The notes under the pieces: model-generated
Told to the model about the DNA's origin: nothing
Databases searched by the model: none
What the model saw: the letters and a program-made list of their open reading frames with translations, nothing else
Assembly: GCF_013912005.1 (NCBI RefSeq)
Contig: NZ_JACESB010000018.1
Location: 1 to 48,068, forward strand
DNA: 48,068 nucleotides
DNA from: Brevundimonas sp.
Lineage (GTDB): Bacteria > Pseudomonadota > Alphaproteobacteria > Caulobacterales > Caulobacteraceae
Reading direction: 5' to 3'
Translations under genes and position numbers: made by a program
In this document: piece after piece, positions 1 to 48,068 of the stretch
How the letters are laid out: each line of letters opens with the position of its first letter
How positions within the stretch are numbered: the stretch's first letter is position 1

Positions 1-1666
1 CGCCCCCGCCCTCGATCGCGTCCAGCAGGTCCATCACGTCGTCCAGGGTGTTCGCCTCCCGCGCCGGCTTGTCCCAGCGGATGCGGCTGATCCGCGGAAA
101 GCGCATGGCCACGCCGGACTTGTGGCGGCCCGAGCGCTGCAGCCCCTCGAACGCCACCTCCAGCACCAGGCCGAAGTCCCGTTCCGCGCGCACCGACCGC
201 ACCGGCCCGAAGCGCTCCACCGTGTGGTCGCGCACGAATTTGTCGAGCTGCTTCAGCTCCTCGTCGGTGAAGCCGAAGTAGGCCTTGCCCACCGGGGTCA
301 GGGCCCCGCCCTCCGTCCAGACGCCGAAGGTGTAGTCCGAATAGAAGCTGGAGCGCTTGCCGCTGCCGCGCTGGGCGTACATCAGCACCGCGTCGATGAC
401 GTGCGGGTCGCGCTTCCACTTGAACCACGGCCCCTTCGGCCGGCCGGCCACATAGGGGCTGTCCCGGCGCTTGAGCATCAGGCCTTCCGCCGCCGCCCCG
501 ACCGGCGGATCGGCGCGCAGCCGCGCCAGCTCGTTTCCGTCGGCCCAGGGCACCACCGGCGACAGGTGCAGCCGCGGTCCCCCGCGGGCGACCAGCGCCT
601 CCAGCCGCGCCCGCCGCGCCTCGAGCGGCAGCGGGCGCAGGTCCTCGCCGTCCTCCGCGAGCAGGTCGTAGGCGACGATCGCCGCCGGCTGCACCTCCAT
701 CACCTTCGCATCGACGGTCTTGCGGTTCAGGCGCTGCTGCAGGTCGGCGAACGGCGCCACCGCCCCGTCGCGCCAGACCACCAGTTCGCCGTCCACGGCG
801 CCTTCGAAGGACAGCCCCGCCATCACGTCCGGAAACGAGCGGGCGATCTCCTCGCCGGTGCGCGAGTAGAGCCGCTCGACCCCGCCCTCCCGCACCGCCT
901 GCACGCGGATGCCGTCCCACTTCCACTCGGCCGCATAGTCCGCGGGATCGAGGCGCGGCAGATCGACGGCCTCGTCCAGCGCCACCGCCAGCATCACCGG
1001 GCGGAAGCGGCCGGGCGCATCGGCGCTGGGGCGCGCGGCCCGCCCCTCCAGCCAGGCGAACAGGTCCGCGTACGGCGGGGTGATCGCGTGCCACAGCTCC
1101 TCGATCTCCGACGCCTCGACCGGCTCCAGCGGCGTGAGCCCCTCCCCGCCCTCGGGATCCGGCGGTTCCGAGGCCAGCGCCGGCCGCATCATGGCCGCGG
1201 CCGTCTTGGCCAGCCGCGCCGACACCCCGACCCGCAGCGCCCCGGTCATCAGCTTGAGCAGCGCCCAGCGGCCCTTCGGCTCCAGCGCGTCGAGCCAGCC
1301 CTCCAGCAGGCGGGGGACGTCGCCGCGCCCGGCGGTGCGCAGCGCCTCGACCACCTCGCCCAGCCCCGGCTCCCGGTTCGGCCGGACCTCCGCCTGCCGG
1401 GGCCAGATCAGCGCCACCGTCTCGGCCATGTCGCCGACGTAGTCGCGCGACCAGCCGAACAGCACCGGATCGACCCGCGCCTCCACGGCCTTGCGGATCA
1501 TCGCCGGCTTGGCCGCGTCGAAGTTGAGGTCGCCGGTGAGCGCGGCCAGCGCCCAGCCCCGGTCCGGATCCGGGGTGACGCGGAGATAGTCCCGCAACAG
1601 CACCAGCCGGGCGTTGCGCGAGGCGGTCAGGGCCAGACGGTCCAGCAGTTCGGCGAAGGCGCGCAT
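1..1666 (-). CDS. ATP-dependent DNA ligase, C-terminal end cut by the window
   Basis: Seals DNA nicks using ATP. The reading frame runs from ATG at 1666 leftwards with no stop before the edge, giving about 555 residues; family members are usually 530-560, so only a few codons are missing. An N-terminal helical DNA-binding region (about 1-210) precedes the nucleotidyltransferase domain with motif I EWKWDGIRVQ, whose Lys249 should be adenylated. Downstream EGLMLKR and WFKWKRD fit motifs IV and V before the OB domain. In many bacteria this ligase type sits with a ligase-associated exonuclease and a Lhr-like helicase. Neither is upstream here: the neighbour is RcnB, ended by its own hairpin, so the ligase starts its own transcript. 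The Shine-Dalgarno is weak. Family call is firm; substrate (repair) is inferred. Confidence 0.93.
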   Translation of the reverse strand, partial: MRAFAELLDRLALTASRNARLVLLRDYLRVTPDPDRGWALAALTGDLNFDAAKPAMIRKAVEARVDPVLFGWSRDYVGDMAETVALIWPRQAEVRPNREPGLGEVVEALRTAGRGDVPRLLEGWLDALEPKGRWALLKLMTGALRVGVSARLAKTAAAMMRPALASEPPDPEGGEGLTPLEPVEASEIEELWHAITPPYADLFAWLEGRAARPSADAPGRFRPVMLAVALDEAVDLPRLDPADYAAEWKWDGIRVQAVREGGVERLYSRTGEEIARSFPDVMAGLSFEGAVDGELVVWRDGAVAPFADLQQRLNRKTVDAKVMEVQPAAIVAYDLLAEDGEDLRPLPLEARRARLEALVARGGPRLHLSPVVPWADGNELARLRADPPVGAAAEGLMLKRRDSPYVAGRPKGPWFKWKRDPHVIDAVLMYAQRGSGKRSSFYSDYTFGVWTEGGALTPVGKAYFGFTDEELKQLDKFVRDHTVERFGPVRSVRAERDFGLVLEVAFEGLQRSGRHKSGVAMRFPRISRIRWDKPAREANTLDDVMDLLDAIEGGG

Positions 1667-1704
1667 CGGACCCCATCAAGGCACAGCTTTCCCCAAACGC
1701 GAAA

Positions 1705-1732
1705 GCGCCCCGGAAGTCTCCTTCCGGGGCGC
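1705..1732 (-). terminator. Hairpin terminator downstream of the RcnB-like gene
   Basis: A perfect 12-bp stem (1705-1716 with 1721-1732) closes a 4-nt loop, TCTC. It lies 22 bp beyond the stop codon of the minus-strand gene at 1755-2228. Read on the minus strand the stem is followed by a short broken T run (TTTCGCGTTT). It separates RcnB from the ligase gene on the same strand. Confidence 0.75.
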
Positions 1733-1754
1733 CTCGATGTGCGGGGCGGCCGTC

Positions 1755-2228
1755 CTAGTTGAACAGGCCGGCGATCACCGCGGTGATCAGGCCGCCGGCG
1801 ACGGCGGCGAGGACCACGTCATTGCCGCTGCGCACGTACTCGTAGCCGTGGGGCGGGCGGGCCAGACCGTAGCGGGCGTAGTCGTTCACGACATAGCCGC
1901 TGCTGCGGTAGGCGTAGGGCATGCGCTGGCCGTACGACCACTGCCGGTAGGCATGGCCGCGCGGCGCCACGTAGCGGGGAGCGGCGTACCGGCGCTGCGC
2001 CTGCTGCCAGCGGGCGTAGGCCCGTTGCTGCTGGCGGGCGTCGCGGCGGTCCTCGCGGCGCTCCTGCCGCCATTCACGACGATCCTCGCGGCGGTCCTGA
2101 CGGTACTCGCGCCGATCGTGGCGCTGCTCATAGCGATCGCCGCGCGATTGCGCCTCGGCGGCGGAGGCCACGCCCACGGACCCGAGGGCGAGGGTGGCGG
2201 CGACGGCGGCGGTGACGAACTTCTTCAT
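1755..2228 (-). CDS. RcnB-like periplasmic protein
   Basis: A 157-residue exported protein of the RcnB family (periplasmic proteins, one of which is linked to nickel/cobalt homeostasis in E. coli). Residues 1-24 are a classic signal peptide ending in ASA. Residues 28-70 are a highly charged stretch of repeated RR/DRR/ERR units, followed by an aromatic, Tyr/Arg-rich segment (WSYGQRMPYAYRSSGYVVNDY) typical of the RcnB domain. The C terminus ends in a short hydrophobic Gly/Ala helix. It is a single gene with its own downstream hairpin. The metal role is known only for the E. coli member; here the function is not established. Confidence 0.85.
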   Translation of the reverse strand: MKKFVTAAVAATLALGSVGVASAAEAQSRGDRYEQRHDRREYRQDRREDRREWRQERREDRRDARQQQRAYARWQQAQRRYAAPRYVAPRGHAYRQWSYGQRMPYAYRSSGYVVNDYARYGLARPPHGYEYVRSGNDVVLAAVAGGLITAVIAGLFN

Positions 2229-2355
2229 GGGATGTCTCCGGGTGCGGCCGAAGGATTTCGACTTGCCCGCACTATGGAGTCCCGCCGTTGAGCCGCGCCT
2301 GAACGGGCGGCCTCATCCGGGGTTCAGCCGGGGGCCGCTTTTCGGACGTGTTTGC

Positions 2356-4173
2356 TCAGGCCGCCGCCGTTTGCCTCTCGCCGTTGTCCACCAGGGCGCG
2401 GACGGCCGCGCGGCCGGCGCCGACGCGGTTCATCACGGCGGCCAGGGCGGCGAAGTCGATCGGCTTGTTGAGGTAGGCGTCGGCGCCCGCCTCCAGACCG
2501 GCCTCGTGGTCCTCGACCCGGGCCGAGGCGGACAGCACCACGATCGGCGTCTCCCGGTTCGGGCCTTCCCCCGCGCGGATGGCGCGGGTCGCGGTCAGGC
2601 CGTCCATCACCGGCATGTTGACGTCCATCACGATCAGGTCGAAGCGCCGTTCGCCCGCCGCATCGACGGCGATCTGCCCGTTCTCGGCGGTGGCCGAGCG
2701 GTGCCCGGCGGACGCCATCCACGCTTCCAGGATCATGCGGTTCACCGGGTGATCCTCGACCACCAGCACGCTCAGGGACTGGCCCCCGTCGAGCTCGGCG
2801 ACGATCGGACGGGCCTCCTCCTGGCGCGCCCACTCGGTCACGTCGGCCTCCACCGTGAAGGTGAAGGTCGAACCTTCGCCCAGCCGGGAATCGACGGTGA
2901 TGTCGCCGCCCATGATGTTGGCCATGCGCCGCGAGATGGTCAGGCCCAGGCCGGTGCCGCCGAACCGCCGGGTGGACGAGGCGTCCACCTGGGTGAAGGG
3001 CTGGAACAGGCGTTCGAGATCCTCTTCCGAGATGCCGGCGCCGGAGTCCCGGACCGAGAAGTCGAAGCGCACCCGGCGATCGCCGACCCTCTCGCCGCGC
3101 ACCGTGTAGACGATCTCGCCGGCGTCCGTGAACTTGACGGCGTTCGACAGCAGGTTGTGGATCACCTGGCAGACGCGCAGCGGGTCGCCGCGCACCACCG
3201 CCGGGACGTCGCCCTCGACCTGCGCCGTGAAGGTCAGGCCCTTCGCCTCGGCCTGGGCCTGGAAGGGGCCCGTGACCCGCTTGTGCAGATCGTCGACGTC
3301 CACGTCCACGATCTCGAAGGTCATCTTGCCGGCCTCGATCTTGGTCATGTCGAGGATGTCGTTGAGCAGCGACAGCAGGTTGTCGCCCGAGTTGCGGATG
3401 ATCGACAGGTATTCGCGCTGGGTGGCCTCGAGCCGCGTGGCGTTGAGCAGCTGCGCCGCGCCCAGCACGCCGTTCATCGGCGTCCGCAGCTCGTGGGAGA
3501 TGACCCCGAGGAAGTTCGACTTGGCGTCGGAGGCGGCGTTGGCGCGGTCGCGGGCGGCCTCCAGCTCCTCGATCAGATGGGCCTGGTGCTCCTGAAAGGC
3601 GCGGATGCGCTCCTCGCGCAGCATGGTCATCATCACCAGCACGAACAGGCCGGCGGCGGTGAACGGCACGATGGCGAGGAACTGCCAGAACTGCGGCGTG
3701 CCCCACAGGCTGCCGGCGATGATCAGGGCGGCCACGCCGTAGGGCGACGAGATGAGCATGGCCTGCCGCGGCGAGCTGCGCAGCTGGGCGAACACCAGCA
3801 CATAGCCGGACACCAGCAGGGCGAGCGCGAGGGCCGGCCCGAAGGCGGCGCCGGAGAACCACGCCAGCAACGGCGCCGCCGCCCAGGCGGCGGTGGTGGC
3901 GGTGGCCACGGCGGGGAACACCAGACCCCAGCCGGTTCCGACGCGCTGGCTGATGCGCTTCTCGAACGCGCCGCGAACCGCCCCGGCGGCCAGGGTGCCG
4001 ACGAACCATAGCGCGGCGGCGCTGATGCCGACCGTGGCGAGCAGGCCGACGGCCCAGCTGGTGATGATCAGATAACGGAGATACTGGGTCTGCAGGATCG
4101 CCCGCAGCGCCTGGGCGGCTTCGCCGGCATCCGGATCGCCTGCGGCCTTGCCGATGCCGTCCGCTTCCACCAT
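2356..4173 (-). CDS. Membrane hybrid sensor histidine kinase with C-terminal receiver
   Basis: A 605-residue two-component sensor. About six hydrophobic segments fill residues 33-183, followed by a short coiled coil (185-212), the dimerisation/phosphoacceptor helix with His227 in SHELRTPMNG, and the HATPase domain with N box NLLSNAVKF, G1 DSGAGIS and G2 GGTGLGL. A receiver follows, with acidic pair Glu473/Asp474, phosphoacceptor Asp517 in VMDVNMPVMDG, and the conserved Lys in YLNKPID. There is no separate periplasmic sensing domain, so the signal may be sensed in the membrane. I chose ATG 4173, preceded by a G-rich stretch, over an in-frame TTG at 4218. It has no partner gene beside it, so the phosphorelay partner is probably encoded elsewhere. 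Confidence 0.92.
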   Translation of the reverse strand: MVEADGIGKAAGDPDAGEAAQALRAILQTQYLRYLIITSWAVGLLATVGISAAALWFVGTLAAGAVRGAFEKRISQRVGTGWGLVFPAVATATTAAWAAAPLLAWFSGAAFGPALALALLVSGYVLVFAQLRSSPRQAMLISSPYGVAALIIAGSLWGTPQFWQFLAIVPFTAAGLFVLVMMTMLREERIRAFQEHQAHLIEELEAARDRANAASDAKSNFLGVISHELRTPMNGVLGAAQLLNATRLEATQREYLSIIRNSGDNLLSLLNDILDMTKIEAGKMTFEIVDVDVDDLHKRVTGPFQAQAEAKGLTFTAQVEGDVPAVVRGDPLRVCQVIHNLLSNAVKFTDAGEIVYTVRGERVGDRRVRFDFSVRDSGAGISEEDLERLFQPFTQVDASSTRRFGGTGLGLTISRRMANIMGGDITVDSRLGEGSTFTFTVEADVTEWARQEEARPIVAELDGGQSLSVLVVEDHPVNRMILEAWMASAGHRSATAENGQIAVDAAGERRFDLIVMDVNMPVMDGLTATRAIRAGEGPNRETPIVVLSASARVEDHEAGLEAGADAYLNKPIDFAALAAVMNRVGAGRAAVRALVDNGERQTAAA

Positions 4174-4263
4174 GGCGCGCGCCCCCCGAACCTGAACCCG
4201 GCGAAACGCTAGGTCCAAGGTTCTAAGACGAAATGAACGATGACGGCCGTGCGACGAACGGCG

Positions 4264-4566
4264 TTATGCGGAACCGGCCTCGGCGGGAGTGAGCGCGCGG
4301 ATCGACAGGGCATGCACCGGCCCGGCCAGTTCCTCCCGCAGCAGGCCGGTGATCACCCGCTGGCGTTGCACCCGCCCCTGCCCTTCGAAGGCCCCCGCCA
4401 CCACCGTCAGATTCAGGTGACTCTCGCCGCCGGACCGCCCGTCCATCCCGCCCTCGTGATGGTGACCGGCGTGCCGCGCGCTGTCGTCCTCGATGACGAT
4501 CCGCTCCGGCGACAGGCCGGCGATCAGTTTTTCCCGGATTTTCTGCGCGATCGGACCTTCGCTCAT
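4264..4566 (-). CDS. bolA: BolA family protein
   Basis: A 100-residue BolA-fold protein. Members bind monothiol glutaredoxins and take part in iron-sulfur and iron handling, or act as morphology/stress regulators. The fold is visible as an N-terminal helix (IAQKIREKLIAGL), the conserved ESHLNLTVVAGAFEGQ strand-turn, and the RVQRQRVITGLLREEL helix followed by VHALSIRALTP. A His/Asp-rich insert (HAGHHHEGGMD) lies in the loop where family members carry metal or cluster ligands. ATG 4566 has a good AAGGAG site just upstream. It is divergent from the J-domain gene with only 45 bp between the starts, a pairing common in Alphaproteobacteria. Confidence 0.92.
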   Translation of the reverse strand: MSEGPIAQKIREKLIAGLSPERIVIEDDSARHAGHHHEGGMDGRSGGESHLNLTVVAGAFEGQGRVQRQRVITGLLREELAGPVHALSIRALTPAEAGSA

Positions 4567-4611
4567 CGCCGACTCCTTGTTGCGGACCAATTCGCCCTTA
4601 CACTTCGGGAG

Positions 4612-5283
4612 ATGTCGTCCGCCTTTCAATACAAGCCCCGCTTCAAGGACATGCGGGTCAAGCCCCCGCGTCCCGAAGAGGAGGCGGCGGCGGCGGACGT
4701 GCTCGGCCTCAAGCCGGGCGAGAAGGCCTGCCAGTGGCCGGAGTGCCGTCGCCCCGCGACCGCCCGGGCGCCCAAGTCGCGCGAGCGCCTGAACGACTTC
4801 TACGACTTCTGCCAGGGCCATGCGGCCGAATACAACAAGGGCTGGAACTTCTACGCCGGCATGAGCGAGGGCGAGATCCGCGCCGCGCAGGAGAACGAGG
4901 CCATGACCGGCGGCCGCCCGACCTGGGAGATGAAGGCGGGCAAGTTCAGCCGCGAGGCCGCCGCCTTCGCCGCCAAGATGGGCACGGCCAACACCCAGGG
5001 CGCCGGCAACTGGCGCGACAGCTTCGGCCTGTTCGGCCGCCGCACCCGCGAACAGGCGGCGCCGGAGGGCCAGGACGAGCTGCGCCTCGGGCGCCTCGAG
5101 CGCGCCGCGCTCGCCGACCTCGACCTCGACGTCCGCACCGACAGGAAGGCCATCAAGGCCCGCTACCACGAGCTTCTCAAGCGCTTCCACCCCGACCTGA
5201 ACAAGGGCGACCGGGGCGCCGAGGCCAAGCTCCAGCGGGTGATCAAGGCCTACAAGACCCTCAAGAAGGCCGGGCTGGCCTAG
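4612..5283 (+). CDS. J-domain (DnaJ-like) protein with a Cys/His cluster
   Basis: A 223-residue co-chaperone-like protein. The J domain is at the C terminus (about 168-223) with the Hsp70-activating HPD triplet at 193-195 in RFHPDLNKG. The N-terminal half is not a J domain and carries C40-x4-C45, C67 and H70 (in CQWPEC and FCQGH), which looks like a small zinc site. The family is widespread in Alphaproteobacteria, usually between bolA and cobS, and its client is unknown. Start ATG 4612 follows a GGGAG site. Here the usual downstream neighbour cobS is 4.3 kb away, behind ohr and an ABC operon. Confidence 0.9.
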   Translation: MSSAFQYKPRFKDMRVKPPRPEEEAAAADVLGLKPGEKACQWPECRRPATARAPKSRERLNDFYDFCQGHAAEYNKGWNFYAGMSEGEIRAAQENEAMTGGRPTWEMKAGKFSREAAAFAAKMGTANTQGAGNWRDSFGLFGRRTREQAAPEGQDELRLGRLERAALADLDLDVRTDRKAIKARYHELLKRFHPDLNKGDRGAEAKLQRVIKAYKTLKKAGLA

Positions 5284-5335
5284 CGTCCCCGGCGGCGGCG
5301 CCTACCTCAGGGGGCCCCACCGAAGGAGATCCGCC

Positions 5336-5764
5336 ATGGAAGTCCTGTACCGCGCCCACGCTGTCGCCAGCGGCGGCGGCCGCGAAGACGGCCGCGCCAC
5401 CACCGACGACGGCAAGGTCGACGTCCGCCTGTCCACCCCGACCGAAATGGGCGGCAAGGGCGGCGACGGGACCAACCCCGAGCAGCTGTTCGCCGCCGGC
5501 TACGCCGCCTGCTACCTCGGCGCCCTGCGCCTCGTCGCCGGCAAGGCGGGCACGCCGGTCGGGCCGGACACCAGGGTCCGCTCCACCGTCGGCTTCGGCA
5601 GGAACACCCGCGGCGAGGGCTTCAACCTCGACATCGAGCTGCAGGTCGTCGACCACGGCCTGGAGCCGGCGGTCATCGACGACCTGATCCGCAAGGCCCA
5701 CGCCGTCTGCCCCTACTCCAACGCCACCCGCAACAACGTCGACGTGCGGCTCGGCGCGGCCTAG
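5336..5764 (+). CDS. ohr: Organic hydroperoxide resistance protein, OsmC/Ohr family
   Basis: A 142-residue thiol peroxidase that reduces organic hydroperoxides, usually with lipoylated protein as reductant. Both catalytic cysteines are present: Cys59 in AACYLGAL and Cys125 in HAVCPYSNATRNN, with the Ohr-type C-terminal NATRNNVDV motif. Length is normal for Ohr. An AAGGAG site precedes ATG 5336. No OhrR (MarR) regulator is adjacent. The stop codon TAG shares a CTAG with the stop codon of the convergent ABC permease gene, so the two coding regions overlap by 4 bp. Confidence 0.93.
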   Translation: MEVLYRAHAVASGGGREDGRATTDDGKVDVRLSTPTEMGGKGGDGTNPEQLFAAGYAACYLGALRLVAGKAGTPVGPDTRVRSTVGFGRNTRGEGFNLDIELQVVDHGLEPAVIDDLIRKAHAVCPYSNATRNNVDVRLGAA

Positions 5765-6888
5765 TCCAGCGTCGTCCGGTACCGGAGCATCGCCAGCGTC
5801 CCGACCACCAGCACGAAGAGCAGCAGCGCCAGCAGGCTGTGCCCGGCGTTCTCCAGCCCGACGCCCTTGAGCAGCGATCCCCGCACCACCCGCAGGAAGT
5901 GGGTGACGGGGATCGCCGTGCCGATCGCCTGCGCCCAGTCCGGCATGCCGCGGAAGGGGAACATGAAGCCGGACAGCAGGATCGACGGCAGCATGTAGAA
6001 GACGCTCATCTGCATCGCCTGCAGCTGGGTCCGGGCCAGGGTCGAGATGAGGAAGCCCAGCGCCAGCGAGCCGACGATGAACAGCAGCAGCCCGGCGCCG
6101 AGCGCCAGCCAGCCGCCGCTCATCGGCACCGCGAACAGCACCCGCGCCAGCACCAGGATCACCGTCGCCTGCACCAGCCCCACCAGCACATAGGGCGTCA
6201 GCTTGCCGACCATGACCTCGACCGGCCGGACGGGGGTGGCCAGCAGACTCTCCATGGTCCCGCGCTCACGCTCCCGCGCCATCCCCAGCGAGGTCATCAT
6301 CACCAGCGTCATCGACAGGATCACGCCCAGCAGGCCGGGCACGATGTTGTAGGCGGTGATCGCCTCCGGATTGTAGCGGCGGTGGACCACGACCTCGAAC
6401 GGAGGCGCGCCCGGCGCCCGCCCGGCCAGCGGACCCGTCAGCTCCCGCGCCAGCGCCTGCTGCGGCAGCTGCGAGAGGGCGGCGACCGCCCCCGAGGTCG
6501 CGGACGGGTCGGAGGCGTCGGCCTCCACCAGGATCTGCGCCCGGTCGCCGCGCACCACCCGGCGGGTGAAGTCGGCCGGAATGATCACCGCGAACTGCGC
6601 CTCGCCCCGGGCCAGGGCCTGGTCCAGCTCCGCCGTGCTGCGCACCGCCCGCGTGACGGCGAAGTAGCCGCTGTTGTCCAGCGCCGTCAGGACGGCGCGC
6701 GAGAAGCCGCCCTGGTCCTGCACCAGCACCGCCGTGGGCAGGTTCCGCGGGTCGTCGTTGATGGCGTAGCCGAACAGCAGCAACTGCACGATCGGCAGCA
6801 TCAGGATCATGGCGTAGGTCAGCCGGTCGCGCGTCAGCTGCACGAACTCCTTGGCCATCACCGCCCAGGTGCGCGTCAGCGACAGCAT
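5761..6888 (-). CDS. ABC-2 type transporter permease (YbhS/YhhJ-like)
   Basis: A 375-residue integral membrane subunit of an ABC exporter. An N-terminal transmembrane helix (about 22-42, ILMLPIVQLLLFGYAIND) is followed by a large extracytoplasmic domain and then five to six helices in the C-terminal half, with the family segment RERERGTMESLLATPVRPVEVMVGKL. Its ATG overlaps the TGA of the ATPase gene (TGATG), so the two are translationally coupled. It is the last gene of the TetR-HlyD-ATPase-permease operon. The related E. coli cecR-ybhGFSR cluster has two permeases; here there is one, which presumably forms a homodimer. Substrate unknown; drugs or toxic organics are typical. Confidence 0.92.
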   Translation of the reverse strand: MLSLTRTWAVMAKEFVQLTRDRLTYAMILMLPIVQLLLFGYAINDDPRNLPTAVLVQDQGGFSRAVLTALDNSGYFAVTRAVRSTAELDQALARGEAQFAVIIPADFTRRVVRGDRAQILVEADASDPSATSGAVAALSQLPQQALARELTGPLAGRAPGAPPFEVVVHRRYNPEAITAYNIVPGLLGVILSMTLVMMTSLGMARERERGTMESLLATPVRPVEVMVGKLTPYVLVGLVQATVILVLARVLFAVPMSGGWLALGAGLLLFIVGSLALGFLISTLARTQLQAMQMSVFYMLPSILLSGFMFPFRGMPDWAQAIGTAIPVTHFLRVVRGSLLKGVGLENAGHSLLALLLFVLVVGTLAMLRYRTTLD

Positions 6889-7823
6889 CAGGCCGCCTCC
6901 GCCTTCGCCGCGGCCCGGTCGTGGATCAGCTGGATGAACACGTCCTCCAGCGTCGGCCGCGTCTCGGTCCAGACCAGCGGCGGCCGCCGGTACGGGGCGA
7001 TGGCCGCCTCCAGCGCCGCCCGGTCGCGCCCGGACACGTGCAGCACCGTCCCGAACGCCGCCGCCATGTCGACGCCCGCGCCCTGCTTCAGCTCGCGGGC
7101 CAGCCGGTCCGCGCCCGGCCCCTCGGCGTGGAAGGTCACCAGCCCCGAGGCGGCGATGACCGCCTCGGCCGTGCCGCGCGCCAGCGTCCGGCCGCCGGCG
7201 ATATAGGCGATCTCGTGACAGCGCTCGGCCTCGTCCATGTAGTGGGTCGAGACCAGCACCGTCATCCCGTCGGCGGCGAGCGCGTGGATCTCGTCCCAGA
7301 AGGTCCGCCGCGCCTCCGGGTCGACCCCCGCCGTCGGCTCGTCCAGCAGCAGCAGGTCCGGTCCGTGCAGGGTGGCGGCGGCCAGCGCCAGCCGCTGCTT
7401 CCAGCCGCCCGACAGGGTCTCCGCCAGCTGCGCGCGCCGCGCCGTCAGGCCCAGCCGGTCCAGCGCCCCCTGCACCCGCTCGCGCCGGCGGTCCAGCTCG
7501 TGCACCCGCGCGGTGAAGGTCAGGTTCTGCTCGATCGACAGGTCCTCGTAGAGCGAGAACTTCTGGGTCATGTAGCCGACCCGCCGCTTGATCTCCCGCG
7601 ACTGCCGCAGCACGTCGAAGCCCAGCACGGTCCCCTCGCCGCTGTCCGGGCGCAGCAGGCCGCACAGCATGCGCAGCGTCGTCGTCTTCCCCGCCCCGTT
7701 GGGGCCGAGAAAGCCGCAGATGCGGCCCCGCTCCACCACGATGCCGAAGTCCTTCACCGCCTGCAGGCGGCCGAACGACTTGTTCAGCCCGCGTACGTCG
7801 ATGACCGGGTCCGCGGCGGCCAC
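6888..7823 (-). CDS. ABC transporter ATP-binding protein (YbhF-like)
   Basis: A 311-residue ATPase that powers export with the adjacent permease. It has Walker A GPNGAGKTT (residues 40-48), Q-loop region YMTQKFSLYEDL, ABC signature LSGGWKQRLALA, Walker B LLLLDEPTAGVDP and the switch histidine in VLVSTHYMDEAERC. A C-terminal extension of about 90 residues with GxVTFHAEG-like strands is typical of ABC-2 drug/polymer exporters. The start is GTG at 7823, directly abutting the TAG stop of the HlyD gene (TAGGTG). It carries only one ABC domain, whereas E. coli YbhF has two fused. Confidence 0.93.
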   Translation of the reverse strand: MAAADPVIDVRGLNKSFGRLQAVKDFGIVVERGRICGFLGPNGAGKTTTLRMLCGLLRPDSGEGTVLGFDVLRQSREIKRRVGYMTQKFSLYEDLSIEQNLTFTARVHELDRRRERVQGALDRLGLTARRAQLAETLSGGWKQRLALAAATLHGPDLLLLDEPTAGVDPEARRTFWDEIHALAADGMTVLVSTHYMDEAERCHEIAYIAGGRTLARGTAEAVIAASGLVTFHAEGPGADRLARELKQGAGVDMAAAFGTVLHVSGRDRAALEAAIAPYRRPPLVWTETRPTLEDVFIQLIHDRAAAKAEAA

Positions 7824-8801
7824 CTAGTCCTCCGCGGCCAGCGGGATCACGTCGACCGGCAGGCCCGGGTTCAGCGTCGCCGCCCCCTCCGGCTGGGCCT
7901 CGATGCGGTAGACCAGCCGGTCGCGGCTGCCGCGGCTGTACAGCACCGGCGGGGTGAACTCCGGCCGCGGGCTGACCCAGGCGATCCGCGCCCGCCCCTC
8001 GCCCGCGCAGCCGTCACAGGTGAAGCGCACCGTCCGGCCCGGCCGGTAGCGCGCCATCTCCGCCTCGGGCGCGAAGAAGACCAGCCGGACCTCGTTGTCC
8101 GGCAGCAGGGCCAGCACCGGCTGGTTGGCCGCCGCCCACTCGCCGGGGCGGAAGAAGATCTCCTCGACCCGCGCCGCCGCCGGCGCGGCCGGGGCCAGCT
8201 GGCCCAGCCGGGCCCGCGCCTCGGCCAGGCCGCCCTGCGCCTGCTCCGCCTGCCGCTCGGCCGCCGCCACCGCGTCGCGACGGGCGCCCAGGGTCGCCAC
8301 CTCGCGCCGCCGCCGCACCGCCGCCGTCTGCGCCCGCGCCGCATCGCGCGCCGCCCGCACCTGGTCCAGCCGCGCCGGGGCGTAGATCCCCTGCCGCACC
8401 AGCGGCTCGATCCGGGCGAAGTCCGCCTCGGCCTGGCGCTCCGCCGCCAGCGCCGCCTGCAGCTCCGCCTCGAACACCGACAGCTCCTCGGCGCGCTGCC
8501 CCTTGCGCAGGTCCTCGACCCGCGCCTCGGCCGCCCCCACCGCCGCCGCCGCGCTCCCGGCCTGGGCCTGCTGCACCGCCGGGTCGATCAGGAAGGTGCG
8601 GCCGCCCGCGGCGACCCTTTCCCCCTCGCGCACGTACAGTTCGGCCACGGCCCCCGACACGGGCGCGGCCAGATAGACCCGCTCGCCCTCGATATAGCCG
8701 GTCAGCACCCGCGGCCCGCCGTCCCGGGCGACCAGCGCCCAGACCAGCAGCCCGACAAGGATCACCCCGGCGATCGCCAGCACCGGCCGCAGACGCTTCA
8801 T
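7824..8801 (-). CDS. HlyD-family periplasmic adaptor (YbhG-like membrane fusion protein)
   Basis: A 325-residue adaptor anchored by one N-terminal helix (VLAIAGVILVGLLVWALV). A lipoyl-like half (GYIEGERVYLAAPVSGAV, VREGERVAAG) is followed by a long alanine/glutamate/arginine-rich coiled-coil hairpin (about 85-215) and the second lipoyl/beta-barrel half (FFRPGEWAAANQPVLALLPD). It links the inner-membrane ABC exporter to the periplasm or an outer-membrane channel. Its ATG overlaps the tetR stop by 4 bp (ATGA). A Cys pair in CDGCAG is unusual and may form a disulfide. No outer-membrane factor gene is present nearby. Confidence 0.92.
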   Translation of the reverse strand: MKRLRPVLAIAGVILVGLLVWALVARDGGPRVLTGYIEGERVYLAAPVSGAVAELYVREGERVAAGGRTFLIDPAVQQAQAGSAAAAVGAAEARVEDLRKGQRAEELSVFEAELQAALAAERQAEADFARIEPLVRQGIYAPARLDQVRAARDAARAQTAAVRRRREVATLGARRDAVAAAERQAEQAQGGLAEARARLGQLAPAAPAAARVEEIFFRPGEWAAANQPVLALLPDNEVRLVFFAPEAEMARYRPGRTVRFTCDGCAGEGRARIAWVSPRPEFTPPVLYSRGSRDRLVYRIEAQPEGAATLNPGLPVDVIPLAAED

Positions 8802-9424
8802 GGCCGCATCCCCTTCAGCACCGTTTCCACATGCTGCTCCGCCAGCGCCACCACGTCGACGGGCTCGGCCCCGACCGGCTCGAAGGTCTCGCGCCACACC
8901 ATCGACAGCACCATCGGCCCCATGAGGCCGAAGGCGAACAGGCGCGGATCGCCGGCCCGCACCTCGCCGCGGGCCTGCGCCTTCGCGATCAGCCCGCTGA
9001 TCAGCTGCACCCCCGGCTCGACCACGGTCTCGCGCCAGATGGCCGCCAGCTCGGGATGGTTGCGGCTCTCGGCGATGACCAGCTTGACCACCCCGGTGAT
9101 GCGCCGGTCGCTCACCACCTGCCGCGCCAGCATCGGCAGGGCCAGGCGCGCCACCTGCTCCAGCGGCAGGTCGGCGGCGGCCACCGCCCTGACCCGGTCG
9201 ATGTTCGGCGAGATCGCGTCCGTCACCACCGCCCGGAACAGGTCGGCCTTGGTTTCGAAATACAGGTACAGCGCGCCCTTCGAGACGCCGGCGCGCTTCG
9301 CCACCTCCTCCAGCCGCGCCGCCTGGAAGCCGCGCGCGGCGAACACCTCCAGCGCGGCGGCGAGGATCTCGGCCGGGCGGTCCGCGGGTCGGCGACGGAA
9401 TTTCGGCTCGCCGGGCGGGAGCAT
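8798..9424 (-). CDS. TetR family transcriptional regulator (CecR-like)
   Basis: A 208-residue TetR repressor. The N-terminal helix-turn-helix is clear (AALEVFAARGFQAARLEEVAKRAGVSKGALYLYFETKADLF), and the C-terminal ligand domain matches the type seen with YbhGFSR-like exporters. It is the first gene of a four-gene operon with HlyD, ATPase and permease, so it most likely represses itself and the exporter and is released by an exported compound. The perfect palindrome ACTGACGCGTCAGT lies 15 bp upstream of the start codon and is the obvious operator. Ligand unknown. Confidence 0.93.
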   Translation of the reverse strand: MLPPGEPKFRRRPADRPAEILAAALEVFAARGFQAARLEEVAKRAGVSKGALYLYFETKADLFRAVVTDAISPNIDRVRAVAAADLPLEQVARLALPMLARQVVSDRRITGVVKLVIAESRNHPELAAIWRETVVEPGVQLISGLIAKAQARGEVRAGDPRLFAFGLMGPMVLSMVWRETFEPVGAEPVDVVALAEQHVETVLKGMRP

Positions 9425-9439
9425 CCGGCCCTCTTGCTG

Positions 9440-9453
9440 ACTGACGCGTCAGT
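9440..9453. promoter_or_regulatory. TetR-type operator palindrome
   Basis: ACTGACGCGTCAGT is a perfect 14-bp palindrome starting 16 bp upstream of the tetR ATG. TGAC/GTCA half sites of this kind are common for TetR repressors that autoregulate export operons. The position would block transcription or initiation of the operon. The link to this regulator is inferred from position. Confidence 0.7.
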
Positions 9454-9549
9454 TATTACGGCCGGGGCCGCCGTCTGTAAAGCGGCGTTCTTCCAGCCGG
9501 CGTCCGCTGGCGCTGGACCGGGCGCGGCCGCCCTCTTAAGTGTGCCCCC

Positions 9550-10554
9550 ATGACCTCCCCCCTCGACTCCTCCCCCGATCCGCTGCTGACCCTCGAACCG
9601 CACCGCAAGGTGAGCGTGCGCGAGATGTTCGGGGTGGACTCGGACATGGTGGTGCCGGCCTTCGACACCCGCGACAGCCATGTGCCGGACATCGACGACG
9701 CCTACCGCTTCGATCCGCAGACGACGCTCGCCATCTGCGCCGGCTTCGCCTTCGACCGCCGCGTGATGGTCCAAGGCTATCACGGCACCGGCAAGTCGAC
9801 CCACATCGAGCAGGTCGCCGCCCGCCTCAACTGGCCGCTGGTGCGCGTCAACCTCGACAGCCACGTCAGCCGCATCGACCTTGTCGGCAAGGACGCCATC
9901 GTCCTGAAGGACGGCAAGCAGGTCACCGAGTTCCGCGAGGGCATGCTGCCCTGGGCGCTGCAGCGCCCCATCGCCCTGGTGTTCGACGAGTACGACGCCG
10001 GCCGCCCCGATGTGATGTTCGTGATCCAGCGGGTGCTCGAGGCCCAGGGCCGCCTGACCCTGCTCGACCAGAACCGGGTGATCCGCCCGAACCGCTTCTT
10101 CCGCCTGTTCGCCACCACCAACACCATCGGCCTCGGCGACACCTCGGGCCTCTATCACGGCACCCAGCAGATCAACCAGGGTCAGATGGACCGCTGGAAC
10201 ATCGTCACCACGCTCAACTATCTCGACCACGACGTCGAGGCCGAGATCGTGGCCGCCAAGGTGCCCGAGTGGAACGACGCCGAGGGCAAGCGCCGCATCG
10301 CGGCCATGGTCCGCGTCGCCGACATGACCCGCAACGCCTTCATGAACGGCGACATCTCGACGGTGATGTCGCCGCGGACGGTGATCACCTGGGCCCAGAA
10401 CGCCATCATCTTCGGCGGCGACGTGGCCCTCGGCTTCCGCCTCACCTTCCTCAACAAGTGCGACGAGCTGGAGCGCCCGACCATCGCGGAGTTCTACCAG
10501 CGCGCGTTCGGCGAGGATCTGCCGGAAGCGGCGACGCGGGTGAAGGTGGGGTGA
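9550..10554 (+). CDS. cobS: Cobaltochelatase subunit CobS (AAA+ ATPase)
   Basis: A 334-residue AAA+ protein matching the CobS subunit of the aerobic cobaltochelatase CobNST, which inserts cobalt into hydrogenobyrinate a,c-diamide in B12 synthesis. The N-terminal region [21 protein letters not shown] is characteristic. Walker A is GYHGTGKST (76-84), Walker B is [11 protein letters not shown], and sensor 1 is RLFATTNT. CobS works with CobT as a hexameric chaperone complex; cobT normally follows directly but is absent here. The downstream gene instead overlaps the cobS stop (TGATG). Either cobT lies elsewhere, or this is one of the CobS-like proteins found in organisms without full B12 synthesis. 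Confidence 0.93.
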
Positions 10555-11165
10555 TGCTGCTCCACTCGATACTCGCGGGGATCGCCCTTGTGCAGGCGGG
10601 TACCGGGGATCGGCCGCCGAGGCCGACGGACGAGCAGTTGCTGGCCCGGCTGGTCTCGGAAGCGCCAGCCGCTCGGGTGCTGTCTGTCGACTTCAGAGAT
10701 CCCGCGCGAGGCGATGGACGGGTCGGTTGCGGATTGGCCGAGATCCACGGCCACGTAGAGCCCTTCACCGTCTTCACGGGCTGGCGGGAGGCCGAAGAAA
10801 CTCGCATCGGCAGCATGCAGGTCACGATCGTCGGGGACGACGGTCAGCCAGAAGTGCACACCCTGGAGCCGCCGGAGCCGGAGCCGGCGCATTGGAGCAC
10901 GCACACCTCCCTGCCGACCCATGAGGATCGCGACGACGACGGCGATATCGACCGCCACGACCGCAACTTTGATGTTCTTCGCAGGCAGATGGCGCTGAAC
11001 CTCTGCAAACACATCGCGAAGCCGGAAGGCGCGACATGGCCCACAGAACTCGAACCTGATCCCGATCCGGCTCGTGCGGAACGCAATCGCCGGCTTGCGC
11101 GGGCGACGGTCGCCCTTCTTTTCGGAGGCGCAGCCCGTTCCGCCCCGCCTGCGGAACGGGAGTAG
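10554..11165 (+). CDS. Exported hypothetical protein coupled to cobS
   Basis: A 203-residue protein I do not recognise. Residues 1-15 form a short hydrophobic signal-like segment ([15 protein letters not shown]). The middle has a beta-rich stretch with VGCGLAEIHGHVEPF, then an acidic Asp/Glu/Pro/His-rich part (EPPEPEPAHW, HEDRDDDGDIDRHDR) and a helical Arg/Ala-rich tail. Its ATG overlaps the cobS stop, so it is translated with cobS, in the slot where cobT is expected. It shows no CobT features (no VWA or MIDAS motif). The last codons contain a 10-bp inverted repeat. The acidic segment could bind cations, but that is a guess. Confidence 0.75.
   Translation: MLLHSILAGIALVQAGTGDRPPRPTDEQLLARLVSEAPAARVLSVDFRDPARGDGRVGCGLAEIHGHVEPFTVFTGWREAEETRIGSMQVTIVGDDGQPEVHTLEPPEPEPAHWSTHTSLPTHEDRDDDGDIDRHDRNFDVLRRQMALNLCKHIAKPEGATWPTELEPDPDPARAERNRRLARATVALLFGGAARSAPPAERE
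11134..11160. terminator. Hairpin at the 3' end of the gene after cobS
   Basis: CCCGTTCCGC (11134-11143) pairs perfectly with GCGGAACGGG (11151-11160) around a 7-nt loop. It sits inside the last codons of the exported hypothetical gene, just before the TAG at 11163, and 9 bp from the convergent higA stop. No T run follows on either strand, so it may be a weak bidirectional terminator or an mRNA 3' stabiliser. Confidence 0.45.
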
Positions 11166-11168
11166 AAT

Positions 11169-11483
11169 TCAGGCCGCCCTGGGCCTGATCAGCTCCAGCG
11201 CCGCACCCATCTTCGACCGCTGCACGCGCAGATCGTAGCTGTTCTGGAGCCGCAGGAAGAACCCTTCGCTCATGCCCCAGTAGCGGGCCAGCCGCAGGTC
11301 GGTGTCGGCGGTGATCGCCCGCTTGCCCAGCACGATCTCGTTGATGCGCCGCGGCGATACGCCGATGGCGTTGGCGAGCGCGGTCTGGCTCAGCCCGGCG
11401 GGGAGGATGAACTCCTCCAGCAGAATCTCACCTGGCGTCACCGGATCCACCACCACCTCAGTGGTAGTCGCAGATTTCGACAT
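11169..11483 (-). CDS. higA: HigA family antitoxin
   Basis: A 104-residue antitoxin with a Cro/XRE helix-turn-helix: VTPGEILLEEFILPAGLSQTALANAIGVSPRRINEIVLGKR is the standard HigA N-terminal signature, followed by ADTDLRLARYWGMSEGFFLRLQNSYDL. It neutralises HigB and represses the operon. The frame overlaps the end of higB by 26 bp from ATG 11483, or by 41 bp from an alternative ATG at 11498. The higB-higA order (toxin first) is normal for this family. The predicted binding site is the palindrome upstream of higB. Confidence 0.92.
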   Translation of the reverse strand: MSKSATTTEVVVDPVTPGEILLEEFILPAGLSQTALANAIGVSPRRINEIVLGKRAITADTDLRLARYWGMSEGFFLRLQNSYDLRVQRSKMGAALELIRPRAA

Positions 11484-11739
11484 CCTCAGCGCCTCCATCG
11501 ATCCAGCGGAAGCAGATCCGCCACTGCTGATTGATCCGGATAGAGTGCTGACCTTTCCGATCGCCGGACAATGACTCCAGCCGATTGCCCGGCGGGAGTC
11601 TCAGGTCGTCCAGCCGCGAGGCCGCCTCGATCAGCTCCAGCTTCCGTTGCGCCACGCGCCGGATATCTGGCGGCAATCGCCGCGAGGCGATCCCGGCCCA
11701 GAAGCGCTCCGTCTCGCGGTCGCGGAAGCTTCGGATCAT
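11458..11739 (-). CDS. higB: HigB/RelE-type mRNA interferase toxin
   Basis: A 93-residue toxin of the RelE/ParE fold. HigB-type toxins cut mRNA on the ribosome. The hallmark features are the start IRSFRDRETERFWAG, the region LRLPPGNRLESLSGDRKGQHSIRINQQWRICFRW, and the terminal EICDYH. Basic and aromatic residues in the RINQQWRICFRW strand match the active-site region of the family. It is first in a two-gene operon and overlaps higA. Full length with no sign of decay. Confidence 0.93.
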   Translation of the reverse strand: MIRSFRDRETERFWAGIASRRLPPDIRRVAQRKLELIEAASRLDDLRLPPGNRLESLSGDRKGQHSIRINQQWRICFRWIDGGAEDVEICDYH

Positions 11740-11754
11740 TCCCCTCTCTCTATA

Positions 11755-11772
11755 ACGTATAACGTTATACGT
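11755..11772. promoter_or_regulatory. higBA operator/promoter palindrome
   Basis: ACGTATAACGTTATACGT is a perfect 18-bp palindrome whose nearer edge is 16 bp upstream of the higB ATG. It is a strongly AT-rich island in a very GC-rich region. The core GTATAACGTTATAC resembles known HigA-type operators. TATAAC/TATACG in it could serve as the -10 element, so HigA binding would shut off its own promoter. The assignment is inferred from position and symmetry. Confidence 0.75.
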
Positions 11773-11802
11773 GGCAAGCAGGTGGGCCCACAGCCGGGCG
11801 TA

Positions 11803-12381
11803 TCACGGAATGCTAGCCCCGTTCCGCCACGCCCCCGCCGCCATCTCCCGCGCCGTCTCCCGCACATCCGCCGGCCAGCCCGCCACCGCCGCGTCGAACG
11901 CCGTCCAGTCGCCGGCGAACAGCATGCGCGTCGCCTCCTCGTAGCCCGGCCGGTCCCCGGCCATGGCGGTGATGAAACGGTAGGCGGCCTCCTTCGCCCG
12001 GCGCGCCCGCTCGGGCCCCTCCCCGGCCTTCATCTGCGCCTCGACCAGCTTGCGCAGCGCCACCGAGGCGCCGCCCGGCTGGGCCGCCAGCCAATCCCAG
12101 TGGCGCGGCAGCAGGGTCACCTCGCGCGCGACCACGCCCAGCTTCGGCCGACCCGGCCCGCGCTTCTCCGGCGCCGGCGGCGGGGCCAGGGCCGCGCGCG
12201 CCGTCTGGAGGCTGCGCAGGTCGAGATCCACCGGCCGGCCGCTGACCAGCTCGAACACCGCCGGCGCCCCGCCCCGGACGGCGGCGGCGTGGATCGCCGG
12301 CAGGGCGCGGGAGAGCGGCGCGCGGGCGATGCGGCGGTCGCCGACGAAGGCGACGACGGGCAGATCGGCGGGAATGGGCAT
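11803..12381 (-). CDS. DUF2239 family protein
   Basis: A 192-residue protein of the DUF2239 family, found mostly in Proteobacteria; function unknown. Visible features are the N-terminal PVVAFVGDRRIARAPLS, the central family segment KRGPGRPKLGVVAREVTLLPRHWDWLAAQPGGASVALRKLVEAQ and the helical C terminus ending GDWTAFDAAVAGWPADVR. The GRPKLG stretch looks like an AT-hook, followed by a helix resembling ribbon-helix-helix-like DNA-binding proteins, but this is speculation. ATG 12381 has an excellent AGGAGGTTTCC leader; an upstream in-frame extension to 12489 has none. No obvious operon partner. Confidence 0.85.
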   Translation of the reverse strand: MPIPADLPVVAFVGDRRIARAPLSRALPAIHAAAVRGGAPAVFELVSGRPVDLDLRSLQTARAALAPPPAPEKRGPGRPKLGVVAREVTLLPRHWDWLAAQPGGASVALRKLVEAQMKAGEGPERARRAKEAAYRFITAMAGDRPGYEEATRMLFAGDWTAFDAAVAGWPADVRETAREMAAGAWRNGASIP

Positions 12382-12563
12382 GGAAACCTCCTCAGCGGCC
12401 GCGCCTGCGACCGTTTCCGGCGCAGGGCGCGCGCAGGCTTTCCTCCGGGCGCGACAGAGGTCCGGCGACGGTGCGCATTCGGGACTCACGGGACCGTCGG
12501 GCCCCTGTTCTTCCGGATTTACCCGGACCCAACCGGGCGATCAATATCGCCCGGGTGAAACCC

Positions 12564-13838
12564 TCAGGCGATCTCCGGCGGCGGCGGGGCGACGCGGCTG
12601 TGGCGGCGCACCACCGCGCCGATCGTGCCGCCCTGGACCAGCACCGAGAACAGCACCACCACATAGGTCGCCGCCAGCAGCACGTCCTTCATCGGCCCCG
12701 GCGGCAGCGACAGGGCGAGGGCGATGGAGATGCCGCCGCGCAGCCCGCCCCAGGTCATGGTCGGGAAGGCCAGGCCGAACGGCAGCAGACGCCGCCACGC
12801 CAGCAGCGGCAGCCCCACCGAGGCCGCCCGCGCCGCCAGCACCAGCGGCACGGTCAGCAGACCCAGCCCCAGCAGGCCCAGTCGCTCCGCCAGCACCACC
12901 GCCTCCAGCCCGATGAGCAGGAACAGCACCGCGTTCAGCACCTCGTCGAGCAGGGCCCAGAACTTCAGCAGATAGTCGCGGGTGGTGTCGCTCATCGCCT
13001 CGGCCACCCCCTTGTTGCCGATCAGCAGCCCGGCCACGGCCATGGCCACCGGCCCGCTGATGTGCAGGGCCGAGGCCAGCGAATAGCCGCCCATGACCAC
13101 CGCCAGGCTGACCAGCACCTCGACCGCATAGTCGTCGATGGCCTTCATGGCGCTGTAGCCGATCCAGCCGACGACCAGGCCGAGCACCGCCCCGCCCAGG
13201 GCCTCCACCACGAACAGCTCCAGCGCGTGCGGCAGGGAGAAGGCGGTCCCGGCGGCGGCCGAGGCCAGCAGGATGGAGAAGATCACCACCCCGACCCCGT
13301 CGTTGAACAGGCTCTCGCCGGCGATCGTCGCCTGCAGGGTCGGCGGCACCCGGGCGGTCTTCAGCACCCCCATCACCGCCACCGGGTCGGTCGGGCTGAT
13401 CAGCGCCCCGAACACCAGACACCAGGCCAGCGGCACGGCGACGCCCATCAGCCCGGTCAGCAGCCAGAAGCCGCCGCCCACCAGCACGGTCGAGGCGACC
13501 ACGCCGATGGTGCTGAGCAGGGCGATCTGCCACCGCCCCCGCCGCAGCTGGTCGAGGTCGACGTGCAGCGCCCCGGCGAACAGCAGGAAGGAGAGCATCC
13601 CCTCCATCAGGGTCTCGTGGAAGTCGATGTCCTCGAGGAAGCCGCCGACCACCCCGCCCAGGTCGCTCTGCGGCAGCAGCCGGTCCGCGATGATCACCAC
13701 CACCGAGGCGAGCGCCCCCATCATGGTCAGCGCCACCGTCGAGGGCAGCTTCAGGAAGCGGTGGTTGAACCACCCCAGGGCGGCGGACAGGACGATCAGG
13801 ATGGCCGCGGCGTCGAGGGGCGAGAGGGCGGCGTGCAT
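12564..13838 (-). CDS. CPA1 family Na+/H+ antiporter
   Basis: A 424-residue inner-membrane cation:proton antiporter with about twelve hydrophobic helices. Diagnostic CPA1/NhaP-type motifs are visible: GALISPTDPVAVMGVLK (the unwound helix carrying the ND/TDP site), GESLFNDGVGVVIFSILL (the ND motif) and TMTWGGLRGGISIALALSLP. It exchanges Na+ (or K+) for protons across the inner membrane in pH and salt homeostasis. ATG 13838 is chosen because the protein then begins directly before the first membrane helix; an upstream frame to 13982 is Arg-rich and unlike a signal. There is no cytoplasmic C-terminal regulatory tail. Confidence 0.93.
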   Translation of the reverse strand: MHAALSPLDAAAILIVLSAALGWFNHRFLKLPSTVALTMMGALASVVVIIADRLLPQSDLGGVVGGFLEDIDFHETLMEGMLSFLLFAGALHVDLDQLRRGRWQIALLSTIGVVASTVLVGGGFWLLTGLMGVAVPLAWCLVFGALISPTDPVAVMGVLKTARVPPTLQATIAGESLFNDGVGVVIFSILLASAAAGTAFSLPHALELFVVEALGGAVLGLVVGWIGYSAMKAIDDYAVEVLVSLAVVMGGYSLASALHISGPVAMAVAGLLIGNKGVAEAMSDTTRDYLLKFWALLDEVLNAVLFLLIGLEAVVLAERLGLLGLGLLTVPLVLAARAASVGLPLLAWRRLLPFGLAFPTMTWGGLRGGISIALALSLPPGPMKDVLLAATYVVVLFSVLVQGGTIGAVVRRHSRVAPPPPEIA

Positions 13839-14013
13839 GGCGGGTCTCCGGCGGGCGTCCGGCTCCTGTCTAGACGCCCGGGCCCGGCTCGCCCACCCGA
13901 TCCGCGCGCCTGCGCGGGCGACGATGCGCCCGATCGCCGCGTCCGGAACCGCCGCCCGCCGGCCGCGCTTCCGCAGGACCAAAGGCTCACCTCATCGAGG
14001 AAAGGGAACTCCC

Positions 14014-14319
14014 ATGACCGACCAGCGCATCGACGGCGTCGCCAACGAGATGGAGGGCAAGGTCCAGGCCGCCTCCGGCAAGTTCGCCGGGGACGCGAAG
14101 ATGCAGATCGAGGGCCGGCTGAAGCAGGCCAAGGGCCAGGCCCAGCAGGCCTACGGCCGGGTCCTCGACGGCCTCGACGGTCTGGTGGAGAAGGCGCCGG
14201 CCGGCGTCCAGGGCCACGCCCGCACCGGCCTCGACTTCGCCCGCCGCAAGCCGCTGCTGACCACCGGCATCGTCGCCGGCCTGGCCATCCTGCTCAGCGG
14301 CATGGGCCGCCGCCGCTAG
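14014..14319 (+). CDS. CsbD family stress protein
   Basis: A 101-residue protein. The N-terminal CsbD-like domain (about 5-50: GVANEMEGKVQAASGKFAGDAKMQIEGRLKQAKGQAQQAYG) is a short helical hairpin found in general-stress proteins of unknown biochemical role. The C-terminal part adds a predicted membrane helix (LLTTGIVAGLAILLSGM) ending in GRRR, so unlike soluble CsbD it may be membrane-tethered. The start has a GAGGAAAGGGA leader. It is monocistronic and convergent with clpA. Homologues are often under general-stress sigma control, but I see no clear promoter here. Confidence 0.88.
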   Translation: MTDQRIDGVANEMEGKVQAASGKFAGDAKMQIEGRLKQAKGQAQQAYGRVLDGLDGLVEKAPAGVQGHARTGLDFARRKPLLTTGIVAGLAILLSGMGRRR

Positions 14320-14335
14320 ACGGCGCGCCGCATAC

Positions 14336-14366
14336 GAAAAAGGCCCCGGCGTCGCCGCCGGGGCCT
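14336..14366 (-). terminator. clpA terminator
   Basis: A 10-bp perfect stem AGGCCCCGGC/GCCGGGGCCT (14341-14350 and 14357-14366) with a 6-nt loop lies between convergent csbD and clpA. On the minus strand it is followed by TTTTT (14337-14341), so it is an intrinsic terminator for clpA. A near copy follows the phasin gene at 17145-17175. Confidence 0.85.
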
Positions 14367-14384
14367 GTGTCGCGGGCGGGCCGG

Positions 14385-16694
14385 TCAGCCCGCCGCTTGG
14401 TCCGCGGTCTCCTTCGCCGGCGCGCCGGCGGGGCCGGTGACGTCGAAGACGATCTTGCCGTCCTTCAGCTCGACCTTCACATGCCCGCCGCGGGTCAGAC
14501 GCCCGAACAGGATGTCGTCGGCCAGCGGCTTCTTGATGTGCTCCTGGATGACCCGGGCCAGCGGCCGCGCCCCGTAGAGCTCGTCGAAGCCGTTCTTGGC
14601 CAGCCAGTCGGCCGCCTCGTCGGTCAGCTCGATGGTGATGTTGCGGTCCGCCAGCTGGGCTTCCAGCTGCAGCACGAACTTGGTCACCACCGACCGGATG
14701 GTCCCGGCGTCCAGCGCCTTGAAGGCGACGATGGCGTCGAGCCGGTTGCGGAACTCCGGCGCGAACAGGCGCTGGATGGCCTTGTCGTCCTCGCCCTCGA
14801 CCTTGCCGCGGCCGAAGCCGATGGCCGCCCGCGCATTGTCGGCGGCGCCGGCGTTGGTGGTCATGATCAGGATGACGTTCCGGAAATCGACCTTCTTGCC
14901 GACCGCGTCGGTCAGCTGGCCGTTGTCCATCACCTGCAGCAGGATGTTGTAGACGTCCGGGTGCGCCTTCTCGATCTCGTCCAGCAGCACCACGGCGTGC
15001 GGATGCTGGTCGACGGCGTCGGTCAGCAGCCCGCCCTGGTCGTGGCCGACGTAGCCCGGAGGCGCGCCGATCAGCCGCGAGACGGTGTGCCGCTCCATGT
15101 ACTCGGACATGTCGAAGCGCAGCATCTCGATGCCCAGGGTCGAGGCCAGCTGGCGCGCCACCTCGGTCTTGCCGACGCCGGTCGGGCCCGAGAACAGGAA
15201 GGCGCCGATCGGCTTCTGCGGGTCGCGCAGGCCGGCCCGGGCCAGCTTCATCGCCGCCGAGACCTGCTCGATCGCCGCCTCCTGGCCGAACACCACGCGG
15301 TTCAGGTCGGCCTGCAGCTCGCGCAGCGACTCGGTGTCGGACTTGGACACCGACTTCGGCGGGATCCGCGCCATGCGGGCGATCACGGCCTCGACCTCCT
15401 TCTGGCCGATGACCTTCTTCCGCTTGGACTCCGGCAGCAGCATCTGCGACGCCCCGGCCTCGTCGATCACGTCGATCGCCTTGTCCGGCAGCTTGCGGTC
15501 GGTCATGTAGCGCGCCGACAGCTCCACCGCCGTGCGGATCGCCGCATCGGTGTAACGCAGCTTGTGGTGCCCCTCGTACGAGGTCTTGAGCCCCTTCAGG
15601 ATGCGGATGGTGTCGTCGACGGTCGGCTCGTTGACGTCGATCTTCTGGAAGCGCCGCGCCAGGGCCCGGTCCTTCTCGAAGTGCTGGCGGTACTCCTTGT
15701 AGGTCGTCGAGCCCATGCAGCGCAGCGCGCCGGAGGCCAGGGCGGGCTTCAGCAGGTTCGAGGCGTCCATCGCCCCGCCGGAGGTGGCGCCGGCCCCGAT
15801 CACCGTGTGGATCTCGTCGATGAACAGCACCGCGTCCTCGTGCTGCTCCAGCTCCTTGACCACCTGCTTGAGGCGCTCCTCGAAGTCGCCGCGGTAGCGG
15901 GTGCCGGCCAGCAGCGCGCCCATGTCGAGGCTGTAGATGGTGGCGTTCTTCAGGACGTCCGGCACCTCGCCCTTGACGATCTTGCGCGCCAGGCCCTCGG
16001 CGATGGCGGTCTTGCCGACGCCGGGGTCGCCGACCAGCAGCGGGTTGTTCTTGGTCCGCCGGCACAGGATCTGGATCGAGCGCTCGACCTCGGCGGTCCG
16101 CCCGATCAGCGGGTCGATCTTGCCCTCGCGGGCCTTGGCGTTGAGGTCGACGCAGTAGGCGTCCAGCGCCTCGCCGCCGGTCTTGGCCGCCGCGGCGTCC
16201 TCGGCGTCCTCGGGGCTGCCGGCGGCCTTGGCCGGACGGGTCTCGCCCGCCCCCGGCTTCTTGGCGATGCCGTGGGCGATGAAGTTCACCGCGTCATACC
16301 GCGTCATGTCCTGCTCCTGCAGGAAGTAGGCGGCGTGGCTCTCGCGCTCGCTGAAGATGGCGACCAGCACATTGGCGCCGGTGACCTCCTCGCGGCCCGA
16401 GGACTGGACGTGGATCACGGCGCGCTGGATCACCCGCTGGAAGCCGGCCGTCGGCTTGGCGTCGTCGCCGTCCGAGGTGGCGAGCGCCGCCAGGTCGGTG
16501 TCGACGTACAGCGTCAGGGCGGTCTTCAGCGCCGTCAGGTCGACGTTGCAGGCGGTCATCACATTGGCCGCGTCGGGGTCGTCGACGAGCGCCAGCAGCA
16601 GGTGCTCGAGCGTGGCGTACTCGTGCCGGCGCTCGTTGGCGTAGTGCACCGCGCGGTGCAGGGTCTCTTCGAGAGGACGGGAAAACGAGGGCAT
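14385..16694 (-). CDS. clpA: ATP-dependent Clp protease ATP-binding subunit ClpA
   Basis: A 769-residue Hsp100 unfoldase that feeds substrates, including ClpS-delivered N-end-rule proteins, into ClpP. The N domain (about 1-145, [19 protein letters not shown]) binds ClpS. AAA1 has Walker A GDPGVGKT and Walker [18 protein letters not shown]2 has Walker A GPTGVGKT and Walker [22 protein letters not shown] in the second AAA domain occupies the ClpP-docking IGL/F loop position. There is no ClpB-type middle domain. ATG 16694 gives the canonical N terminus. It follows clpS with an 8-bp gap, the normal clpSA order. Confidence 0.96.
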
Positions 16695-16702
16695 GGATCC
16701 TC

Positions 16703-17035
16703 TCAGTCCTTTTCCATCGTGCATTGCAGGGGGTGCTGGTGACGCCGCGCCGTCTCGACCACCTGGGCGACCTTGGTCTCGGCCACCTCGTAGGTGAAGA
16801 CGCCGCACACTCCGACGCCATGCTGGTGCACGTGCAGCATGATGCGGGTGGCGTCCTCGCGGCTCTTTCCGAAGAACCGCTCCAGCACATAGACGACGAA
16901 TTCCATCGGCGTGTAGTCGTCGTTCAGGATCAGCACCCGGTAGAGCGAGGGCCTCTGAAGCTTCGGCTTTGTTTCGGTGATCGTGGCGGCCCCGGGGCCT
17001 CCGGCGGGATCACCGACCTTACGAGACGGCGGCAT
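16703..17035 (-). CDS. clpS: ClpS adaptor protein
   Basis: A 110-residue adaptor that recognises N-degrons and hands them to ClpA. A disordered N-terminal extension (about 1-30) precedes the core with the hallmark [25 protein letters not shown] (Asn and Asp of NDDYTPM bind the substrate amino group), then [23 protein letters not shown], including the conserved His of the pocket, and the C-terminal [18 protein letters not shown] 17035 gives the usual length; a longer in-frame start exists at 17140, but that extension reads like untranslated leader. Confidence 0.95.
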
Positions 17036-17144
17036 TCGTTGTCCGGTTGGGGGAGTGATGGACAGATAGGAAACTGTCGGACGCTTTGCGAGGTCCGTCC
17101 AGTCACACGTTTGAGTGGGCGCCGGCGAAGCCCGTCGCACGACG

Positions 17145-17175
17145 AAAAAGGCCCCGGCGTCTCCGCCGGGGCCTT
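17145..17175 (-). terminator. Phasin gene terminator
   Basis: An 11-bp perfect stem AAGGCCCCGGC/GCCGGGGCCTT (17148-17158 and 17165-17175) with loop GTCTCC. It lies 28 bp past the phasin stop, with a T run on the minus strand (17145-17149 complement). The stem is nearly identical to the clpA terminator. Confidence 0.85.
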
Positions 17176-17203
17176 CCGTACGCTACGCGGACTTCAGGTC
17201 GCC

Positions 17204-17683
17204 TCAGCGGGCGGCCTGGAACTTCTCGACCGAGGCGGTGACGCGCTCGTTGATCGGCTTGAAGCTGTCCTTGACCGAGGCGGTGAAGACGTCGGTCATG
17301 CGGGTGACTTCCGCCAGGTAGGTCTCGGCGGCGGTCTTGGCCCACGAGGTCTGCAGCTCGACGAGCTCCTGCACCGAGCGGGCGGCGGCCAGCGACTGGG
17401 CGGCGGCGACGCCGTCTTCCCAGCTCTTCTTGCTGTAGGCCAGGGTCTGGGCCGAGATGGCCTCAGCGCCCTTCTGGGCGGCGGTGGCCGAGGCGACCAG
17501 CGCCTCGAGGTTCTTCTTGCCCTCGGCGTTCAGTTCGGCCAGGCCGGCGACGGACTTGTCGACGCCCTCGCGGAACGCCTGGGCGCCCGCGGCCTGGATC
17601 TTCTCGGCCTGGGCCTGGACCTTGTCGGTCGCGGCCTTGGCGGTTTCGGCGGTCTTCTTCACGGTTTCGGCGCTGTCGGCCAT
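17204..17683 (-). CDS. Phasin family protein
   Basis: A 159-residue all-helical protein of the phasin family, which coats polyhydroxyalkanoate granules and limits their size. The sequence is Ala/Lys/Glu/Thr-rich with amphipathic heptads (ETVKKTAETAKAATDKVQAQAEKIQ) and the conserved C-terminal region VQELVELQTSWAKTAAETYLAEVTRMTDVF. No signal peptide. ATG 17683 has a CAGGAGAG leader; the frame extends upstream to a methionine at 17812 but that stretch has non-coding character. No PHA synthase is adjacent. Upstream lies a 17-bp palindrome that could bind a PhaR-like regulator. Related phasin-domain proteins also occur without PHA, so the role is likely, not certain. Confidence 0.88.
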   Translation of the reverse strand: MADSAETVKKTAETAKAATDKVQAQAEKIQAAGAQAFREGVDKSVAGLAELNAEGKKNLEALVASATAAQKGAEAISAQTLAYSKKSWEDGVAAAQSLAAARSVQELVELQTSWAKTAAETYLAEVTRMTDVFTASVKDSFKPINERVTASVEKFQAAR

Positions 17684-17796
17684 GGAAGTCTCTCCTGAAC
17701 CTGTCGCGGCTTGGCCGCTGTGATTGTATTCCGCTGCGGAAGCTTCCGCGGCGACAAGCGGCATATGGTGCAAGTGCGAAGAAAGGTCAAGGGGGC

Positions 17797-17813
17797 ATTG
17801 TGCAGTGCACAAT
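17797..17813. promoter_or_regulatory. 17-bp palindrome between phasin and D,D-carboxypeptidase genes
   Basis: ATTGTGCAGTGCACAAT has perfect 8-bp arms around a central G. It lies 114 bp upstream of the phasin start and 143 bp upstream of the divergent carboxypeptidase start. TGC/GCA-based symmetry resembles sites described for PhaR, the phasin repressor, but no phaR gene is in the window. The target is inferred. Confidence 0.5.
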
Positions 17814-17955
17814 CGCCTGCCGCGGGCGAAGGCTTCACAAATCCGTTGACGCCCTGTTTACCCTCATGAAACCCCGGAGGGGCATGGTAGCGTCCGATCA
17901 GCGTCGCGCCGGGGGGCCGCCGTCGCGCCACAGTAACGAGGCCTGTGCTTTGCCG

Positions 17956-19326
17956 ATGATCGCACTGATCCGCCGCGGATTCCTGACCGTCCTGCTGGTC
18001 GCCTCCCTGGCGATGGTCCCCTCCTCCCCGCCGCTGGTCGCCCAGTCGTCGGACAACCTGCGCTATGCGGCCATCGTGGTCGACGCCGAGACCGGCGAGG
18101 TACTGTTCGCCCGCCACGCCGACAGCCGCCGCTATCCCGCCTCCATCACCAAGGTGATGACCCTCTACCTGACCTTCGAGGCGCTGTCGGAGGGCCGGGT
18201 GAAGCTGGACGACGTGATCACCGTCTCGGCCCGCGCCGCCAGCCAGCCCCCGTCGAAGCTCGGCCTGGCCGCCGGTCAGACCATCACCCTCGACGACGCC
18301 ATGAAGGCCACGGCGGTGCGCAGCGCCAACGACATGGCCATGGCCATCGCCGAGCACGTCGGCGGCTCCGAGGCCCGCTTCGCCGCCCAGATGACCCTCA
18401 AGGCGCGCCAGCTGGGCATGACCCAGACCCGCTACGTCAACCCCAACGGCCTGCCCGACGCCCGCCAGCTGACCAGCGCCCGCGACCTCGCCATCCTCGC
18501 CCGGGCCGTGATGCGCGACTACCCGCAGTACTACCGCTATTTCGGCCTCCACGACTGGGTCTACCAGGGCCGCGAGTACCGCAACACCAACGGCCTGCTG
18601 CGCACCGGCGCCGGCTACGACGGCATGAAGACCGGCTACACCAACGCCTCGGGCTACAACCTCGCGGCCTCGGCGGTCCGCGACGGCAAGCGGCTGATCA
18701 CCATCGTGCTCGGCGGCCGCACCACCGCCAGCCGCAACGCCCACGTGGCCGAGCTGATGAACACCGGCTTCGAGGTCGAGCGCGCCCGCGCCAATGGCCA
18801 GCTGATCCGCGTCGCCCAGACCTATTTCGAGGAGCGGGGCTTCGGGATCGGCTCCGACAACGGCGGGCCGGTTCAGTACGCCTCGCTCGAGCGTGACGAG
18901 GACGAGGGCTCCGCCCCGGTGACCTACGCCTCCCTGCCCGCCGCGCCCGCCACGCCGGCCCCGGCGCCGGCCGAGAGCCGCACCGTCGCCGCCCTGCTGC
19001 GCGCCGACGCGTCCGGCTCCGACATGACCGCCGCCCTCAACGGCGCGCCGGCCGGCGGCCGCCCCGCCCGCACCCCGCCGCGCGAGACCGGCGGCGGCTG
19101 GATGGTGCAGGTCGGCGCCTTCCGCGACGAGGCGGCGGCCCGCGACTGGCTGACCGAGGTCAACCGCCGCTTCCGCAGCCAGTTCGCCAACGCCGGGCGC
19201 TCGGTCCAGAACGCCTCCGGCTGGTATCGCTCGCGCTTCACCGGCATGACCGAGGCCGCCGCCCAGTCCGCCTGCGCCGCCCTGGCCGAGCGCCGCGTCA
19301 CCTGCATGGTCGTGCGCCCGGAGTAA
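17956..19326 (+). CDS. D-alanyl-D-alanine carboxypeptidase with C-terminal SPOR domain
   Basis: A 456-residue penicillin-binding peptidase (peptidase family S11) that trims the terminal D-Ala from peptidoglycan stem peptides. A signal peptide (about 1-29, ending PLVA) is followed by the catalytic domain with SxxK at Ser63-Lys66 (SITK), SxN in RSANDM and KTG in GYDGMKTGYTN. An Ala/Pro-rich linker of about 80 residues leads to a SPOR domain (GGGWMVQVGAFRDEAAARDWL to the end), which binds denuded septal glycan. The fusion suggests action at the division site. ATG 17956 gives a proper signal peptide; the frame continues upstream without one. Confidence 0.94.
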   Translation: MIALIRRGFLTVLLVASLAMVPSSPPLVAQSSDNLRYAAIVVDAETGEVLFARHADSRRYPASITKVMTLYLTFEALSEGRVKLDDVITVSARAASQPPSKLGLAAGQTITLDDAMKATAVRSANDMAMAIAEHVGGSEARFAAQMTLKARQLGMTQTRYVNPNGLPDARQLTSARDLAILARAVMRDYPQYYRYFGLHDWVYQGREYRNTNGLLRTGAGYDGMKTGYTNASGYNLAASAVRDGKRLITIVLGGRTTASRNAHVAELMNTGFEVERARANGQLIRVAQTYFEERGFGIGSDNGGPVQYASLERDEDEGSAPVTYASLPAAPATPAPAPAESRTVAALLRADASGSDMTAALNGAPAGGRPARTPPRETGGGWMVQVGAFRDEAAARDWLTEVNRRFRSQFANAGRSVQNASGWYRSRFTGMTEAAAQSACAALAERRVTCMVVRPE

Positions 19327-19335
19327 TCCGCCGCC

Positions 19336-19683
19336 TCAGTGCGGGAACCAGGGCGCGCCGGCCTGCGAAATCCGGTCCCCGGGAAAGGCCGCGGTCATCT
19401 CCCGCGCGATGAACGCCGTCGCCAGATCCAGGCTTTGCAGGCTGGTCGCGCCGAACACCTGCGTCTCTCCGTTCAGGAGTCCTCGCCACGTCACCCGGCA
19501 CGCCCAGGCGGGCATTTCCGGCGCCAGCTGCGGCTGATGCAGTTCGAACTGCACCCCGCCCCTGCCTTCGATGTCGAAATCAAGAACGAGCACCGCGCAC
19601 CCATGAGTTTCCGCCGCGACACGCCCCTGCTTCCGGCGTGTACGCGGACGGTGAGCAAGGGAACCCGCCCCGGACAGGAGCAC
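19336..19683 (-). CDS. Small hypothetical protein (possibly DUF6968)
   Basis: Up to 115 residues from a GTG start at 19683; a GTG at 19593 would give 85 residues beginning [10 protein letters not shown] and may be the true start, because the extra N terminus is Arg-rich and low in information. The core has beta strands with VQFELHQPQ, a conserved-looking [11 protein letters not shown] strand and [22 protein letters not shown], a helix. The pattern of W-x-C, a Gly turn and a closing helix resembles the small DUF6968 family seen in Caulobacterales, but I cannot confirm this. It is convergent with the carboxypeptidase gene. Confidence 0.55.
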
Positions 19684-19858
19684 AAGCCGGATTGCGGAGC
19701 GTCCCCTTTTCCCCTATACGCCCCCGCTTTCCAGGGCTTCGGTCCCGGCGCGGAACGCCAAAGGGTGCGGACAACCGGTCCGGCCGCCGCTTCGGGAACC
19801 ATCGTGGAACGGACTGCCCGGTCCGCCCGCGCCGACGCCCCCCACGGGAGACCACCGC

Positions 19859-20242
19859 ATGGCTCTTTACGAGCACACGGTCATGACGCGCCAGGATATC
19901 TCGGCGCAGCAGGCCGAAGCGCTGAACGACACCATCAAGGCTCTGATCGAGGAGAACGGCGGCGCCGTCGCCAAGATCGAGTACTGGGGTCTGCGCAACC
20001 TGACCTACCGGGTCAAGAAGAACCGCAAGGCGCACTATTCGCTGCTCGCCATCGACGCCCCGCCGGCCGCCATGGCCGAGGTCGAGCGTCAGCTGTCGAT
20101 CAACGAGGACGTGCTCCGCTGGCTGACCGTCCGGGTCGAGGAACTGGACCTCGAACTGTCGCCCCTGCTCGCCCGTCGCGAGCGTGAACGTGAACGCGAG
20201 CGTGAGCGCGGTCCGCGCGACGACGCCGCCGAAGCCGCCTGA
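19859..20242 (+). CDS. rpsF: 30S ribosomal protein S6
   Basis: A 127-residue S6 that binds 16S rRNA with S18 in the platform of the small subunit. The family core is clear: [18 protein letters not shown], then [23 protein letters not shown] and [16 protein letters not shown]. The C-terminal tail is a run of alternating Arg and Glu ([10 protein letters not shown]) ending in an acidic/alanine stretch, coded by near-perfect hexamer repeats that could expand or shrink. It is first in rpsF-rpsR-rplI. Confidence 0.97.
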
Positions 20243-20253
20243 GGAACCGGATC

Positions 20254-20529
20254 ATGACCGACACCACCGCCCCGACCCCGGGCGCGCCGGCCGGCTCCGG
20301 CCCGGCCCGCCGTCCGTTCTTCCGCCGCCGCAAGGTGTGCCCGTTCTCCGGCCCGAACGCGCCGAAGATCGACTACAAGGACGTCAAGCTCCTGCAGCGC
20401 TACATCTCCGAGCGCGGCAAGATCGTCCCGTCGCGCATCACCGCCGTCTCCCAGAAGAAGCAGCGCGAACTGGCCAAGGCCATCAAGCGCGCCCGCTACC
20501 TGGCCCTCCTGCCCTACGTGGTGAAGTAA
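20254..20529 (+). CDS. rpsR: 30S ribosomal protein S18
   Basis: A 91-residue S18, partner of S6 on the 30S platform. The conserved block runs from [30 protein letters not shown] to [22 protein letters not shown]. The N terminus is Ala/Pro-rich then basic (FFRRRKV). It starts 11 bp after the rpsF stop with a GAGGA leader, and ends 1 bp before rplI. The only Cys in the N-terminal block (KVCPF) is a remnant of the zinc-binding form of S18. Confidence 0.97.
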
Positions 20530-20530
20530 G

Positions 20531-21115
20531 ATGAAGGTCGTTCTGCTCGAACGCGTCGAGAACCTCGGCGCCATCGGCGACGTCGTCACTGTCAAGGACG
20601 GCTTCGCCCGCAACTTCCTTCTGCCGCGCGACAAGGCCCGCCGGGCCACCGCCGCCAACCTCAAGGCCTTCGAAGTCGAACGCGCCGCCATCGAGCAGCG
20701 CAACGAGAAGAACAAGGCCGAGGCCCAGAAGGTCGCCGACAAGATCGACGGCGAGACCTATGTGCTGATCCGCCAGGCCGGCGAAACCGGCCAGCTGTAC
20801 GGCTCGGTCGCGGCCCGCGACGTCGCCGAGGCCATCCAGGCCGAAGGCGGCAGGATCGAGAAGTCGCAGGTCATCCTGCACATCCCGATCAAGACCCTGG
20901 GCGTCCACGAGGTGCTGGTCCGCCTGCACGCCGAGGTCCGCGCCACGGTCAAGGTCAACGTCGCCCGCTCGGCCGACGAGGCCGAGCGTCAGGCCAAGGG
21001 CGAGGACGTCATCCGGTCGCAGTTCGACGACGAGCGCCAGGCGGCCGAACAGGCCGCCCAGGACCTCATCGCCGGCGGCGCCGGCCAGCAGGAGAACCTG
21101 GGTCAGGAAGCCTGA
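20531..21115 (+). CDS. rplI: 50S ribosomal protein L9
   Basis: A 194-residue L9 with the N-terminal RNA-binding domain ([36 protein letters not shown]), the long connecting helix ([20 protein letters not shown]) and the C-terminal domain. It is about 45 residues longer than E. coli L9 because of an acidic/Ala-rich tail ([18 protein letters not shown]), common in Alphaproteobacteria. Last gene of the ribosomal operon, followed by a terminator at 21142. Confidence 0.97.
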
Positions 21116-21141
21116 TCCCGGCGACATCGCTGAAGTCCGTG

Positions 21142-21172
21142 AAGGGCGCGTCCGCATCGGGCGCGCCCTTTT
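21142..21172 (+). terminator. rpsF-rpsR-rplI operon terminator
   Basis: AAGGGCGCG (21142-21150) pairs with CGCGCCCTT (21162-21170) and the right arm runs into TTTT. It lies 27 bp after the rplI stop, a standard intrinsic terminator position. Confidence 0.85.
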
Positions 21173-21233
21173 CGCTGGCCGTCGTTCCGCCTCAATCCCG
21201 CGTTCACCTCACGCCGTTCGAGGGGAATGATCC

Positions 21234-21599
21234 ATGAAGACGCTCGCCCTGGCCGCCGGCCTCGCCGCCTCCCTGTTCGCCACCGCCGCCGAGGCCATGA
21301 CGGTGCAGGAGTTCCTCACCGCCGCCGCGCGCATTCCGCGCAACCCCACCGCCCTGCTCCGGTCCGACACGCGCCGCCTGATGAACGAGGTGAAGGGGGG
21401 CTTCGCCGCCGTCCGCCGCGAGCAGGTCGCCGCCCGCACCGCCGGGCGCACCCCGCCGACCTGCATGCCCGAGCGCGTCTCCCTGTCGCCCGACGACATC
21501 CTCGGCCGCTTCAACGCCATCCCCGCCGCCCGCCGCTCGATCAGCGTCGACCAGGCGATCCGCGAATGGATGGTCGAGCGCTATCCCTGCCCGCGCTGA
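21234..21599 (+). CDS. Exported hypothetical protein, first of a tandem pair
   Basis: A 121-residue protein with a signal peptide (MKTLALAAGLAASLFATAAEA) and a mature domain of about 100 residues beginning MTVQEFLTAAARIPRN. It shares with the next gene a full-length framework: LLR.D.RRL.NEV.G, EQ.AA...AGR.P..C.P, RF..IP/LP..RR and a terminal AI..WM.ER.PC. Two cysteines (in PTCMPE and YPCPR) probably form a disulfide in the periplasm. The overall plan of an MTV.EFL start and WM..YPC end recalls the Rap1a/Tai immunity family, but the match is too weak to call. GAGGGGAATG leader. Function unknown. Confidence 0.8.
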   Translation: MKTLALAAGLAASLFATAAEAMTVQEFLTAAARIPRNPTALLRSDTRRLMNEVKGGFAAVRREQVAARTAGRTPPTCMPERVSLSPDDILGRFNAIPAARRSISVDQAIREWMVERYPCPR

Positions 21600-21652
21600 C
21601 AAGCGTTGCCTTTCCGGCGATCCGGCCCTAACTGGAGCGCCGGAAAAGCCCC

Positions 21653-22024
21653 ATGATCCGGACAGCCATCCTCGCCCTCGTCGCAAACACGGCGCTCGCC
21701 GCCGGCGCCGCGCACGCCATGACCGTGCGCGAGTTCCTCGTCATCGCCGAGCGTCTGCCCCGCAACGCCAGCGCGGTGCTGCGGCCGGACGGACGACGGC
21801 TGGTCAACGAGGTCTCGGGCGCCGTCAACCGGATCAAGGCCGAACAGGCGGCGGCCCAGCGGGCGGGACGTGTTCCGGCCCATTGCATTCCGGCCCGCGG
21901 CACGGGCATCACGCCGCAAGACCTGATGGCGCGCTTCGAGTCTCTGCCGGCGGACCGGCGCGACCAGACCGTGACCGAGGCGATCCGGCGCTGGATGGCC
22001 GAGCGTCACCCCTGCCGCAACTGA
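21653..22024 (+). CDS. Exported hypothetical protein, second of a tandem pair
   Basis: A 123-residue paralogue of the preceding gene, 53 bp downstream on the same strand. Signal peptide MIRTAILALVANTALAAGAAHA, then MTVREFLVIAERLPRN and the same spacing of LRPDGRRLVNEVSG, EQAAAQRAGRVPAHCIP, RFESLPADRRD and AIRRWMAERHPC. Both cysteines are kept (AHCIP and HPCRN). Differences are concentrated in the central loop (RGTGITPQDLM against RVSLSPDDIL). It is an old duplication by divergence, since the nucleotide sequences differ widely. Function unknown. Confidence 0.8.
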   Translation: MIRTAILALVANTALAAGAAHAMTVREFLVIAERLPRNASAVLRPDGRRLVNEVSGAVNRIKAEQAAAQRAGRVPAHCIPARGTGITPQDLMARFESLPADRRDQTVTEAIRRWMAERHPCRN

Positions 22025-22133
22025 GCCTTTACTGATCCGTCTGCGGAATTCGCGACTGCCCACAGCGGCCCGCCGTCTGTCCCCCGACAAGCATGCGACC
22101 GGCCCTGTCGCAGGGCGCGTGCAGGGATAGAAG

Positions 22134-23633
22134 ATGTCCCCGATGAACGCGCTCGCCCCCCTGCCCTTCCCGTCGCCGACGGATCCCTCGTCGATCCCGT
22201 CGCTGCCCCACAACCTGGAGGCCGAACAGGCGCTGCTCGGCTCCCTGATGTTCGACAACGCCGTGTTCGAGCGGCTCAGCGACCGCCTGCGCGGCAGCCA
22301 TTTCTACGAGCCCTTCCACCAGCGGCTCTACGACGCCATCGAAGACCACATCCGCCAGGGCATGCTGGCCGAGCCCACCATCCTGATGGAGCGGTTCAAG
22401 CAGGATCCGGCCTTTCAGGAGTTCGGCGGCCTGCGCTACCTGGCCGACCTCGTCGACCGCGCCCCGCCGGCGGCCAACGCCCCCGACTACGCCCGGGTGG
22501 TCTACGACCTCGCCCTGCGCCGCGACCTGATCCGCATCGGCGGCCAGATCATCCGCGAGGCTCCCGCCCCGGAAACCCCGGCCATCGACCAGATCGAACA
22601 GGCGGAACAGCAGCTCTACACCCTGGCCGAGACCGGCAAGCCGTCCTCCGGCTTCGTCAGCTTCTCGCACGCCCTCTCGGGCGCCGTGCAGATGGCCGCC
22701 GAGGCCTACCAGCGCGACGGCAAGCTGGCGGGTCTCGCGACCCACCTCGACGACCTCGACCAGAAACTGGGCGGCCTGCACCCGTCGGACCTGCTGATCC
22801 TCGCCGGCCGTCCGTCGATGGGCAAGACGGCCCTGGCCACCAACATCGCCTTCAACGTCGCCCGCAACTACCGCTGGGAGCCGACGCCCGAGGGCCGCAA
22901 GACCGTCTCCGGCGGCGTGGTCGCCTTCTACTCGCTGGAAATGTCGGCCGAGCAGCTGGCCATGCGTATCCTCGCCGACGCCTCGGGCGTCTCCTCCGAC
23001 AAGCTGCGCAAGGGCGAGATCGACGCCGCGGACTTCGGCCGCATCCGCGACGCCGCGGTCGAGATCGGCGAGAGCCCCCTGTTCATCGACGCCACCGGCG
23101 GCCTGTCGATCTCCAAGCTGGCCGCCCGCGCCCGCCGCCTGAAGCGGATGGAGCACGGCCTCGACCTGATCATCGTCGACTACCTGCAGCTGGTCACCAC
23201 CGGCGAGGGGAACAGCCAGAAGAACCGGGTGCAGGAGGTGTCGGAGATCACCGGCGGCCTCAAGGCCCTGGCCAAGGAGCTGTCGGTGCCGATCATCGCC
23301 CTGTCGCAGCTGTCGCGTCAGGTCGAGCAACGCGAGGACAAGCGGCCGCAGCTCTCGGACCTGCGCGAGTCCGGCTCGATCGAGCAGGACGCCGACTGCG
23401 TGATGTTCGTCTACCGCGAGAGCTACTATCTCGGCCGCGCCGAGCCGCGCGAGGGCACCGAGGAGCACCTCAAGTGGCAGGAGGACATGGACCGGCTGCG
23501 CAACCAGGCCGAGGTCGTCATCGGCAAACAGCGCCACGGCCCGATCGGCATCGTCAAGCTGAGCTTCGACGCCGACACCACCAAGTTCGGCAACCTCGCC
23601 CAGGGCCACCGCTACGACGGCTACGGGGACTGA
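22134..23633 (+). CDS. dnaB: Replicative DNA helicase DnaB
   Basis: A 499-residue hexameric helicase that unwinds DNA at the replication fork. The N-terminal collar domain begins at PHNLEAEQALLGSLM (about 25-40); a linker follows, then the RecA-like ATPase with Walker A GRPSMGKT (225-232, Lys231), Walker B LDLIIVDYLQLV, the segment VPIIALSQLSRQVEQRED and SGSIEQDADCVMFVYR. Length is normal and no intein interrupts the ATPase, an insertion site often used in other bacteria. ATG 22134 is used; a second Met lies three codons on. The rpsF-rpsR-rplI-dnaB neighbourhood is widely conserved. Confidence 0.97.
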   Translation: MSPMNALAPLPFPSPTDPSSIPSLPHNLEAEQALLGSLMFDNAVFERLSDRLRGSHFYEPFHQRLYDAIEDHIRQGMLAEPTILMERFKQDPAFQEFGGLRYLADLVDRAPPAANAPDYARVVYDLALRRDLIRIGGQIIREAPAPETPAIDQIEQAEQQLYTLAETGKPSSGFVSFSHALSGAVQMAAEAYQRDGKLAGLATHLDDLDQKLGGLHPSDLLILAGRPSMGKTALATNIAFNVARNYRWEPTPEGRKTVSGGVVAFYSLEMSAEQLAMRILADASGVSSDKLRKGEIDAADFGRIRDAAVEIGESPLFIDATGGLSISKLAARARRLKRMEHGLDLIIVDYLQLVTTGEGNSQKNRVQEVSEITGGLKALAKELSVPIIALSQLSRQVEQREDKRPQLSDLRESGSIEQDADCVMFVYRESYYLGRAEPREGTEEHLKWQEDMDRLRNQAEVVIGKQRHGPIGIVKLSFDADTTKFGNLAQGHRYDGYGD

Positions 23634-23636
23634 CCG

Positions 23637-23978
23637 TCACCAGCGCCGGGGATAGTCCCCGTAGCGCACCCGTTCACGCCCGTAGCGGCCGTCGCGGTTG
23701 TAGCCGCCGAAGCCGTAGCCGCAGGGATCCTCCTCGGCCGACAGCTCGCGCCCCAGCAGGGCGCCGGCCGCCGCGCCGATGGCCGCCCCGGTCGCGCGGT
23801 CGTCGTCCCCGGCCACGGCCGCCCCGATCGCTCCGCCCAGCAGAGCTCCGGCCGCCGTGGCCCGTTCGCGGTTCTCCGCATAGTCCCGTTCGCAGGCCGA
23901 GGCGTAGCCGTCGGTCGTCGCGCAGCCGGCCGCGCCGGCGAGGCCGCCCGCGGCGGCGAGTATCAGCAGGGTCCGCAT
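23637..23978 (-). CDS. Glycine-zipper lipoprotein
   Basis: A 113-residue small envelope protein. The N terminus is a lipoprotein-type signal (MRTLLILAAAGGLAGAAGC) with Cys19 as the likely lipidated residue. Residues 42-76 are a Gly/Ala-rich glycine zipper (AGALLGGAIGAAVAG, GAAIGAAAGALLG) that can pack as a membrane hairpin. The C terminus is Tyr/Gly/Arg-rich (GYGFGGYNRDGRYGRERVRYGDY). Proteins of this type sit in the outer membrane or span the envelope; no specific function is known. Convergent with dnaB, 3 bp apart. Confidence 0.82.
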   Translation of the reverse strand: MRTLLILAAAGGLAGAAGCATTDGYASACERDYAENRERATAAGALLGGAIGAAVAGDDDRATGAAIGAAAGALLGRELSAEEDPCGYGFGGYNRDGRYGRERVRYGDYPRRW

Positions 23979-24038
23979 CCCGGTGTCTCCTCTTCCTCCG
24001 GGACGAACACGGGCCGGGCGGGAGCGTTCCGGCCGGCG

Positions 24039-24854
24039 TCAACCCTTGACGCTGCCCGCCAGCATGCCGCGGATGTAGTAGCGCTGCAGGGCGAGGAAGA
24101 GGACCAGCACCGGCGCGACGGTGATCACCGCGCCGGCCATCATCATCTCGATGTCCTGCACATGCTCCCGCGACAGGGCCGCCAGCGCCACCGGCAGGGT
24201 GTAGTTCGACTGGTCGGTGAGAATGATCAGCGGCCAGAGGAAGTCGTTCCAGCTGCCGAGGAAGACGAACAGGGCCAGCGTCACCACGATCGGCTGCAGG
24301 CTGGGCAGGACGATGCGGCGGAAGATCTGCCCCTCCGAGGCGCCGTCGACCCGCGCCGCCTCCAGCATCTCGTCCGGTATGGACAGGGCGTACTGGCGGA
24401 CGAGGAACAGGCCGAAGATCGAGGCCAGCCACGGCACCAGCGCCCCGGCCCAGGTGTTCACCAGCCCCAGGCCCTTCAGCATCAGGAACAGCGGCAGGGT
24501 GCCGATCTGGGCCGGCACCACCAGGGCCGCGACCAGCAGCTGGAACAGCCGCTCCCGCCCGCGGAAGCGCAGCTTGGCGAAGGCGTAGCCGGCCGGCACG
24601 GTGAACAGCAGGGCGAGGACCGTGGCCAGCGTCGCCAGCGCGAAGCTGTTCCACAGGTAGCGCCCCATGCCCTGGCTCACGAACAGCTCGCGGTAGTGCT
24701 CGAGCGTCCACTCCGACGGCAGCAGCGGCGGCGGGAAGTTGGCCGCCTCGCCCGTCGACATGAAGCTGACCGACACCATCCACGCCAGCGGGAACAGCAC
24801 CACGAGGGCCACGAGGGCCACCGCCAGGTTGAGCAGGAGGACGCGCGGCTTCAC
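24039..24854 (-). CDS. Carbohydrate ABC transporter permease, MalG type
   Basis: A 271-residue membrane subunit of a sugar importer. Six helices are visible, with the EAA loop that contacts the ATPase at EMLEAARVDGASEGQIFRRIVLPSLQPIV. It pairs with the MalF-type gene just upstream. The start is GTG 24854, overlapping the malF-type stop by 4 bp (GTGA), so the two are translationally coupled. It is the last gene of the operon; no MalK/MsmX-type ATPase follows, although the EAA loop is intact and needs one. Confidence 0.93.
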   Translation of the reverse strand: MKPRVLLLNLAVALVALVVLFPLAWMVSVSFMSTGEAANFPPPLLPSEWTLEHYRELFVSQGMGRYLWNSFALATLATVLALLFTVPAGYAFAKLRFRGRERLFQLLVAALVVPAQIGTLPLFLMLKGLGLVNTWAGALVPWLASIFGLFLVRQYALSIPDEMLEAARVDGASEGQIFRRIVLPSLQPIVVTLALFVFLGSWNDFLWPLIILTDQSNYTLPVALAALSREHVQDIEMMMAGAVITVAPVLVLFLALQRYYIRGMLAGSVKG

Positions 24855-25810
24855 TGGTAGGCCCCCACCCGCTTCGCCACCGCCAGCTGCACCAGCGTCA
24901 CGGCGAGGATGCACAGGAACAGGATGAAGGCCACGGCGCTGGCGGAGCCCAGGTTCCACCATTTGAAGCCCTCCTCGTACATGAAGTAGAGCACCGTCAC
25001 CGTCGACTGGGCCGGCCCGCCCTGGGTCATCACATAGGGCTCGGCGAACAGCTGGAAGAAGCTGGCCACCGAGATGATCGACACCAGCAGCACCGTCGGC
25101 GCGATGGCCGGCAGGGTGACGTGCCGGAACTGCGTCCACGGCCCCGCCCCGTCGATCCGCGCCGCCTCGTACAGGTCGTCCGGCACCGTCTGCAGGACCG
25201 CGAGGAAGATCAGCATGTTGTAGCCGAAGATCTTCCACACCACGAACATCAGGATGGCCGGGATCGAGGTCGAGGGATCGCCCAGCCAGTCCACCGCCGG
25301 CAGGCCGATCGAGGTGATCGCCCAGTTGATGACCCCGTAGCGGGTGTGCAGCAGGTAGTTCCACAGCACCGCCGTGGCCACCAGGGTGGTGACGAACGGG
25401 GCGAAGAAGACCACCCGCCACAGCGGCCGCCACCGCACCGCCCGGGCGTTCAGCGCCACCGCCGCCGCCAGCGAGGCGGCGATCGACAGCGGCACCCCGA
25501 ACAGGGCGAACAGGCCGGTGTTCTTCATCGCCCCCCAGAACAGGGGGTTGCCGAACAGCCGCTCGTAGTTCTGCAGCCCCACGAAACGCAGGTTCGACAG
25601 GTCGGCCAGGGCGTAGATGTCGAAGTCGGTCAGGCTCAGCAGCAGGGCGGCGGCCACGGGGATGCAGAAGAACAGGCCGATGGCCACCAGGGCCGGGGCG
25701 AGAAAGCCCCAGGCGGCCCGCTCGCGGGCGCGGAAATCCGCCCCCCGCCCCCGCCGCGGCGGAGCCGGCTCGGCCTCCGCCTTGGCCATGTTCAGACGGA
25801 CGTCGGTCAT
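24851..25810 (-). CDS. Carbohydrate ABC transporter permease, MalF type
   Basis: A 319-residue membrane subunit of the same sugar importer. A cytoplasmic, Arg/Pro-rich N terminus (about 1-32) precedes six predicted helices; the EAA loop is DDLYEAARIDGAGPWTQFRHVTLPAIAPT. The segment EPYVMTQGGPAQSTVTVLYFMYEEGF is typical of CUT1-family permeases that handle di- and oligosaccharides. Its ATG overlaps the binding-protein stop by 4 bp (ATGA). Confidence 0.93.
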   Translation of the reverse strand: MTDVRLNMAKAEAEPAPPRRGRGADFRARERAAWGFLAPALVAIGLFFCIPVAAALLLSLTDFDIYALADLSNLRFVGLQNYERLFGNPLFWGAMKNTGLFALFGVPLSIAASLAAAVALNARAVRWRPLWRVVFFAPFVTTLVATAVLWNYLLHTRYGVINWAITSIGLPAVDWLGDPSTSIPAILMFVVWKIFGYNMLIFLAVLQTVPDDLYEAARIDGAGPWTQFRHVTLPAIAPTVLLVSIISVASFFQLFAEPYVMTQGGPAQSTVTVLYFMYEEGFKWWNLGSASAVAFILFLCILAVTLVQLAVAKRVGAYQ

Positions 25811-27078
25811 GCCCGTCCCCGCTCCATCATCCAGCGCCGCTTCTCGAGCAGACGGTCGGCGCGGCGGTCGATCTCGGCCCCGGCCTGTTCCGGGGTGAAC
25901 TCCCCGCGCACCATGCGCTCGGCGACGATCTGCATCTCGGTGACGATGCGCTCCCACTCCGGCGCCTTGGGCACCGCCTCGGCGCGGGCCAGCTGGCCCT
26001 TGAAGGCGGCGATGTAGGGATCGTTGGCGACGGTCGGCGTCTCCCAGGCGCTGCGCCGGGCCGGCAGGTCGCCGGTGATGGCGTTGAAGCGCGCCTGCAC
26101 CGCCGGCTCCGACAGGTAGCGGACCAGCTTCCACGCCGCCTCCTGCCGCGGGGAGGAGCGGAACACCACCAGCGACGAGCCCCCGGGAGCCGAGGCGCCC
26201 GGCCCCTCCGGCCCCGGCACGCCGGAGGTCATCCACTGCGTCTCCGGGCTCAGGCGGGCGCGGAAGTCGCCGATGGTCCACGGCCCCGAGAAGTAGAAGC
26301 TGAACCAGCCGCGGTCGAACTCCGTCCACACGTTCGAGATCTGCGCCGCCGAGGCCACCGGGGCGAGGCCCTCGTCGAACAGGCTCTTGTAGAAGGCCAG
26401 GGCGGCGATGAAGGACGGGCTGGAGAAGTTGCCCCGCGTCGCCTCGTCCCGCAGCAGGGGCGCGTCCCCCTGCAGGCCGAAGGTCAGCAGTTGCTCGAAC
26501 TCGTTGAGCGGCAGCAGCACCGCATAACGATCCGGCCCGACGACCCGCTTCACCGCATGCATCGCCGTCTTCCAGCCGGCCCAGGTCGGCGGCACGGAGT
26601 CGTAGCCCGCCTCGGCCAGCAGGTCGGTGCGGTAGAAGATCAGCCGGGTGTCGACGTACCACGGCGTCGCCACCGGCCGCCCGTCGATGCGGTTGGTCTC
26701 CAGCACCGCGTCGAACTGGTCGGTCAGCAGGTCGGACGCGAACGCCGGCAAGGGACTGATCGCCCCGATCGCCTCCATCTCCGACACCCAGGTGTTGCCC
26801 ACCTGGCTGACGTCCGGCAGCGAGTCGCCGGCGTAGGCGGTGAGCAGCTTCTGGTGCGCCGCGGTCCACGGCAGGGCCTGGACCTCGACCCGGACGCCCG
26901 GATTGCGCCGCTCGAACTCGGGCAGGATCTGCGGCACATGGGTCGCCTCGTTGCCCATCGCCCAGAAGCGCAGCCGGACCGTCCCGTCATCGCGTCCGCC
27001 GCAGCCGGCCAGCCCCGACGCCGCCGCCCCGGCCATCAGGCCGAGCGCCGTCCGCCGGTCGGGCCGGGCGAGGGTCAT
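25807..27078 (-). CDS. Extracellular sugar-binding lipoprotein (ABC solute-binding protein)
   Basis: A 423-residue family 1 (CUT1) binding protein. The N terminus carries a twin-arginine-like RRTALGLMAGAAASGLAGC sequence with a lipobox Cys, so the protein is probably a lipid-anchored periplasmic receptor. The mature domain starts VRLRFWAMGNEATHVPQILPEFERRNPGV, the usual first strand-helix of the fold, and includes SGPWTIGDFRAR and GGSSLVVFRSSPRQEAAWKLVRYLSEP, diagnostic of CUT1 receptors. It overlaps its neighbours on both sides by 4 bp. An oligosaccharide ligand, likely a beta-glucan fragment, is inferred from the GH144-like and GH1 neighbours. Confidence 0.94.
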   Translation of the reverse strand: MTLARPDRRTALGLMAGAAASGLAGCGGRDDGTVRLRFWAMGNEATHVPQILPEFERRNPGVRVEVQALPWTAAHQKLLTAYAGDSLPDVSQVGNTWVSEMEAIGAISPLPAFASDLLTDQFDAVLETNRIDGRPVATPWYVDTRLIFYRTDLLAEAGYDSVPPTWAGWKTAMHAVKRVVGPDRYAVLLPLNEFEQLLTFGLQGDAPLLRDEATRGNFSSPSFIAALAFYKSLFDEGLAPVASAAQISNVWTEFDRGWFSFYFSGPWTIGDFRARLSPETQWMTSGVPGPEGPGASAPGGSSLVVFRSSPRQEAAWKLVRYLSEPAVQARFNAITGDLPARRSAWETPTVANDPYIAAFKGQLARAEAVPKAPEWERIVTEMQIVAERMVRGEFTPEQAGAEIDRRADRLLEKRRWMMERGRA

Positions 27079-28511
27079 GCGCGGTCCAGCCAGCCGCCGT
27101 CGAACCCGGCCGCCTTCAGCCCGCGCACCAGGTTCGGTTCGCCGCGCATGCGCCGCCAGACGGCGTCCGAGCGGTGGTTCTCGATCTGGATCACGATCGG
27201 CCCCTGGTCGATGCCGAGATAGTCGCCGTCGACCCAGCCGGTCCCGGGCACGATCCGCCCGTGCTGAAGCGGGCCCTCCCGCCGGGTCAGGGTCGGGTTG
27301 AACGAGTCGAGGAAGCCGTACTCGGTGTAGATCGCCGTCCCGTAGCGGGCCTTCATGGCCCGGAAGCAGGCGGTCACCTCGGCCGGGGCGAAGGGCATGG
27401 AGCCCAGCGCCGCCGTCGGCGCCAGGGTGCCGTCGTCGCGCTCGCCCGGCCCGCGGGCGGAATAGCTGAAGAACTGCCGCTCGCGGCCGTCGACGACCTC
27501 GCGGAAATCGCCCGGCCCGTCGCAGGCGGTCAGCCCCCAGACGTCCGCCGAATAGCCCGCCCAGCCCATCGGGTTGCGGATCGCGTAGTCCCGCTGCGCC
27601 GCCACCGCCCGCACGCTGTTCTGGAAGTAGTCGAAGCCCGGGATCTCCGCCTGCTTGCCGCGCATGAAGGCGTCGCGGATGCCGCGGAAGTCCACGAACA
27701 TGTGGCTGTACTGGTGCCCGAACAGCGGCGCGAAATGCAGGTGCGCCGGCCCGTATTCGTCGCTCCAGCTGCGGTCGTAGACGCTGCACCACTCGTCCCA
27801 CACCGCGGCCGGTACCGGGTGGGTCGGGCTGCCCATGGCCAGCAGCAGGACCAGCATGCCCTCGTTGTAGACGTGCCAGTCCGACGGAATGAAGCCGCGC
27901 TCCGGATGCCAGCCCATGGTGATCCGGTTCGGCCGCACCACTGTCCAGTCCCACTCGACCCGCTCGTAGATCGCCTGGGCCAGCCGCCGGATCTCGGCCT
28001 CGTCGCGATGGTCGCCGTCGAACCACCGGGCGGCGAACAGCATCCCGCCCAGCAGCAGGGCGGTGTCGACCGTGGACAGCTCCGTCCGCCCGAAGCGGTG
28101 GCCGGTCTCCATGTCGAGGAAGTGGTAGAAGAAGCCCTTGTACCCTGCGGTCCCGGTCGCCTCCGGCCCCTGCGGCGCATCGTGGAAGAAGCGCAGGGTG
28201 ATCAGGGTGCGCTCGCGCGCCTCCTCCCGCGTCATCCAGCCCCGCTCCACCCCGACCGGCCAGCACGCCAGGGCGAAGCCGACGGCGGCGATGGAGGCGA
28301 ACGACCGGCTCGGCCAGCGGTCCGGCGTCAGCCCGTTGTCGCGGTTGGTGGTGCGCACGAACCAGTCGAAGGTCCGGCGTTGCAGCTCGTCGATGTCAGC
28401 GGCGACCGGGACGGCGGCGACGGGGCCGCCGGCGAGCGGCGCGGCGCACCCGGCGGCGGCCAGCGCCGCCCCCGCCATCGTGGAGCCCATCAGGAAGTTG
28501 CGGCGGTCCAT
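27075..28511 (-). CDS. Glucoamylase-domain glycoside hydrolase (GH144-like, endo-beta-1,2-glucanase type)
   Basis: A 478-residue exported hydrolase. The N terminus MDRRNFLMGSTMAGAALAAAGC has both a twin-arginine motif (RRNFL) and a lipobox. The (alpha/alpha)6-type domain shows family landmarks: GFALACWPVGVERGW, KGFFYHFLDMETG, ELSTVDTALLLGGMLFAARWF, GWHPERGFIPSDWHVYNEGM, PLFGHQYSHMFVDFRGI, WGLTACDGPG, DDGTLAPTAALGSMPFAP and DYLGIDQGPIVIQIEN. This is the Pfam Glycoamylase domain, whose characterised GH144 members cut beta-1,2-glucan to sophorooligosaccharides; some other members act on other beta-glucans. It heads a coupled operon with the sugar importer. The start ATG 28511 is chosen because the twin-arginine signal begins there. 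Confidence 0.9.
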   Translation of the reverse strand: MDRRNFLMGSTMAGAALAAAGCAAPLAGGPVAAVPVAADIDELQRRTFDWFVRTTNRDNGLTPDRWPSRSFASIAAVGFALACWPVGVERGWMTREEARERTLITLRFFHDAPQGPEATGTAGYKGFFYHFLDMETGHRFGRTELSTVDTALLLGGMLFAARWFDGDHRDEAEIRRLAQAIYERVEWDWTVVRPNRITMGWHPERGFIPSDWHVYNEGMLVLLLAMGSPTHPVPAAVWDEWCSVYDRSWSDEYGPAHLHFAPLFGHQYSHMFVDFRGIRDAFMRGKQAEIPGFDYFQNSVRAVAAQRDYAIRNPMGWAGYSADVWGLTACDGPGDFREVVDGRERQFFSYSARGPGERDDGTLAPTAALGSMPFAPAEVTACFRAMKARYGTAIYTEYGFLDSFNPTLTRREGPLQHGRIVPGTGWVDGDYLGIDQGPIVIQIENHRSDAVWRRMRGEPNLVRGLKAAGFDGGWLDRA

Positions 28512-28542
28512 GGCGGTCACCCTACTGCAAACGCGCACCAAG

Positions 28543-28579
28543 AAAAAAAGCGGCCGCCCCCGCCGAAGCGAGGGCGGCC
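28543..28579 (-). terminator. Terminator of the lacI-TonB receptor transcript
   Basis: GGCCGCCC (28552-28559) pairs with GGGCGGCC (28572-28579), extended inside by CGC/GCG around loop CGAA. On the minus strand the stem is followed by seven T residues (28543-28549 complement). It lies 19 bp beyond the receptor stop and separates the receptor from the glycosidase-importer operon. Confidence 0.9.
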
Positions 28580-28597
28580 TTCAGGCTCAGGAGCCGA

Positions 28598-31500
28598 TCA
28601 CCAGCGGTAGCGCAGACCGACCTGGAAGCTCCGGGTCGGCAGGTACTGCGCCGTCGGATCGCCGAAGGTCGGGTTCAGCGGCGCATCCGGCGTGTTGTTG
28701 TTGATCCGGTAGGTCTGGTTGAAGCTGCTGTAGTTCCGGAAGTTGAACACGTTGATCGCGTCGACCGTGAACTCGACCACATCACCGCCGAACACCTCGA
28801 ACTCCTTGGTCAGACGCAGGTCGACCTGACGATAGGCGAAGGCGTTCGGAATGATGAAGCTGTGCTTCTCCGGATAGAACTCGAACCACATCGGCTTGCC
28901 GCCGCTGCCGGGGTTGAAGCCGGTGAACGGCTTGCCCGAGGCCAGGGTGATCAGCGACGACAGGCGGAAGTCCCACGGCAGCGCCATGGTGCCCGACAGC
29001 ACGACGCGGTGGCGATCGGTGCCCGGCGAGTTGAACCACGGCGTGGCCTCGATCGACGGATAGTCGAAGTCGAAGTTGGACAGGCCCTGGTCGCGGCTGC
29101 CGTTCTGGGTCGCTTCCGCAAAGGTGTAGGCGACGTTGAAGCCGTAGCCGTCGTCGGCGGTGAAGGGCTTGTCGATCGTCAGGTAGATCGCCTGGTATTC
29201 CCGCTCGCGGTTGTGGTCCGAATAGAAGGCGTTGCGGAACGGGAACTGCTGACCGGTCGTCGGATCGATCAGGCTCGGCAGCGGGACGACCACCGAGTTG
29301 GCGTTGTTGACGTTCAGCCGGTACCAGCCGAACTCGTTCTCGGTCTTGGCGTAGGAGAAGGTCAGCGCCGTCTGGATGTCTCCGAACTTCTGCCGGATCC
29401 CCAGGTTGAACTGGTCGGTGTGCGGCATTTCGGCGTCGTTGCGGACGAGGAAGACCTCGCCCGTTCCGGTCGTTCCCGCGAGCAGGGCGTCGAGGCCCGC
29501 CGTGGTCGCGTAGCTCGGATCCCAGGCGACCGTGTTGGTCTGGCCGCCGTAGGCGCCGCCGGAGGGCGAGAAGTAGATGTTCTTCGTCCGGTTGAACGGC
29601 GCGAAGCGCTCCGAGAAGGCGAAGTTGAAGCCGATCCGGTCGTAGTAGCGCCCGGCGCCGCCGAAGAGCACGGTCTGCTCGTCGGCGAAGACGTCGTAGC
29701 TGAACCCGATCCGCGGCTGGATCGCGCCCGTGAAGGCGTCGCGCCCGTCTTCCGCGATGTACTGCGACAGATCGACGTCCGAGACATAGTTCGGGTGCGC
29801 CTGCAGGGCGGTGATGAAGCGCTGGATGACGTCCGGCGTGGTGTAGTCGTTGTTGACCGCGTTATCCTCGTAGTCCCAGCGGATGCCGAGGTTGAATTCA
29901 AGCTGGTCGGTGACCTGCCAGTCGTCCTGGAAGTAGATGCCGAAGACGTTGTTATCCGCATCCGTCGGAGCGACCGGCAGGGCGAACTCCACCCGTGTCG
30001 GGATCGCGGAGCTGCCGAGCACCTGCGGCCGCGCGTCAATGTCGTAGGTGAAGATCGGGTTCCGGTTGAACTGCTTCGCGACATAGTACGACTGCATCGA
30101 GTACTTCACACCCATCTTGAAGGTGTGACGCCCGTTCCACTCGAAGTCGTTGAACGTCAGGTCGTTCTTGAACGTCCAGCTTTCCTGCTCGATGTCCTGG
30201 TTGTTCTGGCCGCCGCCGCGGGTGAAGACCGTCGACTCGATGTTGTTATAGTTGAACTGGAATCCCGGAGTCCCCGTCGCATTGTCGCGGTACACGACAT
30301 AGCGGGCGCCCGGAAGATCGAAGTTCACCGCCGTGGGATTGTAGGTGTAGCGGAAGTAGTCGACCGAGGCTTCGTTCAGGAAGTTGTTGCCATTGTACTG
30401 GTGCCTCAGCACCAGCGACCTGGTGTCGCCGTTCACGGTCACCGCACGCTCGGCCGACGTCGGGCCGTTGCCGAAGTCGCGAATGTCGAACTCGGTCCGG
30501 TAGGTCCCGCTCAGCTCCAGCCGCTGCCGGTCGTCGATCTGCCAGCTCAGCTTGCCGAAGAACATGTCCTGCTCGAACGGCGCCGTGAACGTGCCCAGCA
30601 GGTCGTCGAACAGGGGCGTGTACTCGGTGCGGTTCAGGAACACGCTCCGGTCACGGGTCTCCTCCTTGCGCTCGTAGGCGAGGAAGTAGTGCAGACGATC
30701 CTCGATGATCGGTCCGCCGACCGAGCCGCCGTACTGCAGGCGGTCGAGGCGGGGCTTCGGCTCGCCGCGCCGCTCCGAGAAGACGTTCTGGGCGGTCCAG
30801 TCGCCGTCCTGCCACTGCACGAACAGGTCGCCGGTCAGCTCATTGGTGCCCGAGCGGCTGAGCGACGTGATGATCGCCGACGAGGCCTGTTCATACTCGG
30901 CCTTGAAGTTCTGGGTCAGGACCCGGAACTCCTGGATCGCGGCCTGGGGGAAGGGGTTGCCGCGGCTGTCGTCCTGGCCGGCGACGCCGCCGTCGATGAT
31001 GGTGCCCTTCTGGTTCTGGCCGTCGATGAACACATTGATCGCCAGCGACGGCTGGCCGCCCGCCGAGATCGTGCGTTCCGTATCGCCTTCCTGCACCACC
31101 ACGCCCGGCGCGAGGGCGGCGAAGTTCAGGAAGTTGCGGCTGATCTGCGGCAGGTCGTTGATCTGCTGCTGGCTGACGTTGGTGGCGACCTCCGAGGTGC
31201 GCACCTCGAACAGCCGACGACCGGTGACGACGATCTCGCCCAGCTCGGCGGCGTCGGCCGCGGCGGAACCGGTTACATTCGAGGCCACATCGAGATCGAG
31301 GGTCGCAGCCTGGCCCAGGGCGATGGTGACGGTGTCCTCGGCGGTCTGGCCGTCGGCCGACGTCGCGGTGATCCGGTAGGTGCCGGGGCGCAGGCCCGAC
31401 AGGACGTAGCCGCCGTCGGCGGCGATGCGGCCGCGGGTGACGTAGCCGGTGGCCACTTCGGTGGCGACGATCGTGCCGCCGTTCTCCGCCGCAGCGCCTT

Positions 31501-31624
31501 CGTAGACGGTGCCGCGCAGGGTCGACGTCGAGACCTGCGCCGCGGCGCCGCCGGCGGCGCCGAGCGAGATCGCCACGGCGAGGGCGGAGGCCGCCCCCAG
31601 ATAGAGCTTGGACTTACGGGTCAT
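28598..31624 (-). CDS. TonB-dependent outer-membrane receptor with N-terminal carboxypeptidase-regulatory-like domain
   Basis: A 1008-residue outer-membrane transporter. Signal peptide about 1-29 (ending GAAAQ), then a carboxypeptidase-regulatory-like beta-sandwich (TLRGTVYEGAAAENGGTIVATEVATGYVTRGRIAADGGYVLSGLRPGTYRIT), a TonB-box-like GEIVVTGRRL, a plug with NDLPQISRNFLNFAALAPGV, and a large barrel ending in the outer-membrane aromatic signature FQVGLRYRW. The extra N-terminal domain is typical of receptors for large or polymeric substrates. ATG 31624 overlaps the lacI stop (TAATG), so expression is coupled to lacI. Its substrate is probably the same glycan as that of the neighbouring hydrolases. 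No TonB gene is present. Confidence 0.94.
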   Translation of the reverse strand: MTRKSKLYLGAASALAVAISLGAAGGAAAQVSTSTLRGTVYEGAAAENGGTIVATEVATGYVTRGRIAADGGYVLSGLRPGTYRITATSADGQTAEDTVTIALGQAATLDLDVASNVTGSAAADAAELGEIVVTGRRLFEVRTSEVATNVSQQQINDLPQISRNFLNFAALAPGVVVQEGDTERTISAGGQPSLAINVFIDGQNQKGTIIDGGVAGQDDSRGNPFPQAAIQEFRVLTQNFKAEYEQASSAIITSLSRSGTNELTGDLFVQWQDGDWTAQNVFSERRGEPKPRLDRLQYGGSVGGPIIEDRLHYFLAYERKEETRDRSVFLNRTEYTPLFDDLLGTFTAPFEQDMFFGKLSWQIDDRQRLELSGTYRTEFDIRDFGNGPTSAERAVTVNGDTRSLVLRHQYNGNNFLNEASVDYFRYTYNPTAVNFDLPGARYVVYRDNATGTPGFQFNYNNIESTVFTRGGGQNNQDIEQESWTFKNDLTFNDFEWNGRHTFKMGVKYSMQSYYVAKQFNRNPIFTYDIDARPQVLGSSAIPTRVEFALPVAPTDADNNVFGIYFQDDWQVTDQLEFNLGIRWDYEDNAVNNDYTTPDVIQRFITALQAHPNYVSDVDLSQYIAEDGRDAFTGAIQPRIGFSYDVFADEQTVLFGGAGRYYDRIGFNFAFSERFAPFNRTKNIYFSPSGGAYGGQTNTVAWDPSYATTAGLDALLAGTTGTGEVFLVRNDAEMPHTDQFNLGIRQKFGDIQTALTFSYAKTENEFGWYRLNVNNANSVVVPLPSLIDPTTGQQFPFRNAFYSDHNREREYQAIYLTIDKPFTADDGYGFNVAYTFAEATQNGSRDQGLSNFDFDYPSIEATPWFNSPGTDRHRVVLSGTMALPWDFRLSSLITLASGKPFTGFNPGSGGKPMWFEFYPEKHSFIIPNAFAYRQVDLRLTKEFEVFGGDVVEFTVDAINVFNFRNYSSFNQTYRINNNTPDAPLNPTFGDPTAQYLPTRSFQVGLRYRW

Positions 31625-32694
31625 TACGGGTTCTCCCCCTCTGGAAGCGAAACGGCGGCCGCCGCGCTGGCGCGGCTTGCCCGGGTCGGGTGGTCGGTCG
31701 CCGGATTTGTGGAAGGCCGGACGACCAGTTCGGGTCGGACGACCTCGCAGGCGGCGTCGGCGGTGGCCGCGCCTGCGGATTGGATGAAGCGGACCAGCCG
31801 TTCGAGGGCGCTGCGGCCCATCTCGGCGATGTTGATCCGCAGGGTGGTCAGGCCGGGGCGGACGAGGCTGGCCAGCGGCACGTCGTCGAAGCCGGCCACG
31901 GCCGTGTCCTCGGGCACGCGCAGACCGGCCTCCTGCAGAGCCAGCATGGCCCCCACGGCCATGTTGTCGTTGGCCGCGAAGACGGCGTCCGGCGGCGGCG
32001 TCATCGCCGCCAGCTGCGCGCCGGCCTCGTGGCCCGAGGCCTTGGTGAAGGCGCCGTCGATCACCGTGGTCGGCAGGCCCGCGGCGGCCATGGCCTCCAG
32101 ATAGCCGGCGAGACGGGCCTCGGCCTCCAGGTTGCCGGCGGGGCCGGCGATGTGGGCGATGCGGCGGCGGCCGGTGGCGATCAGGTGCTCGACCGCGGCC
32201 ACCGCGCCGCCGTGGTTGTCGACGACGATCGAGGGTCGGCCGGCGTCGGCGCCGCCGTTCATCAGCAGCACCGGCAGGCGCCCGGCCAGGCTGGCCGCCA
32301 GGTTGGCGGCGCCGAGATGGGGCGACAGCACGATCAGCCCGTCGACCCGCCCGCGCATCGAGCGGATCGCGGCCGAGGCCTCCTCGGCGTCGTCATGCGA
32401 CGACGAGACGATCAGATGGTAGCCCAGCGCCCGGGCGGCGACGTCCATGCCGCGGATCAGTTCGGAGAAGTACTCGCCGTAGAGGTCCGGAAGGATCACT
32501 CCGACGGTGCTGGTCCGGCTGGTCGACAGGCTGCGCGCCCCCGAGTGCGGCACGTACTGCAGGGCCTCGACGGCCTCCAGCACCCGCTTCCGGGTCGATT
32601 CGGTCACCGCGCCGGCGCCCGTCAGGACGCGCGAAACCGACGCGACGGAAACCTCCGCGCGGCGGGCGACATCGCGGATAGTGGCCGGCTTCAC
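31624..32694 (-). CDS. LacI family transcriptional regulator
   Basis: A 356-residue sugar-responsive repressor. The N-terminal helix-turn-helix is VKPATIRDVARRAEVSVASVSRVLTGAG, with hinge helix VPHSGARSLSTSRT; the C-terminal periplasmic-binding-like domain has VGVILPDLYGEYFSELIRGMDVAA, DGLIVLSPH, VFAANDNMAVGAM and VAGFDDVPLASLVRPGLTT. Start GTG 32694 follows GGGGAG at good spacing; another GTG at 32715 lacks one. A Ser/Ala-rich tail of about 25 residues runs into the receptor gene. It likely controls the receptor, with which it is co-transcribed, and the divergent GH1 gene through the operator at 32803. Confidence 0.94.
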   Translation of the reverse strand: MKPATIRDVARRAEVSVASVSRVLTGAGAVTESTRKRVLEAVEALQYVPHSGARSLSTSRTSTVGVILPDLYGEYFSELIRGMDVAARALGYHLIVSSSHDDAEEASAAIRSMRGRVDGLIVLSPHLGAANLAASLAGRLPVLLMNGGADAGRPSIVVDNHGGAVAAVEHLIATGRRRIAHIAGPAGNLEAEARLAGYLEAMAAAGLPTTVIDGAFTKASGHEAGAQLAAMTPPPDAVFAANDNMAVGAMLALQEAGLRVPEDTAVAGFDDVPLASLVRPGLTTLRINIAEMGRSALERLVRFIQSAGAATADAACEVVRPELVVRPSTNPATDHPTRASRASAAAAVSLPEGENP

Positions 32695-32728
32695 GCCAGC
32701 TCCCCGGCGGCGCACCAGTGCGTCCAGA

Positions 32729-32741
32729 CGTTTGACAAACG
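32729..32741. promoter_or_regulatory. Palindrome upstream of lacI
   Basis: CGTTTGACAAACG has perfect 6-bp arms around one central base and starts 35 bp upstream of the lacI GTG. Possible second operator or promoter-overlapping site for autoregulation. Position only; low certainty. Confidence 0.35.
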
Positions 32742-32802
32742 ATTCGGCTCCCTGGGGATCCCGGTCCCGGCCTGCTTTCCGCGGGTCCGTCCGTGAAATC
32801 CG

Positions 32803-32816
32803 TGTAACCGATTACA
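32803..32816. promoter_or_regulatory. LacI-family operator between lacI and the GH1 gene
   Basis: TGTAACCGATTACA is a near-perfect 14-bp palindrome with the central CG typical of LacI-family operators (consensus form TGTAACCGGTTACA; one mismatch here). It sits in the divergent intergenic region, 108 bp from the lacI start and 136 bp from the GH1 start, where it could control both directions. Confidence 0.75.
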
Positions 32817-32952
32817 TGACACACTGGTCATGGACCCCGCAAGTGCCCTAGTTTGGCCAACGTCGCGGTTGTGATCGCCTCGCCACAGAGGTACCGACCA
32901 CCCCGCCGATCCGCCGCTCCTGTCCCGATTTCCAGTCCAGAGACCTTCGCTC

Positions 32953-34323
32953 ATGACCTCAGAAGCCGCCCGCAGTTATCGATTTCCTGAGGGTTTTCTG
33001 TGGGGGGCGGCCACCGCCGCCTACCAGATCGAGGGCTCCTCGATGGCCGACGGCGCGGGGGAGTCGATCTGGGACCGGTTCAGCCACACTCCCGGCAATA
33101 TGAAGGATGGCGACACCGGCGACGTCGCCTGCGACCATTACAACCGCTGGCGCGAGGACATCGCGCTGATGAAGCGGCTGAACCTTCAGGCCTACCGATT
33201 CTCGGTCAGCTGGAGCCGCGTGATTCCCGACGGCCGCGGCGCCATCAACCCGAAGGGCCTCGACTTCTACGATCGCCTCGTCGACGGCCTGCTCGAGGCC
33301 GGCATCGAACCCCTGTGCACCCTCTACCACTGGGACCTGCCGGCGGCGCTCGACGACCGCGGCGGCTGGCTCAATCCCGACATCGCCGACTGGTTCGCCG
33401 ACTACGGCCAGGTGATGTTCGAGAAGTTCAAGGGCCGGGTGAAGACCTGGGGCACCATCAACGAGCCGTGGGTCATCGTCGACGGCGGCTATCTCCACGG
33501 CGCCCTGGCTCCCGGCCACCGCTCGGCCTTCGAGGCGGTGATCGCCGGCCACAACGTGCTGCGCGCCCACGGCGCCGCCGTCCGCCGCTTCCGCGAGGTG
33601 GGCGAGGGCCAGATCGGCATCGTCCTCAACATCGAGCCCAAATACCCGGCCTCCGACAGGCCCGAGGACGAGGCCGCCCGCCGCCGCGCCGAGGCGCAGA
33701 TGAACCGCTGGTTCCTCGACCCGCTGATGGGCCGCGGCTACCCCGAGGAGCTGAAGGACGTCTACGGAAAGGCGTGGCGCGAATTCCCCCAGGCGGACTT
33801 CGACCTCATCGCCGAGCCGACCGACTGGATGGGCCTGAACTGGTACACCCGGGCGGTGCCGGAGAACGCGCCCGACGCCTGGCCGACCCGCTCGCGCCCT
33901 GTGAAGCAGGTCCAGCACGCCCACACCGAGACCGGCTGGGAGGTCTATCCCCCCGCCTTCACCGACACCCTGGTCTGGCTGCACGAGCAGACCGGCGGCA
34001 AGCTGCCGCTGATGGTCACCGAGAACGGCTCGGCCTGGTACGACCCGCCGCACGCCATCGACGGCCGCATCCCCGACCCGATGCGCGTCCACTATCTGCA
34101 GACCCACCTGAAGGCGATGCACGACGCCATCGGCAAGGGCGTCGACCTGCGCGGCTACATGGCCTGGTCGCTGCTCGACAATCTCGAATGGTCGCTCGGC
34201 TATTCCAAGCGCTTCGGCATCGTGCACGTGAACTTCGCCACCCAGGAGCGGACCATCAAGGACTCCGGCCTGCTCTACGCCGAGGTCATCCGGACCCACG
34301 GCGAGGTGCTGGAGACCCTCTGA
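32953..34323 (+). CDS. GH1 beta-glucosidase
   Basis: A 456-residue family 1 glycosidase that releases glucose from beta-glucosides. Family signatures are FPEGFLWGAATAAYQIEG at the N terminus, the acid/base Glu171 in TINEPW, the nucleophile Glu357 in MVTENGSA, and the glucose-binding WSLLDNLEWSLGYSKRFG near the C terminus. No signal peptide, so it acts in the cytoplasm, after oligosaccharide import. Divergent from lacI with a LacI-type operator between. Linkage specificity cannot be read from sequence; GH1 enzymes are often broad. Confidence 0.96.
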   Translation: MTSEAARSYRFPEGFLWGAATAAYQIEGSSMADGAGESIWDRFSHTPGNMKDGDTGDVACDHYNRWREDIALMKRLNLQAYRFSVSWSRVIPDGRGAINPKGLDFYDRLVDGLLEAGIEPLCTLYHWDLPAALDDRGGWLNPDIADWFADYGQVMFEKFKGRVKTWGTINEPWVIVDGGYLHGALAPGHRSAFEAVIAGHNVLRAHGAAVRRFREVGEGQIGIVLNIEPKYPASDRPEDEAARRRAEAQMNRWFLDPLMGRGYPEELKDVYGKAWREFPQADFDLIAEPTDWMGLNWYTRAVPENAPDAWPTRSRPVKQVQHAHTETGWEVYPPAFTDTLVWLHEQTGGKLPLMVTENGSAWYDPPHAIDGRIPDPMRVHYLQTHLKAMHDAIGKGVDLRGYMAWSLLDNLEWSLGYSKRFGIVHVNFATQERTIKDSGLLYAEVIRTHGEVLETL

Positions 34324-34326
34324 GCC

Positions 34327-35856
34327 TCAGCGCACCCGGTCGTAATAGGCCTCGATCAGGTCCAGCCGCTCCCGGAACGGGACGTCCTTCGCCACCGGAC
34401 CGTCGTTGGTGAATTCCAGCAGGCGGTCCGGCTCGGCCCGGAACTCCGGCCATGCCTGGCGCATCCCGCCGTTCGGGTCGCCCGTCGAGGCGAAGGTGGT
34501 CCAGTACCCGGCCATCTGGTCCGCCTGCCGCTGGTCCATCTCCGCCGTCGGCCACGGCGAGGCCTCCAGGTTGTCGAACACGTACTGCCGCTCCGAGGCG
34601 TGGGTCGCTCCCGCGTGCGGCTCGGGCATGGCGGCCGAGACCACGTCGAAGCGGTACAGCCACGTCGGGTGGCCGTTGCGCGCATGCAGCCGCGCCAGAC
34701 GCCGCGCCGGCTCGTTGAAGACCAGATCGCTCACCACCTGGGCGTCGTAGCCCTCCTGCCCCCCGTAGGCGCGCAGGAAGGCCGCCCGCTCCGCCGCCGT
34801 CATGGCGTCGTCGATGGCGCCGTAGGGGCTCAGCTCCGACGGCTTGATCCACCAGAACTCGGCGCTGTTCGTGCCGATGATGAAGGGCACGGCGGCCTCA
34901 CGGCCGGCCGCGAACGCCGCCTCCACGTCCTCCGCCACATAGACGCCGTCCCGCACCAGCACGTCGCCGCCATAGAAACTCGGCGCCGGGCGCAGGAAGG
35001 CCTCGGCCGGGACGGCCCGCAGCGCGTCCGCCGTCGTCGCGCCCAGGTCCGCGGCGAAGGCCTCGCCCCGGGCCTGCATCGACAGGCCCCCGTCGCGGCG
35101 GGGCGCGTCGACCGGCGTCCCCTCCTCCCGGCCGAGCCCCGACTGCACCACCGCCCGGTGAAACAGTCCCCGCGCCTCCGGCGAGATCATCAGCCGCGTC
35201 ACCAGCGCGCCGCCCGCCGACTCGCCGAAGACCGTCACATTGCCGGGGTCCCCGCCGAAGGCCGCCGCATTGTCCTGCACCCAGCGCAGGGCGGCCACCA
35301 CGTCCATCATCCCCCAGTTGGCCGCCGGCTCCCCCGGCCCCCGCTCCGCGGCCAGCGCCGGATGGTCGAAGAAGCCGAGCCGGCCCAGCCGGTAGTTCAG
35401 GGTCACCACCACCACGCCGCGGCGGGCCAGGCGGGTCCCGTCGTACAGGGCTGCGGTGCCCGAGCCGTTGTTCAGCCCGCCGCCGTGGATCCAGACCATC
35501 ACCGGCAGCGGGCCTTCCCGTCCGACCGGAGTCCAGACGTTCAGCGTCAGGCAGTCCTCGCTCATCGGCAGCGGCCCGACCCCGTTGTCGCCGTTGGCCG
35601 GCGGCTGCACGCAGATCGCCCCGTACGACGAGGCGTCCCGCGGCTCCGTCCACGCCTGCGGCGGCTGCGGCGGCCGCCAGCGCAGCGGGCCGACCGGGGG
35701 CGCCGCGTAGGGCAGGCCCCGGAAGGCGACCACGCCCTGCGCCGCCACGCCGGTCACCGGCCCCTGGGCCACCCGGGCTTCGACGGACTGCGCCTCTCCG
35801 GCGCCGGCGGGGGTGAGGGTCATCAGGGCGGCGACGAACAGACTGGTCAGGAACAT
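34327..35856 (-). CDS. Type B carboxylesterase, exported
   Basis: A 509-residue alpha/beta hydrolase of the carboxylesterase/para-nitrobenzyl esterase family. Signal peptide about 1-23 (MFLTSLFVAALMTLTPAGAG). The oxyanion hole HGGG is at 124-127, the nucleophile Ser213 in FGESAGGAL, and EDCLTLNVWTP and NVTVFGESAGG are family signatures. The catalytic His is likely in the EPHAGATHASE segment. It is convergent with the GH1 gene, 3 bp apart. It could remove acyl groups from plant glycosides taken up through the locus, but that is inference from position. Confidence 0.93.
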   Translation of the reverse strand: MFLTSLFVAALMTLTPAGAGEAQSVEARVAQGPVTGVAAQGVVAFRGLPYAAPPVGPLRWRPPQPPQAWTEPRDASSYGAICVQPPANGDNGVGPLPMSEDCLTLNVWTPVGREGPLPVMVWIHGGGLNNGSGTAALYDGTRLARRGVVVVTLNYRLGRLGFFDHPALAAERGPGEPAANWGMMDVVAALRWVQDNAAAFGGDPGNVTVFGESAGGALVTRLMISPEARGLFHRAVVQSGLGREEGTPVDAPRRDGGLSMQARGEAFAADLGATTADALRAVPAEAFLRPAPSFYGGDVLVRDGVYVAEDVEAAFAAGREAAVPFIIGTNSAEFWWIKPSELSPYGAIDDAMTAAERAAFLRAYGGQEGYDAQVVSDLVFNEPARRLARLHARNGHPTWLYRFDVVSAAMPEPHAGATHASERQYVFDNLEASPWPTAEMDQRQADQMAGYWTTFASTGDPNGGMRQAWPEFRAEPDRLLEFTNDGPVAKDVPFRERLDLIEAYYDRVR

Positions 35857-35954
35857 CCCGGGAGGATAACCGCTTCCGTGCGCGAGCCAATTCGATCTTC
35901 ACGCGAACCCGACGCGGCGTTGTGCGTTAGCGTGGCTGTACGGCGGGGCATCGC

Positions 35955-37472
35955 TTGAAAGAACTGGTGAAATCGGGGGCGCTGGACGCCGAACTGGCCG
36001 CCGCCTTCGAGGCGTCGCCGAACCCGTACATGCTGCTGACCCCGGACCTGCGCTACGCCGGGATGAACGCCGCCTATCTCGCCGCCGTGGGCGCGCGCCG
36101 CGAGGACCTGCTCGGCCGCCCGATCTTCGAGGTCTTCGATTCCGGCCCGACCGAGGACGGCCGCGCCAACGCGCGGCAGCTGCGCGCCTCCTTCGAGCGG
36201 GTGCTGCGCGAGGGCCGGCGCGACCACCTCGCCCTGATCCGCTACGCCATGCCCGCCGCCGGCCCCGACGGCGAGACGGTGCTGCAGGAGCGCTTCTGGT
36301 CGGCCACCCACACCCCGATCCGCGACGCCTCCGGCCGCATCATCTACATCCTCCAGCACACCACCGACATCACCGAGCTGGAGCAGCTCCGGCGGCGGGC
36401 CGCCGGGGCGGACCGCAAACGCGCCATCGACTCCATCCTCAGCGGCAATGTCCTGCAGCGGGCGGAGCACGTGCAGCAGGCCAATCGCGAGCTCGAGACC
36501 GAGCGCAACCGCCTGCTGGAAATGTTCATGCAGGCCCCCGGCTTCGTCGCCGTGCTGTCGGGACCGGACCACGTCTTCCAGATGTACAATCCGGCCTACG
36601 CCCAGCTCATCGGCCACCGCGACCTGGCGGGCAAGCCGGTCCGCGAGGCGCTGCCGGAGGTGGTGGGACAGGCCTACATCGGCCTGCTGGACGCCGTCTA
36701 CGCCACTGGCGAGCCGCACGAGGGGCGGGCCAGCCGGGTCGAACTCCAGCGCACGCCGGACGGGCCGCTGGAGACCGTCTGGCTGGATTTCATCTACCAG
36801 CCGATCCGCGACGACTCCCGCAACGTCGTCGGCATCTTCGTGCAGGGCCACGACGTCACCGAGACGGTGCTCTCGACCGAGCGCCAGAAGCTGATGATCG
36901 ACGAGCTGAACCACCGGGTGAAGAACACCCTGGCGACGGTGCAGTCGATCGCCATGCAGACGGCGCGGACGCACCGCGACCCCGTGGGGTTCGCCGAGAG
37001 CTTCCAGGCCCGCCTGCTCGCCCTGTCGCACACCCACGACCTGCTCACCCGCAGCCATTGGGAGGGCGCCGACCTGCGCGACGTGCTGGAGCACGAGACC
37101 AAGGCCCACGGGCCGCACCGGATCTCCCTCGTCGGCCCGCCGGTGGCGCTCGAGCCCGCCGCCGCCCTGTCGCTGGGCATGGTCTTCCACGAACTGGCCA
37201 CCAACGCGGCCAAGTACGGCGCCCTGTCGGTCCCCGAGGGCCGGGTGCTGGTCGACTGGGGCGTCAGCGACCAGACCAGTCCGGTCCTGCGCCTCGCCTG
37301 GCGCGAGGTCGGCGGCCCGCCGGTGCAGGCGCCGGAACGCCGCGGATTCGGCAGTCGGCTGATCGAACGCAACGTGCATCATGATCTGGCGGGCGTGGTC
37401 GAACTCGACTACGCACAAAGCGGTTTCAGTGCGGAGTTCTCGATCCCGCTGGACGGGAGGAGTCGACAATGA
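35955..37472 (+). CDS. PAS-domain HWE-family sensor histidine kinase
   Basis: A 505-residue cytoplasmic sensor kinase with no membrane segments. PAS 1 is at about 15-140 and PAS 2 at about 185-305, joined by a helix with a coiled-coil look (HVQQANRELETERNRLLEMF). The HWE/HisKA_2 phosphoacceptor is His320 in DELNHRVKNTLATVQSIA; the N-box is HELATNAAKYGALS and the diagnostic W-x-E is in LAWREVGG, followed by FGSRLIER. HWE kinases of Alphaproteobacteria often sense light or stress; there is no clear LOV cysteine here. Start TTG 35955 with GGGG upstream; an in-frame GTG at 35967 is possible. It overlaps the response-regulator gene by 4 bp. Confidence 0.93.
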   Translation: MKELVKSGALDAELAAAFEASPNPYMLLTPDLRYAGMNAAYLAAVGARREDLLGRPIFEVFDSGPTEDGRANARQLRASFERVLREGRRDHLALIRYAMPAAGPDGETVLQERFWSATHTPIRDASGRIIYILQHTTDITELEQLRRRAAGADRKRAIDSILSGNVLQRAEHVQQANRELETERNRLLEMFMQAPGFVAVLSGPDHVFQMYNPAYAQLIGHRDLAGKPVREALPEVVGQAYIGLLDAVYATGEPHEGRASRVELQRTPDGPLETVWLDFIYQPIRDDSRNVVGIFVQGHDVTETVLSTERQKLMIDELNHRVKNTLATVQSIAMQTARTHRDPVGFAESFQARLLALSHTHDLLTRSHWEGADLRDVLEHETKAHGPHRISLVGPPVALEPAAALSLGMVFHELATNAAKYGALSVPEGRVLVDWGVSDQTSPVLRLAWREVGGPPVQAPERRGFGSRLIERNVHHDLAGVVELDYAQSGFSAEFSIPLDGRSRQ

Positions 37473-37846
37473 GCGAGACGCTGACGGGACGCCGCATCCT
37501 GGTGGTGGAGGACGAGTCCCTCGTCGCCATGCTGCTGGAGACGATCCTCGAGGACATGGGCTGCACCCCGGTCGGACCGGCCGCGACGGTCGAGGACGGG
37601 CTGGGCTTCGCCACCGACGGCGAACGCCTCGACGCGGCCCTGCTCGACGTCAACGTGGCCGGCCGCCAGGTCTTCCCGGTGGCCGACGCCCTGAAGGCCG
37701 CGGGCGTGCCCTTCGTCTTCTCCACCGGCTACGGCGAGGGCGGCCTGCCCGACGAATGGCGCGGCCACGCCACCATCCAGAAGCCCTTCACCGAGGCCGC
37801 CGTCCGCGACGCCCTGATGAAGGCGATGGGTCAGGCGAACGTCTGA
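37469..37846 (+). CDS. Single-domain response regulator
   Basis: A 125-residue receiver with no output domain. The acidic pair is Glu14/Asp15, phosphoacceptor Asp60 in ALLDVNVAG, Thr86 in FSTGYGE and Lys105 in IQKPF. The start overlaps the HWE kinase stop by 4 bp, so it is the cognate partner. Without an output domain it probably acts as a phosphate relay or sink or binds another protein. Its stop is only 2 bp from the heptad inverted repeat. Confidence 0.93.
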   Translation: MSETLTGRRILVVEDESLVAMLLETILEDMGCTPVGPAATVEDGLGFATDGERLDAALLDVNVAGRQVFPVADALKAAGVPFVFSTGYGEGGLPDEWRGHATIQKPFTEAAVRDALMKAMGQANV

Positions 37847-37847
37847 A

Positions 37848-37967
37848 GCGGTAGGGCAACAGGCGGCAGGCAGCAGGCAGCAGGATCGACGACGGAGCTT
37901 CCTCCCCGTCGTCACCGGCCGCCGCCTCGAAGGTCCCGCCTGCTGCCTGCTGCCTGCTGCCTACCGC
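37848..37967. repeat. Heptad inverted repeat, copy 1
   Basis: The left arm (37848-37884) begins GCGGTAGG and continues as 7-bp units ending AGG (CAACAGG, CGGCAGG, CAGCAGG, CAGCAGG); AGG recurs at 37861, 37868, 37875 and 37882. The right arm (37939-37967) is the reverse complement pattern, with CCT at 37939, 37946, 37953 and 37960, ending CCTACCGC. The 54-bp spacer contains an 8-bp hairpin (37888-37895 with 37906-37913). It starts 2 bp after the response-regulator stop and its right end supplies the last two codons and stop of the oxidoreductase. A second element of the same design is at 39533-39623. Confidence 0.85.
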
Positions 37968-39532
37968 CCCAGATCCCTCATCACCGCCCGCGCCGCATTG
38001 TGCCCCGGGGCGCCGGTGACGCCGCCGCCGGGATGGGCGCCGGAGCCGCACAGATAGAGGCCGGGCACGGGCATCCGGTAGTCGGCGCAACCCAGCACCG
38101 GCCGGGCGCTGAACAGCTGGTCCAGGGTCAGCCGCCCGTGGAAGATGTCGCCGCCGACCAGGCCGAAGCGCCGCTCCAGATCGCGCGGCCCCAGCGCCAG
38201 CCGCCCCAGCACCGAGGCCCTGAACCCCGGCGCATGGGCCTCGACCGTGTCGATCATCAGATCGGCCACCGTGTCGCGGTGCGCGTCGCCCAGGGCCGGA
38301 TCGACATGCTGGCAGAACAGGCTGGCGACGTGCTGTCCCGGCGGAGCCAGGCTGTCGTCCAGGGTCGAGGGGATCAGCATCTCCACGATCGGCCGCGACG
38401 ACCAGCCGTTCAGCCGCGCCTCGGCGTGGGCCCGGTCCATATAGGCCAGCGACGGGGCCATGATGATCCCGGCCGTCAGGTGGTCCCCCGCCCCCGGCAG
38501 GGCGGTGAAGTCGGGCAGCTGCGACAGGGCCACGTTCATCCGGAACGTCCCCGAGCCGGACTGGTGGTTGCCGATCCGCTCGCGGAAGTCGGCCGGGACC
38601 ACGGCGTCGTCGACCAGCCGTTCGAACAGCAGGCGCGGATGCAGGTTCGAGACCACCGCCCGCGCCCGCACGACGTCGCCCGCCTCCGTCACCGCCCCGA
38701 CCGCCCGGCCCTTCTCGGTCAGCACCTCGGCGACGGGCGCCTCCAGCCGCACCTCCACCCCCTGTTCGGCGCAGGCCCGGGCCATGGCCTGGGTGATCGC
38801 CCCCATGCCGCCCAGGGCGTGACCCCAGACCCCCTTCCGCCCGTTCACCTCGCCGAACACGTGATGCAGCAGCACATAGGCCGAGCCCGGCGTGTACGGG
38901 CTGGCGTAGTTCCCCACCACGCTGTCGAAGCCGAACAGGGCCTTGATCGGGTCGCTCTCGAACCAGCCGTCCAGCCAGTCGCCGGCGGATTTGGTGAACA
39001 GGTCCAGCAGGTCGCGCCGGCCCTGCACGTCCAGCCCCGCCGCCTGCCGCCCCAGCGACGCCCCCTTCAGCAGCTCCGGCAGCATGGTCATCCAGCCGCC
39101 CTCCACCATGTTCGGCGGCGCCTTCAGGATCCAGTCGCGCAGGATCGCCGCAACCACCTCCAGCCGCCGCTCGTATTCCGGCAGCCGCTCCGCATCGCGG
39201 GCCGAGAATTTCGCCGCCTCCGCCGCGGTGCGCCCCTCCCCCGCCAGCAGATGCCGGCCGTCCTCCAGCGGCAGGAAGTTGGAGACCCGGCGCTCGACCA
39301 CGGCCAGGCCGTGCCGGGCCAGCGCCATGTCGGCGATGACCTTCGGATTGAGCAGGCTGACGGTGTAGCTGGCCGTGGAATTGCGGAAGCCGGGATGGAA
39401 TTCCTCCGTCACCGCCGCCCCGCCGACCACGTGCCGCCGCTCCAGCACCGTCACCTTCAGCCCGGCCCGCGCGAGATAGAAGGCGCAGACCAGGCCGTTA
39501 TGGCCCCCGCCGAGGATGACGACGTCTGTCAT
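37961..39532 (-). CDS. Phytoene-dehydrogenase-like FAD-dependent oxidoreductase
   Basis: A 523-residue flavoprotein of the CrtI/PYROXD2-like group. The N-terminal dinucleotide fold is VVILGGGHNGLVCAFYLARAGLKVTVLERR, followed by HVVGGAAVTEEFHPGFRNS. The C-terminal FAD motif is GLYLCGSGAHPGGGVTGAPGHNAARAVMRDL. No other carotenoid gene is near, so carotenoid desaturation should not be assumed; the PYROXD2-like subgroup has no settled reaction. Both ends of the gene touch a heptad inverted repeat: the last two codons plus stop lie in copy 1 and copy 2 begins 1 bp upstream of the ATG. The end of the DUF817 frame overlaps its start by 35 bp. Confidence 0.9.
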   Translation of the reverse strand: MTDVVILGGGHNGLVCAFYLARAGLKVTVLERRHVVGGAAVTEEFHPGFRNSTASYTVSLLNPKVIADMALARHGLAVVERRVSNFLPLEDGRHLLAGEGRTAAEAAKFSARDAERLPEYERRLEVVAAILRDWILKAPPNMVEGGWMTMLPELLKGASLGRQAAGLDVQGRRDLLDLFTKSAGDWLDGWFESDPIKALFGFDSVVGNYASPYTPGSAYVLLHHVFGEVNGRKGVWGHALGGMGAITQAMARACAEQGVEVRLEAPVAEVLTEKGRAVGAVTEAGDVVRARAVVSNLHPRLLFERLVDDAVVPADFRERIGNHQSGSGTFRMNVALSQLPDFTALPGAGDHLTAGIIMAPSLAYMDRAHAEARLNGWSSRPIVEMLIPSTLDDSLAPPGQHVASLFCQHVDPALGDAHRDTVADLMIDTVEAHAPGFRASVLGRLALGPRDLERRFGLVGGDIFHGRLTLDQLFSARPVLGCADYRMPVPGLYLCGSGAHPGGGVTGAPGHNAARAVMRDLGR

Positions 39533-40469
39533 GAGGTTCTTGGGTCCAGGGGCTAGGTTCCAGGGGGGAACGGCGACGCTGCAGACCCCTCCCTAGCACC
39601 TGGCCCCTATCCCCTAGAACCTCCTCTTCGGGCCGGTGCACCAGCGACACCAGCACGACCGACACGATCATCAGCAGGAACCAGCTCCCCAGCTTTTCCA
39701 GACCGACAGGCTGCCAGCCGTCCGCCTGTCCGGGGTAGGCCCAGGCGCGGCCGAAGGTGGCGAGGTTCTCGGCGATCCAGATGAACAGCGCGACGAGGAA
39801 ATAGCCTGCCAGCAGCGGCATGGCCCGCCGCCTCCGGTCCGCCGTGAAGTGGAACCAGCCGCGGCCGAACAGCAGCGCCGTAAGGGCGAACAGCGCCAGC
39901 CGCACATCCGGCAGCCAGTGGTGGGCGAAGAAGTTCACATAGATCGCCGCCGCCAGCAGCCAGGTCGTCCAAATGGGCGGATAGCGCGTCACCCGGATGT
40001 GGAAGATGCGCTGCACCCGCGCGATGTAGCTGCCGACGGCCGCATACATGAAGCCCGAGAACAGCGGCACGGCGCCGATGCGGAGCAGGCTCTCCTCCGG
40101 ATAGATCCACGAGCCGTGCGCGGTCTTGAACAGCTCCATCACCGTGCCGGCCAGGTGGAAGAGGAAGATGACCCGCGCCTCCTCCCAACTCTCGAGCCGG
40201 AAGGCCAGCATCGCCGCCTGGATCGCCACGGCCCCGACTACGAGGAAATCGTAGCGCGAGACCCGCGCTCCCTCCGGCCACCACAGGAAGGTGGCGACGA
40301 TCAGCGCCAGCATGGCCCCGCCGAACAGGCAGGCCCATCCCTGCTTCAGTCCGAACCAGAGGAGCTCGAAGACATAGCCCCGCCACCGCGCCCCGTCCGC
40401 CCACGCCTGGGCTTCGGTCAGAAGAAGGCGGCCCCGGGTTTCGAGGGGGAGGCGGCGTGCGTCGGTCAT
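39498..40469 (-). CDS. DUF817 family membrane protein with repeat-derived C terminus
   Basis: A 323-residue predicted membrane protein of family DUF817, function unknown. Seven to eight hydrophobic helices are seen between about 45 and 280, with conserved blocks LAGTVMELFKTAHGSWIYPEESLLRIGAVPLFSGFMYAAVGSYIARV and NFFAHHWLPDVR. Members normally end soon after the last helix; here a polar tail of about 45 residues after LVHRPEEE (LGDRGQVLGRGLQRRR and on) is translated straight through heptad inverted repeat 2 and into the start of the oxidoreductase gene. The tail therefore looks like an extension caused by the repeat, with loss of the original stop. Confidence 0.85.
   Translation of the reverse strand: MTDARRLPLETRGRLLLTEAQAWADGARWRGYVFELLWFGLKQGWACLFGGAMLALIVATFLWWPEGARVSRYDFLVVGAVAIQAAMLAFRLESWEEARVIFLFHLAGTVMELFKTAHGSWIYPEESLLRIGAVPLFSGFMYAAVGSYIARVQRIFHIRVTRYPPIWTTWLLAAAIYVNFFAHHWLPDVRLALFALTALLFGRGWFHFTADRRRRAMPLLAGYFLVALFIWIAENLATFGRAWAYPGQADGWQPVGLEKLGSWFLLMIVSVVLVSLVHRPEEEVLGDRGQVLGRGLQRRRSPLEPSPWTQEPHDRRRHPRRGP
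39533..39623. repeat. Heptad inverted repeat, copy 2
   Basis: The left arm has AGG (one TGG) at 39534, 39541, 39548, 39555 and 39562, an exact 7-bp period. The right arm has CCT at 39592, 39599, 39606, 39613 and 39620, again every 7 bp. The arms pair over about 36 bp, with both outer ends reading GAGGTTCT when drawn 5'-3' on opposite strands; heptads are AGGGGCT, AGGTTCC, AGGGGCC, AGGTGCT and similar. The spacer is about 20-25 bp. Unit sequence differs from copy 1, but heptad length, AGG phasing, inverted layout and contact with gene ends are the same. Confidence 0.85.
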
Positions 40470-40540
40470 GCGGCGACGCTAGCTGCGCCGACGGCCGCTT
40501 CTCATGAGCGGATCATGAGGAATTTCCGCGCGGGAAGCTC

Positions 40541-41002
40541 CTACCCCCGCCCGCGGTACGTCGGCACGCCCTGGTCCGGCAGCCACAGCCCCTCGGGCGC
40601 CGGGCCGGTCTGCCAGAAGACGTCGATCGGAATGCCGCCGCGCGGATACCAGTAGCCGCCGATGCGCAGCCACTTGGGGTGCAGCAGGTCGACCAGCCGC
40701 TTGCCGATGGCCACGGTGCAGTCCTCGTGGAAGGCGCCGTGGTTGCGGAAGCTGGTCAGGTACAGCTTCAGGCTCTTGGACTCGACCAGCCAGTCGCCCG
40801 GCGCATAGTCGATGACGATGTGGGCGAAGTCGGGCTGGCCCGTCACCGGGCACAGGCTGGTGAACTCGGGCGCCGTGAAGCGCGCCAGGTACAGCGTGTC
40901 CGCGTGCGGGTTCGGGACCCGCTCCAGCACGGCGGTTTCCGGACTGGTCGGCGCGGGGGTCATCTGGCCCAGCTGGTGCAGGCCGGAGGTGTCGGTGGTC
41001 AT
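40541..41002 (-). CDS. queF: NADPH-dependent 7-cyano-7-deazaguanine reductase QueF
   Basis: A 153-residue tunnelling-fold enzyme that reduces preQ0 to preQ1 in queuosine synthesis. Catalytic Cys51 lies in [12 protein letters not shown], the NADPH-binding ESKSLKLYL motif follows, and FHEDC carries the substrate-binding Glu. The short, single-domain (type I) form. No other queuosine gene is adjacent. I saw no preQ1-I riboswitch in the 93-bp leader. Confidence 0.95.
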
Positions 41003-41095
41003 GGGATGTCAGCCCGAAGCTGCCGAATGCCGGCGGGAAGGATGGCAGCCAGTAGCGCCATGCCCTGTGGTTTTCAAAGGGCGGCGCCGGCGCCG

Positions 41096-41431
41096 CTAGA
41101 GGGCGCGCGCTTCCAGTCGGGCGATCCACCGCGCCGCCCGCGCCTTCAACTCCATGTCCCGCGCCAGGAGGGAGGCGTCCTCCGGCAGCCGGTCCAGCTG
41201 TTCGAACCGGAAATCCGCCTCCTCATGCCTGTTCCACGCCGCCTGCAGGCTGCGGAACGGCGAGCTGCCCCGCCGCAACGCGAACCACAGGCCGTTCTGC
41301 TCGGTGTCGATGTGACGGCTCTGCCCCACCCACGCCTCGCCTGTCGCCGTGCAGATCACCGCGAACACGCCGGCGATGGTCTTGCGTTCCTTGTAGGCCG
41401 CAATGAGGGCCTTCCGATCCCGGGACGTCAT
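41096..41431 (-). CDS. GIY-YIG nuclease family protein
   Basis: A 111-residue protein with a compact GIY-YIG-like core: AGVFAVICTATGEAWVGQSRHI holds the two short strands (the GIY/YIG positions are degenerate, VFA and WVG), followed by a conserved-looking Arg and helix region RRGSSPFRSLQAAWNRH and EADFRFEQLDRL. Small stand-alone members like this are common in Caulobacterales; function unknown. ATG 41431 has a perfect AGGAGG; the longer frame to 41449 does not. It is divergent from the nitronate monooxygenase gene, with two ACCCGGGT palindromes upstream. Confidence 0.8.
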   Translation of the reverse strand: MTSRDRKALIAAYKERKTIAGVFAVICTATGEAWVGQSRHIDTEQNGLWFALRRGSSPFRSLQAAWNRHEEADFRFEQLDRLPEDASLLARDMELKARAARWIARLEARAL

Positions 41432-41445
41432 CCGGCCCCTCCTTT

Positions 41446-41482
41446 TCACCCGGGTGATATAGACGACGTTTCTACCCGGGTA
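41446..41482. promoter_or_regulatory. Paired ACCCGGGT palindromes, probable operator
   Basis: TCACCCGGGTGA (41446-41457) and TACCCGGGTA (41473-41482) are perfect palindromes sharing the core ACCCGGGT, 26 bp centre to centre. On the minus strand they flank a TATATC that could be the -10 of the GIY-YIG gene. Two phased copies of one palindrome strongly suggest a dimeric repressor (MarR or TetR like). No regulator gene is adjacent. Confidence 0.6.
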
Positions 41483-41586
41483 AATATCTCGGGCGAGGTT
41501 TCGCGTCGCGGCCGCGGCCGCGCGGCATTTGCCTTCCCCGGGGGCGCCCCGCTATCCGTAGCGAAAGACAACGCGGGGAGACGACC

Positions 41587-42513
41587 ATGGCCATTCCGGC
41601 TTCGCTGCAATCGGGACTGAAGCTGCCGGTGATCGCCGCGCCCATGTTCCTCGTTTCCGGGCCCGACCTGGTCGTCGAGGCGTGCAACGCCGGCGTCATC
41701 GGCACCTTCCCGTCGCTGAACCAGCGCACCACCGAGGGCTACCGGGAGTGGCTCCGCGAGATCAAGGCGCGCCGGAACCCCGACGCCGCCGCCTTCGGGG
41801 TCAACCACATCGTCCATCCGACCAACCCGCGCCTGCTGGCCGACATGCAGGTGACGGTCGAGGAGCAGGTGCCGCTGGTCATCACTTCGCTCGGCGCGGT
41901 GCGCGACGTGGTCGAGGCGGTGCACGGCTACGGCGGCGTGGTCTTCCACGACATCGCCAACGTCCGCCACGCCCGCAAGGCGGCCCAGGCCGGGGTCGAC
42001 GGCCTGATCCTCGTCGCCAACGGCGCCGGCGGCCACGCCGGGGTGGTCAACCCCTTCGCCCTGGTGGAGGAGGTGCGCGGCTTCTTCGACGGAACCCTCA
42101 TCCTGTCGGGCTGCCTGTCGACCGGCCGCGACGTCGCCGCCGCCCTGATGATGGGCGCCGACTTCGCCTACATGGGCACCCGCTTCATCGCCACGACCGA
42201 GAGCGCGGCCCAGCCCCACTACAAGGACATGATCGTCGAGGCCGGCTCGGCGGACATCACCTACACCCCGGCGGTCTCGGGCATCCCGGCCAACTTCCTG
42301 ACCCCGTCGCTGGTCGAGAACGGCATCGACCCGAAGTCCCTGCCCGAACACAAGCTCGACATGGGCGAGGAGGCGAAGGCCTGGAAGACCGTCTGGTCCG
42401 CCGGCCAGGGCGCCGGCGCCATCCGCGACGTCGTGCCGGTGGCCGACCTCGTCGCCCGCCTGCGGGACGAATATTCGCAAGCCTGTGATGAATTCGACAA
42501 AAAGCGCCTCTAG
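41587..42513 (+). CDS. Nitronate monooxygenase
   Basis: A 308-residue FMN-dependent TIM-barrel enzyme that oxidises alkyl nitronates such as propionate-3-nitronate. It begins LKLPVIAAPMFLVSGPDLVVEACNAGVIGTFPS, the usual first barrel strand, has the FMN-phosphate loop ILVANGAGGHAGVVNPFA and SGCLSTGRDVAAALMMGADFAYMGTRF. No membrane segments. Divergent from the GIY-YIG gene across a 155-bp region that holds the ACCCGGGT palindromes. Its physiological substrate is unknown. Confidence 0.94.
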   Translation: MAIPASLQSGLKLPVIAAPMFLVSGPDLVVEACNAGVIGTFPSLNQRTTEGYREWLREIKARRNPDAAAFGVNHIVHPTNPRLLADMQVTVEEQVPLVITSLGAVRDVVEAVHGYGGVVFHDIANVRHARKAAQAGVDGLILVANGAGGHAGVVNPFALVEEVRGFFDGTLILSGCLSTGRDVAAALMMGADFAYMGTRFIATTESAAQPHYKDMIVEAGSADITYTPAVSGIPANFLTPSLVENGIDPKSLPEHKLDMGEEAKAWKTVWSAGQGAGAIRDVVPVADLVARLRDEYSQACDEFDKKRL

Positions 42514-42543
42514 GGCGGGTCCGTCCCACCCGAGAGGCCGTAC

Positions 42544-43236
42544 ATGCTCCGAACCCTGACGACCGTCGCCGCCGCGACGACCGCCCTGCTCGCGTTCGCG
42601 CCGGCCGCCGCCGCCCAGGACGGGGGCGGTTGGGCCTTCGCCTTCGGCGCCGCCACCGACAACCGCTCCAAGGCGATCTCGAAATCCGACGGCGAGCCCT
42701 TCGTCTGGGGCGAGGCGGAATGGGAGAGCGCCAGCGGCCTGTTCTACGCCGGCCCCTCGTTCGAGACGGTCGACAACGCCGGCTCGGAGCTCGAGGTGGC
42801 GGTGAACGCCGGCGTGCGGCCGCAGGTCGCCGGCTTCGACCTCGACCTGAACGTCGAGCACAAGTGGCTGGTCGACGCGGCGCCGGGCGCCGACGCCGAC
42901 GCCTGGGAGTTCACCGCCGACCTGCGCCGCTCGATCGGCCCGGCCAGCGGCCGGCTGCGCCTGCAGCACTCGCCCGACAGCGCCGGCTCGAGCCGCGCCT
43001 GGACCTGGTACGAGGCCCAGGTCGGCTGGGACTTCACCGACCGCCTGTCCGGCTCCGCCGCCATCGGCCGGCGCGAGCAGGAGACCAGCGTCGACTACAC
43101 CGGCTACAACATCGGCGTAAGCTACGCCGTCACCCGCAGCCTCGAGGCCGACCTCCGCTGGTACGGGACCGACGCCGACGTCCCCGGCGAGCAGTATGCG
43201 GACGCCCTCGTCGCCGGCGTCAGCTTCGCCTTCTGA
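42544..43236 (+). CDS. TorF family putative porin
   Basis: A 230-residue outer-membrane protein with a signal peptide (1-24, ending AAAAQ). The mature part is a beta barrel with alternating aromatic/polar strands, beginning WAFAFGAATDNRSKAISKSDGEPFVWGEAEWES, which is the conserved first block of the family, and ending in the outer-membrane C-terminal Phe (VAGVSFAF). It begins 30 bp after the nitronate monooxygenase stop and may be co-transcribed. Transported substrate unknown. Confidence 0.85.
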   Translation: MLRTLTTVAAATTALLAFAPAAAAQDGGGWAFAFGAATDNRSKAISKSDGEPFVWGEAEWESASGLFYAGPSFETVDNAGSELEVAVNAGVRPQVAGFDLDLNVEHKWLVDAAPGADADAWEFTADLRRSIGPASGRLRLQHSPDSAGSSRAWTWYEAQVGWDFTDRLSGSAAIGRREQETSVDYTGYNIGVSYAVTRSLEADLRWYGTDADVPGEQYADALVAGVSFAF

Positions 43237-43273
43237 CCTCGCAATCGGCGTCGCGCCGCCCTATCTTGGGCGA

Positions 43274-43486
43274 ATGTCCTCTCTTCGACCCACGACCCTC
43301 GAGCGCGCCTACGAACTGGCGCGCGAAGGCCGCTGCCGCACCGTCGGCGACATCAAGCAGGCGCTCTCTTCCGAGGGCTACGACCGCATCCAGGACGCCC
43401 TCTACGGGCCGTCGCTGACCGCGGACCTGCGCAAGCTGTGCCAGCAGCACTACGTGCCGCCGGGGGCGCCCCAGCCGGTCGACTGA
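43274..43486 (+). CDS. Small conserved hypothetical protein
   Basis: A 70-residue protein with no signal or membrane segment. It is mostly helical: [50 protein letters not shown]. The pattern (YELARSG...V..I...L..EGY....I.G..L) recurs in small Alphaproteobacterial proteins of unknown function and looks like a short helical DNA- or protein-binding fold. I chose ATG 43274 because upstream frame is non-coding in character. Lies between the porin and the csp genes. Confidence 0.7.
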
Positions 43487-43529
43487 CGCCGCGCCTTGCT
43501 TTGGCCGCGCGGGCGGTCCACAAGGCGGA

Positions 43530-43650
43530 TGTCGATCTCTCTGCGAAACGCCACCCCTCTGCTTTCGCCCGAGGTCCAGCCGCTCCCATTCAGACCCGAC
43601 AGGCCGCCAGGGGCTGTTCCCTGCGGCCAACGCCAGAAGGAGGTCTGAAA
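43530..43650 (+). promoter_or_regulatory. csp leader 1, candidate cold-responsive RNA element
   Basis: The 121 bp upstream of the first csp gene match the leader of the second in several blocks: TGTCGATCTC, CTGCGAAACGC, CGAGGTCCA, TTCAGACCCGACAGGCCGC and GCGGCCAAC, ending in GGAGGTC-TGAAAATG. A hairpin at 43602-43628 (GGCCG/CGGCC below, CAGGG/CCCTG above, one bulged C) is kept in leader 2 with different bases. It is probably transcribed 5' UTR controlling csp translation. Confidence 0.65.
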
Positions 43651-43863
43651 ATGGCTACCGGCACCGTGAAATGGTTCAACTCCACCAAGGGCTACGGCTT
43701 CATCCAGCCGGATGACGGCGGCAAGGACGTCTTCGTCCACATCTCGGCCGTCGAAGGCGCCGGCCTGCGCGGCCTGGACGAGAACCAGAAGGTCTCCTAC
43801 GAGATCGAGCGCGACCGCCGTTCCGGCAAGGAATCGGCCGGCCAGCTCAAGGTCGAGGGCTGA
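43651..43863 (+). CDS. Cold-shock domain protein 1
   Basis: A 70-residue single cold-shock domain that binds single-stranded RNA/DNA and melts mRNA structure. [19 protein letters not shown] holds RNP1 (KGYGFI), and [10 protein letters not shown] holds RNP2 (VFVHI). C-terminal [14 protein letters not shown]. Strong GGAGGT leader 8-9 bp before ATG 43651. It is one of two paralogues 250 bp apart, about 75 percent identical, with matching 5' leaders. A strong terminator follows, so each gene has its own transcript. Confidence 0.96.
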
Positions 43864-43902
43864 CGCCCGGCGCCGGCCCCGGGCCGGCGCACCCACGATC
43901 CG

Positions 43903-43936
43903 CGGCGGCGGGGGCGAAAGCCTCCGCCGCCGTTTT
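43903..43936 (+). terminator. Terminator of cold-shock gene 1
   Basis: A 13-bp stem (43903-43915 with 43920-43932, one G-U pair) closed by GAAA and followed by TTTT. Just before it, 43870-43890 is a 10-bp-arm GC palindrome. Together they isolate the first csp transcript from the second. Confidence 0.9.
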
Positions 43937-43986
43937 CGTTTCGGGGCGCCCCTTGCGGACCGGCCCGGCCGTCCCCATCTCCCCTC

Positions 43987-44112
43987 TGTCGATCTCACTG
44001 CGAAACGCTGCTGCCCTTTGCATCGCGCACCGAGGTCCAAAGCCGATCCGTTCAGACCCGACAGGCCGCTCCGGACTTCTTCCGGCGGCCAACTCAAGCG
44101 GAGGTCCTGAAA
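43987..44112 (+). promoter_or_regulatory. csp leader 2, candidate cold-responsive RNA element
   Basis: The 126 bp before the second csp gene repeat the blocks of leader 1 in the same order. The hairpin at 44064-44090 keeps the lower stem GGCCG/CGGCC, but the upper stem is CCGGA/TCCGG instead of CAGGG/CCCTG, with a 2-nt bulge. Paired changes that keep the stem indicate a selected RNA structure. Confidence 0.65.
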
Positions 44113-44325
44113 ATGGCTACCGGCACTGTAAAATGGTACAATTCCACCAAGGGCTATGGCTTCATCGCCCCTGACGACGGCGGCAAGGACGTGTTCGTCC
44201 ACGCCTCGGCCGTCGAGACGTCCGATCTCGGCATGCTCAGCGAGAACCAGAAGATCTCGTACGAAGTCGAGCGCGACGCCCGCTCGGGCAAGGAATCGGC
44301 GGGCCGGCTGCGCTCGGCCGACTGA
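44113..44325 (+). CDS. Cold-shock domain protein 2
   Basis: A 70-residue cold-shock domain paralogue. RNP1 KGYGFI and RNP2 VFVHAS are present; the loop after RNP2 is AVETSDLGMLSENQKI, differing from copy 1 ([16 protein letters not shown]). GGAGGTC leader before ATG 44113. It is probably expressed under different conditions from copy 1, or as a backup, since the leaders are similar but the promoters cannot be compared by eye. An IF-1-like gene begins 4 bp after its stop. Confidence 0.96.
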   Translation: MATGTVKWYNSTKGYGFIAPDDGGKDVFVHASAVETSDLGMLSENQKISYEVERDARSGKESAGRLRSAD

Positions 44326-44329
44326 GTTC

Positions 44330-44563
44330 GTGCCCGATCCCGGTCCGCTCCCGCCCGGCGGCTCCCGCGCCATCGCCTTCGACGGCGAGATCGTGAGCCT
44401 GCTGCCGCTCGGCCTGCGCCGGGTGCGGCTCGACAACGGCCATGTGGTGACGGTCCTGCCGTCCTTCGGCCGGGCGTCCGACGTTCCCCTCGTGGGGGAC
44501 CGGGTCGTCGTCGAGATCGCCTTCAACCAGCTGAAGGGCTGGCGCCTCGTGCGCCGGCCCTGA
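44330..44563 (+). CDS. Small OB-fold protein resembling IF-1
   Basis: A 77-residue protein from GTG 44330, 4 bp after the second csp stop. After a Pro-rich N terminus the sequence AFDGEIVSLLPLGLRRVRLDNGHVVTVLPSFGRASDVPLVGDRVVVEIAFNQLKGWRLVRRP follows the S1/IF-1 OB-fold pattern (GEIVSLLPLGLRRVRLDNGH.V..., then VGDRVVVEI). It is not the main infA, which is closer to consensus. Pairing an OB-fold IF-1-like protein with a cold-shock RNA-binding protein suggests a role in translation in the cold. No clear Shine-Dalgarno, so it may be coupled to csp. Confidence 0.7.
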   Translation: MPDPGPLPPGGSRAIAFDGEIVSLLPLGLRRVRLDNGHVVTVLPSFGRASDVPLVGDRVVVEIAFNQLKGWRLVRRP

Positions 44564-44588
44564 CGCCCTCCCCCTCCCGGAGACGAGC

Positions 44589-44858
44589 ATGACCCCCCTC
44601 GCCGAAATGGTGCCCGCGATGAGCGACGCCGACCTCAAGGCCCTGCGCGCCAACGCCGAGCGCCTGTCGGAGGACGCCTCCACGGTGCGGTCCGCCGCCG
44701 CCGCCGAGATCATCCCGATCATCGACGCCGAAACCGCCCGCCGCGCGACCCTCGCCCCGGCGGTCGCCGCGCCGAAGAAGCGCGCGCCGGCGAAGAAGAA
44801 GGTGGTGCCGGTCACCGGCCACCAGACCGCCCTGCCGGCGAAGACCGCCGCCGCCTGA
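44589..44858 (+). CDS. Small Ala/Lys-rich hypothetical protein
   Basis: An 89-residue protein with a helical N-terminal half (MSDADLKALRANAERLSEDASTVRSAAAAEIIPIIDAETARR) and a basic Ala/Lys/Pro-rich tail (APKKRAPAKKKVV) like those of histone-H1-type or nucleic-acid-binding proteins. No known domain recognised. It starts 25 bp after the IF-1-like gene with a CGGAGACGAGC leader, so it may share its transcript. The tail suggests nucleic-acid contact, but this is inference from composition only. Confidence 0.65.
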   Translation: MTPLAEMVPAMSDADLKALRANAERLSEDASTVRSAAAAEIIPIIDAETARRATLAPAVAAPKKRAPAKKKVVPVTGHQTALPAKTAAA

Positions 44859-44878
44859 CGCCGACCCCGGGCGCGGGC

Positions 44879-46042
44879 TCAGGCCAGCGCCTGGTCCAGA
44901 TCGGCGATCAGGTCGTCGATATCCTCGACCCCCACCGACAGCCGGATCAGGCTGTCGGTCACGCCGCCCGCCTCGCGCACCTCCTTCGGCACCGAGGCGT
45001 GGGTCATGATGGCCGGGTGGTTGACCAGGCTCTCCACCCCGCCCAGCGACTCGGCGAGGGTGAACACCTGCACCCGCTCCAGCACCTGCCGGGTGCGCGC
45101 CAGGTCGCCGTCGATGATCGCCGTGACCATGCCGCCGAAGCGGCCGTTCATCTGCCGCGCCGCCAGATCATGCTGCGGATGGCTGATCAGCCCCGGATAG
45201 ATGACCTTCGCGATCCCCGCTCGGGTCTCCAGCCAGCGCGCCACCGCGAGGGCGTTGTCGTTGTGGGCCTTCATGCGGAGACCCAGCGTCTTCAGCCCGC
45301 GGTTGGCGAGGAAGGCGTCGAACGGCCCCATCACGCCGCCAACGGAATTCTGAAGGAACTTCAGCTCCTTCGCGATATCCGCATCGCCGGTGACCAGCGC
45401 ACCGCCGATGATGTCCGAGTGGCCGTTGAGATACTTGGTCGCCGAGTGCATGACGATGTCCGCGCCCAGCGACAGCGGCTGCTGGCTCCACGGCGTGGCG
45501 AAGGTGTTGTCGACCACCAGCTTCAGCCCGCGCGCCTTCGCGATCCGCGCCAGCCCTTCGATGTCCGCCAGCTTCATCAGCGGATTGGTCGGGGTCTCGG
45601 CCCAGATCATCCGCGTCTGCGGCGTGATCGCCGCCTCGACCGCGGCCAGGTCGCTCAGGTCGACATAGGCGAAGTCCAGCCCCATCGAGCGCCGCCGCAC
45701 CCGCTCGAACAGACGCCACGAACCGCCGTACAGGTCGTCGCCGGTGACGATGTGCGAGCCGGCGTCCAGCAGCTCCAGCGCCGTCGCGGTCGCCGCCATG
45801 CCCGAGGCGAAGGCGAAGCCCTGCACCCCGCCCTCGAGATCGGCCAGGCAGGCCTCGAACGCCTCCCGCGTGGGGTTCTTGCCGCGCGCGTACTCATAGC
45901 CCTTGTTCACGCCCGGGCTTTCCTGGGCGTAGGTCGAGGTGGCGTAGATCGGCGTCATCACCGCCCCGGTGGTCGGGTCGGGCCGCTGTCCGGCGTGGAT
46001 GGCGCGGGTCGAGAAACCCTGGCTGTTCTTCAGATTGGCCAT
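44879..46042 (-). CDS. Cystathionine gamma-lyase / transsulfuration PLP enzyme
   Basis: A 387-residue Cys/Met-metabolism PLP enzyme. STRAIHAGQRPDPTTGAVMTPIYATSTYAQ and the PLP lysine Lys203 in MHSATKYLNGHSD are diagnostic, as is SLGGVESLVNHPAIMTHASVP. It starts 4 bp after the cystathionine beta-synthase stop, which points to cystathionine gamma-lyase (cystathionine to cysteine) rather than MetB, though sequence alone does not separate them. Confidence 0.92.
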   Translation of the reverse strand: MANLKNSQGFSTRAIHAGQRPDPTTGAVMTPIYATSTYAQESPGVNKGYEYARGKNPTREAFEACLADLEGGVQGFAFASGMAATATALELLDAGSHIVTGDDLYGGSWRLFERVRRRSMGLDFAYVDLSDLAAVEAAITPQTRMIWAETPTNPLMKLADIEGLARIAKARGLKLVVDNTFATPWSQQPLSLGADIVMHSATKYLNGHSDIIGGALVTGDADIAKELKFLQNSVGGVMGPFDAFLANRGLKTLGLRMKAHNDNALAVARWLETRAGIAKVIYPGLISHPQHDLAARQMNGRFGGMVTAIIDGDLARTRQVLERVQVFTLAESLGGVESLVNHPAIMTHASVPKEVREAGGVTDSLIRLSVGVEDIDDLIADLDQALA

Positions 46043-46046
46043 GGGT

Positions 46047-47450
46047 CTACCGGTTCAGGCTCAGGTGGTTGATGAGGTCGGTGCGGGTGATCAGGCCGAC
46101 GAAGGTCTCCCCGTCGAGCACGATCGCCACCCGGTCGCGGTCGAACAGCGGGATCAGGGCGTCCAGCGGCTCGCCGACCTGCACCGTGTCCAGCTCGCGC
46201 GTCATCGCCGCGCGCACCGGCTGCGAGAAGCGCTCCGCCCGCGTGATTTCGTCGGTGTCCATGACGTGGACGATGTCGCTCTCGTCGAGGATGCCGACCA
46301 GCCGCCCGTTCTCCATCACCGGCAGCTGGGACACGTCCGCCCCCTTCATCCGCTTGAAGGCGGTGTCCAGGGTGTCGTCGGGACCGACGGAGACGACGTC
46401 GCCGCTGGCGTATTTCCGCGTGATCAGGTCCGACAGGTCGCCGCGCAGCTCGCGCTCGGTCAGGCCGTGATCGGCCAGCCAGGCGTCGTTGTAGACCTTG
46501 GACAGGTACTTGGCGCCCGTGTCGCAGACGAAGGTCACCACCCGCTTCGGCTCCGTCTGCTCGCGGCACCAGCGCAGCGCCGCCGCGATCAGGGTGCCCG
46601 ACGACGATCCGGCCAGAACGCCTTCCTTCAGCAGCAGTTCGCGCACCGTGGCGATCGCCTCCGCGTCCGGGATCGAATAGGCCCGGTCGATCAGCGTCAT
46701 GTCCGCGGTGTCCGGCACGAAGTTCTGGCCGATGCCCTCGACGGTGTAGCCGCCCTCCGGCCCCGGCACGCCCTCGTTCACGAGGCCGGCGAGGGTCGAC
46801 CCCACCGGATCCGCGAGGACGATCTCCGCCTTCGAGCCCTGCGACTTCAGGTAGCGGGCGATGCCCGTGATGGTGCCGCCCGAACCGATGCCGGCGACGA
46901 AGGCGTCGATGTCGCCGCCCATCTGCTCCCAGATCTCCGGTCCGGTGCTGCGGAAATGGGCCTCGGAATTGGCGTCGTTGGCGAACTGGTTGACGTAGAA
47001 ACCGCCGGGGATCTGCTGCGCCAGCCGCTCGGCCATGTCGGTGTAGTACTCCGGATGCCCGTGCGGGACGTCCGAACGCGTCAGACGAACATCCGCGCCC
47101 ATTGCACGGATATGCTGGATCTTTTCCTTGGACATCTTGTCGGGAATGACCAGCAGCACCTTGTACCCCTTGGCCTGGCCGACCAGCGTCAGCGCCAGGC
47201 CGGTGTTGCCCGCCGTCGCCTCGACGATGGTCCCGCCCGGCTTCAGGAAGCCCTCGCGCTCCGCCGCCTCGATCATCGACAGGGCGATGCGGTCCTTGAT
47301 GGAGCCGCCGGGGTTCTGACTCTCCAGCTTGAGGAACAGCCGGCACGGCCCGGTGTCGATGCGCGTCACCTCCACCATCGGCGTCTTGCCGATCAGCTCC
47401 AGGGCCGAAGCGGCGGGGCCGGTCAGGACCGGGGCGGGGGCAAGCGTCAT
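46047..47450 (-). CDS. Cystathionine beta-synthase with C-terminal CBS pair
   Basis: A 467-residue PLP enzyme that condenses serine and homocysteine to cystathionine. PLP lysine Lys52 is in NPGGSIKDRIAL; ATAGNTGLALTLV and GIGSGGTITGIARYLK are the phosphate-binding loops. The C-terminal third is a Bateman module of two CBS domains (QLPVMENGRLVGILDESDI and DGETFVGLITRTDLINHL), which often bind adenosyl compounds. No N-terminal haem domain. First gene of a two-gene operon with the gamma-lyase, forming the reverse transsulfuration route from homocysteine to cysteine. Confidence 0.95.
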   Translation of the reverse strand: MTLAPAPVLTGPAASALELIGKTPMVEVTRIDTGPCRLFLKLESQNPGGSIKDRIALSMIEAAEREGFLKPGGTIVEATAGNTGLALTLVGQAKGYKVLLVIPDKMSKEKIQHIRAMGADVRLTRSDVPHGHPEYYTDMAERLAQQIPGGFYVNQFANDANSEAHFRSTGPEIWEQMGGDIDAFVAGIGSGGTITGIARYLKSQGSKAEIVLADPVGSTLAGLVNEGVPGPEGGYTVEGIGQNFVPDTADMTLIDRAYSIPDAEAIATVRELLLKEGVLAGSSSGTLIAAALRWCREQTEPKRVVTFVCDTGAKYLSKVYNDAWLADHGLTERELRGDLSDLITRKYASGDVVSVGPDDTLDTAFKRMKGADVSQLPVMENGRLVGILDESDIVHVMDTDEITRAERFSQPVRAAMTRELDTVQVGEPLDALIPLFDRDRVAIVLDGETFVGLITRTDLINHLSLNR

Positions 47451-47560
47451 CTGGGGCTCCTCGGATGCAGGCGGAAGCTGGCGACCGGGGCCATGCAGGT
47501 CAAGCACGGCCTTCGCGGAACCATTCCGGCTCCCCGGACATGGTGGATCAGGAGGTCGCC

Positions 47561-47980
47561 TTGGACATCACCTCGCCGATCGAGCGCGGCGGCGCGCTGC
47601 TGCAGTTCGCCCACCACGTCGCCGTCGCCATCGAAATGCTCGGCGTGGTGATCATCCTCGTCGCGGTGCTGCTCGCGGCGGTGATCTATTTCCGCACGGG
47701 TCTGCGGACCAGGGCGTGGAGCGACGCCTACGACGGCGCGCGCGCCAACCTTGGCCGCGGGATTCTGCTGGGACTGGAGCTGCTCGTCGGCGCCGACATC
47801 ATCGCCACCGTCACCGCGCCCCTGACCTTCGAGAGCGTCGGCCTGCTGGCCGTCGTCGTCCTCATCCGGACCTTCCTCAGCTTCGCCCTCGAGACCGAGA
47901 TCGAGGGACGCTGGCCGTGGCGGCGCGACTCTCCGGAGCGGACGCATCCCGACAGCCGGCGGCCCTCGCGCACCCGGTAG
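47561..47980 (+). CDS. DUF1622 family membrane protein
   Basis: A 139-residue protein of the DUF1622 family, function unknown. Three to four hydrophobic segments are seen, including VAIEMLGVVIILVAVLLAAVIYF and GILLGLELLVGADIIATV, then the conserved SVGLLAVVVLIRTFLSFALETEIEGRWPW. I chose TTG 47561 because a perfect AGGAGG ends 5 bp upstream; the ATG at 47540 would add seven residues and has no such site. The tail is Arg/Ser/Pro-rich. Divergent from the cystathionine beta-synthase gene. Confidence 0.85.
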   Translation: MDITSPIERGGALLQFAHHVAVAIEMLGVVIILVAVLLAAVIYFRTGLRTRAWSDAYDGARANLGRGILLGLELLVGADIIATVTAPLTFESVGLLAVVVLIRTFLSFALETEIEGRWPWRRDSPERTHPDSRRPSRTR

Positions 47981-48040
47981 GGCGGTCGTTTCGCCGTCGC
48001 CCGTGTCCTTTGCCCCGGCCGCGCGTTATCAAGCCCTGCA

Positions 48041-48068
48041 ATGACCCGGACTCCCCGCCGCCCCGCCC
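48041..48068 (+). CDS. Possible start of a further gene, cut by the right edge
   Basis: An ATG at 48041 opens a frame reading MTRTPRRPA before the sequence ends. No domain can be judged from nine codons. The upstream 60 bp contain no obvious promoter. Low confidence. Confidence 0.25.

Follow-up and report, generated by a model that had tools for sequence, protein, structure and literature searches.

Two bodies of earlier work lie close to the locus described here. In Coxiella, the intervening sequence (IVS) of the 23S rRNA gene closes into a terminal stem whose loop holds an S23p open reading frame (ORF), preceded by tandem heptamers, and the available parts of that article describe the IVP/S23 protein as being without known function (PMC4990558). 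The PF05635 family to which IVP belongs resembles Avd of diversity-generating retroelements, the structures 4DWL and 2GSC being similar according to the accessible sections of a second report (PMC10053308); 2gsc is the solved structure of a Xanthomonas IVP/S23 protein. Independently, GGGAATC heptamers of Xanthomonas were found to be intergenic, to lie near the end of the upstream gene, to vary among relatives and to form 70 and 75 convergent inverted pairs; the portion of that article consulted, which also mentions heptanucleotides of Calothrix, gives the heptamers without a role and was not found to link them to IVP (PMC4692102). Among the literature matches listed, each available in part, only the Coxiella IVS paper joins IVP genes with heptad arms, through heptamers beside S23p, and an earlier description elsewhere is possible; the unit strings themselves gave three matches in the full text of papers, all unrelated. 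We compare with these systems two structured repeats in a 48,068-nucleotide stretch of Brevundimonas sp. DNA, the whole of which is called the window below.

Results

When all trinucleotides were scanned, the window held six runs of at least four occurrences at seven-base steps, and all six fell within two inverted repeats, copies 1 and 2 (Table 1). The triplet AGG starts at 37861, 37868, 37875 and 37882 in copy 1, and also at 37853, one 8-bp step away, with CCT at 37939, 37946, 37953 and 37960; in copy 2 AGG starts at 39534, 39548, 39555 and 39562, with TGG at 39541, and CCT at 39592, 39599, 39606, 39613 and 39620. These positions bear out the AGG/CCT phasing, the 8-bp step and the single TGG of the original prediction, which was also right that the unit differs between the copies and that one gene touches each of them: on the minus strand, the oxidoreductase gene starts with an ATG (39530–39532) that touches copy 2 and ends in a TAG stop that overlaps copy 1's outer unit. 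Both copies have stem-forming terminal inverted arms, 87% complementary in copy 1 and matching at 28/36 positions in copy 2 (score 20 over 36). RNA folding of the two strands gives −83.0 and −89.7 kcal/mol for copy 1 (z −8.3 and −7.1) and −61.1 and −55.7 kcal/mol for copy 2 (z −5.4 and −4.9), none of 200 shuffles reaching native stability for either copy on either strand; on the plus strand an inner 8-bp hairpin (37888–37895/37906–37913) is predicted within the loop of copy 1. Both copies are flanked by protein genes and are not sited in a 23S rRNA gene, and at a permissive threshold Rfam gave only two matches across 37500–40000, each to a microRNA family and scoring far under the cut-off, and no rRNA family. 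No IVP/S23p ORF lies between the arms of either copy.

Table 1. Window coordinates of the two heptad palindromes and of the genes around them
Feature	Position	Strand	Remarks
Copy 1 G-rich arm, AGGCAGC-type heptads	37854..37884	+	
Copy 1 loop, 54 nt	37885..37938	.	
Copy 1 C-rich complementary arm	37939..37969	+	includes oxidoreductase TAG stop (CTA at 37961-37963)
Copy 2 G-rich arm, AGGTTCT/AGGGGCT-type heptads	39533..39568	+	adjoins oxidoreductase ATG
Copy 2 loop, 19 nt	39569..39587	.	
Copy 2 C-rich complementary arm	39588..39623	+	at DUF817 domain gene end
Response-regulator-like gene	37469..37846	+	PF00072, 29.0 bits, slightly below cut-off 30.2; converges on copy 1
FAD-dependent oxidoreductase gene, best family PF01593	37961..39532	-	between copies, outside the element
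DUF817 gene, PF05675 at residues 35-271	39498..40469	-	upstream of oxidoreductase gene; frame continues through copy 2

Across the genome, the pattern AGG(N4AGG)2-N10-40-(CCTN4)2CCT matches 29 times (registers overlap) versus 0 for the pattern read backwards, loops of 41–71 give 51 matches versus 0, and the version with the C arm first has none at loops of 10–40. The reversed control is non-empty in our family sample (G105) and phylum sample (G609), with one match each. When single arms are sought, the control yields 42 and 49 matches, a consequence of the GGA contained in GGGA units. Stop codons within the units were rejected as a cause of this polarity, as AGGCAGC, AGGGTCG and AGGATAC have none on the G strand. 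A lead of the G arm in all pattern matches, with no C-first case, would suit G-quadruplex or R-loop elements whose G-rich strand is functional and regulatory, and quadruplexes are formed in vitro by GGGAATC arrays; against this, many units have just GG per heptad, some IVP arms (AGTGGCG, TTCGTTA) do not consist of G-runs, and the authors of the GGGAATC work found no regulatory role in the sections available (PMC4692102), so that we consider such a function extremely improbable.

This genome has at least 30 two-armed heptad palindromes, and the predicted class of repeats with varied unit, constant 7-bp period and palindromy indeed has many copies here and in related genomes; its supposedly fixed AGG is common but not universal, AGTGNNN units forming a second class. 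Elements stand against gene ends, mostly at stop codons: 24 of the 30 two-armed sites lie at most 16 bp from the 3′ end of a gene, and 12 of the 30 lie between converging genes. Together with the strong folds on either strand, these positions speak for host terminators or 3′-end RNA stabilisers, gene-end hairpins that would have grown by 7-bp slippage, would be retained for halting transcription or shielding messages, and in whose loops IVP genes would merely have landed. However, no T-run terminator-like site occurs in 37400–40000, though G+C-rich hairpins are present; copy 2 and most IVP elements (20/28) are housed inside same-direction gene pairs; one IVP element interrupts an operon whose genes at that junction overlap in 24 of 30 relatives; and the heptad arms of IVP genes across phyla would be left unexplained. 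We therefore hold a terminator or stabiliser origin to be distinctly unlikely, and favor insertion of IVP-related stem-loops.

The unit varies among elements while both arms within one element match. An in-register arm match beats the 7-shifted match in 27/28 orphans, as we call palindromes without an ORF, and in 52/53 IVP loci, although the test is biased in this direction since the register was picked as the best. Such matching fits arm-to-arm copying and thus a purely mutational origin, in which heptamers arise by polymerase slippage, as the available text proposes for over-represented bacterial heptamers (PMC4692102), and palindromes are made and corrected by template switching, with neither mobility nor function. 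Mutation of this kind predicts neither the link to IVP nor the clean occupied and empty sites and the joint replacement of ORF and arms reported below, and appears very unlikely as a full account.

Heptad inverted arms flank IVP genes in many phyla. Two of the 30 two-armed sites here (C12:55257 and C15:31109) enclose about 400 bp encoding IVP (PF05635), and the remaining one of the three PF05635 IVP loci in this genome likewise has inverted arms. The inverted-arm score is higher than that of any of 112 shifted controls in 49/58 whole-genome IVP loci and of any of 141 controls in 59/78 named loci from many phyla (L201 and L211, with short flanks, being left out), and fails to exceed the controls' 95th percentile in 5/58 and 9/78, respectively; shifted controls replaced a cross-locus control contaminated by loci with a common unit. 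The best lag is 7 in 51/58 whole-genome and 61/78 named loci, and 8 in 8/78 of the latter, while the upstream arm has G>C in 58/58; L127, within the 58, has only ~90 bp of downstream sequence, and no arms were seen there. Heptad arms are present at three of four IVP loci examined on cyanobacterial plasmids, and arm similarity tracks IVP lineage (Mantel r 0.63; 51 of 58 loci, arm score ≥16). GGGAATC or (GGGANTN)n units make up the IVP arms of L166, L188 and L199, and nearly so those of L170; Xanthomonas-type IVP arms are the published GGGAATC heptads. The view that no named family of this kind exists thus needs qualifying, since these heptads were on record (PMC4692102); what stands of it is their association with IVP, which the text available did not contain.

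Searches outside the IVP loci themselves were negative: the 28 orphan loops held no convincing IVP remnant (the best tblastn hit covers 23 residues at E 0.009), and a search for IVP in phages with one query at E 1e-5 gave no match. Within loci L107–L244, three 23S motifs were not found. The original prediction had not included the IVP gene of the long form, the feature that links this class with intervening-sequence elements.

Palindromes and IVP genes co-occur, in counts that ignore kinship: IVP is present in 13/17 AGG-pattern genomes versus 49/381 others in the phylum sample, in 14/21 versus 16/228 in the family sample and, with AGG or AGTG patterns, in 21/30 versus 5/26 within the genus, where the AGG pattern alone gives 13/18 versus 13/38 (p 0.008). 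Of the genomes with palindromes, 9/30 in the genus and 4/17 in the phylum sample show no IVP gene. Arm similarity between orphans and IVP elements is 14.8 within the same genome versus 9.7 (permutation p 0.00045; 11 genomes, four of which share AGGCAGT by kinship), and AGTG-type IVP arms foretell AGTG orphans weakly (6/12 versus 11/44, p 0.096, on an incomplete set of IVP loci). Multi-copy intergenic palindromes might also call to mind REP/REPIN-type repeats moved by a RAYT transposase, REPINs being a precedent for non-autonomous hairpin DNA in the part of PMC3116915 available. REP families are, however, defined by conserved sequence, as far as the accessible text of PMC3733652 goes, whereas heptad units are free here, the classes of unit vary from copy to copy, from site to site and among species, and the association found is with IVP; a RAYT-driven origin has next to no likelihood in our judgment.

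Orthologous sites, the comparison that had been proposed as a check, agree with an insertion of IVP-related stem-loops: elements are present, absent or replaced there. At the operon junction mentioned above, 24 of 30 relatives are empty, 4 have an IVP element and 2 have a different gene; in G316 the start-codon region is seemingly repeated on both sides, which is not clearly so at the other three occupied sites. One IVP element has been swapped for another lineage with different arms, the flanks still being 85–94% identical. Long and short forms have unit classes in common, and one insertion site too: where this genome has an ORF-less AGGCAGC element, G037 and G073 have IVP elements with GGGATGA-type arms. 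Around the oxidoreductase gene, 30 orthologous loci have a heptad palindrome at the 5′ site in 9 cases, at the 3′ site in 14 and at both in 6, where independence expects 4.2, and the two copies are thus not upheld as one design around one gene.

Discussion

Our comparison leads us to posit that copies 1 and 2 probably belong, as members lacking an ORF, to a family of IVP stem-loop insertions in which period and pairing are kept but sequence is not. The family link between orphans and IVP elements we regard as highly probable, while mobilisation of the orphans in trans is a suggestion whose chances fall a little short of even. The long form is an element of ~400–500 bp in which a G-rich heptad array, a small IVP/S23 gene (PF05635) and a complementary array follow one another. 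The element could spread in hairpin form, as DNA or as RNA, helped by IVP, a protein with no known catalytic activity, and orphans would either have spread in trans or have lost the gene. Folding may be what retains the arms, through protection or through RNase III processing, which has been reported for 23S rRNA intervening sequences; if the arms are kept for folding, copying or selection would conserve period and pairing rather than letters. Siting at stop codons could reflect the least harmful insertion point or a target preference, and a repeat-making step is supposed as well.

A wider hypothesis, which we consider rather unlikely, holds that these elements form a pan-bacterial mobile stem-loop class whose ends are set by a 7-base period and self-complementarity, that an Avd-like IVP and reverse transcription perhaps rebuild the arms, and that orphans explain many heptamer repeats. 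In each round a repeat-adding step would then use one short unit to remake the two arms, in a telomerase-like manner, and some loci of Bacteroidota and candidate phyla would belong to the class with a period of 8. If a mobile, cross-phylum IVP class exists, heptad palindromes would be the traces it leaves, and one could test what IVP does, whether it binds, copies or moves hairpins of period 7. More generally, ends that conserve period and not sequence would evade homology-based repeat searches. The arms of IVP elements offer an origin for previously unexplained seven-base repeats, joining two loose ends, namely G-rich bacterial heptamers given without origin or role in the accessible part of PMC4692102 and the IVP/S23 protein without known function in that of PMC4990558.

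Of the described systems, the GGGAATC arrays share with the window copies G-rich 7-bp intergenic units near gene ends and convergent pairing led by the G arm, but differ in unit, the window having AGGCAGC and AGGTTCT/AGGGGCT types. The STRR, heptanucleotide repeats of cyanobacteria, are likewise tandem heptad arrays. MITEs and REPINs resemble the family in having short inverted-end copies alongside a longer, gene-bearing form, whereas their ends are conserved in sequence and heptad elements keep period and pairing only. With Avd of diversity-generating retroelements the connection runs through the protein, the PF05635 family of IVP being reported as Avd-like in the sections of PMC10053308 available. 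In contrast to the 23S rRNA IVS, the window copies lie between protein genes and lack an ORF; with the Coxiella form, as described in the accessible text of PMC4990558, they and their relatives share stem-forming terminal inverted repeats, heptamers and a long form that carries a PF05635-type ORF in its loop.

The window repeats and their class

Copies 1 and 2, the two inverted repeats of the window (see table), have tandem 7-bp units, or heptads, as arms, anchored by AGG in one arm and CCT in the other, and on either strand they fold far better than shuffled sequences. They contain every trinucleotide run of four or more at period 7 in the 48-kb window, six in all, which bears out the original observation of heptad inverted repeats at both ends of the oxidoreductase gene. 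Neither a promoter-like nor a T-run terminator-like site turned up within 37400-40000. The DUF817 frame (39498-39625, minus strand) meets no stop in copy 2 and continues for ~50 further residues, overlapping the oxidoreductase gene start; in some relatives a TAG within the heptads seems to terminate it. An ORF at 41096-41449 (minus) may encode a GIY-YIG nuclease domain.

Position of the two heptad palindromes relative to their host gene
Feature	Position	Strand	Context
FAD oxidoreductase gene (best family PF01593)	37961-39532	minus	one inverted repeat touching each end
Copy 1	arms 37854-37884 / 37939-37969		between oxidoreductase stop and converging response-regulator-like gene (37469-37846)
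Copy 2	arms 39533-39568 / 39588-39623		between oxidoreductase ATG and DUF817 gene end

Across the 2,887,456 bases (42 contigs) of this genome, the AGG pattern (AGG heptad arm, loop, CCT heptad arm) matched 29 times with loops of 10-40 and 51 times with loops of 41-71, in overlapping registers; the same pattern reversed gave 0 matches, as did the C-arm-first order with loops of 10-40. At least 30 two-armed sites exist, and the 30 that we analysed, drawn from two-armed and single-arm matches with their flanks, vary in unit by site (AGGGATG-, AGGTTCT/AGGGGCT- and AGGCAGC-type). Our gene calls place 12 of them at convergent junctions and 15 between genes of the same direction; 1 has diverging neighbours, and the other 2 overlap a gene call (copy 2, through the extended DUF817 frame, and C31:4742). 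A gene 3' end falls within 16 bp of an outer arm end at 24 of the 30 and within 35 bp at 26. A second pair, C19:26782-26970 and C19:27526-27627 (L101), both of AGGGATG type, flanks one 161-residue ORF, and at C11:41233-41277 (L087) an array of AGGGTTT, the plant telomere repeat, forms one arm.

With loops of 10-40, the pattern occurs in 21/249 family genomes, 18 of the 21 from the same genus, and in 17/398 phylum genomes from 9 genera, other genera having other units; the reversed control gave a single match in G105 and another in G609. The heptad-palindrome class is real and not just the window pair: as anticipated, many copies with varied unit and constant period exist in this genome and its relatives.

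Oxidoreductase orthologues are present in 112 of 131 genus genomes, and we compared the window sites in the best 30 of these 112 loci, taking as occupied a site with a score of at least 13 and a lag (the shift at which an arm best matches itself) of 7 in both arms. The predicted presence/absence at orthologous sites is seen, the 5' site being filled in 9/30 and the 3' site in 14/30, with AGGTTCT-, AGTGGCT-, AGGGTCG-, AGGCAGY-, AGGGATG- and AGGGCTT-like units. Double occupancy, in 6/30 loci, is close to the 4.2 expected under independence, and occupancy varies by species; the window pair is therefore not one composite structure around the gene. The 5' junction takes several palindrome kinds, since some species (G312, G168, G307, G024) have a non-heptad palindrome there; others have nothing. 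These non-heptad palindromes (L068, L053, L059, L069) are of TCATCCTCGGG... and GGGGACCCAGCGGCGC types.

A protein gene within the long forms

At two sites of this genome, C12:55257-55708 and C15:31109-31591, the loop extends to ~400 nt and encodes a 128-130-residue protein matching PF05635, the 23S rRNA intervening-sequence protein (IVP; E 1.8e-35 and 4.7e-34). Of the three PF05635 loci in this genome, the third (C11:5036) has 31-nt arms, 30 positions matching, of a GTG type that is not cleanly heptad (best lag 11). We took 58 IVP loci from own-genome, phylum and family searches and scored in each the best inverted pair between the gene flanks against 112 controls of identical geometry shifted by 900 bp. 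Median arm score was 24.5 versus 11; 49/58 loci exceeded the control maximum (16) and 53/58 the 95th percentile. The upstream arm matched itself best at lag 7 in 51/58 loci versus 6/112 controls, which have no such preference. Its mean self-identity was 0.72 there and 0.22-0.33 at the neighbouring lags (4-6 and 8-12), and G exceeded C in this arm at 58/58.

Among named genomes, the best 80 of at least 581 relatives span Clostridia, Bacteroidota, Planctomycetes, Acidobacteria, Chloroflexi, Proteobacteria and candidate phyla; of the 78 analysed with 141 controls, 59 lay above the control maximum and 69 above the 95th percentile, with best lag 7 in 61 and 8 in 8. The period-8 loci (L168, L174, L177, L220, L221, L229, L233, L241) come from five Bacteroidota, Cloacimonadota and two candidate-phylum sources, and the whole-genome set holds three more (L122, L136, L158). 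Cyanobacterial plasmid IVP loci have heptad arms, judged by eye, in 3/4, two being near-identical Nostoc loci (L276, L277) whose GGGAACA-armed element lies directly 3' of an annotated TraM recognition domain gene. On Anabaena sp. 90 plasmid pANA02 (L278) an IVP gene ('four helix bundle protein') is annotated within a type I-D CRISPR locus, flanked by cas6 and cas4.

Presence, replacement and a possible mechanism

At one operon junction, compared in the 30 best loci among 131 genomes, 24 loci are empty, with overlapping stop and start (TGATG), 2 hold another gene, and 4 hold an IVP element (IVP gene between heptad arms) that fills a 474-502-bp gap between TGATG-type stop and start. Between junction loci L143, L144, L146 and L152, L155 the arms differ and the IVPs share 54-56% identity, with flanking proteins 85-94% identical; between L107 and L152 the IVP is 84% shared, above the flanks (74-79%). 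Arm similarity tracks IVP lineage over 51 loci (Mantel r 0.63), and where IVPs are less than ~50% identical, arms are little alike between elements, yet each element's own two arms match. Of 28 genus elements, 20 lie between two genes of the IVP's direction, 5 between converging and 3 between opposite-direction genes, and 0 between diverging genes. These counts speak against a plain terminator role and for a unit travelling in transcripts.

Beyond the anatomy, IVP association, position, presence/absence and replacement of elements, which our comparisons establish, we posit that the moving or protected form would be an RNA or single-stranded DNA hairpin, whose movement or protection IVP may assist; IVP is reported to resemble Avd, partner of a reverse transcriptase (PMC10053308). 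Orphans, the ORF-less short forms, might have moved in trans or be leftovers, and period 7 could arise from either a repeat-adding enzyme or polymerase slippage. In IVP loci the arms match at 0.89 in register versus 0.68 shifted by 7, in-register being better in 52/53, and it is also better in 27/28 orphans; this is compatible with one arm having been copied from the other, though the register was chosen as best, which tilts the test that way.

Short and long forms, and known systems

With kinship ignored, IVP genes are found in 13/17 AGG-pattern genomes versus 49/381 others in the phylum sample (p 1.4e-8), 14/21 versus 16/228 in the family (p 3.8e-10) and, with AGG or AGTG patterns, 21/30 versus 5/26 in the genus (p 1.6e-4). 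The sharpest case for one family is a convergent site where G037 and G073 carry IVP elements with GGGATGA-type arms and this genome (C11:24064-24158) has an AGGCAGC element without an ORF. Counting against one family, no convincing IVP remnant was found in 28 orphans and no IVP gene in 9/30 palindrome-bearing genus genomes. The window copies are best read as ORF-less relatives of IVP elements; because they have no ORF and lie outside rRNA, we do not assign them to the 23S intervening sequences (IVS).

Among the papers listed in searches of mainly open-access literature, none was seen to make the wider IVP-heptamer link. The account of the Coxiella 23S IVS describes terminal inverted repeats that pair into a stem; the loop holds the S23p (IVP) ORF, preceded by tandem heptamers (PMC4990558). 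Further bacterial heptamer arrays have been reported (PMC2700814, PMC4679880). In Xanthomonas, GGGAATC-type heptamers without a known role have been described, 186 and 183 arrays of them, and 70 and 75 pairs are convergent (PMC4692102). GGGAATC- or GGGATTC-type units likewise form the IVP arms of Xanthomonas vasicola (L188), Luteimonas salinisoli (L166) and two Rhodanobacter loci (L170, L199).
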